From: Gammaproteobacteria bacterium
GTDB lineage: Bacteria; Pseudomonadota; Gammaproteobacteria; Burkholderiales; Sulfuricellaceae
Reading direction: 5' to 3'
Assembly (NCBI GenBank): GCA_018823025.1
Contig: JAHJJI010000024.1
Coordinates: 1-64,000, forward strand
Length of the DNA: 64,000 nt
Shown: in pieces, positions 1 through 64,000 of the stretch
Layout of the letters: every line of letters begins with the position of its first letter
Position numbering within the stretch: the stretch's first letter is position 1
The notes under the pieces: model-generated
The model's database searches: none
What the model was told of the DNA's origin: nothing
Seen by the model: only the letters and a program-made list of their open reading frames with translations
Translations under genes and position numbers: made by a program

Positions 1-174
1 TGCGACACCGACATGAACGTGGTGATGACAGGCAAAGGTGGTTTTGTCGAAGTGCAGGGTACCGCTGAAGGCGCGCCGTTCAGCCGCTCCGAAATGGAAG
101 CCATGCTCGACCTCGCACAAAGCGGCATCGCTCAGCTGGTGGCCAAGCAGAAGGCGGCGTTGGGGCTCATCTAA
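1..174 (+). CDS. rph: RNase PH, C-terminal fragment (truncated by window start)
   Basis: Frame 1 reads [57 protein letters not shown], matching the RNase PH C-terminus. Confidence 0.9.
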
Positions 175-218
175 TCGTTACGGGGGGCATAACAGCCGGG
201 TGTAGGAGAAGCGCGGCT

Positions 219-1214
219 TCATTTGTTTGAGAAGGCCGCGATGAACCGGTCCATCGCCGAGAACACGACTTCCACGCTATATCCTGCCAGGAAGGCCAGG
301 GCAAATGGGGAGAGTGTCCTGAAAATTTCTGCCGTTGAGGCGTCCGGCTGCAGGAACCAGATGGCGATCAAGCCGGCAAGAGCGCCCATGTGCATGCGCA
401 AGCGATAGTTGATGTCGGCTTCCGCTGTATAGGTCAGCGCTTTGATTTCCAATGCCAGGCTTCTCAGCACAAAGGTAATCGCACCGAGCAAGCCATAGAG
501 CAGCGGCAGGAGATAAAGTTGTATCGCGAGCAAGGCGAATTTCGCTGTTTCAAGCGCTTTCTTGAGCGCTGAATAATCCACTCTCTTCACGATTTCTGCC
601 TGTGCGCCAGGAAAAATCACTTTCCGCCACAACCCGTTCCATCTCTCCAGGTTGGAATAGTGAACGCTCATGTCGAGTTCCAGTGTTGCGCGCTTCGCCA
701 GTAATGATTGGTCATTTGGGTTGGCGCCGATCTTCTGCGTGATTTGGTCGGCCTCTTTCAGTACGCTGGGAATGTCTGTGGTAATCTGGGTGCCGATCAC
801 CCAATAAATCTGAAAGAACAGCAAGAGCAGCAACCAGAGCAACGCCCACAGCCTGATGCGGCGAACGGCAATGGTCGCAACCGATACTTTCTCCTTCTTT
901 CCCGTGATTTTCAGCTTGATGCTTCCCCACAGCGTCTGGTCATCTTCCTTTTGAGCTGTTGCCTTGAGGCTAAGGACGGTTACATTGCCAACCACCTTGG
1001 CCAAAGCTCCCCGGGCTTGCCAGAATTCCGCCTGCTTCTGGAAAGTGGTTGAATCAGCCGGGTCGCTGTTCAACAGGTTTTTTGATTCGACGATGGTCTT
1101 GGTAATCTCGTCCCCGACCTGTAGCCCGCGTTCTGCTGCGTAGGCGAGCAGCAACTCGGAATCCGCGACGACCTCGATCAAAGGGGAATACGTGTTTTTT
1201 ACTTCAGCGCTCAT
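219..1214 (-). CDS. hypothetical membrane protein, several TM segments
   Basis: 331-aa ORF with hydrophobic stretches (RLWALLWLLLLLFFQIYWVIG, ALLAIQLYLLPLLYGLLGAITFVL, MGALAGLIAIWFLQP). Confidence 0.75.
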   Translation of the reverse strand: MSAEVKNTYSPLIEVVADSELLLAYAAERGLQVGDEITKTIVESKNLLNSDPADSTTFQKQAEFWQARGALAKVVGNVTVLSLKATAQKEDDQTLWGSIKLKITGKKEKVSVATIAVRRIRLWALLWLLLLLFFQIYWVIGTQITTDIPSVLKEADQITQKIGANPNDQSLLAKRATLELDMSVHYSNLERWNGLWRKVIFPGAQAEIVKRVDYSALKKALETAKFALLAIQLYLLPLLYGLLGAITFVLRSLALEIKALTYTAEADINYRLRMHMGALAGLIAIWFLQPDASTAEIFRTLSPFALAFLAGYSVEVVFSAMDRFIAAFSNK

Positions 1215-1252
1215 CGTCTCGCCTCCATGTCAGCCTGCGTGTAACGAAAAGC

Positions 1253-1831
1253 TTATTCCACATTGATTAAGTATACGCACTGCTTGTGTTCCTCGCCGCA
1301 CAGCACAGGGCTGTTGTCGGCATATACAACCCTGACCTGCCACGTGCCGCGCTTTATCTTCTGCTTGACGCTCCAGGTACGCCAATCAAAAAAGCCGCGT
1401 TGGTCTATCTCTGTTTGCAACGAGTGAGCCAGGCTTTGTCGCGCCGCTGGGATTGCGATATCATCTATCATTTCCATTTCGGCCGACCCCTCGGGTAATA
1501 CGCCCAACAGACTTTCCCGGTACCACTGGTGCCGGATTGGCAGTTTGCCTTCGCTGGCCAGGCGGTCGAGCGCTCCTTGATGGGCTTTGATCCGCATCCA
1601 TAAATAAAGCGAGCTCGCTGGCGCCTGTTCCTGATATTTTCTGGCATATTGCCGGGTCGCCTTGTTCACCCCATCCGTCCAGACGGCATGGGTAATTTCG
1701 ATGAGCGCTTGCTCCGCGTGAACGCCGGGAGCGGAAAGCAAAGCCGATAGCAGAATCGCGCCGAAGAAAATCCTTCCGGTGTGGCTGCGTTCGCGAAGCG
1801 TGCGGGAAAAGCAGTGTTGTGGAATGGACAT
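1253..1831 (-). CDS. hypothetical secreted protein
   Basis: 192-aa ORF with signal-like segment (GRIFFGAILLSALLSAPGVHA), co-directional with neighbours. Confidence 0.65.
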   Translation of the reverse strand: MSIPQHCFSRTLRERSHTGRIFFGAILLSALLSAPGVHAEQALIEITHAVWTDGVNKATRQYARKYQEQAPASSLYLWMRIKAHQGALDRLASEGKLPIRHQWYRESLLGVLPEGSAEMEMIDDIAIPAARQSLAHSLQTEIDQRGFFDWRTWSVKQKIKRGTWQVRVVYADNSPVLCGEEHKQCVYLINVE

Positions 1832-1870
1832 GATTTTCTCCTGACTGTTAAGCGGAACCCGCGCAAGACA

Positions 1871-2200
1871 CTAAAGCAGCGTCCAGCCCAGGGCGGTATT
1901 CACGCTACCTTTGACTGCGCCCAAGGCGGCATTGATTGCACCTTCCACCGCAAGAATGCCCAATCCTTCCACGGTCAGCATGACGGTGCGGGCGGTGTTC
2001 CTTTGAATGTCGAACAGCAGCTCTGCCTGACGTTCGGTGATTTTGTTTTCGGCGCGCATGGCGGCGATACTGAGCAGGCTTTCGCCCAATTTCTTGAACT
2101 CGGCATCGGCATAATCTTTGACGTCCGGCCACTTGTTGCCCAGTTCTTTCTGTGCTGCCGACAGCATTGGATTAAGTATTTCCTGCAGATTCAGGTTCAT
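1871..2200 (-). CDS. hypothetical protein, 109 aa
   Basis: ORF in the same co-directional cluster. Confidence 0.6.
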   Translation of the reverse strand: MNLNLQEILNPMLSAAQKELGNKWPDVKDYADAEFKKLGESLLSIAAMRAENKITERQAELLFDIQRNTARTVMLTVEGLGILAVEGAINAALGAVKGSVNTALGWTLL

Positions 2201-2250
2201 GATGCCCCCATAGATGCTTCAAAACAGGTTCGGTACTCTCTGAAGATGGT

Positions 2251-2709
2251 TTACTCTCCGCGCTGTTTGGTCAGTTCCAGTTTGAGGATGGCGACGAAGG
2301 CCGTATTGAACTGGCCGCGCAGGTGCTCGACAAGTTTGCTGTCCCTAATGCCTTCCTTGTGGATTTCTTCCAGCTTGGAGAGGCTGTCGCGCAGAAGTTT
2401 GATTTGTTCCAGCGTGAGTTCGTTTCGCGGTTTGGCGGCCACCCTCACCTCGATCGCGGCGATGTCAACCTTGATGCGCTCATAAAAATCCCTGTGCCTG
2501 GAATAATCTGCTGCCGTCGTTCCCGCTGTGTTTGCCAGCTTGACGAAGAATGTTTCAACCTCCCGCTGCAAGGCGGTGACCGCCTTGTCGGTGGCCGCGT
2601 CGTAATCGGCAATCAGCCTGACGGTGCAGGCTGATGCGGAAAGCGCCAATACAAGAGCTAGCAGATAGCGCATCACATTTCGATAAATGGTTTGTTTTGC
2701 GGTTTCCAT
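2251..2709 (-). CDS. hypothetical lipoprotein
   Basis: LVLALSASAC lipobox; helical remainder; start may be internal at ~2673. Confidence 0.65.
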   Translation of the reverse strand: METAKQTIYRNVMRYLLALVLALSASACTVRLIADYDAATDKAVTALQREVETFFVKLANTAGTTAADYSRHRDFYERIKVDIAAIEVRVAAKPRNELTLEQIKLLRDSLSKLEEIHKEGIRDSKLVEHLRGQFNTAFVAILKLELTKQRGE

Positions 2710-2807
2710 TGCCCTTCCCCTGTCGAATACAAATCAGCGTTAGTATGTCGTTTATTTCATACTTAAAATGCCAGACACGATCGGCATGCGGTCGACCTGG
2801 ATGAATC

Positions 2808-3788
2808 TTACTTCAGCACATGCACGCGTTGCTGCGGGTCATCCACATGCACCCGTCCGGTCGATACGGACTGGGCGATATGTTCGAACACCTTGCCCGG
2901 TTTTTCGCCGGAGGCATCGAAGGTGAAATAGCTGTGGCCCTTGGGTGAGTCGTACTTAGTATTGAGGTCATCGCAGTCGATGGAGTAGACGTTGCCTGGC
3001 ACCAGTTCCATGTTCTCCGGCCCGGTGTGGCCCAGTCGGCGTGAAGCGATTTTGTTTTTCAGGTTGGCCGCCTTGCTGGCGCGTAGCGCCAAGTCGTCGG
3101 AGGCGAAATAGACCGAGACGTTGCGCGCGCTCTGGCAAATGTATTCTCCCTCGCGACCGCGTTCCAGCGATTCATTGATAATGTCCGCCGCTACCAGGAA
3201 GACGTTCCTGAACAAAAGCGGCACTTCTCCGCCGCGGTCGTAGCTCGCCCAGGTTTCCATAGTCTGGCGGAGCACGCGGTTGCCCATGGAGTGGGCTAGC
3301 ACATTGATTCGCTTCAGGCATGGCGGTTCGTTGTCCTCTCCTTCGGCCTTGCTGCGCCATGCCAGAAACATCTCCAGTAGTCGGGCAAAAGCAAAGGCGC
3401 TGGCGTCGGCGGATTTCTGGTCGTCCCAATAATCCTTGATGATGCCTAGGTCGTTGTCGCACGGCCAGATAATAGGCACCACCTGCACCTGGTTTTCGTG
3501 CGGATCGTCGAACAATTTCTGCAATGCTTGTGCGCGCGGGAAAATGTCCGGTTCTGGTAAATTGGAATAGCCGTGGATGAAGATCAGCAATTGTTCCGCC
3601 TTGGAACGTTTAAGCTCGGCCATGAATTTATCGCTACCTAATTCGATGAAATTATTTGGCCCCGCGCGCCAGCAAAAATTGATTGATTGTCGCGCTAGAT
3701 TATTGCTCAGATCGAACGTGATTTTCCTGTCCTGATCCAGTCTCGCCAGTTCAACTTCGTTGATTGCACGATTGGTAATGAATAGCAT
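2808..3788 (-). CDS. alpha/beta hydrolase, DUF900-like
   Basis: FIHGYSN and AHSMGN nucleophile-elbow motifs; internal ATG at 3788 preceded by GGGAGG RBS is preferred over the 3935 start. Confidence 0.75.
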   Translation of the reverse strand: MLFITNRAINEVELARLDQDRKITFDLSNNLARQSINFCWRAGPNNFIELGSDKFMAELKRSKAEQLLIFIHGYSNLPEPDIFPRAQALQKLFDDPHENQVQVVPIIWPCDNDLGIIKDYWDDQKSADASAFAFARLLEMFLAWRSKAEGEDNEPPCLKRINVLAHSMGNRVLRQTMETWASYDRGGEVPLLFRNVFLVAADIINESLERGREGEYICQSARNVSVYFASDDLALRASKAANLKNKIASRRLGHTGPENMELVPGNVYSIDCDDLNTKYDSPKGHSYFTFDASGEKPGKVFEHIAQSVSTGRVHVDDPQQRVHVLK

Positions 3789-4079
3789 GATTCCTCCCGT
3801 TAAATGCCGAACTCTTCCAGTGCTATAGCGCATCCCGTGCACTATCCCTTGCCGCTTAGTGATCATGGATTGTGACCCACACATCTTTTGCCCCGCTCGG
3901 ATTGGTGTCGCCGCCGCGCCACGATCACAGCTCATAGTCTGCCGCCAGCTTTTATTAAGCCATGCCGATTATGATAGTTAAATATAGAGCATTGTTTTGT
4001 GGAGTCAAATGGCGGGTCAAGATTGCGTTGGCTGCGGCGAAGACGGATAATTCCAATCTAAACAGAATTTAGGTCTAAC

Positions 4080-4676
4080 ATGAAGAAAATCGTCATTGCC
4101 TCCAATAACGCCGGTAAGCTGCGCGAAATCAGCGCCATCCTGGCGCCACTGGATTTCGAGGTTTTCCCTCAATCCGCCTTCAACATCCCTGAAGCGGACG
4201 AGCCTTATTGCACCTTTATCGAGAACTGTCTGACCAAGGCGCGCCATGCCTCGGCGCATTCCGGGCTGCCTGCATTGGCAGACGATTCGGGAATCTGCGT
4301 TGATGCGCTGAACGGCGCGCCTGGCGTGTATTCCGCCCGCTTTGCCGGCGAGCCGAAATCGGATGAGCGCAACAACCAGAAGCTGATCGAGTCGCTGCAG
4401 GGACATGCCAACCGCAAGGCCCACTATTACTGCGTGATCGTGCTGGTGCGCTGGCCGGAAGATCCTCAGCCGATCATCGCCGAGGGCGCGATGTACGGCG
4501 AGATCATCGACACGCCGCGCGGCGCGGGCGGCTTCGGCTACGACCCTTATTTCCTCATTCCCGAACTGGGCCAGACCGGTGCGGAAATTCCGATGGAGCA
4601 GAAGAACAAGATCAGCCACCGCGGCAAGGCCCTGGCCGAACTGGTTGAAAAGCTCAAAAACAGTGCTGAGTTCTAG
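4080..4676 (+). CDS. rdgB: XTP/dITP pyrophosphatase (RdgB/HAM1)
   Basis: MKKIVIASNNAGKLREI...ALADDSGICVDAL...GFGYDPYF motifs. Confidence 0.95.
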   Translation: MKKIVIASNNAGKLREISAILAPLDFEVFPQSAFNIPEADEPYCTFIENCLTKARHASAHSGLPALADDSGICVDALNGAPGVYSARFAGEPKSDERNNQKLIESLQGHANRKAHYYCVIVLVRWPEDPQPIIAEGAMYGEIIDTPRGAGGFGYDPYFLIPELGQTGAEIPMEQKNKISHRGKALAELVEKLKNSAEF

Positions 4677-4748
4677 GTGCTGAGTCCTGAGGAAATGCAA
4701 AAAACCTCGATCCACTCAGAACTCGGCACTCAGGACTCAGGACTCGTC
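4662..4748. repeat. family A palindromic heptamer repeat, copy A1
   Basis: agtgctgagttctaggtgctgagtcctgag ... actcagaactcggcactcaggactcaggactc; units GTNCTGA on one arm and TCAGNAC on the other. Confidence 0.8.
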
Positions 4749-5882
4749 TCCCCTCCGCTTTCCCTCTATATTCACCTTCCCTGGTGCGTCCGCAAGTGCC
4801 CCTACTGCGACTTCAGTTCTTTCGAGTCGCGCGAAGGGGTACCGGAACAGGAATACATCGCGGCACTGATCAAGGACCTGGAAGCTGCATTGCCGCTGGT
4901 GTGGGGGCGAAAAGTAGTGAGCATCTTCATGGGGGGCGGCACGCCCAGCCTGTTTTCGGCACGGGCGATCGACACGCTGTTGACTCAGGTGCGTACCCTG
5001 CTGCCGGTCGAAGCCCATGCCGAAATCACCCTGGAAGCCAATCCCGGTACGGCTGAGGCGCAGAAGTTCGCCGATTTCCGTAGTGCGGGGGTGAATCGTC
5101 TGTCGCTCGGTATCCAGAGTTTTAATCCGCGTCATCTGCAGGCGCTAGGCCGCGTCCACGACGACCGCGAGGCACGGTACGCAGTGGAACTGGCGCTGCG
5201 CAATTTCGACAACGTCAATCTCGACCTGATGTACGCCCTGCCGGAGCAGGTCATGGAGGAGGCGCTGTCCGATATCCGCGAGGCGGTGTCTTTCGGACCG
5301 CAACATATCTCTGCCTACCACCTCACTCTGGAACCCAATACGGTATTTTACAACAAGCCGCCGCCGCTGCCGGATGACGATATGTCGGCCGCGATGCAGG
5401 AAGCCATCGAGGCGGAACTGGCCGGGGCCGGCTACGAACATTACGAGACTTCGGCCTTTGCCAAAAAGCATCTGCGCTGCCGCCACAACCTCAATTACTG
5501 GTCGTTCGGGGATTACCTGGGGATCGGTGCAGGGGCGCACGGCAAGCTCACGCTGCATGACCAGATTTTGCGCCAGGTGCGCCATCGCCAGCCCAAGGCT
5601 TATATGGAGCGGGCGTTGGCGGGCAACGCGCTGGAAGAGGAACGTACCGTCTCTCAAGGCGAACAGCCGTTCGATTTCATGATGAACGCCCTGCGCCTGA
5701 CCGAGGGTTTTCCGGTCAGTCTGTTCTCCGCCAGAACCGGGCTGTCGCTGACCACAGCCCTGCCCATGCTGGAAGAGGCGCAGCGGCGTGGCCTGATCGA
5801 ACGCGACGCCTTGCATATCCGGCCGACCCTGCTTGGTCAGCGATTCCTGAACGAACTTCTACAGCTGTTTCTGGTGGAATAG
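4695..5882 (+). CDS. hemW: radical SAM protein HemW (heme chaperone, HemN-like)
   Basis: YIHLPWCVRKCPYCDFSSF radical SAM motif; GGGTPSLF; rdgB-hemW order; first ATG with AGG upstream at 4695. Confidence 0.9.
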   Translation: MQKTSIHSELGTQDSGLVSPPLSLYIHLPWCVRKCPYCDFSSFESREGVPEQEYIAALIKDLEAALPLVWGRKVVSIFMGGGTPSLFSARAIDTLLTQVRTLLPVEAHAEITLEANPGTAEAQKFADFRSAGVNRLSLGIQSFNPRHLQALGRVHDDREARYAVELALRNFDNVNLDLMYALPEQVMEEALSDIREAVSFGPQHISAYHLTLEPNTVFYNKPPPLPDDDMSAAMQEAIEAELAGAGYEHYETSAFAKKHLRCRHNLNYWSFGDYLGIGAGAHGKLTLHDQILRQVRHRQPKAYMERALAGNALEEERTVSQGEQPFDFMMNALRLTEGFPVSLFSARTGLSLTTALPMLEEAQRRGLIERDALHIRPTLLGQRFLNELLQLFLVE

Positions 5883-6908
5883 CGTCGCAATCTTTTCTCT
5901 GTTGGGTTCCCGTACCACGCCCCTTTCGGTGATCAATGCCGTGACCAGTTCGGCTGGGGTAACGTCGAAAGCCGGGTTGCGTATCTTGACTCCCGGTGCC
6001 GCCCACTGGCACTCGCGGAAACCGGTCACCTCTTCCGGGGCGCGTTCCTCGATCGGTATTTTCGCTCCCAATGCGATATTCAGATCGATGGTGGAAAGCG
6101 GGCAGGCGACGTAAAACGGGATGTTGTGGCGCCGTGCAAGCACCGCCACCATGTAGGTGCCGATCTTGTTGGCGACATCGCCGTTGGCCGCTACCCGGTC
6201 GGTGCCGACGATGACTGCGTCGACCTCGCCGTGCGCCATCAGGTGGCCGGCCATGTTGTCGGTAATCAGGGTCACGGGGATATTTTCCTGCACCATTTCC
6301 CACGCGGTGAGGCGCGCTCCTTGCAGGAATGGACGCGTCTCGTCGGCGATCACTGAAATCTTCTTGCCTGCCTCCACTGCTGAGCGGATCACTCCCAATG
6401 CCGTGCCCCATCCTGCCGTGGCGAGGGCGCCGGCGTTGCAGTGGGTGAGCACGCGCGCACCATCGGCGAGCAGCGCTGCACCGGCTGCGCCCATGGCGCG
6501 GTTGATGCGGATGTCTTCGGCATGGACTTCATGGGCCTCGTCCAGCAAGCGTTCAGCCACGACCGCCGGTGCGGCTGCGTTCATGCTTTCCCACACTTGG
6601 CGCATGCGTTGCAGCGCCCAGAACAGGTTGACCGCCGTAGGGCGGCTCTGCGCCAGGCGGGCAAACCCTTCTTCCATCCCGTTGCGGAAGGTCTCCGGGG
6701 CGGTTTCCTTTAGCCGCTGCGCTTCCAGCGCCACGCCGTAGGCGGCGGCACAGCCGATCGCCGGCGCCCCGCGCACCACCATGGCGCGGATGCCGTGGGC
6801 GACGCTGGTGGCGGAATCGTAGGAAAGATATTCGAAGCGCGCCGGCAACACGCGTTGGTCGATCATTTCCAGGTGGTGGTCTTGCCAGCGCAGGGTTTCG
6901 ATATTCAT
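5859..6908 (-). CDS. mtnA: S-methyl-5-thioribose-1-phosphate isomerase
   Basis: 349 aa; MVVRGAPAIGCAAAYG, LTHCNAGALATAGWGTALGVI, GTDRVAANGDVANKIGTY motifs. Confidence 0.93.
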   Translation of the reverse strand: MNIETLRWQDHHLEMIDQRVLPARFEYLSYDSATSVAHGIRAMVVRGAPAIGCAAAYGVALEAQRLKETAPETFRNGMEEGFARLAQSRPTAVNLFWALQRMRQVWESMNAAAPAVVAERLLDEAHEVHAEDIRINRAMGAAGAALLADGARVLTHCNAGALATAGWGTALGVIRSAVEAGKKISVIADETRPFLQGARLTAWEMVQENIPVTLITDNMAGHLMAHGEVDAVIVGTDRVAANGDVANKIGTYMVAVLARRHNIPFYVACPLSTIDLNIALGAKIPIEERAPEEVTGFRECQWAAPGVKIRNPAFDVTPAELVTALITERGVVREPNREKIATLFHQKQL

Positions 6909-8404
6909 GCGGTTTTCCTTAGAGAAGAGAGTTCAAGCAGCGGCTCACAGGCGGCTGCCAATGTCGGATTGTCGGTGATGAGCAGGTCGATGCCGCCGTA
7001 GCGGCGTACCGACTGCGCTAGCGCGGCTTCCATTTGAGCCGGGTTGTCCGGGTCGCAGCACAGGCCGAGATATTCCGGTTTAGTGTGGAGCGATTTGACG
7101 GCAGGGTCATGATCCAGCCCGATCACTGCTGCGCCCTTTGCGAGCAGTTCTTCCACCCTGGTCTGGTTGGATAGCGCCCAGTCCACCAGCGCGACCTGGC
7201 CGGCCAGCTCGTACTGGTTGCGCATAGTCTGCTCGAAGCCGCCATATTCGATCTCGGCGGCGAGCACTTCACGCGGCGGCAGGGAAGCATAAGCCTCCAG
7301 TGCTTCGGCACGGGACTGGATTTTCATGCTGTGGCGGTAAATCTCGGCGGCCGCGTCGGCGTAGAAGGCTGTGATGCCGACGGAAACCATCCCCCACTCC
7401 GGGTCGAGAACGATGCGGGGTGCGGGGTCAGGCAGGCGTTCTGCCTGCTCGGATGCGTTTTCTGCCAGATAGCGGCGGTAGGCAGCAGTGAAGGCGGCGA
7501 CGTCGCGTCCCAGCATCGGCACGCGTTTGGTGAACACGGCGTGCTGTGGAGTGGCCGGACCTCGCTGGGAGAGCGATTCCAGGTCGGGGCGGCGGGCGTA
7601 AGCCAGGCTCATCAGGTCGGATGAAAGCGTCATCACCAGGGGGAAGCCGGCGGCGTGAGAAATGTCTCGGCGCAGGGCGGAGAGTGCCAGCATCTCCTGA
7701 TCGCTGCTTGCCTGTGCGGGAGGAAAACGCAGCGGAATGTCCCAAATATTACGGCTTTTCAAATAGTCCTCGGCACGAGTAACCAGGGCGATCATACGTT
7801 CGTAGGATTCGCGTGCACTGGCGCCGAAGGCAAAGATACCGTGATGCATCAGCACCATGCCGATGGTTTTCGCAGTGGCTTCGCGGCTAAAAACATCGTG
7901 GCAGGCTTTCGCCAATTCGAAGCCGGAATGACGGTAGGGCACGATCATTACGCTATCGCCGAAGGCATCTTGAATATGGCGTTCGCCGTGGTCGGTGTTC
8001 GCCACTGCCAGCACCGCGTCGGCATGGGTGTGCTCCACCCACTTGAAGGGCAAGATGGCGTGGAGGATGCTTTCTATCGAGGGGCGCGGTGCCTGCGGGT
8101 CGGTCAGGGCGGCACGGAATTGCGCACCCATTTCCGCATTGCTTATGGTGTCGCGTTCGATCAGTGACCGTAACGCTGCCAGCCGTAGCGGTGCAAAGTC
8201 CTTTTCCGTGACGTGGGCAAGGTCGGCGCCCGAGCCCTTGACGTAAAGGATGTCTTCGCCATTTTCCTGCAGTTTGACCGAAGTGTTGCCGCCGCCATAC
8301 ATCACCAGCGCCTTTTCGCCGCCGAGCAGGCGCGAAGTATAGGTGCGCAGGGCAAGGTCATTTTTGAAACCGGCGGCTTCCCCATCGTTCCACAGACTTT
8401 TCAT
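6905..8404 (-). CDS. class II aldolase/adducin domain protein with a C-terminal Rossmann/SDR-like remnant
   Basis: MYGGGNTSVKL...VKGSGADLAHVT...VEHTHADAVLAVANT...MHHGIFAFG; C-term AGQVALVDWALSN...GAAVIGLDHD...GGIDLLITDNP; overlaps mtnA start by 4 bp. Confidence 0.85.
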   Translation of the reverse strand: MKSLWNDGEAAGFKNDLALRTYTSRLLGGEKALVMYGGGNTSVKLQENGEDILYVKGSGADLAHVTEKDFAPLRLAALRSLIERDTISNAEMGAQFRAALTDPQAPRPSIESILHAILPFKWVEHTHADAVLAVANTDHGERHIQDAFGDSVMIVPYRHSGFELAKACHDVFSREATAKTIGMVLMHHGIFAFGASARESYERMIALVTRAEDYLKSRNIWDIPLRFPPAQASSDQEMLALSALRRDISHAAGFPLVMTLSSDLMSLAYARRPDLESLSQRGPATPQHAVFTKRVPMLGRDVAAFTAAYRRYLAENASEQAERLPDPAPRIVLDPEWGMVSVGITAFYADAAAEIYRHSMKIQSRAEALEAYASLPPREVLAAEIEYGGFEQTMRNQYELAGQVALVDWALSNQTRVEELLAKGAAVIGLDHDPAVKSLHTKPEYLGLCCDPDNPAQMEAALAQSVRRYGGIDLLITDNPTLAAACEPLLELSSLRKTA

Positions 8405-8473
8405 GTAAGTATTATACTGACTACCTTAATCCTTAGATTACAAATACCCGACCGGGCCTGCCTCATGAATGTA

Positions 8474-8538
8474 GCCCTCACCCCAACCCTCTCCCGCAAG
8501 CGGGCGAGGGGGCGAACGTGAAGGGCGCTTGTTATGAT
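8474..8538. repeat. family C repeat, copy 1 (CCCTCACCCCAACCCTCTCCC...GGGCGCTTGTTATGAT)
   Basis: hairpin CTCCCGCAAGCGGGCGAG; tail GCGAACGTGAAGGGCGCTTGTTATGAT resembles the tail at ~34908-34932. Confidence 0.55.
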
Positions 8539-8568
8539 CGGCGGGATTGCAAACCAGGAGATGCACCA

Positions 8569-9207
8569 ATGTCTGACTGTTGTGACCATGACCACCCTGC
8601 ACCGCTGCCCGGCGGATTGGGGATACCCCGCATTGGCACGTTTGATGCCGTTGCCTTCGAACAAGCCATCACCGATCTGCTGCGCGCCTGTGGCGTCTCA
8701 CCGGATAGCACGCATACCGGCAGGACCGCGCGCCGCGTGCGCGAGTTGTGGGAAAAGCGCCTGCTTGGCGGTTACGACATGGACCCTGCAGAAGTGCTGG
8801 GCGAAGGCTTTGTCGATCTGCGCGAGGACATGGTGGTGATACGCGGCATCGCGGTGCATGGCGTCTGCCCGCACCACCTCGTGCCGTTTCGCGGCATCGC
8901 CCACGTCGCCTACATTCCTGGCGGCAGGCTGCACGGCTTCGGTCGCATTGCCCGGCTGGTGGATGCGATAGGCCATCGATTCACCTACCAGGAGTGGATG
9001 ACGCGCGATGTCGCCGAAGCGCTGGTGACCCACGGCAAGGCCAAAGGCGCTGCCTGCGTGATCGAGGCGGAGCAGCTTTGTCTGCTGCTGGGTGAGGACC
9101 GGCGCGGCGACGAGCGGGTTTACACCCAGGCTTTTGCCGGATGTTTCAATGATAGCGACCAGTTCCGCCAGGAATTCCTGCGCTCCATTAGTGGACGCAT
9201 GCCATAA
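8569..9207 (+). CDS. folE: GTP cyclohydrolase I
   Basis: VCPHHLVPFRGIAHVAYIPGGRLHGFGRIARLVD; QLCLLLGEDRRGDERVYTQAFAG; ATG at 8569 after ccaggag. Confidence 0.88.
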   Translation: MSDCCDHDHPAPLPGGLGIPRIGTFDAVAFEQAITDLLRACGVSPDSTHTGRTARRVRELWEKRLLGGYDMDPAEVLGEGFVDLREDMVVIRGIAVHGVCPHHLVPFRGIAHVAYIPGGRLHGFGRIARLVDAIGHRFTYQEWMTRDVAEALVTHGKAKGAACVIEAEQLCLLLGEDRRGDERVYTQAFAGCFNDSDQFRQEFLRSISGRMP

Positions 9208-9210
9208 AAT

Positions 9211-9732
9211 ATGATGAATACGGGACGCTTTCCTTGGGGGCACATCACGGCACTGGTCTTGTGGCTCATTCTTTTTGGAGCCATGTATTTGTTCCTTGAC
9301 GCCAAGATGCAGCCCCAGGTTGCCACCGTGACAAGCCTGGATATGGCACGAGGTGAAGTCATAATCCAGCGCTCGCGCGATGGTCACTATTACGTGGGTG
9401 GATCCATCAACGGGCGGCCCCTCACGTTCATGGTTGATACCGGTGCGAGCACCGTGGTTGTCAGTGCCGATCTGGCTGCCAGAATCGGCTTGACCAGAGG
9501 GGTGCCAACGCCGTTCAAAACAGCCGGGGGCATGGTATTGGGAGAGATGGTTTCAGACCAGACGATAGAAGCTGGAGGGATACAGCTTAAGGGCTTGCGT
9601 GTTGGCGTAGTGATGCAGATGGACCAGAGAGACTATGCCCTGCTCGGCCAGAATTTCTTGCGGCATATCGACGTGATCCAGTCTGGCGACCAGATGGTTC
9701 TCAAGATAAAGAGCGCATCTGAAGTAAATTAA
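9211..9732 (+). CDS. retropepsin-like aspartic protease, TIGR02281 type, membrane anchored
   Basis: N-terminal TM; MVDTGASTVVVSADLAARIGL active site; LLGQNFLRHIDV. Confidence 0.85.
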   Translation: MMNTGRFPWGHITALVLWLILFGAMYLFLDAKMQPQVATVTSLDMARGEVIIQRSRDGHYYVGGSINGRPLTFMVDTGASTVVVSADLAARIGLTRGVPTPFKTAGGMVLGEMVSDQTIEAGGIQLKGLRVGVVMQMDQRDYALLGQNFLRHIDVIQSGDQMVLKIKSASEVN

Positions 9733-9757
9733 AAAACCCGCCGCGGCGGGTTTTTTT
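9731..9757. terminator. bidirectional Rho-independent terminator
   Basis: AAAAAACCCGCCGCGGCGGGTTTTTTT between convergent genes. Confidence 0.9.
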
Positions 9758-9775
9758 GTTCTGCTTGAAGCGTTT

Positions 9776-10117
9776 TTACTTCATGTTTTCCGGGCCTTTG
9801 GCCTTCAGGCAGTCACTCATGAATTTCTTGCGCTCGTCGCCCTTCAGGGCTTTTTCGCCGGCAGCCTTGTTGCAGGTGGCCATGGGCGTCAGCTTTTCTT
9901 TCGGTGCAGCAGCTTCTTTTGCAGCATCGGGCGCTTTGGCCTTCAGGCAGTCACTCATGAATTTCTTGCGCTCGTCACCTTTCAGCGCTTTCTCGCCGGC
10001 TTCCTTGTTGCAGGTGCCCATCTTGCTCTGCTGAGCGGTCGGCGCTTTTTCATCGGCAGCGAAGGCTGGGGAAGCTAAACCGACAGCCAGGCATAGTGCG
10101 ATCAACAGTCTTTTCAT
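9776..10117 (-). CDS. PsiF repeat family secreted protein, two repeats
   Basis: signal peptide MKRLLIALCLAVGLASPAFA; duplicated TCNKxAGEKALKGDERKKFMSDCLKAK. Confidence 0.88.
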   Translation of the reverse strand: MKRLLIALCLAVGLASPAFAADEKAPTAQQSKMGTCNKEAGEKALKGDERKKFMSDCLKAKAPDAAKEAAAPKEKLTPMATCNKAAGEKALKGDERKKFMSDCLKAKGPENMK

Positions 10118-10263
10118 GACGACTCCTTTGGGTGGGTTGGAATGGCAGCCGTAATTTTCTGACGGCGCCTCCTGATTATAGCGCGAGCCTTTTAGTTTGG
10201 TAGGTTGAATAGCCCCAATTTTTTGTGGAACCGGGGCGTATGAATATTTCTGCAACAATATAC

Positions 10264-10291
10264 TTGACACATACATACCGGTTGGTATGTA
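10264..10291 (+). promoter_or_regulatory. promoter (TTGACA-N16-TATGTA) overlapping TetR-type operator ACATACCGGTTGGTATGT
   Basis: perfect 7-bp inverted repeat ACATACC/GGTATGT at 10273..10290, upstream of the TetR gene. Confidence 0.75.
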
Positions 10292-10299
10292 ATGAATTC

Positions 10300-10929
10300 A
10301 TGGATAGCAAACAACCAGATATAACCCGGGAAAAATTATTGATGTCCGCTTTCTGCGAAATCCATCGTCAGGGTTTTCAGGCGGCGAGCATCTCCAATAT
10401 CCTGCAGGACACCGGGCTGACCAAGGGGGCCTTGTACCACCATTTTCCTACCAAGCAGGCGCTGGGGCTGGCGGTGATCGACGAGGTGATCAAGGGGCGT
10501 TTGGAAGGGCTGATTTTCAAACGCTTGCGTGAGAGCGAGCAACCTGTCGAAACGCTGCTGGATATTATCGCCACCATCGACAAGAAAGTGCCCTCCGATT
10601 TTGTCATGCTGGGGTGTCCGCTGAATAACCTGATGCAGGAAATGAGCGCGCTGGATAAGCTTTTCCAGGAGCAGCTTGGCGGCGTGCTGGGTATCTGGCA
10701 GAAAACGGTAGAGGATGCGCTCAAGCGCGGACAGAAGCAGGGCGAGATTCGGGCGGACGTGAACTACAAGGCGGCGGCGTTGTTTATTGTTTCCGCCTGG
10801 GAAGGCTGTATCGGCGTGGCGAAGAATATGCAGTCGCCCAAAGCTTTCAGTATCTGCATGCAGCAGTTGCATGGCTATGTGCAGGGATTGATGCCGGCCA
10901 AGGTTGAGAAAGGTCGGAAAAAGAAATAG
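10300..10929 (+). CDS. TetR/AcrR family transcriptional regulator
   Basis: HTH: ISNILQDTGLTKGALYHHFPTKQALGLAVID. Confidence 0.93.
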   Translation: MDSKQPDITREKLLMSAFCEIHRQGFQAASISNILQDTGLTKGALYHHFPTKQALGLAVIDEVIKGRLEGLIFKRLRESEQPVETLLDIIATIDKKVPSDFVMLGCPLNNLMQEMSALDKLFQEQLGGVLGIWQKTVEDALKRGQKQGEIRADVNYKAAALFIVSAWEGCIGVAKNMQSPKAFSICMQQLHGYVQGLMPAKVEKGRKKK

Positions 10930-10952
10930 CAGGGGTATTTTTTTAACTGGCA

Positions 10953-10972
10953 ACATACCGGACGGTCGGTAT
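10953..10972 (+). promoter_or_regulatory. second TetR-type operator, ACATACCGGACGGTCGGTAT
   Basis: shares ACATACCGG-N-GGT-like architecture with 10273..10290; directly upstream of the 10987 gene. Confidence 0.65.
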
Positions 10973-10986
10973 CTAAAGGAGAAGTC

Positions 10987-11520
10987 ATGAGTATTATTTC
11001 TACAGTTACACCAGAGCAGGCAGAAGGAAAAGTGGCTGAAATTTACGGTCAAATCCAGCAGATGATGGGGCGGGTGCCGAATGCATTTCAAATGTACAGT
11101 TCCAGTCCGGCTTTACTTGAGCAGCAGATGCAACAAATTTCCTACTTCATGCAACACCCTACCTTGAGCTTTCCGTTGCTTGCCATGGTGCGCATGCTGG
11201 TATCGCAGAATAACGATTGCCAGTATTGCATCGGCTTGAATGAAGGCATGCTGATACAGATGGCAGGCCTGACTGTGGAACAAGTGGCAGCAACCAGGCG
11301 CGATCCAGTGAGTGCTCCTATACCGGATAAAGACAAGGCCATGCTGTTGCTTGTGTTGAAGGCAACAAAAACGCCCAAACTGGTGGATAAATCCGATCTG
11401 GAACAATTACGTGCATTGGGCTGGTGTGATAGTGACATCATGGACGCCGTGAGTCATGGTGCGCGCAATGTGGCGGCAGATATTATTTTCAACACTTTCA
11501 AGATAGACATTGATTTTTGA
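10987..11520 (+). CDS. carboxymuconolactone decarboxylase/AhpD-like protein
   Basis: CQYCIGLNEGML CxxC motif and AhpD-like layout. Confidence 0.85.
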   Translation: MSIISTVTPEQAEGKVAEIYGQIQQMMGRVPNAFQMYSSSPALLEQQMQQISYFMQHPTLSFPLLAMVRMLVSQNNDCQYCIGLNEGMLIQMAGLTVEQVAATRRDPVSAPIPDKDKAMLLLVLKATKTPKLVDKSDLEQLRALGWCDSDIMDAVSHGARNVAADIIFNTFKIDIDF

Positions 11521-11533
11521 TAAGGAGATAGCC

Positions 11534-11761
11534 ATGAACTTTGATAAAGAACTTGATGCACGCGGCCTGAATTGTCCACTGCCGATCTTGCGTACCAAGA
11601 AAGCGCTGGCTGAAATCAGTGCCGGGCAAGTATTGAAAATTTCTGCCACCGATCCCGGTTCGGTAAAAGACATGCAGGCATTCGCCAAGCAAACAGGAAA
11701 CGAACTGGTGGCTACGTCGGAAACCGGCGGAGCATTTGAATTTTTTATGCGCAAGCATTAG
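11534..11761 (+). CDS. TusA-family sulfurtransferase
   Basis: LDARGLNCPLPILRTKKAL (CPxP); 75 aa; GGAG RBS. Confidence 0.92.
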   Translation: MNFDKELDARGLNCPLPILRTKKALAEISAGQVLKISATDPGSVKDMQAFAKQTGNELVATSETGGAFEFFMRKH

Positions 11762-11771
11762 GAGGTAAGGC

Positions 11772-12377
11772 ATGGAAGTATCCAAGGCAATTGAGCAGCG
11801 CCGTTCAGTAAAGGCGTTTGATCCAGATCACAGCATAAGTGAAGCGGAAATCGAAAAATTGCTGTCGCTGGCGATCCTTGCGCCTACGGCTTTCAACATC
11901 CAGAACTGGCGGTTCGTGGTGGCGAGCGACCCGGCGTTGCGCAAGGAAATACGGCAGGCAGCGTGGGATCAGGCAAACGTCACCGATGCTTCGCTGCTGG
12001 TCGTGCTGTGCGCAGACCTCAAGGCGTGGGATAAGGAGCCAGGGCGGTACTGGGTGAATGCCCCGCAACCGGTGCAGGATTTGATGGTGCCCGCTATCGG
12101 CCAATATTATGCCGGAAAAGATCAGGTGCAACGCGATGAAGCCATGCGCTCATGCGGGATTGCGGCCATGACGCTGATGCTGGCGGCGCAGGAAATGGGC
12201 TACGATTCCTGCCCGATGGACGGCTTCGACTTCGACGCGGTGGGCAAGCTCGTCAACCTGCCGCAGGATCATGTGATCTCCATGTTTGTCGCCATCGGCA
12301 AGGGGATTCAGGAGCCGTGGCCACGCGGTGGGCAGCTACCGACAGGTGAGGTGGTGATACGGAACCGGTTCGGCTAG
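11772..12377 (+). CDS. nitroreductase family protein
   Basis: [44 protein letters not shown]. Confidence 0.92.
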
Positions 12378-13066
12378 ATTTTTCTGAACACGATGTCCCA
12401 TACCCCGTGGCCGAGTTTGATACCGCGCTGCTCGAATTTGGTCAGTGGGCGGTAGTCCGGCTTGGGAGCATAACCGGCAGCAGTATTGGCCAGTTTGGGC
12501 TCGGCAGCGAGTACGGCGAGGATGTGCTCGGCATATTCCTGCCAGTCGGTAGCGGCGTGCAGATAGCTGCCGGGCTTGAGTTTTTCGCACAGCAGCGCGA
12601 CCAATTCCGGCTGGATCAGGCGGCGCTTGTGGTGTTTGGTCTTGTGCCAGGGATCGGGGAAGAAAATGTGTATGCCATCGAGGCTGGCCGGCGCGATCAT
12701 TTGCTTGAGCACTTCCACTGCATCGTGCTGGATCACCCTCAGATTGGTCAGGCCCAGGGCTTCGATCTGGTTCAGCAGGCTGCCGACACCGGGGCCGTGA
12801 ACCTCGATGCCGAGATAGTCATTCTGTGGATGGGCGGATGCGATGGTTGCGGTGGAATCTCCCATGCCGAAACCGATTTCGAGTATCTTCGGCGCTGTCC
12901 TAGCAAAGGCAGAATCAAGATCGAGCAGGGTTTCCTGGTAAGTGATCCCCCAGCGTGGCATCAGGGTATCCAGTGCCCGGGTCTGGGCATTGGACATGCG
13001 GCCTTGGCGCAGGACGAAGCTGCGGATCGGGCGGTGCTTGGTTGTTGCGTCGTCAGTGTCGTTCAT
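12374..13066 (-). CDS. trmB: tRNA (guanine-N7)-methyltransferase
   Basis: [38 protein letters not shown]. Confidence 0.95.
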
Positions 13067-13101
13067 ATGAGCTGGGTGTGCCGCTCACCCCTATGGTTTG
13101 A

Positions 13102-13884
13102 TTACTTGCCTATCATGCCGGTAGTGGGTGAACTCGGGCTGGCGGAGTAGAGCTTTTTCGGCATGCGGCCGGCGAGAAAAGCTTCGCGCCCGGCCTGTAC
13201 CGCCTTTTTCATGGCCGAGGCCATTAGTACCGGGTTGCCGGCGCCGGCGATGGCGGTATTCATCAGCACGCCGTCGCAACCCAGTTCCATGGCAATGGCG
13301 GCATCTGAGGCCGTGCCCACGCCAGCATCGACGATCACCGGCACCTTGGCGTTGTCGATGATGATCTGCAGGTTCCACGGGTTGAGGATGCCCATGCCTG
13401 AACCGATCAGCGAGGCCAGCGGCATTACCGCGACGCAGCCGATTTCTTCAAGCTGCTTGGCGATAATCGGGTCGTCTGAAGTGTAGACCATCACCTTGAA
13501 GCCATCCTTGACCAGGACTTCCGCCGCCTTGAGGGTTTCCACCACGTTCGGATAGAGCGTTTTTGGGTCGCCCAGGACTTCGAGCTTGACCAGATCGTGG
13601 CCGTCCAGCAGTTCGCGCGCCAGGCGCAGGGTGCGAATGGCATCGTCGGCGCTATAGCAGCCGGCGGTGTTGGGCAGGTAGGTGTATTGCGAGGGCGGTA
13701 CGGCATCGAGCAGACTGGGCTCGCCAGCGTTCTGTCCGATGTTGGTGCGGCGGATCGCTACCGTTACTATTTGCGCGCCGCTTTCTTCGACCGCACGGCG
13801 GGTTTCGTCGAAATCTTTGTATTTTCCGGTGCCGATTAGCAGGCGTGAAGAATAGGCCTTGCCCGCGATGATTAGTTCATCCAT
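13102..13884 (-). CDS. thiG: thiazole synthase
   Basis: [62 protein letters not shown]. Confidence 0.96.
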
Positions 13885-13927
13885 CTTGATTCCCCCAAAA
13901 TTATTGCTACAGAGCCTGGATAATGAA

Positions 13928-14128
13928 TTATCCGCCACCAACCGCGACGACGATTTCCAGTTGGTCCCCATCAGTCAGCACGGTCTCGCCGAACTGGCTG
14001 CGCGGAACGATTTCGCCGTTCCTTTCTACCGCCAGACGTTTTCCGGTGAGGTTCAGGGTTTCCAGCAACTGGGAGAGGTTCGGATTCTGCTCAAAGGAGT
14101 GAGGTGTGCCGTTGACCGTTAGCTGCAT
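13928..14128 (-). CDS. thiS: sulfur carrier protein ThiS
   Basis: 66 aa, [12 protein letters not shown]...[13 protein letters not shown]-terminal GG, adjacent to thiG. Confidence 0.94.
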
Positions 14129-14242
14129 CGCCTTCAATATTGCCGTGAGAAAAGTGGGATTGCATTCTACCATGCAGGCACAGCGCTATGGTAGAACGAA
14201 AGCCTCTAGGGTTGGCCGAAGCCAGAGGGGGAAGCCGTGTCG

Positions 14243-14977
14243 TCAGGTGCGAGCGTGGGGTGCGCGCATAGCGAGTTCGAGTTTGGTCACGTAGCGCTGC
14301 AACAGTGACTGCTCATGTTGCGGAAGATCGATAAACTGGCAGCCGTAACGCCTGGCGTGATTGCCGTTCCTGAGCGTAATATCGGCTGAACTGCAGATAC
14401 GGATGTCGGATGTCAGTTCGCCGAATCCAGGCAAGTCGATGTGGCAACCTCCAAACAGGGCGCCTTCCTTGAGCGTTGGGGAAGAAACTTTCGTCAACAT
14501 GCCGATGCCGCCTACGCTGATGTCAGAAAGCGGGTTACGGGCGATTTCGCCATTGTTGAGCGCGATTTCGCATAGAACCGGTTTGCCAATGGGTGTAGGT
14601 ACGCGGAAGAGTTCGCGACGCTGAGGCCAGCGTATGGCTGAAGGAATCGGAATGGAAAACGCGGCGGCGCCTTCGAAGAGGCAGTGCTCGATTTGTGAGG
14701 AAACAAAGCTCACCGGTACGCCGGCATATACCGAGCTGAAATGTAGCCGTGAACAGGCCAGGATGCGCTGGGATATCGCTTCGTCGGAGACATCATCCAG
14801 AATCACCGTATCTTTTCCGACCTCCAGCAGGCAGGTGGAAAAAATATGGTAGCTGTTGTCAAAATGGCCCGTCATATGGCTGCGTTTTTTCTGCAGCTTG
14901 TTCAATAATGCCCGGATATCCGCTTCGCTGTTCAGCAGAAAGCGACTTTCTTGTTTGTCATCGAGTTGTTCAGTCAC
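14243..14977 (-). CDS. flagellar-brake/YcgR-like PilZ domain protein
   Basis: N-term YcgR-like domain; RRELFRVPTP and DISVGGIGM PilZ motifs. Confidence 0.82.
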   Translation of the reverse strand: MTEQLDDKQESRFLLNSEADIRALLNKLQKKRSHMTGHFDNSYHIFSTCLLEVGKDTVILDDVSDEAISQRILACSRLHFSSVYAGVPVSFVSSQIEHCLFEGAAAFSIPIPSAIRWPQRRELFRVPTPIGKPVLCEIALNNGEIARNPLSDISVGGIGMLTKVSSPTLKEGALFGGCHIDLPGFGELTSDIRICSSADITLRNGNHARRYGCQFIDLPQHEQSLLQRYVTKLELAMRAPHART

Positions 14978-15357
14978 TTCTCACTCCATCCCTGTGGGTG
15001 CTGTGGGGCGTCTTAAAATAATGCGCCCTGATTTTTTATGTGTTGAGATTATATCAACCTGATGAAAATGAAAAGATTAAAATTTCATTTTGTTGTTTCG
15101 GCCCCCTGGATTAACAGTGCCTATCGATCATCGCATTTGTAAAGCATGGCCTGAATTGAGCCTGTATAAAGTAATAAGCAATATTTATACCCAATATGGA
15201 CAGGCTATATTTATCATTACGTTGCGATTTTTTATCAGACAAACTTTAATGAAAAGTGTAAAAAAAATCGACACTTTATCGACCTGTTTCTAGTTGTTCA
15301 GCGCGAGTGCCTTCGAAGGTGGGTACGGCAACAAGGGGCTCACCTGCGGGCTAGTAG

Positions 15358-15386
15358 TTGAGTAATGAGCTGAACCATCGTAAAAT
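15358..15386 (+). promoter_or_regulatory. tRNA-Gly promoter (TTGAGT-N17-TAAAAT)
   Basis: good -10 and spacing immediately upstream of the tRNA. Confidence 0.6.
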
Positions 15387-15396
15387 CTGCCCTCTT

Positions 15397-15470
15397 GCGG
15401 GTGTAGTTCAATGGCAGAACGGCAGCTTCCCAAGCTGCATACGAGGGTTCGATTCCCTTCACCCGCTCCA
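15397..15470 (+). tRNA. tRNA-Gly (anticodon CCC), encoded CCA
   Basis: GCGGGTG acceptor, anticodon stem GCAGC-TTCCCAA-GCTGC, T-loop TTCGATT, CACCCGC-TCCA 3' end. Confidence 0.95.
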
Positions 15471-15498
15471 GTCTTATTCCCACCTCAGGATGATGCCA

Positions 15499-17604
15499 AT
15501 GAACAAAACCCTGAAATACGGATTGCTTTTCGTCGGCGCCATACTGGTTGTATTCCTTGCCCTTATCGCACTGGTCGCCGCCACCTTCAACCCGAACGAT
15601 TACAAACCGTTGATCGTCAAGCTGGTGCAAGAGAAAAAACAGCGCACACTGAAGCTCGAAGGTGACATCAAGCTGACTTTTTTCCCCCGTATCGGCGCCG
15701 ATCTCGGCAAGCTTTCCTTAAGCGATCACGGTAGCGACAAGGAGTTCGCTGCCATCGACAGCGCTCGAGTTTCCCTCGCGCTGTTGCCGCTACTGAAGAA
15801 GCAACTGGTGGTGGATCGTATCCGGATAGACGGCGTCCGGGCCAGGCTGGTGCGCTACCCTGACGGCAGTACCAGCATCGACGATCTGTTAAAGAAGGAG
15901 GAGGAAGAGTCAGAGCAGTTCAAGTTCGACATCGAAGGCGTCAGCATCACCCGTGCAGCATTTTCTTTCGATGACCGGATGGCCGGACGGAAGCTGGATA
16001 TTTCCGGCCTGGAATTTGAATCCGGACGGCTGGCCAACAATCAGCCCGGCAAGATCGACCTCAAATTTACCTTGCAGGGCGACAAGCCGAAGATCAATGC
16101 TCAGGTGGCGATAACTAGCGGCCTGCTGTTCGACATCGAGGCCAAGGCCGTCGCCCTGGATGGTCTGACGGTTTCCCTGGCTGGCAAGCGTGGTGACGAT
16201 GGCATGGAGATTAGTCTGATCTCGCCGAAATTCGAATTGGGGCCTGAGCGTGTTGCCGGCAAGCTTGATCTGACCGCAAAGATGACGCAGGCCAAGGGTA
16301 ACCTGAATCTGGCACTGAGTGTCCCTGCGCTGACCGGCAAAGGTAACGTTTTTAGAGCCGAAACAATCACCTTGGACGTCATCGGCCAGCAAGGCGAGAA
16401 CACCATCAAGAGCCGGATCGCCAGCCCATTCAGCGCCAATCTTGATACGCGTCAGTTCAGTCTGGACAAACTCGTGGCTAGCTTTGATCTCAGCGGTCCG
16501 GCCATGACTAAAGCCCTCGACGTGAATCTGGGTGGTGTGGCCAGGATCGATCTGGACAAGCAGGATGTGCGTCTGGACCTGTCCGGCAAACTCGACGAAA
16601 GCAAACTCAAGGTCAAGCTCGGCATCAGCCATTTCGATGCGCCGGCCTATGATTTCGATATCGCTATCGACCAGCTCGATATCGACCGCTATTTGCCGCC
16701 GGGCAAGCCGGAAGATAAGGCCAGGCAACCTGAGAAGCCGCTGGATTTCGGCTTCCTGAAAAATCTCAACGCCAATGGTCGGCTCAGCATCGGCGCGCTC
16801 AAGGTCGCCAACATCAAGTCCTCCAACATCAAGCTCAACGTCAAGGCGGATGGAGGCAATCTGAACGTCGCGCCGATTTCGGCGAATTTCTACCAGGGGA
16901 CATTGAATGGCGCGATCTCCCTGCATGGCGCCGGAACGCCCCGCGTGGCGTTGAAGCAGAACCTAGTAGGGGTCAGCGTCGGACCGATGCTGAAAGACGC
17001 GGCCAATGTCGACATGCTGGAAGGGCATGGCAACGTGGCACTCGACGTCAGCGGCCAAGGCACCACCGTCAGCGCCATGAAGAAAGCGCTGCAGGGCAGT
17101 GCCGCGCTCAATCTGCACGACGGCGCGCTGAAAGGCGTCAACATCGCCGGCGCAATCCGCAATGCTCAAGCCAAGTTCGGTTCGCTTCAGGGGGTAAGCA
17201 ACCAGACCTCCAACGCCGCCGACAAGACCGATTTTTCCGAGCTGAAAGCCAGTTTCCGGATCAACAACGGCGTTGCCCACAACGAGGATCTTTCCGCCAA
17301 ATCGCCGTTGCTGCGCCTGGCCGGCAATGGTGACGTGAACATCGGCGAGAGCTCGATGAATTATCTCGCCAAGGCAACGGTGGTCGCTTCATTGGAGGGC
17401 CAGGGCGGCAAGGAGCTGACCGCGCTCAAGGGTATGACCGTGCCGGTGCGCATCACCGGACCTTTCGCCGGGCTGAAATATAGTCTGGATTTCAATGCCA
17501 TGGCCTCTGAGGCGGTGAAGCAGAAGGTCGAACAGAAGAAAGAAGAAATCAAATCGCGCCTTGGCGAAGAACTGAAGAGCGGTCTCAAGGGGCTGTTCAA
17601 GTAA
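15499..17604 (+). CDS. AsmA family protein
   Basis: N-terminal TM, NPNDYKPLIVKLVQEKKQRTLKLEGDIKLTFFPRIG; AsmA C-terminal pattern; AGGA 8 nt upstream of ATG 15499. Confidence 0.9.
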   Translation: MNKTLKYGLLFVGAILVVFLALIALVAATFNPNDYKPLIVKLVQEKKQRTLKLEGDIKLTFFPRIGADLGKLSLSDHGSDKEFAAIDSARVSLALLPLLKKQLVVDRIRIDGVRARLVRYPDGSTSIDDLLKKEEEESEQFKFDIEGVSITRAAFSFDDRMAGRKLDISGLEFESGRLANNQPGKIDLKFTLQGDKPKINAQVAITSGLLFDIEAKAVALDGLTVSLAGKRGDDGMEISLISPKFELGPERVAGKLDLTAKMTQAKGNLNLALSVPALTGKGNVFRAETITLDVIGQQGENTIKSRIASPFSANLDTRQFSLDKLVASFDLSGPAMTKALDVNLGGVARIDLDKQDVRLDLSGKLDESKLKVKLGISHFDAPAYDFDIAIDQLDIDRYLPPGKPEDKARQPEKPLDFGFLKNLNANGRLSIGALKVANIKSSNIKLNVKADGGNLNVAPISANFYQGTLNGAISLHGAGTPRVALKQNLVGVSVGPMLKDAANVDMLEGHGNVALDVSGQGTTVSAMKKALQGSAALNLHDGALKGVNIAGAIRNAQAKFGSLQGVSNQTSNAADKTDFSELKASFRINNGVAHNEDLSAKSPLLRLAGNGDVNIGESSMNYLAKATVVASLEGQGGKELTALKGMTVPVRITGPFAGLKYSLDFNAMASEAVKQKVEQKKEEIKSRLGEELKSGLKGLFK

Positions 17605-17615
17605 GCCAAGAGTCC

Positions 17616-18638
17616 ATGAAGGATTTCTCACAGCGCCTGATCGAGTGGCAGAAACATCATGGCCGGCATGGCCTGCCTTGGCAGCAGACTCGTGATCCTT
17701 ACTCGGTGTGGCTGTCGGAAATCATGCTGCAGCAGACCCAGGTTAGCAGCGTCATCCCCTATTACCAGCGCTTTCTGGCGCGATTTCCCGATATTTCTAC
17801 CCTCGCTGCCGCCTCTCAGGACGAGGTGCTTGCCCACTGGAGCGGGCTAGGATATTACGCTCGAGGACGCAACCTGCACCGTGCCGCGCAGGTCGTGGTG
17901 GCGCAGCATGGCGGCATTTTTCCGTCTGATCCTGAGTGGGTCGTGGCCTTGCCCGGCATCGGTCGCTCCACCGCTGCCGCGATCCTGGCTTTTTCCTTCG
18001 GCCAGCGCCGAGCCATTCTGGATGGCAACGTCAAGCGCGTGCTGGCGCGCTGTTTCGGCATCGCCGGCTATCCCGGCACCAAGGCGGTGGAGAACCGGTT
18101 GTGGCAGCAGGCCGATGCACTGTTGCCTGAATCCGGCATCGAAACCTATACCCAGGCCTTGATGGATCTGGGCGCCACGGTGTGCACCCGCAAACCTTCC
18201 TGTGCCGATTGCCCTCTTGGTTCCGTCTGTGTCGCCTACAATGAAAAGCGGGTGGCAGAACTGCCGGAAACCAAACCGCGCAAGCCGCTGCCGCAGAAGG
18301 AAACCGCCATGCTGGTCCTGCTGCGCCAGGGCGAGGTTTACCTGGAAAAGCGGCCATCCACCGGCATCTGGGGCGGCATGTGGAGTTTGCCTGAGGCACC
18401 GGTCATGGAGACAGATTCGCTGGCTCGTCTCGGCATGGTCGGTGCGGAAGTCAGTCCGCTACCTGAACGGCAACATACCTTCACCCATTTTCGTCTGCAT
18501 ATCGTGCCGCGGGTATTCGAGGTGACGGCGCTGCAGCCCGGCTTGCACGAGCCGGGCGGGCTGTGGCTCACGCTAGCCGATGCGATGGGTGCGGCGCTAC
18601 CCAAGCCGGTGCGGGAGATTTTGACAGGGCTTGTCTAA
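17616..18638 (+). CDS. mutY: A/G-specific adenine glycosylase
   Basis: HGLPWQQTRDPYSVWLSEIMLQQTQV; VVALPGIGRSTAAAI; Fe-S cysteines CTRKPSCADCPLGSVC. Confidence 0.96.
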   Translation: MKDFSQRLIEWQKHHGRHGLPWQQTRDPYSVWLSEIMLQQTQVSSVIPYYQRFLARFPDISTLAAASQDEVLAHWSGLGYYARGRNLHRAAQVVVAQHGGIFPSDPEWVVALPGIGRSTAAAILAFSFGQRRAILDGNVKRVLARCFGIAGYPGTKAVENRLWQQADALLPESGIETYTQALMDLGATVCTRKPSCADCPLGSVCVAYNEKRVAELPETKPRKPLPQKETAMLVLLRQGEVYLEKRPSTGIWGGMWSLPEAPVMETDSLARLGMVGAEVSPLPERQHTFTHFRLHIVPRVFEVTALQPGLHEPGGLWLTLADAMGAALPKPVREILTGLV

Positions 18639-18652
18639 GGGCTAAAGCTTTT

Positions 18653-18727
18653 GAACCGCAGAGACGCCGAGTAACCGCGTGGTTTTTCGGGTTTTTTCTC
18701 GGCGTCTCCGCGCCTCTGCGGTGAACC
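18653..18727. repeat. family B inverted repeat, variant copy B1
   Basis: AACCGCAGAGACGCCGAG ... CTCGGCGTCTCCGCGCCTCTGCGGTGAACCG. Confidence 0.8.
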
Positions 18728-18750
18728 GTTTTTTTAGAGTTAAAGCATAT

Positions 18751-21459
18751 ATGACCGAACCGACCATATCCTTGCTGGAAAAGCACTGGCATCACCTGTC
18801 GTCCAACGAGGTCGCCGAGCTGCTTGACAGTGATCTGGTGCACGGCCTGAATGCCGATGAAGTACGGCGGCGGAGAGAGTCCTTCGGCGCCAACCTGCTT
18901 ACCCCCAAGGCAGGCAAGTCGGCCTGGCTGCGTTTCCTGCTCCAGTTCCACCAGCCCCTGATTTATATCCTGCTTGCCGCCGCCGCGATTACCGCCTTTC
19001 TTCATGAATGGGTGGATTCCGGCGTGATTTTCGGCGTGGTGCTGATCAATGCGGTGATCGGTTTTATCCAGGAATCCAGGGCAGAGGATGCGATTGCAGC
19101 GCTGGCTCGGATGGCGGCGAGCGCTACCATAGTGTTGCGTGACGGCATCAAGCAACCGCTGCCTGCTGCCGAGCTGGTACCTGGTGATATCGTGCTGCTC
19201 GCCCCCGGCGACAAGGTGCCGGCCGATCTGCGCCTGTTCCATGCACGCGAACTGATGACTGACGAGTCGGCGCTGACCGGGGAATCCCTGCCGGTGCTTA
19301 AGCATACTGCGCACATTGAGAAGGATGCTGTTCTGGCTGATCGCGCCAATATGGCTTATGCGGGCACATTGGTCACCAGCGGACATGGGGCGGGGATCGT
19401 GGTGGCGACCGGAGACATCACCGAGACCGGCCGCATTTCGCGCCTGATCGCCCATGCCACGGACTTGTCCACGCCGCTGACGCGCAAGATGAAGCATTTC
19501 AGCGCGGTCATGATGGTGGCGATTCTCGGCCTGGCGGCATTCACCTTTGCCGTCGGCACCTGGCGCGGCGAACCGCCGGTGGAAATGCTGATGGCTGCGG
19601 TTGCGCTGGCGGTGGGCGCGATTCCCGAGGGTCTGCCGGCGGCAATCACCATCACCCTGGCCATCGGCGTGTCGCGCATGGCGCGGCGCCGCGCCATCAT
19701 TCGCAAGCTGCCGGCGGTGGAAACGCTGGGCGGTGCGACGGTGATCTGCTCCGACAAGACCGGCACGCTCACCGAGAACCAGATGACAGTGCAGGAAATC
19801 CATGCAGGCGGAGAGATTTTTCGCGTGAGCGGCAGTGGCTATGCGGCAACGGGGGAGATTAGCCACAACGGAGAAAGAGTGGAAACGCGGGGCGTTCTGC
19901 GTGAATGCCTGCTCGCCGGGGTGCTGTGCAACGATGCGGCACTGGTCGAGCGCGATGGCCGCCGCGAGGTTGCCGGCGATCCGACCGAGGGCGCCTTGCT
20001 GGTGGCGGCGGAAAAGGGCGGTCTGGCGCTGGGCGAAATACATGCGGATTATCCGCGCCGCGATGAGCTGCCCTTCGATTCGCGCTACCAGTACATGGCG
20101 ACGCTGCACGAAGTACGGGATGGCGGGCAGGTCATCTACGTCAAGGGGGCGATGGAAAAGATCCTTGAGCGCGCCGTTGCCATGCTCGACGCGGATGGGA
20201 TTGAAGTTGTGCTCGACTCGGTTCAGATCGAGACTCACGCGCATGCCATGGCCTCGCGCGGGCTGCGTGTGCTGGCGCTGGCCAAGGGCGTTGCAGAAGA
20301 GGGGCAGGCGCTCAAGCATAGTCATCTCGACCGGCTGGTATTCATTGGCTTGCAGGGCATGATCGACCCGCCTCGACCGGAGGCGATTGCGGCGGTGAAG
20401 GCGTGCCACAACGCGGGCATCGCGGTAAAGATGATTACCGGCGACCATGCGGTCACTGCCGCTGCCATCGCGGTTCACCTGGGTCTGCGTCAAAAGGAAG
20501 GAGGGCTGCCGCTGACCGGCCGGCAGATCGCCGATCTCTCCGATGAAGAACTGCGTAGCGCAGTGCTGAAAACCACGGTGTTTGCCCGAGTGGAGCCGGA
20601 ACAGAAGCTGCGCCTGGTCGAGGCTCTGCAAGCCGGAGGTCAGATCGTGGCGATGACCGGCGACGGCGTCAACGATGCACCCGCCCTGAAGCAGGCGGAT
20701 ATCGGAATCGCCATGGGTCTCTCCGGCACCGAGGTGGCGAAAGAGGCCGCCGACATGCTGCTCACCGACGACAATTTTGCCTCGATCGAGGCCGCGGTGG
20801 AAGAAGGGCGCGGGGTGTTCGACAACCTCATCAAGTTCATTACCTGGACCCTGCCGACCAATTTCGGCGAGGGCCTGGTCATCCTGACCGCGATCGTCTT
20901 CGGCGCCACCCTGCCGATTACGCCGCTGCAAATTTTGTGGATCAACATGACCACCGCTGGCGTGCTGGGCCTGATGCTGGCCTTCGAGCCCATCGACAAA
21001 AACATCATGCAACGCCCGCCGCGCCACCCTGCGGCACCGATCCTGACCACCGAATTGATGTGGCGCATTTTGCTGGTCAGCCTGCTGCTGCTGGGCGGGG
21101 CTTACGGTTTGTTCCTGTGGGAGCTTGAAACCGGTGCAAGCCTGGAGCAGGCCCGCACCGTGGCGGTGAACGTGTTTGTGATGGGCGAGCTGTTCTATCT
21201 GTTCAACTGCCGTTCGATGACCCATTCGCCCTTCCATGTCGGCTTTTTTTCCAACCCTTTGCTGTGGTTCGGCGTGATAGGCATGATAACGTTGCAGCTG
21301 TTTTTTACCTATGCGCCGGTGATGAACCATTTGTTCGCCAGCGCGCCGATCGGCCTGGACGATTGGGCGCGGATCGTGGCGGTCGGGCTGATTATCTATT
21401 TCGTCATCGAGGTGGAAAAAGCCTGGCGGCGGGGTAAACTTAAACCTATAAAAAGTTGA
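18751..21459 (+). CDS. cation-transporting P-type ATPase (P2-type)
   Basis: DKTGTLTENQMTV; TGES; MITGDHAVTA; GDGVNDAPALKQADIGIAMG; start MTEPTISLL at 18751. Confidence 0.94.
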   Translation: MTEPTISLLEKHWHHLSSNEVAELLDSDLVHGLNADEVRRRRESFGANLLTPKAGKSAWLRFLLQFHQPLIYILLAAAAITAFLHEWVDSGVIFGVVLINAVIGFIQESRAEDAIAALARMAASATIVLRDGIKQPLPAAELVPGDIVLLAPGDKVPADLRLFHARELMTDESALTGESLPVLKHTAHIEKDAVLADRANMAYAGTLVTSGHGAGIVVATGDITETGRISRLIAHATDLSTPLTRKMKHFSAVMMVAILGLAAFTFAVGTWRGEPPVEMLMAAVALAVGAIPEGLPAAITITLAIGVSRMARRRAIIRKLPAVETLGGATVICSDKTGTLTENQMTVQEIHAGGEIFRVSGSGYAATGEISHNGERVETRGVLRECLLAGVLCNDAALVERDGRREVAGDPTEGALLVAAEKGGLALGEIHADYPRRDELPFDSRYQYMATLHEVRDGGQVIYVKGAMEKILERAVAMLDADGIEVVLDSVQIETHAHAMASRGLRVLALAKGVAEEGQALKHSHLDRLVFIGLQGMIDPPRPEAIAAVKACHNAGIAVKMITGDHAVTAAAIAVHLGLRQKEGGLPLTGRQIADLSDEELRSAVLKTTVFARVEPEQKLRLVEALQAGGQIVAMTGDGVNDAPALKQADIGIAMGLSGTEVAKEAADMLLTDDNFASIEAAVEEGRGVFDNLIKFITWTLPTNFGEGLVILTAIVFGATLPITPLQILWINMTTAGVLGLMLAFEPIDKNIMQRPPRHPAAPILTTELMWRILLVSLLLLGGAYGLFLWELETGASLEQARTVAVNVFVMGELFYLFNCRSMTHSPFHVGFFSNPLLWFGVIGMITLQLFFTYAPVMNHLFASAPIGLDDWARIVAVGLIIYFVIEVEKAWRRGKLKPIKS

Positions 21460-21596
21460 ACCGCAAAGGACGCAAGGGACGCGAAGGAATTCAAAGGCTT
21501 GAACAACTTAATCTCTATTTTCCCGATGGGTAATGCATCGCAATCTATTAAGCCATTGTTTTACCTTGCGAACCTTCGCGTCCTTTGCGGTGAAAT
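21456..21596. repeat. family B inverted repeat, copy B2
   Basis: GAACCGCAAAGGACGCAAGGGACGCGAAGG ... CCTTGCGAACCTTCGCGTCCTTTGCGGTGAA. Confidence 0.85.
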
Positions 21597-21612
21597 GCCG
21601 TTTTCAGGTTAA

Positions 21613-22380
21613 ATGATGCTGATCGACACTCACTGCCATCTTGATGCTGCCGAATTCGACGCCGACCGCGACGACGTAGCGGCACGCGCACACGCTGCGG
21701 GGGTCGAGGCAATCGTGGTTCCTGGCGTGGAGCGCGCCGGTTTCGCCAAGTTGCTGGCGACGTGCGCGCGCTACCCCGGCTGCGTCCCGGCGCTGGGCAT
21801 ACATCCGATGTACGTGGATGGCGCGCAGCCCGAAGATCTGACGACTCTGCGCGAGATGATCGTTATGCACCACCCGGTTGCTATCGGTGAAATCGGCCTG
21901 GATTTTTTTGTCCCGGATTACGACCGTGAACGTCAGGAATTTTACTTCACCGAGCAGCTGAAAATCGCACGGGAATTCGACCTGCCGGTGCTGCTGCACA
22001 TTCGCCGGGCGCAGGATACGGTGCTGAAATTTCTGCGCCTTGCCAAGGTGAAAGGCGGTATCGCCCATGCCTTCAACGGCAGCCACCAGCAGGCGGAGGA
22101 ATTCATCAAACTGGGATTCAAGCTCGGCTTCGGCGGTGCCATGACTTACGATCGCGCCACCAAACTGCGCGAGCTTGCCGCTACACTGCCGCTGGACAGT
22201 ATCGTGCTCGAAACCGATGCGCCAGACATTCCGCCAGCGTTCATCGGCAAGGCGCGCAACAGCCCGGAATATTTGCCGCGCATCGCCGAGACTCTGGCGG
22301 AATTGCGCGGGATGCCCGTCGCCGAGGTAGTGGAGGCGACTACGGCCAATGCCAAGGCAATCCTGAAAGGTCTGGCGTGA
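21613..22380 (+). CDS. tatD: TatD family metal-dependent hydrolase
   Basis: LIDTHCHLDAAEFDADRD; ALGIHPMYV; AIGEIGLDFF; ETDAPDIPP. Confidence 0.93.
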   Translation: MMLIDTHCHLDAAEFDADRDDVAARAHAAGVEAIVVPGVERAGFAKLLATCARYPGCVPALGIHPMYVDGAQPEDLTTLREMIVMHHPVAIGEIGLDFFVPDYDRERQEFYFTEQLKIAREFDLPVLLHIRRAQDTVLKFLRLAKVKGGIAHAFNGSHQQAEEFIKLGFKLGFGGAMTYDRATKLRELAATLPLDSIVLETDAPDIPPAFIGKARNSPEYLPRIAETLAELRGMPVAEVVEATTANAKAILKGLA

Positions 22381-23258
22381 GGAAAGAAGCCACCCTGCGC
22401 ATGGCGTATTTGTCGATCGCGACCTCGATCGCGACGATGGCACTGAAATTCGGCGCTTTTTTTCTCACCGGTTCGGTGAGCCTGCTCTCCGATGCCGTCG
22501 AATCGCTGGTCAACCTTGCTGCCGGCCTGATTGCTCTGGCGGCGCTGATCATTGCTTCCCGTCCCGCAGATGTCGATCACGCCTACGGTCACGACAAGGC
22601 GGAATACTTTTCCAGTGGTGCCGAAGGCGCACTGATCCTGGTTGCGGCGGTATCAATAATCTATGCGGCGGTAGGTCGCTTCCTGCATCCTGTTGCGCTG
22701 GAAAACCTCGGCCTCGGCCTGACGGTCTCGTTGCTTGCGGCAGTGCTCAATTTTGCCACGGCACGGGCCATGTTGAAGGTGGCAACCCAGTACGACAGCA
22801 TCACGCTGGAAGCGGATGCCAAACACCTGATGACCGACGTCTGGACCTCGGTAGGCGTAGTGGCGGGTCTGGGTGTGGTGATGTTTGCGCCACCATCGTG
22901 GCAGATCCTCGATCCGCTGATGGCGGTGGCGGTGGGGCTCAACATCATCTTCACCGGGTTCCATCTGTTGCGGCGTTCCTGGAGCGGATTGATGGATGCT
23001 GCACTGCCCGTTGATGAAATAGGTCAGATCGAGACAGAGATCGGTAAATTATTGCCCAGTGGCGCCTCCTTTCACGACCTGCGTACACGTAAATCCGGTT
23101 CGCGCCGTTTCATCGATTTTCACCTGCTGGTGCCGGGCGCAAGTACGGTGAACGAGGCACATGCCCTGTGCGACCGGATCGAAGAAGCACTCGAGCGTAC
23201 CCTACCCAACACCGCAGTGACGATCCATGTCGAGCCGCTGGAAACGCATCAACAATAA
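22377..23258 (+). CDS. cation diffusion facilitator family transporter
   Basis: LTGSVSLLSDAVESLVNL; DHAYGHDKAEYFSSGAEG; HLMTDVWTSVGV. Confidence 0.93.
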   Translation: MRKEATLRMAYLSIATSIATMALKFGAFFLTGSVSLLSDAVESLVNLAAGLIALAALIIASRPADVDHAYGHDKAEYFSSGAEGALILVAAVSIIYAAVGRFLHPVALENLGLGLTVSLLAAVLNFATARAMLKVATQYDSITLEADAKHLMTDVWTSVGVVAGLGVVMFAPPSWQILDPLMAVAVGLNIIFTGFHLLRRSWSGLMDAALPVDEIGQIETEIGKLLPSGASFHDLRTRKSGSRRFIDFHLLVPGASTVNEAHALCDRIEEALERTLPNTAVTIHVEPLETHQQ

Positions 23259-23267
23259 TGGAATCTC

Positions 23268-24029
23268 ATGCAAAACCTGCAACCCCAATTTGAACGCACC
23301 CATATCCTGATCGGCGATGAAGGTATCGCCAGATTGGCATCCAAACACGTGTTCGTTGCCGGTCTCGGCGGCGTCGGCTCCTACTGTGCTGAAGCGCTGG
23401 CGCGCGCCGGCATCGGCCGTTTGACCCTGCTCGACCACGACGTGGTGGGGGCTTCCAACATCAACCGCCAACTGCCGGCCTTGCTCTCCACCGTGGGCCA
23501 ATTCAAGGCGGAACTGATGGCGGCACGCATCCGCGATATCAATCCTGAGTGCCAGGTGACGGTCATCCGGCAGTTCCTCAATACCGAAAACGTCAACGAC
23601 CTGGTGCCGGGAGACTGCGATTACGTGGTGGATGCGATCGATTCGCTGGCTTGCAAGGTAGCACTGGTTGCGGAAAGCCTGAAGCGCGGCCTGAAGGTGG
23701 TATCCAGCATGGGGGCGGGCAATCGCCTTGACCCGAGCAAGATCAAGCTCGCCGATATCAGCAAGACCGAAATGTGCCCGCTCGCGCGCCAGATGAGGAA
23801 GCGCCTGCAGCGCCACGGCATCCGCAAGGGGCTGTTGACGGTGTTTTCCGACGAGCAGCCCAGCGCGCCGCTGCCGCCCCAGCCGGTGGAAGGGTCGGGG
23901 CGTCCGCGCGCGGTCAACGGGACGATCAGCTACATGCCGCCGCTGTTTGGGTATATGCTGGCGGGGGCGGTGATACAGAAGCTGCTTGAGTCCGAAGGGC
24001 TGGAACAAGGGGTTGTTTCAAGCCAGTAG
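23268..24029 (+). CDS. tcdA: tRNA threonylcarbamoyladenosine dehydratase (ThiF/E1-like)
   Basis: VFVAGLGGVGSYCAEALARAGIGRLTLLDHDVVGASNINRQLPAL; DYVVDAIDSLACKVAL. Confidence 0.93.
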   Translation: MQNLQPQFERTHILIGDEGIARLASKHVFVAGLGGVGSYCAEALARAGIGRLTLLDHDVVGASNINRQLPALLSTVGQFKAELMAARIRDINPECQVTVIRQFLNTENVNDLVPGDCDYVVDAIDSLACKVALVAESLKRGLKVVSSMGAGNRLDPSKIKLADISKTEMCPLARQMRKRLQRHGIRKGLLTVFSDEQPSAPLPPQPVEGSGRPRAVNGTISYMPPLFGYMLAGAVIQKLLESEGLEQGVVSSQ

Positions 24030-24059
24030 CGGGAGTCTTCTTGTTGGCGCCCTGCTGAG

Positions 24060-24956
24060 CTATTTTCCGCCCGCCCGCACCCACATGACCGCAAGCCGCC
24101 CCATGCCCCAGCGGTGCAAGCCCAGCCCAAGCAGGATAAACGCGGCGCCGAACCAGACTTGCGGCAGCACCGCTTCGTTGTTCAGAAGGTGGCCCAGCAA
24201 CAGCGCCATGACCGGCGTGATGAGCGTGATCAGTGCCACGTGCCCGGCTTCCATGTGCTTGATCATGTAGAAATACAGCATGAAGCCCAGCACCGAGCCG
24301 AACACCCCGAGGTACACGGTGGCAATCAGCGCCTGCTGCGGCAGCGCTGCGGGCAAGCTCCCGTCCGTCCACCACCATGCCGCAAAAAACAGCGGCAGCC
24401 CTACTGCCAGCGTACCCAGCGTCATCGCCAGCGGATGGCTGTCGTCCCCGATGCGCTTGATCCACACCAGGCCGAGCGACTGCGTCGCCACCGCGCACAG
24501 CAGTGCCAGGATGCCCAGCAGAGCGCCCGGCCCCAGTTCCAGTCCGCCCTGGAACACCAGCCCCAGTCCGACCATCCCGAGCGCCATGCCGAGTATCTTG
24601 TTGGCGGTCAGCTCCTCCTCCACCAGCCACAACACCGCTCCCAGGCTGGTAATCAGCGGCGACAGCCCGAACAGCACCGAGATCAGCCCGGAAGAAACGT
24701 ATTGCGCCGACCAGTAGGTGAGCGACATGGCGCCGAACAGGCTCAGCCCGCTGGCCAGATAGGCCTGCCGCGCCTTGCGGTGCAGCGGGACGCGAATACG
24801 CAAGGCCGCAAGCAGGAGCACGCACAGCAGCGTGCCGATCGCCATGCGTGAAAATACCGCAAAGCTGAATCCCACCCCCAGCGCGCTCCACTTGATGGCG
24901 AGCGGCGTGGTGGACCAGATCAGGATCACCGATACGAACGCGAGCGGCAGCGACAT
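24060..24956 (-). CDS. EamA/DMT family transporter
   Basis: ~10 TM segments, LTYWSAQYVSSGLISVLFGLSPLITSLGAVLWL; start MSLPLAFVSV at 24956 with GGAG upstream. Confidence 0.88.
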   Translation of the reverse strand: MSLPLAFVSVILIWSTTPLAIKWSALGVGFSFAVFSRMAIGTLLCVLLLAALRIRVPLHRKARQAYLASGLSLFGAMSLTYWSAQYVSSGLISVLFGLSPLITSLGAVLWLVEEELTANKILGMALGMVGLGLVFQGGLELGPGALLGILALLCAVATQSLGLVWIKRIGDDSHPLAMTLGTLAVGLPLFFAAWWWTDGSLPAALPQQALIATVYLGVFGSVLGFMLYFYMIKHMEAGHVALITLITPVMALLLGHLLNNEAVLPQVWFGAAFILLGLGLHRWGMGRLAVMWVRAGGK

Positions 24957-24986
24957 TCCCTTCTCCTCAAAGACGACAAAAAACAA

Positions 24987-25015
24987 AAAGGCCACGGAGA
25001 TCGTCCGTGGCCTTT
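24987..25015 (-). terminator. Rho-independent terminator in the 5' leader of the EamA gene
   Basis: - strand AAAGGCCACGGACGATCTCCGTGGCCTTTTTGTTTTTT, 5' of the 24956 start codon. Confidence 0.75.
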
Positions 25016-25165
25016 GGAAAAACTGCTGAAACTAAAACTGGTTAACGCTGACTCTCCCGGCCACGGAACGAGGAGCGGCACGCCATCTGCAGGCGGGCGG
25101 CTGGGCGGACTCGGACTAGGGTTAGAGATGGGGAATTCATGGGGGGATTATCGGGGGAGGGGTGG
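25016..25165 (-). ncRNA. putative cis-regulatory leader RNA (attenuator/riboswitch candidate) upstream of EamA transporter
   Basis: - strand segment TCCGTGGCC (+ 25059..25067) duplicates the terminator 3' arm and is complementary to its 5' arm; upstream TTGACA...TAAT promoter-like elements. Confidence 0.45.
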
Positions 25166-25202
25166 AGAAGTGTCAAGCCTGAAATGACAGAATCATGTTT
25201 CT

Positions 25203-25272
25203 GATTAACTTTGAACGTAAAGTTGAGGGGCGCCGCGCTTCTGCGGCGTCCCGCTCGAACGCAAGGTTAGAT
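25203..25272 (-). other. attC-like recombination site
   Basis: - strand ATCTAAC (RYYYAAC) CTTGCGTTCGAGCGGGACGCCGC AGAA GCGCGGCGCCCCTCAACTTTACGTTCAAA GTTAATC (6/7 of GTTRRRY), imperfect inverted arms. Confidence 0.6.
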
Positions 25273-25281
25273 TGCATTGGT

Positions 25282-25842
25282 TTATTTACCCGTATGGCCG
25301 CCAATCATGAACGCACTTTTGATCTTGTCGAAGTCCGGGCGAGCAGCCTCGTTTTCAACCTCGATCCTATAGCGACCCTTTGGCAATTCCACTAGATCAA
25401 TGATTTGATGCTTCGTGCTTTTGAGATCATGGCCTGCTCTACAAATTGATGCATATGTGCGGTTAACGATAATCTGTTTATCGGCAATTTTAGAAATACG
25501 TATGTGCAGGCGTATGGGCTTTCCTAGAGATTTTTGTTGTGATTCATTGAAATCTTCGATTTTCTTTGCCTTTGGCCCATAGCACTCAAAGTCATATTGT
25601 GCGCCAACGAGAGTATCTGCGAGGCGATCTTCTAGCGAAGGGAACGTGTGATTTAGGTACAAAAAATAACGAATGGGCACTGGGTATTCTGGAGCTTCGA
25701 ATTCAGCAATAAGTATCTGTCCTGGTTTAGAAAAATCAACTGGTACGGGCGGCAGAAGCGCGGGGATGCTGCAATAGCCTGAGAGCCAAAGAACGGCGCC
25801 AAGAATTGGCTTTGAGCATGCTGAATAAAGGATCGGGCTCAT
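25282..25842 (-). CDS. DUF5625-like lipoprotein carried in a gene-cassette-like unit
   Basis: MSPILYSACSKPILGAVLWLSGYC lipobox; VPVDFSKPGQILIAEFEAPEY...; stop is 9 nt before the attC-like site; internal start 25842 preferred over 26016. Confidence 0.65.
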   Translation of the reverse strand: MSPILYSACSKPILGAVLWLSGYCSIPALLPPVPVDFSKPGQILIAEFEAPEYPVPIRYFLYLNHTFPSLEDRLADTLVGAQYDFECYGPKAKKIEDFNESQQKSLGKPIRLHIRISKIADKQIIVNRTYASICRAGHDLKSTKHQIIDLVELPKGRYRIEVENEAARPDFDKIKSAFMIGGHTGK

Positions 25843-26021
25843 TTGCAATCTAACAGTTAATATACGGACGTTTGCGCCCGGACATTTTTTAATAATACGG
25901 ACACCCATAATGCCATCGTAATTGGTTGATGTGCAATGAATTTGAAATTTTGCGACCGTATAATAATCAATATCACTGACAACACCAGCACAGAGTATTT
26001 TATAAAGCATTCGCACATGTT

Positions 26022-26605
26022 GGGTTTTGTGCGCTACGCGCGCATGTTTAGATGCCGGGGGCTGCCCGGCAGCAGGTTACTTTATTTTGCTTGTCCAAAA
26101 TACAAGTAACCAAACAAAAAGACACCCTGCCGCGCCGGCCCTGCGGGCTACCTTCGGTTTGATGGTCAAATTGGGCGGCTGCGCAACTCGCCCTAGCGGG
26201 GTGCACACCCCGCACCCCACTGCGGAGCTCGAACAGTGCTCGCCTTCATCCCAGTTTGACCGTCAAACCGAAGCGGCGCAGAAGGGGATTTAGGTTTTGT
26301 GGGCGGAGCCCGTGTTTTGGGTGCTCTCCCCGCAGGGGAGAGCGGGGTTGGTTTTGTTTTGCTTTTTTGGTCCCCTTTGGCCGCCGCCGAGTAGCGCAGC
26401 CAAGCTGGGGGATTTCTGCGAGGACTGTTTGAGCGCGTAGCGCGAGTTCCGCAGCAGCCCGGCTTGGCGAGCAACGCAGGGAACCCCGAAGGGGCGGTGG
26501 AGAGGGGCGGCTTTCTTTGGTTCCTTTCTTTGGCCGTTTAAAGAAAGGGACTAGCCCGCCGGGCTACCCCCGGCAACCAAACACCCGCGTAGCGCACAAA
26601 CCCCC
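26022..26605. repeat. ~584-bp non-coding element with ~48-bp terminal inverted repeats and nested hairpins
   Basis: Left end GGGTTTTGTGCGCTACGCGCGCATGTTTAGATGCCGGGGGCTGCCCGGC (26022..26070) vs RC of right end GGGGTTTGTGCGCTACGCGGGTGTTTGGTTGCCGGGGGTAGCCCGGC (26558..26605). Confidence 0.8.
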
Positions 26606-26707
26606 ATCCAGGAAACAGCAAACCTGCCCCGCTTCATCCATCCTCGTTCTGGTCTATGCTGTAGAAATTATTAAGGGTTTCCACATCGTTTTCGGCTGGA
26701 GGATCAA

Positions 26708-27811
26708 ATGAATAAGCATGCCTTGCACATTGCCCTGGTTACCGCATTTGCCAGTTATCTTCCGTCTGCGATTGCAGCGCCAGTCAATTACGAAATGAAC
26801 CTGCGCACCTATTCTGGACTAGGTGCGGGAGGCGCCACCGGCATGATGTCGGCGATGTTCGGCGGCAAGGGGAATATTTCCAGGCAGATGGATCTGCGGC
26901 TGGCCAATCCTGCGGATATTCCTGGCGGCTATAGTGCCGAGCACATCGTGCCAGAGGGCATGCGTATCGGCCCATCGCTGCCGCTGAAGGGCGAGCGGCG
27001 CGGCACGGGGAGTGGCGGCAGCTCGGAGTCCGAGCAGCCCGAAGGCAAGGTGTTGATCTATTGGGGATGCAGCGAGACCGTGCCGAAAGGGCAGCCGGAA
27101 GTGATCGACCTGAAGGCCATGAGTAGCCGCCTGTCGCCGGAAGTGGCTGCGATGGCCCAGCAGAGCCGCAAGCGTAAAGGCGGCGGCGATGGCGGTGAAA
27201 CTCTGCCGCCGCGCACGCTGTGGTGGCCGTATGGCGACAACGCTTTCAGCGGAATTCCCACCGAAGCCTCTGTGGTCGGCGAGCATGTGGTGAAGGCCAG
27301 CTTCATGCAGCAGGAGATTCGCTATGCCCTGGACAAGGACATGGATTTTCTCGAAGCGCTCAACTTCAAGTCCGGCAGTTCCGATCTCAAGGCGGCGATT
27401 CCCCTGAAATGGGATCAGCTTTCCCGTGCCAAAGGCTATAACCTGAATGCCGTTGGTGCAGTCGGCGATAATGAAGTCATCATCTGGATGGCGGCCAGGA
27501 ACAAGAATCCGATGCTGCCGGGCAGCCAGAGTAGCTGCACCATTCCGGCCGGCATTTTCCAGAAGACATCAGGCGCCATGGCAATGGCGGAGGCAGTCGG
27601 GCCGACCAGGGGATTTGCCTATCCGCCGCTCAAGCCCGGCGAGAAGAAACCGCTGATCTGGACCGCGAAAGTGCGGGTGAACGGGTTCGATAATCTGATG
27701 CTCGGGATGGGGGACGTCGCCAGGGATGCGGCCACCGATGCGGCTGCGGATTCAGTGGTGCCGGGCGGAGGCAGCGTGCTCAAGTCGCTCAAGGGCCTGT
27801 TCGGAAACTGA
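26708..27811 (+). CDS. hypothetical secreted protein
   Basis: signal peptide MNKHALHIALVTAFASYLPSAIAA; GGAGG upstream of ATG; 367 aa. Confidence 0.8.
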   Translation: MNKHALHIALVTAFASYLPSAIAAPVNYEMNLRTYSGLGAGGATGMMSAMFGGKGNISRQMDLRLANPADIPGGYSAEHIVPEGMRIGPSLPLKGERRGTGSGGSSESEQPEGKVLIYWGCSETVPKGQPEVIDLKAMSSRLSPEVAAMAQQSRKRKGGGDGGETLPPRTLWWPYGDNAFSGIPTEASVVGEHVVKASFMQQEIRYALDKDMDFLEALNFKSGSSDLKAAIPLKWDQLSRAKGYNLNAVGAVGDNEVIIWMAARNKNPMLPGSQSSCTIPAGIFQKTSGAMAMAEAVGPTRGFAYPPLKPGEKKPLIWTAKVRVNGFDNLMLGMGDVARDAATDAAADSVVPGGGSVLKSLKGLFGN

Positions 27812-27858
27812 CAGGGCTCACTTCTCAAAAAAATTATCTGTCGTCGAAGCGAACCAGC

Positions 27859-28212
27859 TCAATCCGGTTTCTGCGCAACCAGCAATGCTTCCGGAACCAG
27901 GCGCTGAATCGAGGTGACCAGATCCAGAATGATTCCCGGTCGGCAATTGACCGAAACCCACAGCACATTGATCTTCAGGTTGAGATTGACGAAGACGACT
28001 TCGCTGTACTGTTCCAGCGCCTTCTGGAGATTGTTCAGGGTGGTGTTGATGGCGTGCTGGGGGCGGCTACGCAACCCGGGGATCAGCATCATGAAATCTG
28101 CCAGTGGGCGTCCGTCCTCACCATGCGTTGGAACGATCTGCCACAAAGGTGTGCCGGGTTCGATCGCTACCCCCGAAAAAGGAAGATTGTTGCGAAACTT
28201 GACGAGGCTCAT
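27859..28212 (-). CDS. hypothetical protein, 117 aa
   Basis: ORF with coding-like composition, GGAGG upstream of start. Confidence 0.65.
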   Translation of the reverse strand: MSLVKFRNNLPFSGVAIEPGTPLWQIVPTHGEDGRPLADFMMLIPGLRSRPQHAINTTLNNLQKALEQYSEVVFVNLNLKINVLWVSVNCRPGIILDLVTSIQRLVPEALLVAQKPD

Positions 28213-28274
28213 GTTCCTCCCTCAGGGTGTCCAGCGACAGCAAAGGCAGCGCCATCAATCGATCGGGCACGGCA

Positions 28275-28832
28275 TTAATGTCTGGCCAGCTTGCCCAGTT
28301 CAGTCAGTATCGAATACACCAGTTCTTGCCCCTGCACGGTCATGCCTTTGGCCAGCTTGTCGGCATCCCGTTCACCGCCCACGAGTTTTCGCATCATGCC
28401 GCCCAGTTTGGCCATGTCGCCACCAGCCCGCACCATCTGTTCAGCCATGTTGGACAGCATATGCAATGCTTCCGGGCTGCCTTTCCCCGCTGCATCGATC
28501 ATGGCGGCGAGTCCCGGCGCGGCCAGGCTGGCATCAGGCTTGGCATTGGGGTCAGGCAAGGTGGAAGGATCTTGAATCCCGCACAGAATGGCTTCGATAA
28601 TGGTGCTGTCCTCTTCATCCAGTCCCAATAGCACACTGGCATCCCGTTTGCCGTTGATAACCTGGCGGATCACCGTCACCAAGGCACCCCAGCCGCTCTT
28701 GGCGGTCATTTCCAGCATCTGTTCCAGTTGGGGCAGGAGAGCCCGGTTATTGCAGGCCATTACCACGTGATTAATCAGGGCCGCATGGAATTGCACGATT
28801 TGCTGTTTTTGCTCGGAGAGTAGTTTGGACAC
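28275..28832 (-). CDS. hypothetical protein, 185 aa
   Basis: ORF with globular composition; antisense ORFs look spurious. Confidence 0.7.
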   Translation of the reverse strand: MSKLLSEQKQQIVQFHAALINHVVMACNNRALLPQLEQMLEMTAKSGWGALVTVIRQVINGKRDASVLLGLDEEDSTIIEAILCGIQDPSTLPDPNAKPDASLAAPGLAAMIDAAGKGSPEALHMLSNMAEQMVRAGGDMAKLGGMMRKLVGGERDADKLAKGMTVQGQELVYSILTELGKLARH

Positions 28833-29015
28833 TTCGTCGATACCTCGAAATTTTTCAGGGCATGCTTCAAGGCATGCAGGTTAATCATATCAAAATGGGG
28901 CTGAAATTAAATAGCCATCGCCATATGCGCCGACACATGCGGGAATTCCGGGTCTATTCAGGCAGGCATAAAACGACTGTGTGAAGGAGAGATCGTCCGG
29001 AGGAATGTGCTGCGT

Positions 29016-29372
29016 TTATTCTGCCAGCAGAGCTACCGTCGTCTCGGCTGTTATTTTGTTGATCTCAAGCTGCACTGCACAGTATTCAGCCTGTTCTTCG
29101 ACAGGTGTGGGGTCGTCCGCACAACTGCAGCCGGCAATAATCCCCGAATAAAATATGCCGACCTTGGTGCGTATTAAACCGGCTTCTTCGGAAACATGGA
29201 TAACCCGCACATAGAGTTTGTCATCCAGGGCATAGCTGCTGGTGGATAATCCCTGCTGCAAGGGTAGCTGGTCAGCACCCAGTTGCTCAATTTCGGACTT
29301 GAGGATGTCCTTGAAATCAGGGGTTCCCCAGGCGGCTAATGATTTGCTTAGTCGAATCATTGGGCTATTCAT
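29016..29372 (-). CDS. hypothetical protein, 118 aa
   Basis: co-directional ORF. Confidence 0.65.
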   Translation of the reverse strand: MNSPMIRLSKSLAAWGTPDFKDILKSEIEQLGADQLPLQQGLSTSSYALDDKLYVRVIHVSEEAGLIRTKVGIFYSGIIAGCSCADDPTPVEEQAEYCAVQLEINKITAETTVALLAE

Positions 29373-29395
29373 TTTCAGGCCAGGGAAGTCTGCAC

Positions 29396-29623
29396 TTAGT
29401 AGCCGGTGGATTTTTCGGTGGATTCTTTCTGTTCCTGGCTCGCCCGCTCGAGTGTCTTTGCCACGCCTTTGGCCTTATCCAGCGCTTCACGCTGCGGCTC
29501 GAACAGTTTGGTGGCAGATTTGTCGGGTTCAGTGTGAGGCACTGGCGCCTTGTAGGGCTTTTCCTCGCAGGCGGTGAGCAGCGCCGTGGCAAGCAGTAAA
29601 ACGATCAGTCCGATGTGTTTCAT
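29396..29623 (-). CDS. small putative lipoprotein
   Basis: MKHIGLIVLLLATALLTACEEKP lipobox, RBS ggaaa upstream. Confidence 0.75.
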   Translation of the reverse strand: MKHIGLIVLLLATALLTACEEKPYKAPVPHTEPDKSATKLFEPQREALDKAKGVAKTLERASQEQKESTEKSTGY

Positions 29624-29635
29624 GATGTTTTCCTT

Positions 29636-30172
29636 CTAAAGTCCAGTTGGCAGGCCATCTATGCTGACTCGGTTCTTTTCGAGCTGGTAGTCGCGCACAC
29701 CCTGTTCGCCCTTCTTTTCCACCCAGTGCAGCAACTCCTCTCGTTCTCCAGTATAGGTGTAGAGGGGCACGCCTGCGCCGCAGGAGGTTTGCAGCGATTC
29801 GATGTCGAGCAGGATGATCTGGCGCGTGCCGGGCAGGGTAGGGAATTGCGCTGCGAGCATTGCCCATTCGGAATCGCCTGGCTGGATAGCGCGCCCCTGG
29901 CCATACAGGCGCAGGATCAGGTGGTCGCCTTCAAAGGCGCAGAACATCAGCGTCATGCGGCCATCTGCCAGCAGGTGGGCGGCAGTTTCGTTGCCGCTGC
30001 CAGTGAGGTCGAGATAGGCCACGCGCTTGTCGTTCAGTACCCGCAAGCCATCCAGCCCTTTGGGCGAGAGGTTGATGCGTCCGTCAGCAGGTGCGGTGGC
30101 GACGAAGAAGAGATGCTGCCGTGCGATGAAGGCTTTGAGGTTATCGTTTAGCGCCGGATAAAATTTGGCCAT
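29636..30172 (-). CDS. pyridoxamine 5'-phosphate oxidase-family protein
   Basis: LNDNLKAFIARQHLFFVATAPADGRINLSPKGLDGLRVL. Confidence 0.82.
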   Translation of the reverse strand: MAKFYPALNDNLKAFIARQHLFFVATAPADGRINLSPKGLDGLRVLNDKRVAYLDLTGSGNETAAHLLADGRMTLMFCAFEGDHLILRLYGQGRAIQPGDSEWAMLAAQFPTLPGTRQIILLDIESLQTSCGAGVPLYTYTGEREELLHWVEKKGEQGVRDYQLEKNRVSIDGLPTGL

Positions 30173-30789
30173 TATTCGCCGTCACCCCAGCGCGCCATCA
30201 GCTGGTGTTCGACGCCGAGATGATCGAGGATGCGCGCCACGATGAAGTCCACCACTTCGTCCACGCTCTGGGGGTGGTGGTAGAAGCCGGGATTCGCGGG
30301 GAGGATGACGGCGCCGGCGCGGGCCAGTTTCAGCATGTTTTCCAGGTGGATGACGGAGAACGGCGCTTCGCGCGGTACGATGATGAGCTTGCGGCATTCC
30401 TTCAGCATCACGTCGGCGGCGCGTTCGATCAGGTTGTCGGACAGCCCTGCTGCAATCGAGCCGAGCGTGCCCATGGTGCAGGGGCAAATCACCATGGCGT
30501 CGGCCGGGTTGGTGCCGGAAGCCACCGGGGCGAACCATTCGTCGCGGCCGAATACCTTGAGTTGTTCGGGTGAGACGTTGTAGCGTTCGCACAGCATTTG
30601 CTGCGCCTCCTGAGGGCGCGAAGGCAGGGTCAGATCCATTTCCTGTTTCGCCACAATCTGAGCTGCCTGGGAATACAGCAGGTAGACCCGGCTGCCGCTT
30701 TCCAGCAGGCATTGCAACAGGCGCAGGGCGTAGGGCATACCGGAAGCGCCGGTCAGCGCCAGGGTGATAGTCTTGTTTTGGGTTTTCAT
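30172..30789 (-). CDS. ubiX: flavin prenyltransferase UbiX
   Basis: LALTGASGMPYALRLLQCLL; PCTMGTLGSIAAGLSDNLIERAADVMLKECRKLIIVPREAPFSVIHLENMLKL. Confidence 0.95.
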   Translation of the reverse strand: MKTQNKTITLALTGASGMPYALRLLQCLLESGSRVYLLYSQAAQIVAKQEMDLTLPSRPQEAQQMLCERYNVSPEQLKVFGRDEWFAPVASGTNPADAMVICPCTMGTLGSIAAGLSDNLIERAADVMLKECRKLIIVPREAPFSVIHLENMLKLARAGAVILPANPGFYHHPQSVDEVVDFIVARILDHLGVEHQLMARWGDGE

Positions 30790-30821
30790 GGTTCTGATTG
30801 TAGGCCAGGAGCGCGGCAGGC

Positions 30822-31385
30822 TCAATGCTGCGGCGCAGAAGCGTCGGGCGGGGGTGCCGCAGGCTGTGGCGTAATGGCTGCGGCCGCCTCCGCTTCAGCC
30901 TTGAGTCTGGCCTTTTCCTCGGCTTCAATTTTTTCCGCAGCCTCTGCTTTTGCTTTGGCCTCGGCCTTTTGCCGGTTCTCCTCATGCTTTAGTCGGACCA
31001 GCGTGCAGAGGTTTTTTTCGAATACGTCGCCGAGGCTGTCCGGAATGATCGGGGCGGGGTCATCTTCCTTGGTCGGGGCGTATTCGAAGAGTTCTCCCGT
31101 CGGGGTGTAGAGCAGGTAGCTGATCAGCTTGAGGGTGTGCTCGGTGCAGTGGATGCGCTCGCGGTACAAGGCGCTGGCAATGAGCTTGTCCTTGAAGGGT
31201 TGTGGCGATGTGAAAACCACTTTCTTCCAGTAGGTGATCTCGTTGTCATTCAGGAACAGCTTGGAACGGTCGTAAAAATACAGGTTTGGATCGGTTGCGG
31301 TGTGGATCTTCACCCATTCTGCCGCGATCGTGACAGACGGTGCGGTGGCCAGGCAGGTAAGAATCAGCAGGAGCGCGCGCTTCAT
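30822..31385 (-). CDS. hypothetical secreted protein with Ala/Glu/Lys-rich C-terminus
   Basis: signal peptide MKRALLLILTCLATAPSVTIA; AEWVKIHTATDPNLYFYDRSKL resembles surface-adhesin E-type domains. Confidence 0.72.
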   Translation of the reverse strand: MKRALLLILTCLATAPSVTIAAEWVKIHTATDPNLYFYDRSKLFLNDNEITYWKKVVFTSPQPFKDKLIASALYRERIHCTEHTLKLISYLLYTPTGELFEYAPTKEDDPAPIIPDSLGDVFEKNLCTLVRLKHEENRQKAEAKAKAEAAEKIEAEEKARLKAEAEAAAAITPQPAAPPPDASAPQH

Positions 31386-31936
31386 GGCTGGGTTTTCGGT
31401 GTCCGGGCGGGGATGGTGTTTTCACCATCGGCCAGGAGCTTGGCGGTGATCAGCCCGTTCACGGTGCCGAACAGCAGCGCGGCGGCAGCGAAAATCGGGG
31501 CGAGATAGAGAATGCCGGCATGCGGGATCAGCCACAGGTAAACCACGGCCATTTGCCCGGCGATGTGGACGAAGGCGGCGATGATGCTGAGTGAAATGGC
31601 ACCGAACCAGCTTCTCGGCAGATGTCGCGCCAGCGCCAGCGCGGCGAGGCTGGCGGCTGCACCGGAAAAGCTCAGGACGAATGAAGGGGAAAGAAAGGTG
31701 CCGAGAATCAGGCTGCCCGCCACTACCCGCAGCAGCGATACCCACACCGCAGCGCGCAGGCCGAAACGCTCCAGTACCAGCAGGGTGACGATGTTCGCCA
31801 GCCCCGGCTTGATGCCGGGCAACGGCGAGGGGATGACGGCTTCCATCACGGAAAGACCAATGGCGAACGCAGACAGCTGTGCGATGCGGTGGTCTTCGGG
31901 AGTGGTCTGGATGGATACCTGCATTTTTTCGGACAT
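31382..31936 (-). CDS. Gx transporter family membrane protein
   Basis: AIGLSVMEAVIPSPLPGIKPGLANIVTLLVLERFGLRAAVWVSLLRV; N-terminal ORF extension to 32047 lies inside a repeat. Confidence 0.82.
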   Translation of the reverse strand: MSEKMQVSIQTTPEDHRIAQLSAFAIGLSVMEAVIPSPLPGIKPGLANIVTLLVLERFGLRAAVWVSLLRVVAGSLILGTFLSPSFVLSFSGAAASLAALALARHLPRSWFGAISLSIIAAFVHIAGQMAVVYLWLIPHAGILYLAPIFAAAALLFGTVNGLITAKLLADGENTIPARTPKTQP

Positions 31937-31938
31937 TT

Positions 31939-32020
31939 TTACCGCAAAGGACGCAAAGGTTCGCAATGGAAAACCAATCCATGATTTACCTCGCGTTCCT
32001 TTGCGTCCTTTGCGGTGTAA
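31939..32020. repeat. family B inverted repeat, copy B3
   Basis: TTACCGCAAAGGACGCAAAGGTTCGCAATGG ... CGTTCCTTTGCGTCCTTTGCGGT. Confidence 0.85.
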
Positions 32021-32071
32021 TGTTTTTTGAATGGCATTATTGAACACCCTGCGGCATACAAACCTTTGTGC

Positions 32072-32440
32072 TTAATAACTAAGCGAATCATACAGCTTCT
32101 TCGCACCGGTCAGCTCCAGGCTGATCTGGTTGGGCAGGCATAGTGCGGCTTCCCCGGCTTGGCTCAGCCAGCCCTGTTTGACGCAGTACTGTCGGGGGCT
32201 GGGGTCTTCGGCTACGCGGGCACGGCGGTTGCGGATTTCTATCCGGCTGGTGCCGAGCGGGCCGCGGGCGAGGAAGCTGCGGTTTTCAGACAGGCTGAGT
32301 TCGGCTACCACCTTGCCACCGCTGCGTACTACCGCTTTGTCTGCAGCATGGCCTTGCCACAGAGTGGCAAACAGCCAGGCCGTGAAAATCATGCCGGCAA
32401 ACAGGATCAGCCAGTCACCGGTTTTTATCAGTTGTAGCAT
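32072..32440 (-). CDS. NusG domain II-containing protein
   Basis: N-terminal TM; VVRSGGKVVAELSLSENRSF...IEIRNRRARVAEDPSPRQYCVKQGWLSQAGEAALCLPNQISLEL. Confidence 0.82.
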   Translation of the reverse strand: MLQLIKTGDWLILFAGMIFTAWLFATLWQGHAADKAVVRSGGKVVAELSLSENRSFLARGPLGTSRIEIRNRRARVAEDPSPRQYCVKQGWLSQAGEAALCLPNQISLELTGAKKLYDSLSY

Positions 32441-33279
32441 CAGCTCAGTTCGCGGTGGCGCACCATGGCCTGCTGTCCTTCAGTGCGAAAATGTGCAGTC
32501 AGTTTTTCAGCGAAATACACCGAGCGGTGCTGCCCACCCGTGCAGCCCAGGGCGACGGTAAGGTAGTTGCGGTTATCGCGGATGAAGCAGGGCAGCCAGT
32601 CTTCCACGAAATGGCGGATGTCGCCCAGCATTTTTCGCACACTGGCATCGCTCTCCAGAAAGGCGGCAACCGCGGCATCCTTGCCGTTGAGCGGCCGCAG
32701 CAAAGGGTCGTAATGGGGATTGGGCAGGCAGCGCACGTCGAAGACGAAGTCGGCATCCAGCGGAATGCCGTGCTTGAAGCCGAAGGACTGGAACAGCAGT
32801 GTCAGCCGTGAACGGTCGAAACCCACAAAATCCTTGATCCAGGTACGCAGGGAGTTGGCGTTGAGGTCGCTGGTGTCGATGCGGTGGCCGAGGGCGCTGA
32901 TCGGTTCGAGCAGGTCGCGCTCGATCTGGATGCATTCCTTCAGGGTGAGCCGGTCGTTGCTCAGCGGGTGGCGCCGCCGCGTTTCGCTGAAGCGTTTGAC
33001 CAGGGTGTCGGTTTTTGCTTCCAGAAACAGCAGACGCAGATCCAGCCCCTGCGCTTTGAGGTGCTCGATGATGTCGGGCAATTGGCTGATTTGGTCGCCG
33101 CTGCGCACGTCAACGCTGATGGCAATGCGCGTGTGGCCGGCCTGGTCAAGGAAGCCGGTGATGTTGGGCAAGAGCTGCGCCGGCAGATTGTCCACACAGT
33201 AAAAGCCGCTGTCTTCCAGCACGTTGAGCGCAATGCTTTTGCCGGAGCCGGAGAGGCCGCTGATCAGGATGACTTGCAT
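32440..33279 (-). CDS. rapZ: RNase adapter protein RapZ
   Basis: [54 protein letters not shown]. Confidence 0.96.
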
Positions 33280-33322
33280 ATTCAGGGTAAGGGGTGATGA
33301 GTGAGGAGTGGGGGTATATTGT

Positions 33323-34273
33323 TCATTCTTCTTCTCTCGCGCCTGCCATCAGGCGTTCGTGCCGCTCGATAAATTCACGCGTGCTGCTGATCCCGCGTTT
33401 GCGCAGGATGTGGTTGCGTACCGCGACCTCCACCATCACTGCAATGTTGCGGCCACCCGCAACGGGGATGCGTACCTTGGGAATTTCCACGTCAAGGATG
33501 TTCTGGCTGAGTTCCTCGATTTGCAGCCGGTCCTGCGACGAAATTGTAAGCTCGGACAATTTGATCAGGTTGACGATCAGTTTGATATTTTTCTTTGGTT
33601 TTACCGAGGTCTCGCCAAACAGCATCCGGATGTTCAGCACGCCCAGGCCGCGAACCTCCATGAAATCCTGCAGCAGCGCTGGGCAGCGTCCTTCCACCGT
33701 ATCTGGCGAAACCAGGTAGAAGTCCACGATGTCGTCGGCGATCAGGCGGTGGCCGCGAGTGACCAGTTCCAGCGCCAGCTCGCTTTTGCCGATACCGCTA
33801 TCTCCCGTGATCAGCACCCCCATGCCTTGCACTTCCAGAAAAACGCCGTGCAGGGAAACGGACTCGGCCAATACCTGGGTGAGGTAGTGGTTGAGCACGT
33901 TCATCAGGTAGGGGCTGGGTTGCGGCGAGGTAAACAGCGGCGTCTGGTTCTGGTTGGCGGCATCGAGCAGTACCTCAGGTACGGGCTCCTTGTTGGCGAC
34001 GATGATTGCGGCAAGCTCGGTGGAGAACAGGTGGTTGATCGCTTGAGCCAGTGCTGCCTGATCCAGGCTGCGCAGGTAGTCCATTTCCGCGCAGCCGAGC
34101 ACCTGTACCCGGTTGGGATGAACCAGATTAAGGTGACCAATCAGTGCCAGGGTCGGTTTTTGCACGATTTCGCCGGTGAGTTGGCGGGCTCCGCCCTCTA
34201 TGCCTGCGACCCAGATGATTCCCAGCTTGTCGTGGGTTTCGTCGAACAGCTGCTTTACGCTTATCTGTGACAT
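33323..34273 (-). CDS. hprK: HPr kinase/phosphorylase
   Basis: [50 protein letters not shown]. Confidence 0.96.
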
Positions 34274-34280
34274 TTGAATA

Positions 34281-34388
34281 AGTCTCGAGTCCTGAGTCCT
34301 GAGTCCCGAGTGTTGCGTCCTGAGGAGAAAATATCGCGAAGCGATTCAACACTCAGGACTTTTAACTCAGGACTCAGCACTGTTTTTA
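34281..34388. repeat. family A palindromic heptamer repeat, copy A2
   Basis: GTCCTGA-GTCCTGA-GTCCCGA-GTGTTGC-GTCCTGA arm and reverse-complement arm CACTCAGGACTTTTAACTCAGGACTCAGCACTG. Confidence 0.88.
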
Positions 34389-34838
34389 GCGCCATTCGGT
34401 TAGCAGACGATGAATTTCGGTCGGATCGCAGCTCGCCTGCAACTGCTCGCGCAACTGGCGATTGCTGAACATCTGCGCCAGTTCGCCGAGGATTTGCAGG
34501 TGCAGGTCGGTGGCCTGATCCGGCACCAGCAGGATGAACAACATGCTGACCGGCTGTCCGTCGGGCGCATCGAAGGGAATCGGTGTTTTCAGCTTGAAGA
34601 AGGCGCCAGTGGCCTCGCGCAGGCTCTTCATACGACCATGCGGGATGGCGAATCCGTAGCCGAGTCCTGTGGAGCCGAGCTTTTCACGTGTGGCGAGGCT
34701 GTCGATCACCTTCTTGTGCGGTAGCTGCAGGTTGTTTTCGAACAGCCGGCCGGCTTCTTCGAATAGCTGTGCCTTGCTGCCTACGTCGAGGCCGCAGAGA
34801 ATGTTGCCCGGCGGTAGTATTTTGGTGATGAGGGTCAT
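34386..34838 (-). CDS. ptsN: PTS IIA-like nitrogen regulatory protein
   Basis: GLGYGFAIPHGRMKSLREATGAFFKL. Confidence 0.94.
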   Translation of the reverse strand: MTLITKILPPGNILCGLDVGSKAQLFEEAGRLFENNLQLPHKKVIDSLATREKLGSTGLGYGFAIPHGRMKSLREATGAFFKLKTPIPFDAPDGQPVSMLFILLVPDQATDLHLQILGELAQMFSNRQLREQLQASCDPTEIHRLLTEWR

Positions 34839-34844
34839 ATTAAA

Positions 34845-34938
34845 ACAAGCAAATCAAAACAAGCTCAGCCCTTTACCATTGCTCCTTCTCCCCTTGGGGA
34901 GAGGAGGCAAACGAGAAAAGCGCTTGTTCTGATTTGAC
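34845..34938. repeat. family C repeat, copy 2, with flanking inverted repeat
   Basis: AAGCAAATCAAAACAAGCTC (34847..) vs RC AAGTCAAATCAGAACAAGCGC; central CTCCTTCTCCCCTTGGGGAGAGGAGG hairpin. Confidence 0.6.
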
Positions 34939-35265
34939 TTACTCGGCGATTGGTTGGTGCTTGCCGCCGCTACCGCGACTGGGGCCGCCGTTCATTTCCT
35001 TGTGCTTGACGATCTGGCGATCGAGCTTGTCCACCAGACTGTCGATGGCGGCGTACATGTCGGCATCCTCGGATTTGACGAAAATGTCCTTGCCGCTGAC
35101 GTGAACGTTTACTTCAGCCTTCTGGGCCAGCTTTTCGATAGAGAGAATGACGTTGACGTCAATCACATGGTCGAAGTGACGAGTAACCCTGCCGAGCTTG
35201 TCGGTGACGTAATCGCGGATGGCGGGGGTCACTTCAACGTGGTGGCCGGTAACATTGAGGTTCAT
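34939..35265 (-). CDS. hpf: ribosome hibernation promoting factor
   Basis: MNLNVTGHHVEVTPAIRDYVTDKLGRVTRHFDHVIDVNVILSIEK. Confidence 0.95.
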   Translation of the reverse strand: MNLNVTGHHVEVTPAIRDYVTDKLGRVTRHFDHVIDVNVILSIEKLAQKAEVNVHVSGKDIFVKSEDADMYAAIDSLVDKLDRQIVKHKEMNGGPSRGSGGKHQPIAE

Positions 35266-35291
35266 TTGAGGCTCCTTCGGGTTGATGTTGA

Positions 35292-36734
35292 TTAAAGGGT
35301 TTTTCGGAAACTGACCGCGGGAATTTGCATGGACTCGCGGTACTTTGCTACGGTGCGCCGGGCGACGACTATGCCCTGTTTTGCCAGAATATCAGCGATC
35401 TGGCTGTCAGAAAGGGGTTTTTGCGGGGTTTCCGCTGCCACCAGTTGTTTTATTAGCGCACGGATGGCGGTGGAGGAGCAAGCGCCACCGGTTTCCGTGG
35501 CGCAGGAACTGCCGAAAAAATACTTGAGTTCGAAAATGCCGCGCGGGGTGAACATATATTTCTGCGTGGTGACACGAGAAATGGTGGATTCATGCAGTTC
35601 GACGGCCTCGGCGATCTCCCTCAACACCAGGGGGCGCATGGCCACTGCTCCGTGTTCGAAGAAATTCCGCTGGCGTTCGACGATGGCCTGGGAAACACGC
35701 AGGATGGTCTCGAAGCGCTGCTGGATGTTCTTGATCATCCATTTTGCTTCCTGCATCTGACTCGACAGGTGCTGCCCGCTGCTTTCGCGGTTGCGCCGCA
35801 GAATATCGGCGTACATGCGATTTATGCGCAGCTTGGGCATGACATCCGGGTTCAGGGTGGCGACCCATTGCCCCTTGACCTTCTTTACCTCGACGTCGTG
35901 CTGAATGTAGCGCGTGTCCAGGTTGGCGAAGGCGGCGCCGGGGCGCGGGTTGAGGCTGGTAATCAGGCTCTGGGTGGCACGCAGACCGTCGTCGTCGAGG
36001 CGCAGCAATTTCTTCAGTTTGGTAAAATCGTGCGCCGCCAGCAGGTTAAGGTGGTGCTTCGACAAGGAAAGAGCTTGCTCCCGATAGGGGGTATCAGAAG
36101 GAAGGATTTCGAGTTGCAAGGCCAGACACTCCCCCAGATTCCGTGCGCCGACACCGGGTGGATCGAGATTTTGCAGGTGGCATAGCGCAGTGTGCAGCTC
36201 GATCGGTTCGATTTCCAGTTCGGGCGGTAACATCGCGGCGAGCTCATCCAGGTTCTGGGTGAGATAGCCGTCTTCGTCGAGGGCGTCGATCAGCAAGGCG
36301 ACGATTCGCTTGTCGTGCTCGGACAGCGAAGTGAGTCCTAATTGCCAGTTGAGGTGGTCGCGCAGATCCACCGCTTCGGCGCGTTGCGAAGAGTAGTCGT
36401 TGTCCTCATCATCGTCTTGCGCAGTCCAGGGACTATCCTGATCCCAATCGTTTTCTGAAAGGGGTGCTGGTTCGGCGGGTGTTTCATCGGCTGTGCTGCT
36501 GGAGGTGGGCTGCGTGGAGAACTCGTCCGGCTTGCTGCCGCCGGCCTCTGCGGTTTCCTCGTTATCCGTATCACCCGTGCTTTCCACGCGTTCGAGGAAT
36601 GGATTTTCCTGTGTGAAAGTGTCGAGTTCCTGGTCAAGCTCCAGCGTCGACAGTTGTAGCAGCCGGATGGACTGCTGCAGCTGAGGCGTCAGGGTCAGGT
36701 GTTGCGAAAGTTTGAGTTGTAGGCTGTGCTTCAT
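35292..36734 (-). CDS. rpoN: RNA polymerase sigma-54 factor
   Basis: LQLKLSQHLTLTPQLQQSIRLLQLS; RPLVLREIAEAVELHESTISRVT; ARRTVAKYRESMQIPAVSFRK RpoN box. Confidence 0.97.
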   Translation of the reverse strand: MKHSLQLKLSQHLTLTPQLQQSIRLLQLSTLELDQELDTFTQENPFLERVESTGDTDNEETAEAGGSKPDEFSTQPTSSSTADETPAEPAPLSENDWDQDSPWTAQDDDEDNDYSSQRAEAVDLRDHLNWQLGLTSLSEHDKRIVALLIDALDEDGYLTQNLDELAAMLPPELEIEPIELHTALCHLQNLDPPGVGARNLGECLALQLEILPSDTPYREQALSLSKHHLNLLAAHDFTKLKKLLRLDDDGLRATQSLITSLNPRPGAAFANLDTRYIQHDVEVKKVKGQWVATLNPDVMPKLRINRMYADILRRNRESSGQHLSSQMQEAKWMIKNIQQRFETILRVSQAIVERQRNFFEHGAVAMRPLVLREIAEAVELHESTISRVTTQKYMFTPRGIFELKYFFGSSCATETGGACSSTAIRALIKQLVAAETPQKPLSDSQIADILAKQGIVVARRTVAKYRESMQIPAVSFRKTL

Positions 36735-36784
36735 ATTTTTGTTCCCGGGAGAGTGCAGGCACGGTGCCTGGAGCGGGTTCGCCG

Positions 36785-37507
36785 CTACATCCGGAAGTGT
36801 TCTCCCAGGTAAACTTTTCTTACATTTTCATTATAAACGATTTCATCGGGATTTCCGCTGGCCAGCACTTCGCCGTCGTTGATAATGTAGGCGCGGTCGC
36901 AAATTCCCAGGGTTTCCCGCACGTTGTGGTCGGTGATCAGCACACCGATGTTCTGAGAGGTGAGGAAGCGGATAATTTTCTGGATATCGATCACGGCAAT
37001 AGGGTCAACCCCGGCGAAGGGCTCGTCCAGCAGGATGAAGCGCGGCTGGGTGGCGAGTGCACGGGCGATTTCCACCCGTCGGCGTTCGCCGCCGGAAAGG
37101 GAAAGCGCCGGGTTGTTGCGCAGGTGGTTGATATGCAGCTCGTGCAGCAGATCGTCCAGGCGCTGTTCAAGCTGCCCCGGTTCCAGCGTTTGCAGTTCGA
37201 GGATCGCCCGGATATTTTCGGATACCGTCAGCTTGCGGAAGATCGACGCTTCCTGGGGCAGATAGCTCAAGCCCAGCCGGGAGCGGCGGTGGATAGGCAG
37301 GCGGCTCAGCTCTTCACCGTCCAGGCGGATGCTGCCGCCATCCAGCGGCACCAGCCCCACCATCATGTAGAAGCTGGTGGTCTTGCCCGCGCCATTGGGT
37401 CCGAGCAAGCCGACTACCTCGCCGCTGGAAACCTCCAGCGAAACGTTTTTCACTACCTGGCGCGATTTGTAGCGCTTTTTCAGGCCTTGGACAATCAGTT
37501 TACTCAT
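36785..37507 (-). CDS. lptB: LPS export ABC transporter ATP-binding protein
   Basis: [40 protein letters not shown]. Confidence 0.96.
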
Positions 37508-37514
37508 AAAAAAA

Positions 37515-37570
37515 CAGTCCTGAGTCCTGAAGTGTTGAGTCCCGATGCTTTTCCCAGGGATTCAGCACTT
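37515..37570. repeat. family A palindromic heptamer repeat, copy A3
   Basis: AGTCCTGAGTCCTGAAGTGTTGAGTCCCGA ... GGGATTCAGCACTTG. Confidence 0.75.
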
Positions 37571-37571
37571 G

Positions 37572-38174
37572 CTACTCTTGTCGTGGATTGGCGATGCTTT
37601 CGGCAGGTTTCAGCACGGAAGGTTTGGCATCTGGAGCGGCGGTTTTCTGTTTCGGTTGTATCACCGTGCGAACTCGGCCACGCGGGTTGCTGGCCGTGGC
37701 GGTTTCCTTGCCGCCGATTACCTGGAAGAATTCGGTCTTGCCGTCATAGGAAATATAGTTTCCCTGTGCCTCATCCAGGCCGCGTTTCATGCGTGCCTGG
37801 CTGAAAAGTTGCACCAGGTCCTTCCTCTGGTCGTATTCAATACGCAGGGCAAAGCCTTCGATATATTCGTCGTAGCCTTCGCGCTTCTGTCTGAAGCTGG
37901 CCAGGTTGCCATAAGCGGTCCCGAGCTGGAAACCGTCGGCATCTTCCTTGACTACCAGCTTGTTGGCGCGGATTTGCAGCGTGCCCTGGGTGAGGATGAC
38001 ATTGCCTTCGTAAATGCTGATTTTCTTGGCATCGTCAACAGTGGCGGTATCCGCCTCCAGGTTAATCGGCTTGTCCCGATCCGCTTTTTCCGCATGAGCC
38101 CAAGGCGCGGCTACCAGCAATAACGCTGTCCACAGGCAGATGAGGGGCGAAAGTTTAACGGTTGGGGTTTTCAT
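37572..38174 (-). CDS. lptA: lipopolysaccharide transport periplasmic protein LptA
   Basis: DRDKPINLEADTATVDDAKKISIYEGNVILTQGTLQIRA. Confidence 0.94.
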   Translation of the reverse strand: MKTPTVKLSPLICLWTALLLVAAPWAHAEKADRDKPINLEADTATVDDAKKISIYEGNVILTQGTLQIRANKLVVKEDADGFQLGTAYGNLASFRQKREGYDEYIEGFALRIEYDQRKDLVQLFSQARMKRGLDEAQGNYISYDGKTEFFQVIGGKETATASNPRGRVRTVIQPKQKTAAPDAKPSVLKPAESIANPRQE

Positions 38175-38730
38175 AACGGCCTTTGACGCGTGAAAACAAT
38201 TTCATCACGTGGGTTTTGTTGTTCAATTCTAAACCAACAGCGTCGACATTGGTATGTGCATCCCTAATGTTAACAGGCTTATCGGTCAGCGCCAGATCCT
38301 TGTCCGGAATAACATGCAGGTAGCTGGTCGTGAGCTTCAAGGTGCTTTTGCCGTCGAAAGCTTCGCGCGTGACCACGACGTTGCCGGTAAAGTGGGCGTG
38401 CTCCCCTTCCTTCGACAGTAGTCCCTTGGTCGACTGGACGTGCATTGGGGCCGCTCCGCGCTCGAAGCGGGTGAAATGCGGTTTGTCGAGATGGGTGCTG
38501 TCGTCATCCGGGTAATGCACCATCCTGGCTGCGGTCAGGGTATGGTGCGGCAATCCGTCTATGCCCATGCGGGTGGCGCTGAAATTATCCACGGTATAGT
38601 CGGGGTCATGCCGGCTGCTGCCGTCATTTTTCGGCTGAGGCGGCTGCACGGTGCGGTCGAGCCAGAACGACAGCATCGCCAGCAGCACCAGCAGACCGGC
38701 CGGGAACCAGAGTGTGAGGCGGTCGCGCAT
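38155..38730 (-). CDS. lptC: LPS export ABC transporter periplasmic protein LptC
   Basis: N-terminal TM; PDYTVDNFSATRMGIDGLPHHTLTAARMVHYPDDDSTHL. Confidence 0.92.
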   Translation of the reverse strand: MRDRLTLWFPAGLLVLLAMLSFWLDRTVQPPQPKNDGSSRHDPDYTVDNFSATRMGIDGLPHHTLTAARMVHYPDDDSTHLDKPHFTRFERGAAPMHVQSTKGLLSKEGEHAHFTGNVVVTREAFDGKSTLKLTTSYLHVIPDKDLALTDKPVNIRDAHTNVDAVGLELNNKTHVMKLFSRVKGRYENPNR

Positions 38731-38761
38731 CAGCCTGGTTGGAAAAATCGAGTCAGAAAGA

Positions 38762-39283
38762 TCATTTCAGATAAGGCGCCAACTGCATATCGAAAGTTCC
38801 CTGTGCCTGCATGATCAGCTCGCATAATTCGCGCACGGCGCCGCCGCCGCCTGGCAGTTGGGTGATGTAATGAGAGTGCTGCTTGACCAGTGCCGGGGCG
38901 GCGGGAACGCAAACAGCCAGGCCGCAGCGGCGCATTACCGGCAAGTCCACCACATCATCTCCCATGTAGGCGCATTCGGCCGGGTCGAGGCCGGATTTCT
39001 CCAACAGTTCGAGAAAGGCACTTAGTTTGTCCTCCGCACCCTGATAGAGATGGGTCACGCCCAGGTTGATGGCGCGCAGCGCTACCAGCTGCGAGGTTCG
39101 GCCGGTGATGATCGCCAGTTCGACACCGGAGCGTTTCAGCATTTTCATGCCGTGGCCGTCGAGAGAGTTGAATGCCTTGAATTCCTGGCCGTCGTCGGCC
39201 AGGTAGAGGCTGCCGTCGGTCATCACGCCATCCACGTCGAAGATGGCAAGCTTGATTTTTTTTGCGTGTTCGAAAGCGTCCAT
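38762..39283 (-). CDS. kdsC: KDO-8-phosphate phosphatase (HAD)
   Basis: KLAIFDVDGVMTDGSLYLADDGQEFKAFNSLDGHGMKML; YMGDDVVDLPVM. Confidence 0.94.
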   Translation of the reverse strand: MDAFEHAKKIKLAIFDVDGVMTDGSLYLADDGQEFKAFNSLDGHGMKMLKRSGVELAIITGRTSQLVALRAINLGVTHLYQGAEDKLSAFLELLEKSGLDPAECAYMGDDVVDLPVMRRCGLAVCVPAAPALVKQHSHYITQLPGGGGAVRELCELIMQAQGTFDMQLAPYLK

Positions 39284-39287
39284 TGTC

Positions 39288-39354
39288 TTCAGTCCTGAGT
39301 TCCGAGTGCTGAGTCCCGAGTGGGGGAGGTTTTACTTGGCACTCAGCACTGTTC
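39288..39354. repeat. family A palindromic heptamer repeat, copy A4
   Basis: CAGTCCTGAGTTCCGAGTGCTGAGTCCCGAGT ... ACTTGGCACTCAGCACTG. Confidence 0.85.
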
Positions 39355-40344
39355 TTAAACCACCCCTGCCCGCAGCAGGTCGTGCATATTGAGAGCGCCG
39401 ACCAGCCGGCCATCCGTGTCCACTACCAGCAGTCCGTTGATCTTGTGATGATCCATCATTTGCACCGCTTCCGCCGCCAGCTTTTCCGGGCCGATAGTGC
39501 GCGGGTTGCGGGTCATTACCTCGGCCACCCTGGCGGCGCGGATGTCGAACGTATGGTCGAGCGCGCGGCGCAGATCACCGTCGGTAAATAGCCCGAGCAG
39601 GCGATCTGCGTCGCCCACTATCGCGGTCATGCCCAGGCCTTTGCGCGACATTTCCAGCAACGCCTCGGTGAGCAGCGCTGTTTCCGGCACTTTGGGCAGA
39701 GCATCGCCGCTGTGCATCAGGTCGCCGACATGGACCAGCAGGCGCCGACCAAGGGCGCCGCCCGGATGGGATCGGGCGAAATCCTCGGCACCAAAGCCGC
39801 GCACGTCGAGCAGTGCGATCGCCAGTGCATCCCCCAGCGCCAGTGCCGCGGTGGTGCTGGCCGTCGGTGCCAGCCCCAAGGGGCAGGCTTCCTGCGCCAC
39901 GCTGACGTCGAGGTGTACGTCTGCCTCGCGCGCCATCGTGGAAACAGGATTGCCAGTCATGGTGATGAGTTTCGCCCCTCTGCGCTTGATGATCGGCAAG
40001 ATGGTGAGCAGTTCAGGACTCTCGCCGGAATTGGACAGGGCGATCAGCACGTCATCCGCCGTGATCATGCCAAGGTCGCCGTGGCTGGCCTCGCCCGGAT
40101 GGACGAAGAAGGCCGGCGTGCCGGTGCTGGCCATGGTTGAGGCGATCTTGCGCGCGATGTGACCGGATTTGCCCATGCCGCTCACCACAACCCTTCCTTG
40201 GCAGTGTAGAATCAATTCTAGTGCGCTGGTGAATTTGTCGTCCAGTCTGCCTATCAACGCCTCTACTGCTTTGGCTTCGATAGAGAGTACTTGGCGCGCG
40301 AGATCGAGAGCGTTGCGGTTGGATATCGTTTCAGTTGCATTCAT
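39355..40344 (-). CDS. kdsD: D-arabinose 5-phosphate isomerase (SIS + CBS domains)
   Basis: VVVSGMGKSGHIARKIASTMASTGTPAFFVHPGEASHGDLGMI; CBS repeats. Confidence 0.95.
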   Translation of the reverse strand: MNATETISNRNALDLARQVLSIEAKAVEALIGRLDDKFTSALELILHCQGRVVVSGMGKSGHIARKIASTMASTGTPAFFVHPGEASHGDLGMITADDVLIALSNSGESPELLTILPIIKRRGAKLITMTGNPVSTMAREADVHLDVSVAQEACPLGLAPTASTTAALALGDALAIALLDVRGFGAEDFARSHPGGALGRRLLVHVGDLMHSGDALPKVPETALLTEALLEMSRKGLGMTAIVGDADRLLGLFTDGDLRRALDHTFDIRAARVAEVMTRNPRTIGPEKLAAEAVQMMDHHKINGLLVVDTDGRLVGALNMHDLLRAGVV

Positions 40345-40402
40345 CCGCGCAAGTATACTAAACCATACCGGCTATTGCCTATCGTCCATTTCCTGATTCT
40401 TT

Positions 40403-42484
40403 ATGCATAACACCCTGCAACTTGTCCTGATCCTGCTTGCTGCCGCCGTGCTGGTGGTGGCTTTGTTTCGCTCGTTGCGTCTGCCCCCCTTGCTCGCTTA
40501 CCTGCTGGTAGGCATGGTGATCGGCCCCCATGCGTTGGGGTGGTTGCCAGAAAGTAGCGAAACCAGCTACCTGGCCGAATTCGGGGTGGTATTCCTGATG
40601 TTCAGCATCGGTCTCGAATTCAGTCTGCCGCAATTGAAGGCCATGCAGAGGATCGTGTTCGGTCTGGGCGGCGCGCAGGTGCTGCTGACCTTGGCGCTGG
40701 TACTGGCGGCGTGCATGTTCATGGGTTTGAGCTGGCAGGCAGGCGTGGCGCTGGGCGGCATTCTGGCAATGTCCTCAACCGCTATCGTCAGCAAGCTGCT
40801 GGCCGAGAAGGTGGAACTGCATTCCCGCCACGGCCGCGAAATTGTCGGCGTACTGTTGTTCCAGGACTTGGCGGTGGTGCCACTGCTGGTTCTGATTCCC
40901 GCCCTGGCTGCCGGCGATCACAACCTGGGCTGGACGATGGCGGAAGCCTTCATCAAGGCAGCAGTGCTGCTGGCGGTGCTGCTGGTTTTCGGTCAGCGCC
41001 TCCTGCGTCCGTGGTTTCATCTCGTTGCCGGGCACAAAACCTCCGAACTGTTCATGCTCAACGTATTGCTGGTAACCCTCGGCCTCGCCTACCTGACCGA
41101 GCTTGCCGGTTTGTCGATGGCGCTGGGTGCCTTTCTTGCCGGGATCCTGATTTCAGAGACCGAATATCGCTATCAGGTGGAGGCCGATATCCAGCCTTTC
41201 CGCGATGTGCTGCTCGGCCTGTTCTTTGTCACCATCGGCATGCAGCTTGACCTCTCCGCGGTGGCTGACAATTTCGTTTGGGTGATGGCGCTGCTGTTCC
41301 TGCTGGTAGTTGGCAAGGCGCTGCTGATCGGCATCCTGAGTCGCTTTTCCGGCAGCGAGCTTTCAGTTTCCATTCGTACCGGGCTGGCGCTGGCCCAGGG
41401 AGGTGAATTCGGCTTTGTTCTGCTGACCTTGGCCGGAGGCGTGCATCTGATTGACGGGCCTGTCATGCAGGTAACCCTCTCGGCCATGCTGCTTTCGATG
41501 CTGGCGGCGCCATTCATCATTCAATATAGCGAAGCCATCGTGCAGAAGGTGTGCGGCGGTGAATGGGTGAATCGCGCCCGCGAATTGCATGAAGTCGCAG
41601 TGCGCAGTGCGGCCAGCGACCAGCATGTTATTGTCTGCGGTTATGGCCGTAGCGGGCAGAATCTGGCGCGTTTTCTGGAGCAGGAAAATATTTCGTTCAT
41701 TGCCCTGGATCAGGATGCACAGCGCGTCAAGGCAGCGGCGGTGGCGGGCGAAAGCGTGGTCTACGGCGATGCGAGCCGGCGCGAAGTATTGATGGCGGCC
41801 GGGTTGAACCGCGCCAAGGCGCTGGTAGTGACCTACGCCGATGTGAAATCATCGCTGCGGGTGCTGCAGCATGCCCATGAAATGCGCCCTGACCTGGCTG
41901 TGATTGTGCGCACGCTGGATGATACGGATCTGGAAAAGCTGCGGGATGCCGGTGCTACCGAAGTCGTGCCGGAAGTGCTGGAAGGCAGCCTGATGCTGGC
42001 GTCTCACACCCTGATGCTGCTTGGCGTACCTCTGTCGCGCGTAGTCAGACGCGTGCGCCAGATTCGGGAGGCACGCTACAACCTGCTGCGCGGCTTCTTT
42101 CACGGCGCCACCGACCAGGATGATGAGTTGAGCGAAAAAATGCAGCCGCGCCTGCATACCGTCGCCCTCGGCGAAGGGGGCGCGGCGGTGGGGAAAACGC
42201 TCGCCGATCTGGATCTGGACAGCCTGCTGGTGCAGGTGACAGCGGTCCGGCGACGCAATATCCGCGCACTGGAGCCGCAGCCGGAAACCATGCTGCAGGC
42301 GGGCGACGTAGTGGTGCTGCTGGGAGCGCCGGAGAACTTGGCAGCGGCTGAGCTCAGGCTGTTGCAGGGGCAGGCTGATGCCCTTTCCGGCGTGAATTTG
42401 AATGGCGTTACTGAGTTAAAAATAAATCAGCTCTGCCCCCGGTTCCCCCTGACGTCCCATTGTTCTACAGCCATAAATAGATAA
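40403..42484 (+). CDS. CPA2-family monovalent cation:proton antiporter with TrkA-N/TrkA-C domains (Kef/YbaL-like)
   Basis: LLAYLLVGMVIGPHALGWL; AEFGVVFLMFSIGLEFSL; HVIVCGYGRSGQNLARFLEQENISFIALDQD. Confidence 0.93.
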   Translation: MHNTLQLVLILLAAAVLVVALFRSLRLPPLLAYLLVGMVIGPHALGWLPESSETSYLAEFGVVFLMFSIGLEFSLPQLKAMQRIVFGLGGAQVLLTLALVLAACMFMGLSWQAGVALGGILAMSSTAIVSKLLAEKVELHSRHGREIVGVLLFQDLAVVPLLVLIPALAAGDHNLGWTMAEAFIKAAVLLAVLLVFGQRLLRPWFHLVAGHKTSELFMLNVLLVTLGLAYLTELAGLSMALGAFLAGILISETEYRYQVEADIQPFRDVLLGLFFVTIGMQLDLSAVADNFVWVMALLFLLVVGKALLIGILSRFSGSELSVSIRTGLALAQGGEFGFVLLTLAGGVHLIDGPVMQVTLSAMLLSMLAAPFIIQYSEAIVQKVCGGEWVNRARELHEVAVRSAASDQHVIVCGYGRSGQNLARFLEQENISFIALDQDAQRVKAAAVAGESVVYGDASRREVLMAAGLNRAKALVVTYADVKSSLRVLQHAHEMRPDLAVIVRTLDDTDLEKLRDAGATEVVPEVLEGSLMLASHTLMLLGVPLSRVVRRVRQIREARYNLLRGFFHGATDQDDELSEKMQPRLHTVALGEGGAAVGKTLADLDLDSLLVQVTAVRRRNIRALEPQPETMLQAGDVVVLLGAPENLAAAELRLLQGQADALSGVNLNGVTELKINQLCPRFPLTSHCSTAINR

Positions 42485-42507
42485 AGCCCGCCGGAAGCGG
42501 GCTTTAT
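42481..42507. terminator. Rho-independent terminator between convergent genes
   Basis: ATAAAGCCCGCCGGAAGCGGGCTTTAT. Confidence 0.85.
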
Positions 42508-42525
42508 CTTTGGCTATTCCCTGAG

Positions 42526-43179
42526 TTACATCGCTTTGCAGACGGTGTACTGGTTAGCTTCGCTATAAGTTGCTGCAGCTGCGCCGGGAGCCGTGTTAAC
42601 GCCGGCGGCACCCAGTGTGGCGAGGACGCTGCCCTGGTTAGGAAGGCCGTCGTCAAATTGGGTGTCGATAGCACGCGCTGCCTTGCCTGGCACCTGTGAC
42701 AGGCATACGGAGAACACGGCGGTGCCGGTGGCCGGGGTAACGCCGGTGCCGACGCCGGTCAAGGCGTTGAATGCGTTGCGGGGCAGGGCAGCCACTCCGA
42801 TATCAGCTGGGTTGCCGGAGATGAAGCCGGCTGCCTTGAGGGCTTGCCAGAAAGCGACGGACTCGCCGCCAGCGGTGAAGGTGTTGGCCTGTGTGATCGT
42901 GATTATGCCGTTATTGTTGCCGCCGGCAGTGATGTTTGCCCAGGGGCCGCCGCGTGCCCGCAACGTGGCGAGGTTCCCGTCGTCGCCTGGCAATCTGCGG
43001 AAGCGATCGATATAGGAGTTGTAGGCTGCGGTGACACCGTTCATGTCATTGACGGCGTTTTTGATCTTGGCGTTCTCGATCATCTCTTGCCCCTTCAGCA
43101 CGCCGCCCAGCAACAGGCCTATGATCACCAGCACAATGGCGATTTCCACCAGGGTAAAACCAGATTGGGCTTTTTTCAT
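42526..43179 (-). CDS. prepilin-type N-terminal cleavage domain protein (pilin/pseudopilin)
   Basis: MKKAQSGFTLVEIAIVLVIIGLLLGGVLKGQEMIENAKIK. Confidence 0.92.
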   Translation of the reverse strand: MKKAQSGFTLVEIAIVLVIIGLLLGGVLKGQEMIENAKIKNAVNDMNGVTAAYNSYIDRFRRLPGDDGNLATLRARGGPWANITAGGNNNGIITITQANTFTAGGESVAFWQALKAAGFISGNPADIGVAALPRNAFNALTGVGTGVTPATGTAVFSVCLSQVPGKAARAIDTQFDDGLPNQGSVLATLGAAGVNTAPGAAAATYSEANQYTVCKAM

Positions 43180-43438
43180 TTCGATCCTCTTAATGTTCAA
43201 TCATCAGATAGGTTGGTCAGGGATAGGCTTGTTATTTTAATTATCGGTTATTTTAACGGTAAGTTTAGGTAAATTACTTGGTAAGGTCTAGTGGAATTTG
43301 CTGATTAACCGATTTTGTTAATGTGATACTTCAAGTTGTAAGGTATTTGTTTCGCTTCCGGCGCCTTTGATCCGCTCTCGAAAAAAGGGTTACGTGTGAA
43401 GTTGCTTGCGACATTTGAGGTGTTGCTCTTGATCCATC

Positions 43439-44200
43439 TCAGGGCAGCTTGCCGGCGGTGACCATGCGGTTGAACAGGATGTTGGGGGAGAGCCAGATGA
43501 CGATATCGTCGAAAGTAGCCGTCGGTGTTTTGCTGACAAAATTGGCATTGGCTGTGGCTGTTCCGGCGGTTATCAACTGGTTGTCTTGTTCATCCACATC
43601 GGTGCCGAGAGGTAATTGGGTTCCTTGGGGGTAATAGGCACCGTTGCCGTTCTTGCCGTGAGAAATGACCACGACGGGGACAGTGCTGGAAAGGATGCTT
43701 CCCCCTCCCGTGCTGAGCAGGGTCATGTCTCCTTGCGAACACAGTGCAAAGGCGGCAAGTGTAGGGTTGGATGGGGGCGGGACAGCGCAACTGGCGAAGG
43801 TGATTTGCGGGATAGTGCGTGTGAATTCCCTTGTTACCCTGTAGGTGTATCGCTTTCCCCATGCATCGGTTTCATTGACTCCCAGCGTTGCCCACGGGAG
43901 TGCCCCGGCAACATTGGTACAGCCTGCCGCAACAAAGGGTGCGGGTTCGAGGCCCGCGCCAGTTGCGCCGGTCTGAATAGTTGCCGATGCGGGGCACGGC
44001 AGGCGCCCATTGGCAATGGCGAAACCAATCAGCGCTTCCTTGATCTCTTCCAGCGCTTTCTGGGTCTCGCCGATTCGGCGCTGCTCGACCTGTGCGGCAA
44101 GCGGCATCAGCAGACCGCCAAGCAGCAAGCCAACAATCACCAGAACAATGGCCATCTCGACTAAAGTAAAGCCGGATGATTTATGGAGGTATGACTTCAT
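43439..44200 (-). CDS. prepilin-type N-terminal cleavage domain protein (minor pseudopilin)
   Basis: SSGFTLVEMAIVLVIVGLLLGGLLMPL. Confidence 0.9.
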   Translation of the reverse strand: MKSYLHKSSGFTLVEMAIVLVIVGLLLGGLLMPLAAQVEQRRIGETQKALEEIKEALIGFAIANGRLPCPASATIQTGATGAGLEPAPFVAAGCTNVAGALPWATLGVNETDAWGKRYTYRVTREFTRTIPQITFASCAVPPPSNPTLAAFALCSQGDMTLLSTGGGSILSSTVPVVVISHGKNGNGAYYPQGTQLPLGTDVDEQDNQLITAGTATANANFVSKTPTATFDDIVIWLSPNILFNRMVTAGKLP

Positions 44201-44254
44201 GGCTATGCCTTGATTAGAGGGCGAGATGTTTATGGCTGTTAATCCTTAATTTAG

Positions 44255-46285
44255 TCATTCGCTACGCAGCTGGAAATTTCGTAGAGTGACACCCTGGGCA
44301 GCAGTCCCGGAACGGAAGCCGCCGGTGAAGCCAAAATAAACCGAGTTCAAAGGGGTGTCGAGGATGATGCAGCGGTTGATGGTGGGCGTTTTCGCGGCAC
44401 GATTCAGATCAACGACGACATCGTCGCAGTCCGTGCAATCCACCCAGGTGGTGATGCGGGCGTAGGTATTGGGTGCTACATGATTTGCCGGGTTGCAGAT
44501 GGAACAACCGGCATTGCAGCCGGTGTGAATTTCGATGCGCTGGTTGTGGAGCAGGGGACTCGACTCCTCGAACTTGTTGGCCGGACTGTGGCGGCAACCC
44601 GCAGCGGTGCCATTACAGGCGGAGGTGGGGTTGCCGTTGGTGAGTGAGTGATCGAGGTTGCCGTGGGCCATGATGGCGGTGTGGTTTTCGCTTGGGTCGG
44701 CATTGCCCGCATCCTTGTGCACATCGGTTTCGATAATGAATGAAAGAGTGCCCCACATATCCCCGGGTGCGGCGCCGAGGGCCAGTGCTCCCATGTCAGC
44801 CCCGCGTCCGCAGACGGCAGTCGGGGCGCCAATGTCGTTGCGCACCATCTGGAAGGTGAAACCGTTACCCCGGTCGGTACCGGTTCCGGTGAGCGCGTAG
44901 GTGTCGGCAGTGGAAAACTGGTAGTCATAATAGGCGCGCAGGACCTTGCCGGCGAGCGGGATGGTGCTGGGGAACCAGAAGCAGCCGCCCGAAGTGCCAA
45001 CGGCGTTGGTAACGGTTACCGTCTTGTCGGTGGCATTGGTGGTGACGCCGACACCGGCTGCGACGAAGCTGGCAAAGTTGCTGGCAAATGACTTCTGCGT
45101 GGCCCCTGCGGGCAGGCCTTTGATGCAGCGGGCGACGTCGGCGCTCGCGGAAGTGTAGTTGAAGTGTGTGGCGCCAGTGTAGGCTCCGCTGGCCGGGAAG
45201 ATAGTCGCATTGGCGCCTTCGAGATAATTGGCTATAACCAGTTTTTCGGCGGCGGTGGCCCGGCTCTGGCTGGTGGTACGCTCGCCGCTGAAAAACAGTA
45301 CGGCACTACAGCCGGTGGTGCCATTCACCGTCGCTGCGGTAGCGGGCTTGGCGTAGAGCAGATTGTCTTTCCAGTGATTGCGTACATTAATGTCTGAGAC
45401 CGGGATGGTGATAATGTTGTCCACACCTTTGTTGCCGACCGAGGCGGTGGGCAAGGTGGCCGGCGACAAGTTGTTGAGGTAGTTGGCCAAGTCTCCCATC
45501 AGGGTGTCTATGTCTTTCTTGAAATCGCTGCGTTTTTTTACACGGTCGAAAATATCCCTGTTGGCAATCCAGATGGCCTGGTCGTTGTTGGTGCCGTTGG
45601 CGAAGCTGGCGGCAGTACTGAGTGTGATGGTGCTGGTGACACCAACGATTGCCGAGATGGGTGCATTTTCCAGATAGTCGGTGGACGTATTGCTGCCACC
45701 GCATTCGGAAGCGCCAGCGGGTGTTCGGGTTTGGCCGCCAATGGCGGATCGCGGGGCGAATATCACGGCTAATGGACGTTCGTGGGGAGTAGCGCCAGCC
45801 ACGATGGTTCCGCCAGCATCCTGGACAATGAATTGCCCCGTGGCATCCCAGTTGAAGTTGGTGGTCTTGGGGTTGTCCTTGCCGCGTCCGGAAATGGCGT
45901 ACCAAAGGCATTCGCCACCACTGTCGCGCAATGCGGGCAGGCCCAGGGTTCTCCACGGCAGCCGACCGATGACTGACACGTCGGTCGCTCCACAAGATGG
46001 TTCGGCTATGCCGTCATTGTTTGTGTCGGGGCAGGGAAGAAAGCCGAATACTGTATTGGCATGCGTATCACGGTAGGTGGCTGCAAAACCGACCAGCGCT
46101 TCCTTCGCCTGTGCCAGTGCTGCCGTAGTAATTTTGTCGCGATCGAGTTGCTGATTCGATTTATTGAGTGCGTTGACCAGCAGGAATGCAGCACCGATCC
46201 CGATAAGGGTCAGAATAATCAGAATGGCTGAACCATGCTGACTCTTACGGCTGGACGTGCAATTGGGAAGAGGGCGTATCCGCAT
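44255..46285 (-). CDS. large pilin-like protein with C-terminal L-type-lectin-like domain
   Basis: SQHGSAILIILTLIGIGAAFLLVNAL N-terminus; C-terminal FWFPSTIPLAGKVLRAYYDYQF...DRGNGFTFQMV...VYFGFTGGF. Confidence 0.75.
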   Translation of the reverse strand: MRIRPLPNCTSSRKSQHGSAILIILTLIGIGAAFLLVNALNKSNQQLDRDKITTAALAQAKEALVGFAATYRDTHANTVFGFLPCPDTNNDGIAEPSCGATDVSVIGRLPWRTLGLPALRDSGGECLWYAISGRGKDNPKTTNFNWDATGQFIVQDAGGTIVAGATPHERPLAVIFAPRSAIGGQTRTPAGASECGGSNTSTDYLENAPISAIVGVTSTITLSTAASFANGTNNDQAIWIANRDIFDRVKKRSDFKKDIDTLMGDLANYLNNLSPATLPTASVGNKGVDNIITIPVSDINVRNHWKDNLLYAKPATAATVNGTTGCSAVLFFSGERTTSQSRATAAEKLVIANYLEGANATIFPASGAYTGATHFNYTSASADVARCIKGLPAGATQKSFASNFASFVAAGVGVTTNATDKTVTVTNAVGTSGGCFWFPSTIPLAGKVLRAYYDYQFSTADTYALTGTGTDRGNGFTFQMVRNDIGAPTAVCGRGADMGALALGAAPGDMWGTLSFIIETDVHKDAGNADPSENHTAIMAHGNLDHSLTNGNPTSACNGTAAGCRHSPANKFEESSPLLHNQRIEIHTGCNAGCSICNPANHVAPNTYARITTWVDCTDCDDVVVDLNRAAKTPTINRCIILDTPLNSVYFGFTGGFRSGTAAQGVTLRNFQLRSE

Positions 46286-46295
46286 GGCTTTGCCT

Positions 46296-46778
46296 CTATT
46301 TTGCGGTTCCCGAAGACGCGGAGCCGTTAGCTTCTTCGAAGCCCTCGCGTACTTTGCCTTTGGTGGTGTCGAACGTCTGCCCCACCTTTAAATTGACCTG
46401 CCTGCTCGAAGGCAGTATCAGCAGGGCGGAAGGTTTGGATGTCTGCCCCTGTTGTACGGCTATGCCTTGGGGGGTTTCGTTCTCATTCTGTGGGAATTGG
46501 TTGATCCAGGCAGTGTTTTTTCCGCTGCTGCGCCGGACAATGCCATTCAGGGTGATTTGTTCAGTCGTACTGAGCGTGCTGCTTCCGCCACTTTTTTGAC
46601 GTAGCCGGTCGAGCATGGCTCGCTCATCGGGGCTGAAAAACAATCGGCCGATTTTATTTGATTCCATAGAGGCTTCAGTTCGTAGCTGGTCAGGATCCTC
46701 GCGTGGAGGCTCCGTGCCGGCACAGACGGCATGGCCAGACAGGGAAGTAATCATCAGCAGAAATATCAGGCGTGCCAT
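46296..46778 (-). CDS. hypothetical secreted pilus-assembly protein (MshK/PilP-like position)
   Basis: signal peptide; operon position after PilO-like gene; ITLNGIVRRSSGKNTAWINQFPQNE. Confidence 0.65.
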   Translation of the reverse strand: MARLIFLLMITSLSGHAVCAGTEPPREDPDQLRTEASMESNKIGRLFFSPDERAMLDRLRQKSGGSSTLSTTEQITLNGIVRRSSGKNTAWINQFPQNENETPQGIAVQQGQTSKPSALLILPSSRQVNLKVGQTFDTTKGKVREGFEEANGSASSGTAK

Positions 46779-46790
46779 GTTTGTTCGCTT

Positions 46791-47468
46791 TTATTGCGGT
46801 ATTCGTTCTGGGCTGTCTGCATGTTCGCCGAGGGTCAGCCAATAAATGCTGCATTCTGCGATTAGCGGCAAATGCGCGCTTTCAGGCTCCAGGCCGGCTC
46901 GTTTGACCATGCATTCCTGGGCAGTATAAAACCCTTTGTGCTTCAAATCACCCAGGAAATTGAGCAGATCGCCTTCATGCAGGAGCTTCATCTGGAATAT
47001 CATTTTGCTGCCGCGCAGTTCCAGACCGCCGATCGGGACCTCCTGGTCAACTTGAAAAACCTGCTGGGCGGAAATTTCATAAGTAATTGGCAAGAGTTTG
47101 CGGCTTTCCCTGATGTGCTGGATATGTTCTATCCAGTCCAGGCGTCTTTCTTCCCCAACGAATCCTCGATCGCGTAAGGACACGAATTTGGGTTGGTAGT
47201 CTTGAATTTCCTGCTTGTCGTTTTCGGCCTGACGGTGTTTGTTGTTGGCATCGTTACGTTGCCCTTGTGTCTGAGTCATATCGTCCTGCTGCTTGGTCAG
47301 TATGGATCTGCCGGCAATAACCAGTGCGGTGCTTAACAACAGGCTTGCGATGAGGACGATGAGTGCTTTTTGGATCAGCGGAAAATCGTCCTTAATGAAA
47401 GATCGCTTGGCCGGAATATTTTTTCCCTTGGCCTGATCCTGCTTGGGGTTGGTTGTGTTTTGGGCCAT
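46791..47468 (-). CDS. PilO/MshJ-like inner-membrane protein
   Basis: single N-terminal TM followed by coiled coil; operon position. Confidence 0.6.
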   Translation of the reverse strand: MAQNTTNPKQDQAKGKNIPAKRSFIKDDFPLIQKALIVLIASLLLSTALVIAGRSILTKQQDDMTQTQGQRNDANNKHRQAENDKQEIQDYQPKFVSLRDRGFVGEERRLDWIEHIQHIRESRKLLPITYEISAQQVFQVDQEVPIGGLELRGSKMIFQMKLLHEGDLLNFLGDLKHKGFYTAQECMVKRAGLEPESAHLPLIAECSIYWLTLGEHADSPERIPQ

Positions 47469-47470
47469 GT

Positions 47471-49057
47471 TCAGCTTTCCGGCCGCAATGTCAATTTCAT
47501 GATGAATCGGGTTTTTGTGTCTGTGTCTTCGACTCCCGCATTTCCCGTCAATTTGACGGTGGGTTTGATGTCAAGTGGTGGGCGGGTGATTTCTGCCCGC
47601 AACAACGTGTTTTTGCCAAGCTCGGCGGCGAAAAGGTGCACGCTTTCCAGTGCTGTTCGGTAGTCTTGTCTGAGAGATACTACTTCGCCTTCGATCAGTA
47701 GTATCTGGTTGGGCTTTTTGGGGATGCCGATCAGCACAGCGGCAGGCGCTGGTTCAGCAACGCCTGAAACAGGTTGGTGCTGTTGTGAGTCGGCGGGATT
47801 GTCTGTGGTTTCGGCCTCAGTGCTGACACGCCAATGCAACTGGTCGATTCGTATTTGCGGCAGGATATCGAGTGTGCGACTGACAATACCAAGTAGCTGC
47901 GTGGGTGCTGGCGCATTGCGAGAAATCATCTGCTCGATGTTGACAGCGGCTTTCATGTCTTGCGGGCTGGCAGCGGTGTGGGGCAGGCTACGGACTATGG
48001 CCTGGTATTGAGATTGGGCCAGGCTGGTTTCTACGGCTATTTGCCGGCTTTGCTGATAATGCTGCAGAGCCTCCAGGCCGTTCGCTCCCGCGGACAACAG
48101 CGCTCCCGTCACAACGCCGGCACTCAGGATGTAGAGGACGAGCCGGGCTTGCCACAGGCTGAAATAACGGGTTTGTTCTGCCTGCGCATAATGGCTGACA
48201 GGGGTGGTGCCGAGCAGGGATAAAAATAGCGGGTCGCATAGTGAAACGGAGTCGGATTTTTTTAGTCCTAGTCGGGCGGCGGCATCTGTCACATCGAGGA
48301 AGCGGTGAGCCATGGCAGGCGTGTCCTGACATGCCGACTGGAGCCGCTGCAAGCTTTCCCCGTGTGCCAGGATCACGGCATCCAGAGTTTTTCCGCGCGG
48401 CAGCAGTCTGGCACTTGCCAGAAATTGCTGGGTATTAGCCGTTTCACGTGCGGTTGTGTCGGCAACGGTATCCGGATTATGGTCGGGCAGCGTTGTCAGG
48501 CGGCTGAATTTGAGGGCAGACCCTTGGAAAAAACTTTGGCGTAAACCACTTGACTGGTGTGTAACCAGCAGCAGATTGTCGCTGACAAGGTCAAGCTTCT
48601 TGATCAGGGTGGCGCTCAACAGTGCTGGCGAGTAAATGCCGGTAAGCGGCACTTTCTGCTTCATGAGTGCGTTCAGCCAGGGCTTCAGCAACTCCACGTT
48701 GGTCAGGGCGCTGAACAGCATCTGGTCGTCCTTGCGCCCAAATTCTTCCCGACCCTGCTGGATTGCTTGGCGATAGGGGGTGTCGCGGTAAAGCTGGCCG
48801 AGGCGACGCTGGATCAGCGCCCGTCTGGATCTGCCCAGCACGTGAGGCAGACTGTCGAGTTGAAAGTCTTCCTCGATCAGGTCGGCCAACAGGTAAGTTG
48901 GGGTGTTTTGCGAACCAGCAAGATGGCGGGAGAAGGCTTCCCAACCGGCTTCGTTGTTAGGGAAGCTGAGACCGGCGGAATGTCCGCCCTTCTCCCCCTG
49001 GTAGGTGGTGAGCTGGTCGTTGGTCAGATAGAACAACTGTTTGCGGAATGCACCCAT
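47471..49057 (-). CDS. PilM/PilN- or MshI-like assembly protein
   Basis: N-terminal soluble ~310 aa, TM ARLVLYILSAGVVTGALLSAGANGLEAL, C-terminal periplasmic PilN-like region. Confidence 0.6.
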   Translation of the reverse strand: MGAFRKQLFYLTNDQLTTYQGEKGGHSAGLSFPNNEAGWEAFSRHLAGSQNTPTYLLADLIEEDFQLDSLPHVLGRSRRALIQRRLGQLYRDTPYRQAIQQGREEFGRKDDQMLFSALTNVELLKPWLNALMKQKVPLTGIYSPALLSATLIKKLDLVSDNLLLVTHQSSGLRQSFFQGSALKFSRLTTLPDHNPDTVADTTARETANTQQFLASARLLPRGKTLDAVILAHGESLQRLQSACQDTPAMAHRFLDVTDAAARLGLKKSDSVSLCDPLFLSLLGTTPVSHYAQAEQTRYFSLWQARLVLYILSAGVVTGALLSAGANGLEALQHYQQSRQIAVETSLAQSQYQAIVRSLPHTAASPQDMKAAVNIEQMISRNAPAPTQLLGIVSRTLDILPQIRIDQLHWRVSTEAETTDNPADSQQHQPVSGVAEPAPAAVLIGIPKKPNQILLIEGEVVSLRQDYRTALESVHLFAAELGKNTLLRAEITRPPLDIKPTVKLTGNAGVEDTDTKTRFIMKLTLRPES

Positions 49058-49070
49058 TCTTGAATTCTCG

Positions 49071-50276
49071 TCAGGCCTTGATCTTGCTGATGGTGTCGTA
49101 AATCGGACCGAGCACAGACAGCATGATCCAGCCCAGAATCGCGCCGAGAATGACGGTCATGATGGGTTCGATCATGGTCTGGACTTTCTCGATCGATTCC
49201 TTGACTTCGCGGTTATAGAAATAGCTGACATTGCGTAGCGCCTTATCCAGGGAGCCGGTGCTTTCACCTACCTTGAGCATGCGCACGACCAGGGGCGGAA
49301 AGATGCCGACATTCTGAAAGCTGGTAGTGACGTTCTGCCCCTCGGAAATAAGCAGCCCGGCCCGATGCAGGCCAGCTTCGATGACTTTGTTGGCGACGAT
49401 CTGTTCTGACAACCGGATGCATTCGAGAATGGTGACGCCCGATGCGTACATCAGCGCGAAAAAAGTGGCGAAGCGGGCAAGGATGATTTTATGCAGGATA
49501 GGCCCGATCATCCACACCCGCAGCAAGTAATCGTCGGCCATGTAGCGTGCGCGTGGATTGGTCCTGATCAGAAAGGTAAGGCCAGCGCCTGCCAGCAATG
49601 GAATGGCGATGATCAGATACCAGTAATTAATGAAGATGCCGGAGACGAAAATCAGCGCCTTGGTATGAAATGGCAGCTCCTGTCCCATGTTCTTGATGAA
49701 TCCGGTGAGCTGTGGCACCAGGTAAATCATCAGGAAGAAGGTGACGCCGAGCACGATGGTGCCGACGAAAGCCGGGTACATCAGGATTTTTTTTGTCTGT
49801 GAGGCAAGCTCGTCCTGCCATTTCAGCGTCTCGGTCAGATTGAGGAACACCTCGGCGATCTTGCCGCTGTGTTCGCCTGCCGCGATCAGACTGATGAAAG
49901 TCGAGTCGAAGGTGTCGGGATGCTTTTCCATCGCCTGTGAGAGTTGCAGACCGCCTTCGATGCTTTCGATCAGGTCGGCAACGATTTCGCGGAAGCGAGG
50001 ATGATCGAGGCTGTCGCGCAGGTCGGCCAAAGTTTCCAGCATCGGAACACCGGCGCCGCTGAGTTGTTCCATGTAGAAACAGAAGTTGATCAGATCCGAG
50101 CGCTTTACCTGACGTTTGCGCAAAGCCAGGGTTTGTCGCTCCACCTCCTTGCAATCGATCAGATCCAGTTCCATGCGCTTCAGGCGCAGTTCCAGGTCGG
50201 AGATATTGGAGGCATCCATGTTGCCGCGGAGGAATTTGCCTTCGACATCCATGGCCTGGTAAACAAATTGGGTCAT
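49071..50276 (-). CDS. type II secretion/type IV pilus inner-membrane platform protein (GspF/PilC/MshG family)
   Basis: MTQFVYQAMDVEGKFLRG; FCFYMEQLSGAGVPMLETLADLRDS; T2SF layout. Confidence 0.92.
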   Translation of the reverse strand: MTQFVYQAMDVEGKFLRGNMDASNISDLELRLKRMELDLIDCKEVERQTLALRKRQVKRSDLINFCFYMEQLSGAGVPMLETLADLRDSLDHPRFREIVADLIESIEGGLQLSQAMEKHPDTFDSTFISLIAAGEHSGKIAEVFLNLTETLKWQDELASQTKKILMYPAFVGTIVLGVTFFLMIYLVPQLTGFIKNMGQELPFHTKALIFVSGIFINYWYLIIAIPLLAGAGLTFLIRTNPRARYMADDYLLRVWMIGPILHKIILARFATFFALMYASGVTILECIRLSEQIVANKVIEAGLHRAGLLISEGQNVTTSFQNVGIFPPLVVRMLKVGESTGSLDKALRNVSYFYNREVKESIEKVQTMIEPIMTVILGAILGWIMLSVLGPIYDTISKIKA

Positions 50277-50285
50277 CGTGTGATC

Positions 50286-52016
50286 TTATGGGTTGGATCG
50301 GTTGCGAGCGAAACTTCTAACCTTGTCGGTCAGATCCACCACGCGCGCAACCTCTTCGAGCGAGGTGGAACCATCCAGTACACGGCGGATGCCATCTTCG
50401 GCCAGGGTAATGAAGCCTTTGGACAAGGCCATGGCTCTGACTTCGATGGCAGGCGCACGCCTTGCAATCAGCTCATCCAGATCCGAGTCCAGCTTGAGCA
50501 GTTCCATGATTGCGATACGTCCTTTGTAGCCCTGATAGTTGCAATGTTCACACCCGGTTGCCTGGTAGATCGTGATGTTCAGTTTGTCTTTTTCGAGCCC
50601 CAGAAGACGGCCTTCCATTACTTCCGGCTGGTACGGTTGCTTGCAATGGGGGCAGAGTTTGCGCATCAGGCGCTGGGCGATAATACCGATAATATTCCCG
50701 GCGATAATGTCGGGCAATACACCGATGTCCAGCAGCCGTGGAATCGCCCCGATTGCCGAGTTGGTGTGCAGGGTGGAATACACCTGGTGGCCGGTCATAG
50801 CGGCGCGGAAAGCCATTTCTGCCGTATCCGCATCGCGAATTTCGCCGATCAGGATGACGTCTGGATCCTGTCGCATCATCGACCGGATGCCGTTGGCAAA
50901 ATCCATTTTGGCCGCTTCATTGACCGAGGTCTGGCGGATCATGTTCATCGGGTATTCGACCGGATCTTCCAGCGTCATGATGTTGACGCTTTCGGTATTG
51001 ATGTGATTCAGGATGGAATAGAGTGTAGTGGTTTTTCCGCTGCCGGTAGGGCCGGTCACCAGGATGATTCCATCCGGCCGGGCCAGCATCAGCTTGAGCA
51101 GTGTCAGCTCATTTTCCTCCAGGCCGAGTTTGTCCAGGGCCACGATCCCTTTTTGCCGGTCGAGGATGCGCAGCACGATGTTTTCGCCATGCGCAGTGGG
51201 CTGGGCAGAAACGCGAAAATCGATTGGCCGCCCCGAAAAAGTGATGGAAATACGGCCATCCTGAGGGGCGCGTGTTTCGGCGATATTCATGCTGCTCATC
51301 ACCTTGAGGCGCACGGCCATGGCAGCCCAGTAGGTTTTGTGCAGGCTGCGGATCTGGCGCAGCACGCCGTCGATGCGGTAGCGAATGCGCAGGAAAAACT
51401 GCTCCGGCTCGAAGTGGATGTCGGAGGCGCCGTGCTGTACCGCATCGGCGAGCAGAGCATCGATCAGGCGGACCAGCGGCTGGCTGTATTCGTCGGATAC
51501 GGTTTGCAGGCTCTGGTAATCGATTTCCCCGGTTTCGATTTCGTGCAGGATGCCGTCAATCGACAGCTCGAAGCCGAAATACTGGTCGATCGCCCGCATG
51601 ATTTCGGAATCGCCGGCGAGTATCGGGGTGACGATGACATCTTTGCCAAGCATGGCGCGGATCTGGTCGAGTGCGACAATATTGTTGGTGTCGGACATCG
51701 CCAGCTTCAGCGTGAGGCTTGGCTTGTCGAAGTCCAGCGGGAAGACGTGGTAACGCTTGGCGATGTCCTTTGAAATGAGCTTGAGCGAGGAAGGGTCCAC
51801 CACCATGTGGGACAAATCCGCACTCTGCTGATTCAGGTTTTCGCTCAGCGCTTCACGCACCGTGGCTTCCGTGACGAAGCCGAGATTGGTGAGCAGTTTT
51901 CCCAGCGGCAGGCTGGAATGCTTTTGCTCGAGCAGGGCAATGCGTAACTGGTCGTCGCTGATGACGCCCTTCAGAACCAGCAGTTTGCCTAAGGGAAGTT
52001 TTGGTTGTTCGGCCAT
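50286..52016 (-). CDS. GspE/PilB-family assembly ATPase (MshE-like)
   Basis: GIILVTGPTGSGKTTTLYSILNHINTESVNIMTLEDPVEY; MRQDPDVILIGEIRDADTAEMAFRAAMTGH; MshEN domain; CPHCKQPY. Confidence 0.95.
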   Translation of the reverse strand: MAEQPKLPLGKLLVLKGVISDDQLRIALLEQKHSSLPLGKLLTNLGFVTEATVREALSENLNQQSADLSHMVVDPSSLKLISKDIAKRYHVFPLDFDKPSLTLKLAMSDTNNIVALDQIRAMLGKDVIVTPILAGDSEIMRAIDQYFGFELSIDGILHEIETGEIDYQSLQTVSDEYSQPLVRLIDALLADAVQHGASDIHFEPEQFFLRIRYRIDGVLRQIRSLHKTYWAAMAVRLKVMSSMNIAETRAPQDGRISITFSGRPIDFRVSAQPTAHGENIVLRILDRQKGIVALDKLGLEENELTLLKLMLARPDGIILVTGPTGSGKTTTLYSILNHINTESVNIMTLEDPVEYPMNMIRQTSVNEAAKMDFANGIRSMMRQDPDVILIGEIRDADTAEMAFRAAMTGHQVYSTLHTNSAIGAIPRLLDIGVLPDIIAGNIIGIIAQRLMRKLCPHCKQPYQPEVMEGRLLGLEKDKLNITIYQATGCEHCNYQGYKGRIAIMELLKLDSDLDELIARRAPAIEVRAMALSKGFITLAEDGIRRVLDGSTSLEEVARVVDLTDKVRSFARNRSNP

Positions 52017-52018
52017 GG

Positions 52019-53515
52019 CTAGTTGCCTGCCGGTTGCAGCAGTTCCTTGATGCGAATCTGAACTGAGGGTCTGTCGAAGTTTGCCGGGCCGGGCAGAGCA
52101 AGGGCGCGCTGGTAATAGTCGAGCGCCAGCTTGCCCTGATTCAGATGGTCCAGGCTAACGGCGAGGTTGAAGGCATAGTCGGCGTTGCCGGGTACGCTGC
52201 TGTAGGCGCGGAAATGGGACTGCTGTGCCTCGGCCCAGCGCGATTGCTGAGCGTACAGATTCCCCAGGGCAAAATGGGCCGCGTCAGCCTGCGGGTTTTG
52301 CATCAGAACTTTCTTTAAACGGCTTTCGCTTTGCGCCGGGTCGGATTGCCCTTGCAGACCGATCAGCCCTGCCAGTGCATCAGGGTCAGCCGGGTCGAGG
52401 TCGAGCAGCTTGCCATAATAGGCTGCTGCCTGGCCGGACTGCTTATGCTTCAGTGAGATGGCCGCCATGCCCAGCAGTGCATCGCGGTTGTTCGGCTCCT
52501 GTTGCAGTGCCTTGTGATATAGCTGCTGCGCCGTTCCGGTGTCGCCGGCGAGGAAAGATTGGTAGGCCTTGCCTAGCGTCGGGTTGAGCTGGCTGGTAGC
52601 CGCGCTTTGCCGGATTCGGATGGCTGGATTTTCCTTGAAGGGTTCTGAACCACTACGAGTTTCTGTCCGCGCTGGTTCGTATGCGGCGGGTGCTGATGGA
52701 GGGTTGGCCTGTGCCGACGCGGGGGTGGGGCCTTCGGCCGTGCTCAGGATGGGTTTGTCGATAGAATTATGTGCTGACGCGACAGGTGGTTGCTGCAGCA
52801 GCGCTGCTGCATCGACAGGGGTGGCGGGTGCTGCAGCGCTGGTCGGCTGGGGTGCGCTGGTCGGGAGGAACATGGTGCTGGTCGACGTAATTTGCCAGTA
52901 GTAAACCCCGAAGCCGACCAGTCCGAGTACGATCGCAACGGCAGCTCCGGTGAGCAGCAGGGTCCGATTGTGGGTGGGTTGCTTGGCGGAGAAGACTGTT
53001 TTGGCTTTCTGCTGCGCTGCGGCGATAGCCCTGATGTCTTGTGGTTGGGTTTTGCGGGGGGCTTTGACGGGGTGTGCTGGTGGAATGTTGGCGCCGGATT
53101 TGGAACTTGTTGCTGCTTGTGGTTGTACCTCTGGTTCAACGCTCGGCGTTGCCGTCGGGGCCGGACTCGCGAGTTCCCCTCTGGGGAGCGGAGTCTCTGA
53201 CAGGGTGAGTTCCAGTGTGGAAACGGTCGGTTCGACACGGGTCGGCGTAGTGTTCTGATCCGCGATAGACAGAGGCGTTAAATCCGGTATGGAAGGGGGT
53301 GGCTCTGAGGGGGTGGCAACAGAGGGGGAGTCGCTGTTACCTGTCATGCCGACGCGCCCTGCAGCTCCTTCCAGAGAAAGCAGAGAAAGTTCTGGGCTTG
53401 GTGCCGTGACCGAACCCGGGGTCTCCGCTGAACCATCAGGGCGCTCTGCGTTTGGCGCTGTTTGCCCCTGTTTGGCGCGCTCAGCCTTTTTCAGCGCCTC
53501 CATCAGTAAGCTCAT
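52019..53515 (-). CDS. TPR protein, MshN-like
   Basis: MSLLMEALKKAERAKQG; Pro/Thr-rich linker; C-terminal TPRs. Confidence 0.8.
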   Translation of the reverse strand: MSLLMEALKKAERAKQGQTAPNAERPDGSAETPGSVTAPSPELSLLSLEGAAGRVGMTGNSDSPSVATPSEPPPSIPDLTPLSIADQNTTPTRVEPTVSTLELTLSETPLPRGELASPAPTATPSVEPEVQPQAATSSKSGANIPPAHPVKAPRKTQPQDIRAIAAAQQKAKTVFSAKQPTHNRTLLLTGAAVAIVLGLVGFGVYYWQITSTSTMFLPTSAPQPTSAAAPATPVDAAALLQQPPVASAHNSIDKPILSTAEGPTPASAQANPPSAPAAYEPARTETRSGSEPFKENPAIRIRQSAATSQLNPTLGKAYQSFLAGDTGTAQQLYHKALQQEPNNRDALLGMAAISLKHKQSGQAAAYYGKLLDLDPADPDALAGLIGLQGQSDPAQSESRLKKVLMQNPQADAAHFALGNLYAQQSRWAEAQQSHFRAYSSVPGNADYAFNLAVSLDHLNQGKLALDYYQRALALPGPANFDRPSVQIRIKELLQPAGN

Positions 53516-55464
53516 GGTCGAGCGGTCCCCACTTTGGCTGATTCGATCAGGGGATTTTCGGCGTCATTTGGATCCTTGGCCGTGTCTTTGTTGGGCAGGA
53601 AGTTGCGGTAGGCCTTGAAATCACCGTCCAGGCTCGCTTCCTTGATGACGATCGGGCGCAGGAAGATCACCAGTTCGGACTTGGTGCTGGTTTCATTGCG
53701 GTAGGCAAAGGCGTCGCCGATAAAGGGCAGTTTGGATAAGCCGGGAATGGCGTCCTTAAGATTGTCGACGGAGTCCTGCATCAGTCCGCCCATGACTGCG
53801 ACTTGGCCGCTACCCACCTTGAGGATGGATTCCATCTCGCGGGTCTGGATTTCCGGAATTTTGCTCCCCACGCCCCCGGTAGAGGTTTTCAAATCAGGGT
53901 TAGGGTCATCGACATAGCCGGTGATCCGGGAGATGGTGGGCCTCACATTGATGGTGACCATGTCGGTATCGTCGATCTGGGGGGTGACGCTCATCACGAA
54001 CCCCACCGGTACGGAATTGACGGTGGTGGTATAAACGACCAGCGGGGATCCCCCTGCCACCGTGGATGGCGTGACTGTTGCCGAGGTGGTGAAGTAAATC
54101 TTGTTGTCCACCACCTTGAGCAGAGCGGTTTGATTATTCAGTACGCTGATCTTCGGACTGGACAATACTTTGACATTGCCGAAAGATTCCAGAAGCTGGA
54201 TGGTGGCGGCGATATTGCCGATAACCGAGTTCGGGTTAGCATAGCCGAGCGTGAAAATTCCGGGCGAGACGCCAGGATTCACGCCTGATGGTAGGGGGCC
54301 GGGATTCACGACCGAGGGTGCGGTGCCGAGGCCTTGGGTGAGGTTGAGGCCGGTGCTGTCATTGCGCAGGCTGGACCAGTTGATGCCTTGTTGGTACTGG
54401 TCGGAAAGTCGTACCTCGACCACTGTCGCCTCGATGAGGACCTGGCGTTTTGCGCTGGTCATTATCTGATCGATGAATTCCCGGATTTTTTCATGCTGGC
54501 GACCGGTGGCGCGCACGCTGAGAAGGCCGTTTTCCGGGTTGGCGATAACGGAGGCGGCCTCGCGGAAGGTGGTGCGCCGCGTTACGGTGGTGTTGTCGGT
54601 AACCAGCGTGGCTGAGTTAGGGCTGCCGGCCAGATTGGTCGGCGCCGCACTGGTGCGGCTGCTGGACTGCCTCGCCGTTGCGGTGGCGCCCGTGCCGGAG
54701 GTGCTCTGGTTGCCGGCCTGTTCCGTGGTGGTTTCAGAAGAGCCTTCGGGAAGGACTTTGTCGGTTTCCCGCAGGATGTCCTTGATATTTTGCACCAGGG
54801 TTTCCCAGAAGCGGTTGTTGGATTTGTTGGTGACAGAGGTAGTGGAGTTGTTGTTGCCCGTGCCGCCGCCGGTGGCAGCAGCCCCGGTGCCGGTAGTGGC
54901 GATCTGGGTGGCAATGCTGATGTTGCTGGTGGCCTCCCGCGACATGTTGAGGTAATCCACCTTGTAGTTGCGCAGGAACGGGGAGTCCGGCATTACAACC
55001 AGGTTAGGACCATCCAGTTCATAGCGCATATCCACCTGTTTGGCGATACGGGTAAGCAACTGCGGCAGGGTCTGGTTAAGCGCGTTGAGCGTGACGCTAC
55101 CCTCGATGCCGGGGTGAACGTCGACATTGACTCTGGCGTCTCGCGCCAGCGCGAACAGCAGTTCCTGCACCGGAACATTGTTGACGACGACGCTATAGGT
55201 TTCCGCCTTGAGAGCGGGTTTGGGCGGCGGCAACAGCGCGGCCTGTTGCACCGGTTTCGGGATGTTCCCGGCGGCGCGCGGTTCATCCTTGATGTGGCCC
55301 GCAGAGGGCGTGATGGGCTGCGTGCCGCACGCGGCAAGAAGCAGGCTACCGGTAAGAGCGATCAAGGTGTTCTTCATGCGCGAAAGATTACCACTCTGTG
55401 TTTTAACAATCAATAGGTTATAAACGTTATTTAATTCTAAATATTGACAAAGGGCTGTCGGCAC
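53512..55464 (-). CDS. MSHA-type secretin (MshL-like)
   Basis: lipobox LLAACGTQ; secretin domain VLSSPKISVLNNQTALLKVVDNKIYFTT...VGFVMSVTPQIDDTDMVTINVRPTISRI. Confidence 0.92.
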   Translation of the reverse strand: MPTALCQYLELNNVYNLLIVKTQSGNLSRMKNTLIALTGSLLLAACGTQPITPSAGHIKDEPRAAGNIPKPVQQAALLPPPKPALKAETYSVVVNNVPVQELLFALARDARVNVDVHPGIEGSVTLNALNQTLPQLLTRIAKQVDMRYELDGPNLVVMPDSPFLRNYKVDYLNMSREATSNISIATQIATTGTGAAATGGGTGNNNSTTSVTNKSNNRFWETLVQNIKDILRETDKVLPEGSSETTTEQAGNQSTSGTGATATARQSSSRTSAAPTNLAGSPNSATLVTDNTTVTRRTTFREAASVIANPENGLLSVRATGRQHEKIREFIDQIMTSAKRQVLIEATVVEVRLSDQYQQGINWSSLRNDSTGLNLTQGLGTAPSVVNPGPLPSGVNPGVSPGIFTLGYANPNSVIGNIAATIQLLESFGNVKVLSSPKISVLNNQTALLKVVDNKIYFTTSATVTPSTVAGGSPLVVYTTTVNSVPVGFVMSVTPQIDDTDMVTINVRPTISRITGYVDDPNPDLKTSTGGVGSKIPEIQTREMESILKVGSGQVAVMGGLMQDSVDNLKDAIPGLSKLPFIGDAFAYRNETSTKSELVIFLRPIVIKEASLDGDFKAYRNFLPNKDTAKDPNDAENPLIESAKVGTARP

Positions 55465-56864
55465 TATTTTTGTTTGGCCATTTCATCCTGGATGCCTTTA
55501 ACAGTTCGCAGCATTGGGCGGTTTGCCTTGTAGTCGCGGGGGAGTTTGTCGATCGATGCCTGTGCCTCGTTGCGCGTGGAAAAACTGCCCACGGTGATGC
55601 CAAATTGGTGCTTGGCAGTAATGCTGGTGGGGTAGACGTATATCTGTCTGAGGTCAATCTCGCGACTGATTTTTACGAGAATCTGCTCCATCCTGGCGGT
55701 GGCATCACTATCGGTCAGCATCAGTTGCACGGTGTGCTGTCCGCCCTCGGTGCCGGCAAGCCAGGCCCGGGTGGCTTCAAGGCGCTGTTGCAGCAGAGTG
55801 GTGGAAGTCGGTGCGGCATACTGTTGCGCTGAAGGAATAGCGTTTGCTGGCGCCGGATTTTCCTCGGCGACAGGTGATGGAGGAGCCGTCATGGGGGTGA
55901 GTGCTGTAACCGGCTGTGGCGTGGGTGCCACTGTTGTTTTTTCGGGTTGGCGGGGTTGGTCGCCGGTCAGATGCTGCCAGCCGGCGCCGAGCGCAACGCC
56001 GACGCTGATCAGCGCGGCGGCGATGACGATTTTTTTTAGCCGCCCGGAACTGGCAGACGGCGCAAATTCGCTGTCTTCAATCGCAGCCTTGATGTGCTTG
56101 GGCAGGATGTTGTGGGTGTTTTCCGAGAACGCCGCCAATAGCGCCTTGTCGGCAAGCACGTTGATGCGCCGCGTGATGCCCTGAGAGGCGGAGGTGATCA
56201 GTTTGATGGCGCCGGTACTGAAGACGTTTGGCCCGTGGTACCCGGCTGCACGCATGCGGAACATCAGGTATTCCGGGATGTCCTTATGGTCGAGCGGCGG
56301 CACCTTGAAACCGTGGGTGATGCGTTCCTTGAGCTGACGCATTTGCGGCAGATTGAGGTGATCGTCCAGTTCGGGCTGGCCGAACAGAACGATTTGCAGC
56401 AGCTTGTGGTGGGCGGTTTCCAGGTTGGATAGCAGGCGGATTTCTTCCAGGGTGTCTAGGGGCATGGCCTGAGCCTCCTCGACCAGCAACACTACCTGCT
56501 TGCTGGTAGCGTGTTTTTCGATCAGGCAATTCTGCATCAGGCGCATGATTTCGCCGCCGCGCTTGCTGTCGGTGGCAAGGCCCAATTCGCCTGCGATGGC
56601 GTGGAACACCTCGTCCCGGTTCAGGCTGGGGTTGGCCAGGTAGATCGCTTCCACATTGCCCGGCAGCATGCTCTCCAGCATCCGGCACAGCATTGTTTTG
56701 CCGCTACCGATCTCGCCGGTGACTTTGACAATGCCTTCGCCGTGGGTGATGGCATAGAGCAGCGCGTCCAGAATGGCACCACGGTTGCCGCCAGTATAGA
56801 AAAACTCGGTGTTCGGAGTGATCTTGAAGGGGGGCTGGTTAAGGCCGAAGTGGTCTAGATACAT
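55464..56864 (-). CDS. ExeA/MshM-like AAA ATPase with C-terminal SPOR domain
   Basis: MYLDHFGLNQPPFKITPNTEFFYTG; VTGEIGSGKTMLCRML; C-term QFGITVGSFSTRNEAQASIDKL. Confidence 0.93.
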   Translation of the reverse strand: MYLDHFGLNQPPFKITPNTEFFYTGGNRGAILDALLYAITHGEGIVKVTGEIGSGKTMLCRMLESMLPGNVEAIYLANPSLNRDEVFHAIAGELGLATDSKRGGEIMRLMQNCLIEKHATSKQVVLLVEEAQAMPLDTLEEIRLLSNLETAHHKLLQIVLFGQPELDDHLNLPQMRQLKERITHGFKVPPLDHKDIPEYLMFRMRAAGYHGPNVFSTGAIKLITSASQGITRRINVLADKALLAAFSENTHNILPKHIKAAIEDSEFAPSASSGRLKKIVIAAALISVGVALGAGWQHLTGDQPRQPEKTTVAPTPQPVTALTPMTAPPSPVAEENPAPANAIPSAQQYAAPTSTTLLQQRLEATRAWLAGTEGGQHTVQLMLTDSDATARMEQILVKISREIDLRQIYVYPTSITAKHQFGITVGSFSTRNEAQASIDKLPRDYKANRPMLRTVKGIQDEMAKQK

Positions 56865-57203
56865 TCAGAATGAGCCGGATAAGGTATTGAATTATTGTGC
56901 CACAATCCATTACTACAGAACAGGGGAAATCCCTGGCCGCCACTATTCCTGGGTCGGGGCCGCCCAGAGCCAGAGTTGATCTATAGTGCTTGGTGAGTAC
57001 CGGAATTGTAAGGGCTGGTGGTCGAATGGCGAGGCTGAATTGATAATTGAGTTGGTATAATGCCAGTCGATGGAAAAATCGGCAAATCACTTGTTTTATA
57101 TAGGCGGCGCGGGTTGACTGCATCCGCAATGGAAGACCGCTTCTACTGAAGATCCTGTTGAAATTATGAGGGTTGATTGTTGCCTGAACCAAGCTGGTTT
57201 AGA

Positions 57204-58052
57204 ATGCGTGCTTCGCATATAAAAGAACAAATTCTCGTGCCTGCTGAAAATCTGGTTGAAATCAGCGATCTGAACTTCACTTACGGCAAACGTCCGATCT
57301 TGAAGGGGATCAATATGAAGATCCCCAAGGGCAAACTTGTCGCTATCATGGGGCTATCCGGCTGCGGCAAGACCACCACGCTGCGCCTGATCGGCGGGGC
57401 GCTCAAGCCCACTACCGGCAGTGTCAAGGTTGCGGGAAAAGAAGTGAGCGGGCTGGATAAGGAAGCGCTATATAAAATGCGCCGCAAGATGGGCATGCTG
57501 TTCCAGTTCGGGGCGCTGTTTACCGACCTTTCCGTTTACGAGAATGTGGCTTTTCAGATGCGCGAGCATACCGATTTGCCTGAAACCGTGATCCGGGATC
57601 TGGTCATGATGAAGCTCCATGCCGTGGGTCTGCGCGGTGCGCACAAGCTGTTGCCATCCGAGCTGTCCGGGGGCATGGCGCGCCGCGTGGCGCTGGCTCG
57701 GGCAATTGCCCTGGATCCGATGCTGATGATGTACGATGAGCCGTTTGCCGGACTCGACCCGATTTCGCTGTCGGTGATCGGCAACCTGATCCGGCATTTG
57801 AATGATGCCTTGGGGGCAACTTCAATCATTGTGACTCACGACATCCAGGAATCCCTGAAGATTGTGGACTACGTGTATTTCATGGCGGATGGAGTGGTTG
57901 TCGCCGAAGGTTCCGCTGAGGACATCAAGGCGAGCAAGCTGCCTTACGTGCATCAGTTCGTGTGGGGCGAGATCGACGGGCCGGTATCCTTTCATTACCC
58001 CAGCCCGCCTTACCGGAAAGATTTGCTGTTGGAGTCCGTAAATGCCGCATAG
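57204..58052 (+). CDS. mlaF: phospholipid ABC transporter ATP-binding protein MlaF
   Basis: [39 protein letters not shown]; start codon uncertain. Confidence 0.93.
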
Positions 58053-58839
58053 AAAAGTCGGTTTTGGTTTGCGTAGCATCGGGGCCACCGTGGTCAATGG
58101 TGTGTGGCGCCTGGGATACGCAAGTCGCTTCTTCATGATGACTTTGATCAGCTCCGGTGCGAGCTTTCGGCGCATTCACCTGACCATTCGAGAAATCTAT
58201 TTCACGGGGGTGATGTCGCTGATCATTATCCTGGTTTCCGGCTTGTTCGTCGGCATGGTGCTGGGGCTGCAGGGTTATGAAACCCTGCAGAAGTATGGTT
58301 CCGAGTCGGCGCTGGGCTCGCTGGTGGCGCTGTCGCTGGTGCGCGAACTGGGGCCGGTGCTGGCTGCTTTGCTTTTCGCTAGTCGTGCCGGCTCCGCCAT
58401 CACCGCCGAAATTGGTCTGATGAAAGCGACCGAGCAGCTCTCGGCGATGGAGATGATGGCGGTCGATCCCATTTCCCGCGTGGTGGCGCCGCGTTTCTGG
58501 GCCGGAGTGATCTCCATGCCATTGCTGGCCGCGATGTTTTCCGCTATCGGTGTATTCGGCGGCTACCTGGTCGGAGTGGTTTTTATCGGCGTGGACGAGG
58601 GGTCGTTCTGGTCGCAGATGCAGGCGGCGGTCGATTTCAGGCAAGACATCGTTAATGGGGTGATCAAGAGCGTCGTGTTCGGTATCGCGGTGACCGCGAT
58701 CGCGCTGTTCGAGGGCTATGATGCCCCACCCACGGCGGAGGGCGTATCGCATGCCACTACCCGTACCGTGGTGACTTCGGCGCTGGTGGTGTTGGGCCTG
58801 GATTTTATTTTAACGGTATTCATGTTTCGGGGAGTGTAG
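58042..58839 (+). CDS. mlaE: ABC transporter permease MlaE
   Basis: MlaE family; [41 protein letters not shown]. Confidence 0.95.
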
Positions 58840-58843
58840 GTTT

Positions 58844-59353
58844 ATGGAACGGACGACACTGGATATGTGGGTGGGGGCCTTCGTGGTAGGCGGCCTCATC
58901 GCGCTGCTGATTCTGGCTTTCAAGGTGGGGAACCTCAGCGGCTATGATGGGTCGGAGACTTACAAGGTGTACGGCGAATTCGAAAACATCGGTGGACTCA
59001 AAATCAAGGCGCCGGTGAAAAGCTCCGGTGTGGTGGTCGGCCGGGTGTCGGATATCCAGTTTGACAACAAATCCTTTCTGGCGCACGTGGAAATACGCCT
59101 CAGTAAAAACTATCAGTTTCCCAAGGATACCAGCGCATCGATCCTGACTTCCGGTCTGTTGGGCGAGCAGTATATTGGCCTGGAAGCCGGAGGGGATGAG
59201 AAAAATCTTAAAAACGGCGATAAATTTATACTGACCCAGTCGGCGATGGTGATGGAGCAGTTGATCGGCCAATTCCTTTTCAGCAAAGCGAATGATGAGG
59301 GCGGTGACAAAAAGACAGCCCAAGGCGGCAACAAAAAAGCCGTAGTACAATAA
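58844..59353 (+). CDS. mlaD: outer membrane lipid asymmetry protein MlaD
   Basis: MCE domain; YKVYGEFENIGGLKIKAPVKSSGVVVGRVSDI. Confidence 0.95.
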   Translation: MERTTLDMWVGAFVVGGLIALLILAFKVGNLSGYDGSETYKVYGEFENIGGLKIKAPVKSSGVVVGRVSDIQFDNKSFLAHVEIRLSKNYQFPKDTSASILTSGLLGEQYIGLEAGGDEKNLKNGDKFILTQSAMVMEQLIGQFLFSKANDEGGDKKTAQGGNKKAVVQ

Positions 59354-59367
59354 CTATTTTGGAGCAC

Positions 59368-60003
59368 ATGATGAAAAAATCGTTTTGCCATGTTTTGTTT
59401 CTTGCAACGGCGCTCTATTTTGCGACGGCAACGGCGGTCGCAGCGGAAATGGCGCCGGAAGCGCTGATCAAGGAGACCTCCCAGGATGTCCTGGAGATCG
59501 TCAAGAAGGATAAGGATATCCAGGCAGGGAACAAGCAAAAAATCTACGCGCTGGTCGATGCCAAGGTGCTGCCCCATTTTGATTTCAAGCGCATGACCCA
59601 GCTCGCAGTGGGAAAATACTGGCGTCAGGCCACGCCGGCACAGCAGGACTTGCTGATCAAGGAGTTCCGCACCTTGCTGGTACGGACATATTCTATTTCG
59701 CTGAGTACTTACAAAAACCAGACTATTGACTACAAGCCGGTAAGGATGCAGGCCGGCGACACCGATGTGACGGTAAGGACCATGGTCAACCAGCCTGGCG
59801 GGCTGCCCATTCCCATCGACTATGGTTTGCAGAAAAATGCGGACGGCTGGAAAGTCTACGATGTCGTGGTAGACAATATCAGTCTGGTCACCAATTACCG
59901 TGGCTCTTTCGCCAGCGAGATTCGTCAGTCCGGCATCGACGGCCTGCTCAAGGTTCTGGTCGACAAGAACCGCGCGGCCGAAACTTCGGGCGCCAAGGGC
60001 TGA
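59368..60003 (+). CDS. mlaC: phospholipid-binding protein MlaC
   Basis: signal peptide; VDAKVLPHFDFKRMTQLAVGKYWRQATPAQQDLLIKEFRTLLVRTYS. Confidence 0.95.
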   Translation: MMKKSFCHVLFLATALYFATATAVAAEMAPEALIKETSQDVLEIVKKDKDIQAGNKQKIYALVDAKVLPHFDFKRMTQLAVGKYWRQATPAQQDLLIKEFRTLLVRTYSISLSTYKNQTIDYKPVRMQAGDTDVTVRTMVNQPGGLPIPIDYGLQKNADGWKVYDVVVDNISLVTNYRGSFASEIRQSGIDGLLKVLVDKNRAAETSGAKG

Positions 60004-60011
60004 ATCGGTCT

Positions 60012-60323
60012 GTGAATGGATACGGCGTGGACATGATCGTACCGGACGGCGACAATTTCAGGATTCAGGGCCGGATCACCATCGATAACGCCCATACGGT
60101 ATTAATGGAGGGCTTGAAGCTGTTCGACCGTGATGGTCTGGTGGTAGATCTGTCGCAACTGGAGGAAGTGGACTCCTCGGCGGTCAGCCTGGTGCTGGAG
60201 TGGTTGCGCGAGGCCCAGCGCAATCAACGCAAACTCAGTTTCACCCACCTTCCCGATAATCTGAAGAGCCTGGCGACCCTGTACAGCGTACTCGATTTGA
60301 TCCAGCCGGCCGAGGCTGGCTGA
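60012..60323 (+). CDS. mlaB: STAS domain protein MlaB
   Basis: VVDLSQLEEVDSSAVSLVLEWLREAQ; mla operon position. Confidence 0.9.
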   Translation: MNGYGVDMIVPDGDNFRIQGRITIDNAHTVLMEGLKLFDRDGLVVDLSQLEEVDSSAVSLVLEWLREAQRNQRKLSFTHLPDNLKSLATLYSVLDLIQPAEAG

Positions 60324-60339
60324 CCCGCCTTTATCCACC

Positions 60340-61257
60340 GTGATCCCCGCGATCGAATTTTGCGAAGTGCACAAGCGCTTCGGCAGCCTGCATGCTTTAC
60401 GCGGCATCGATCTGACGGTGGAGCGGGGCGAGTTTTTTGCGTTGCTCGGCCCCAACGGCGCCGGGAAAACCACCCTGATCAACATCCTCGCCGGGCTTTC
60501 CCGCGCTACGCAAGGCTGCAGCCGGGTGATGGGCCACGATGTGGTGGTCGACTACCGTGATGCGCGGCGCGTCCTTGGCGTGGTGCCTCAGGAGCTGGTT
60601 TACGATGCCTTCTTTACCGTGCGTGAAATGCTGCGCTTTCAGTCCGGCTATTTTGGCCTGCGCAAGAACGATGCCTGGATCGATGAACTGCTCCACAACC
60701 TGGGTCTGACCGACAAGGCAGATATCTATACCCGCCTGCTGTCCGGCGGCATGAAACGACGCGTGCTGGTGGCTCAGGCACTGGTGCACAAGCCACCGGT
60801 GATCGTGCTCGACGAACCGACGGCTGGGGTGGACGTGGAACTGCGCCAGAATTTGTGGGAGTTTATCCGGCGTTTGAACCGCGACGGTCACACCATTGTG
60901 CTCACCACTCATTACCTGGAAGAGGCGGAAACCCTGTGCAGTCGTATCGCCATGCTGAAGCAGGGGCGGGTCATCGCGCTCGACACTACGCATAACCTGC
61001 TCAGCGCCCACGCTGCAGTCCAGGTTAGACTCAAGCTCAATCCGAACCGCTTGCCAGACGTGTTGCGACCGCTGCTTGCCGCAGAGAAAGCGGGTTGCTT
61101 TAATCTGGTGCTGAATGACTACAGTGGACTGGAGGTCGTGCTGGCAACCCTGCGTGAGGCAAGCGTGGTGGTGGATGTGCTCGAGGTGTCGAAGCCGGAT
61201 CTGGAGGAGGTGTTTTTGCGGATCATGGGCCAAGCTGGCAAGGAAGCCGCAAGATGA
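60340..61257 (+). CDS. ABC-2 type transporter ATP-binding protein (YadG-like)
   Basis: [56 protein letters not shown]. Confidence 0.93.
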   Translation: MIPAIEFCEVHKRFGSLHALRGIDLTVERGEFFALLGPNGAGKTTLINILAGLSRATQGCSRVMGHDVVVDYRDARRVLGVVPQELVYDAFFTVREMLRFQSGYFGLRKNDAWIDELLHNLGLTDKADIYTRLLSGGMKRRVLVAQALVHKPPVIVLDEPTAGVDVELRQNLWEFIRRLNRDGHTIVLTTHYLEEAETLCSRIAMLKQGRVIALDTTHNLLSAHAAVQVRLKLNPNRLPDVLRPLLAAEKAGCFNLVLNDYSGLEVVLATLREASVVVDVLEVSKPDLEEVFLRIMGQAGKEAAR

Positions 61258-62009
61258 CAGGCCTGTGGACGCTTTTTTACAAGGAGCTGCTGCGTTTCTG
61301 GAAGGTCGGCCTGCAGACCATATTGTCGCCGTTGGTGACGACATTGCTCTACCTGCTGATTTTTTCCCATGTAATGGAATCTCATGTCCAGGTTTATCCG
61401 GGTGTCGGTTATACCGCCTTCCTGGTTCCGGGGCTGGTGATGATGTCCATGCTGCAGAACGCTTTCGCCAACAGCTCTTCCAGCCTGATTCAGTCGAAAA
61501 TGTCAGGCAATGTCGTATTCCTGTTGCTGCCGCCGCTGGCCTACTGGGAATTTTTTGCAGCCTACGTGGCTGCTGCCATCGTGCGGGGTCTGGTGGTTGG
61601 CGTCGGGGTAGGGCTGGCCGGATTGTGGTTTACGCCGGTGACGCTGGCTCATCCCCTGTGGATGATGGCATTCGCGCTGGCGGGTTGCGCCATGCTGGGG
61701 GCGATGGGCATTATTACGGCGCTATGGGCGAGCGGTTACGATCAGATGGCGGCGGTGCAAAATTTCATTATCATGCCGCTGACTTTCCTGTCCGGGGTGT
61801 TCTACTCGATTCACTCTCTGCCGCCCTTCTGGCAGGCGTTGTCGCATTACAACCCGTTTTTCTATCTGATCGACGGGTTCCGTTATGGCTTCTTCGGCGT
61901 TTCGGATGTTTCTCCTGAATTGGGGTTATTGATTGTCGGCACCTGCTTTTTGGCATTATCATTAGCGACTTTGGCTCTACTCAAGAGCGGTTATAAATTA
62001 CGGAATTGA
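61254..62009 (+). CDS. ABC-2 type transporter permease (YadH-like)
   Basis: ABC-2 permease; overlaps upstream ATPase gene by 4 bp. Confidence 0.93.
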   Translation: MTGLWTLFYKELLRFWKVGLQTILSPLVTTLLYLLIFSHVMESHVQVYPGVGYTAFLVPGLVMMSMLQNAFANSSSSLIQSKMSGNVVFLLLPPLAYWEFFAAYVAAAIVRGLVVGVGVGLAGLWFTPVTLAHPLWMMAFALAGCAMLGAMGIITALWASGYDQMAAVQNFIIMPLTFLSGVFYSIHSLPPFWQALSHYNPFFYLIDGFRYGFFGVSDVSPELGLLIVGTCFLALSLATLALLKSGYKLRN

Positions 62010-62010
62010 C

Positions 62011-62250
62011 ATGCCCACACCTGAAAACGTTAAAACATATATTGAACAAGGCCTGGAGTGTACCCATATAGAGGTACAAGGCGATGGTCGTCATTTTGAG
62101 GCGGTCATCGTCAGTCCAGCTTTTGAGGGCAAGGGGATGGTGCAGCAGCACCAGCTTGTCTACAAGGCGCTGGGCGACAGGATGCATGAAGAAGTTCATG
62201 CATTATCGATGAAGACTTTTAGCCCCGAAGAGTGGGCGAAACAAATTTAA
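62011..62250 (+). CDS. ibaG: BolA family protein (IbaG-like)
   Basis: 79 aa; HIEVQGDGRHFEAVIVSPAFEGKGMVQQHQLVYKALGDRMHEEVHALSMKTFSPEEW. Confidence 0.93.
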   Translation: MPTPENVKTYIEQGLECTHIEVQGDGRHFEAVIVSPAFEGKGMVQQHQLVYKALGDRMHEEVHALSMKTFSPEEWAKQI

Positions 62251-62267
62251 TATTTATTGGAGTGGAT

Positions 62268-62591
62268 ATGGATCAGAACGCATTGAACAACATTCGTAAA
62301 ACCGTGACCGAGAACCCGATCGTGCTTTACATGAAGGGCACCCCGCAGTTCCCACAGTGCGGGTTTTCCGGGCTTGCAGCCCAAGTTCTGAAGGCCTGCG
62401 GCGTGACCGAATATGTTTCGGTCAATGTGCTGGCTGATGCGGAAGTCTATGAAAACCTGAAGTATTATGCCAATTGGCCGACTTTCCCCCAGCTCTATAT
62501 CAAAGGGGAGCTGATCGGCGGGTCCGATATCATGAAAGATCTGTACGAAAAGGGTGAGATGCAGAAACTGGTGGAAAGCGCAAAGGCGTAA
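62268..62591 (+). CDS. grxD: monothiol glutaredoxin Grx4
   Basis: MKGTPQFPQCGFSGLAAQVL CGFS motif; NWPTFPQLYIKGELIGGSDIM. Confidence 0.96.
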   Translation: MDQNALNNIRKTVTENPIVLYMKGTPQFPQCGFSGLAAQVLKACGVTEYVSVNVLADAEVYENLKYYANWPTFPQLYIKGELIGGSDIMKDLYEKGEMQKLVESAKA

Positions 62592-63848
<1,257 letters not shown>

Positions 63849-63851
63849 TTT

Positions 63852-63980
63852 TACCGCTAAGGACGCAAAGGTACGCGAGGTAAATCAAAAACCTTGAAAG
63901 GTCGGTGGCAAGGTAAAGGTTTTCGTAGCTGGGTTGGGCTAGGTTTTCCTTTGCGAAACTTTGCGTCCTTAGCGGTTAAT
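63852..63980. repeat. family B inverted repeat, copy B4
   Basis: TTACCGCTAAGGACGCAAAGGTACGCGAGG ... CCTTTGCGAAACTTTGCGTCCTTAGCGGTTAA. Confidence 0.85.
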
Positions 63981-64000
63981 GTTTTTGAAGGAAGTTGAAT

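Follow-up and report, generated by a model that had tools for sequence, protein, structure and literature searches.

The locus at 25.2-26.0 kb of the window, by which we mean the whole 64,000-nucleotide stretch of DNA analysed here, is very probably an integron platform lacking its integrase, in which an orphan attI has captured one cassette; this reading covers both its anatomy and capture at attI. At the level of sequence, the attC site, the homology of the attI element, the order and orientation of the parts, the absence of intI from the locus and the replacement of the cassette between related species are established. In the mechanism we propose, the orphan attI (25851 to about 25954, - strand) would be of the type belonging to Thiobacillus/Methylotenera-type integron integrases, and the cassette (25216-25853) would have been taken up by IntI-mediated attC x attI recombination at G^TTAGAT. 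Cassette exchange would depend on an integrase supplied from elsewhere in the cell, and the unit that spread may have been the orphan attI without intI.

Results

The attC site of the cassette occupies 25210..25272 on the - strand, where it was placed by an attC covariance model (R2) and by alignment with intI-linked copies. R2 was trained on 28 sites from arrays of the same genome and its relatives, most of them beside integrase genes and a few from arrays without an intact integrase gene (C121, G005); the window attC and its close copies were left out of the training. The site scored 45.7 bits (E = 3.8e-9, the E-values of R2 and of the R3 model described below being rough), the runner-up match in the 64-kb window reached 13.3 bits, and the window holds a single attC. 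This significant score bears out the attC-like site that the first-pass annotation had proposed on the - strand. The structure imposed on R2 is backed by covariation, with 84.8% of the cells paired as against 27.6-40.3% when one arm is slid, and with 80 cells of the R2 alignment changed on both sides versus 31.9 +- 4.8 in shuffles. An Rfam search at the site gave no match. The exact RYYYAAC..GTTRRRY pattern taken by itself proved useless as an attC test, with 42 matches per strand vs 117 in the reversed control.

The window attC matches a site beside intI in G007:C414 and another in G016:C6 at about 95% identity over 57-58 bp. When the copies of this type are aligned, the likeness stops at ...ACTTTACGTT (ACGTT), and because the conserved part ends there, the R' box is GTTCAAA at 25216..25210; the R'' box is ATCTAAC at 25272..25266. 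The copy alignment replaces the R' box read earlier, GTTAATC at 25209..25203, with a shift of 7 bases. The cassette, first given as a 645-bp unit (25209..25853), is corrected to 25216..25853 on the - strand, 638 bp between two G^TT cleavage points, as placed by the attC family alignment and by the flank matches of G005.

The cassette, one short gene followed by attC, has a G^TT core at either end, both in direct order. Read on the - strand, the attI element and its core are followed by five bases, the ATG, the gene, attC, the flank ...CAGAAACATG, a spacer and an EamA-type gene; the ATG lies 11 nt past the crossover point. The cassette gene (25282..25842, - strand) encodes 186 amino acids with a profile match to DUF5625 (PF18539, E = 9e-10) and a hydrophobic N-terminus, from which the protein is predicted to be secreted or anchored. 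It had been described as a DUF5625-like lipoprotein; the domain stands, while the lipoprotein part is weak, LSGYC being no canonical lipobox by reading. No relative of the protein was found in a scan of the genome contigs, and none of the solved structures resembled it. PF18539 was present in 1 of the 41 related genomes searched, the window genome itself, and absent from the 40 relatives. The G+C content of the cassette, 46.6%, is below that of the flanks (62.0% and 60.1%), as had been noted before.

An ordinary chromosomal gene with a transcription terminator could also leave a palindrome just after the stop codon. The modest z-score of the fold would suit such a terminator: the bottom strand of the site folds stably (-16.2 kcal/mol), but taken alone this stability is modest, with z = -2.3 and 5 of 200 shuffles equally good. 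The attC model E-value, the near-identical copies in cassette arrays, the other genes found at the locus in relatives and the restriction of PF18539 to the window genome make the probability of a terminator negligible. The attC site and the cassette are real, far beyond chance. The integron cassette reading of the first pass was right, given the attC model and the same-genus relatives with other cassettes at the same spot.

Other genomes contain further copies of the stretch to the right of the cassette, and every copy immediately precedes a different gene. R3, a sequence-only model of this element, and DNA searches revealed at least four element types in the family (A, that of the window, and B, C and D); they are conserved over roughly 110-270 bp and their likeness ends at the core. 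In the window, type A runs from 25851 to about 25954 (- strand), as located by R3 and by its match to an intI-linked attI. Its core, GTTAGAT, spans 25848..25854 (- strand) with the G^TT crossover at 25854/25853, and this is where the conservation of the element copies stops. The same heptamer had been taken for the other core of the cassette; it is indeed a core, but that of an attI and not merely a second cassette boundary. The locus is therefore neither the bare relic cassette nor the plain CALIN that was first supposed, intI being the only part missing. An outer part (25955..26021, - strand) is common to G005 and partly to G010 by sequence comparison, and tblastn with two IntI types found no trace of intI in it.

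The window attI has a dyad, CGGGCG-CAAA-CGTCCG, ahead of ATTAACTG|TTAGAT (G at 25854). Across the copies, the short dyad just before the core varies in sequence and keeps its symmetry (CGGAC/GTCCG, CAGAC/GTCTG, GAGAC/GTCTC; by reading). R3 gave 97.6 bits at the window attI, a score that is not independent since the window sequence belongs to the R3 training set. Independent support comes from a pattern search, from the association with attC and from intI-linked copies. The window element aligns with the intI-linked attI of L138 over 91 bp ungapped at 69% identity (57.1 bits vs a shuffle maximum of 20.6), and the alignment ends at the core. By homology and context, the element before the gene is an attI site. 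Because it stands directly before the gene, and attC usually lies behind the copies of the element, we read the window as an integron without its integrase. No match to a sigma70-like promoter was found before the cassette gene on its strand; from homology alone we infer that the attI may supply the promoter. The idea that the element is a promoter-bearing cassette without an ORF was dropped once intI-linked copies turned up. Its assignment to a dispersed repeat was dropped as well, since types B, C and D also end at the core, independent of the repeat.

A pattern covering the core region only (SGTCYSTNNAWTAACTGTTARRY) was searched in 85,488 genomes. It occurred at 49 places, nearly all in Betaproteobacteria, including Thiobacillus, Sideroxydans, Methylotenera, Dechloromonas, Chromobacterium and others; Sideroxydans and Ferrigenium represent the Gallionellaceae among the bacteria with the element, and the bacterium of the window is accordingly likely to belong to that family. 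The places in Marinobacter, Salegentibacter and Moritella (3 of 49) are probably due to chance and were kept in the counts. R2 found an attC on the same strand within 3 kb downstream at 33 of the 49 places and upstream at 1, with 59 attC in 112 kb downstream vs 1 in 105 kb upstream. Several of the other 16 places end early in the available DNA.

Five of the places have an integron integrase: L138 (Thiobacillus denitrificans MAG UBA2410, with four attC behind attI), L146 (Methylotenera oryzisoli), L170 (Thiobacillus) and, with frameshifts, L134 and L175. The IntI of L138 scored 388.7 bits against the TIGR02249 integron integrase. Their intI genes are divergent, starting about 190-210 bp from the core and running away from it, and the proteins are about half identical to the integrase on contig C99 of the window genome; the intI-attI-cassette layout at the five places is the textbook one. 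By our own count, about 33 of the places have 1.3 kb or more of DNA upstream; intI is present at 5 of these, and attI without intI is the rule among them. The plasmids searched held no copy of the Thiobacillus-type attI.

No IntI match was found near 25.2-26.0 kb, and intI is absent from the window. The first-pass annotation was right about this, yet the same genome (G000) has one intact intI, on C99 (TIGR02249, 500.4 bits), and about 27 further R2 matches. C99 (L005 5000-13000) is a complete chromosomal integron with about ten attC, and its attI is of another type than that of the window. Orphan attI head attC arrays without intI on C11 (the window contig), C69, C71, C107, C115 and C141. One more attC lies on C107 near an intI fragment, and the arrays of C120 and C121 are at contig ends. 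On C69 (L079 208-3206), two type C orphan attI form a tandem array in the order attI - two attC - attI - attC. R3 had no match in the intI-linked loci of the family examined. The genomes compared are mostly drafts.

A role of the element as attI for the genome's own integrase on C99 was rejected, as no similarity was seen and the attI of such integrases is of the other type. The same difference in type speaks against the C99 integrase acting on the window attI, integrases being reported to prefer cognate attI (Collis 2002, as listed among the references of PMC3108266). This integrase could instead have inserted the cassette at a non-classical genomic attG, the adjoining element being a chance attG-like site. 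Insertion at attG is an established route (PMC12901181, PMC12444791) and the genome has an intact IntI. We nevertheless regard it as quite improbable here, because attG sites diverge strongly from classical att sites (PMC12901181) whereas the element is conserved over at least 100 bp, is homologous to an intI-linked attI, and loses its conservation at the core.

Comparison with relatives, which the first-pass annotation had proposed, revealed same-genus genomes with other cassettes at the spot and another genus with the left flank and no integron. The conserved left flank contains the EamA-type transporter gene (by protein reading; 24060..24995, - strand). On its right the locus is bounded in G000, G005 and G011 by a dispersed repeat next to attI (26022..26750), of which there are many copies in genome and genus. 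Type A orphan attI often lie at the end of this repeat (also in G010, G003, G006 and G005). In G005, from the same genus, the flanks are 90-94% identical, the left one matching as far as 25218 and the right one from 25851 onwards. The cassette that they enclose is unrelated to that of the window: its gene encodes 396 aa, and its own attC is weak (25.5 bits). In G011 (G011:C67, L031) two attC (57.6 and 32.2 bits), an attI of a different type and an N-terminal remnant of intI lie between the same left flank and the same repeat, with remnant, attI and attC at L031 2160-2430 and 2814-3356. Two attI types at one spot in sister species do not follow from the proposed mechanism in its simple form and speak against it. 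In G014 and G020, from another genus of the family, the left flank is followed by a thioredoxin-like gene (by reading).

Turnover was seen a second time, at a type A orphan attI of G006:C77 and G011:C70, whose flanks are orthologous on either side (88-90%). The genes behind it differ (172 and 85 aa), and one allele of the pair has a decayed attC-like end (by reading). Thus, two orthologous loci differ in cassette, both alleles being without intI, which favours an integrase acting in trans. The differences may nevertheless go back to a shared ancestor that had intI, with losses afterwards, or to recombination in the flanks. Different cassettes would also result if an ancestral intI had been lost a single time, ahead of the species split, and alleles were then swapped through homologous recombination in the flanks. 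We put exchange in trans, rather than in cis before the loss of intI, at roughly an even chance. G005 (two contigs, nearly complete) has attC arrays and only fragments of intI (L076 = G005:C1 2626000-2638000, L085 = G005:C1 308000-313000), one of which matches the C99 protein over 39 aa at 95% identity.

Defined ends at unrelated loci were seen in the Thiobacillus-type copies, while the window type has a less clear outer end. L170 and L175 have a stretch from -1284 to +5 around the core in common and nothing beyond. The copies without intI (L131, L172, L152, L143, L154, L165 and L151) keep about 70-110 bp from beyond the intI 3' end, and since this sequence adjoins the attI region, intI was removed by an internal deletion. 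One genome contains both L154 and L165, which have only -291..+7 in common, at 95%, so the deleted form occurs at unrelated loci. The unit looks like a non-autonomous derivative. Neither a terminal inverted repeat nor an enzyme for the outer end was recognised. An outer edge, ..CCGTCTCTTGTTCGGCCGAAGCGGCC.., is common to L170, L175, L131, L172, L152, L143, L154 and L165 and lies about 310 or 1290 bp before the core.

These copies bear on the view that the window locus is a decayed complete integron, in which intI stood beside attI, capture took place in cis, intI was lost in place and nothing happens in trans today. Integron decay is the standard view of CALIN (PMC9024848), frameshifted intI do lie beside the same attI type (L134, L175), and relatives contain intI fragments, one of them at the window locus in G011. 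However, searches beside the window orphan attI and about 30 copies in the family revealed no trace of intI, the two loci with different cassettes are without intI in both alleles, and one genome contains two intI-deleted copies (L154, L165) that have their ends in common although the loci are unrelated. We give decay in place somewhat less than an even chance.

Discussion

The integrase-less platform of the window may be one of many. In a wider model, which we hold only tentatively and with the balance leaning against it, the integron of a betaproteobacterial genome would be distributed. Such a genome would have at most one integrase gene, together with numerous scattered attI landing sites lacking an integrase; these sites would spread as small non-autonomous units, and cassettes would reach them in trans. 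The usual view of integrase-less attC arrays is that they are debris. Should a conserved orphan attI stand at the head of many of them, such arrays would be ordered sites of capture, and a single integrase could act on numerous loci. Orphan attI would also explain where the arrays without intI lie in this group. Current software misses attI outside class 1 integrons, and the element supplies sequences of this kind; its use in trans is directly testable.

Integrons and CALIN are known, and the dispersed orphan attI that head them appear to be undescribed in the literature searched. We found no paper on orphan, solo or multiple attI sites, which is weak evidence of novelty as the search was literal and incomplete. 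CALIN are described as degraded integrons (PMC9024848), their mobilisation in trans is accepted as possible, and those of Xanthomonas lie at a small number of fixed loci (PMC12444791). The window resembles a CALIN in having attC and a cassette with no intI nearby. However, CALIN are defined by what is missing, whereas a recognisable attI heads the window unit. Moreover, the window has one attC and the default of IntegronFinder 2.0 needs at least two; attI outside class 1 are poorly described and go undetected by it (PMC9024848).

As in attG insertion, the cassette lies in the chromosome away from intI, but attG are divergent genomic sites (PMC12901181) and the landing site of the window is a conserved attI, not a degenerate site. 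The delta-attI-type cassettes of mobile integrons (PMC12901181) also have attI sequence away from intI; theirs is a truncated attI after the gene in place of attC, whereas the attI of the window stands before the gene. The Thiobacillus-type copies are similar to MITE-type deletion derivatives, having lost the coding part internally, kept both ends and reached several unrelated loci, and differ from them in being without identified terminal inverted repeats or transposase. Compared with a sedentary chromosomal integron, the window has no intI at the locus and one cassette, and several orphan attI occur in one genome. It shares with such integrons the attI core, a cassette with attC, the expected gene direction and an attI homologous to the intI-linked one in Thiobacillus.
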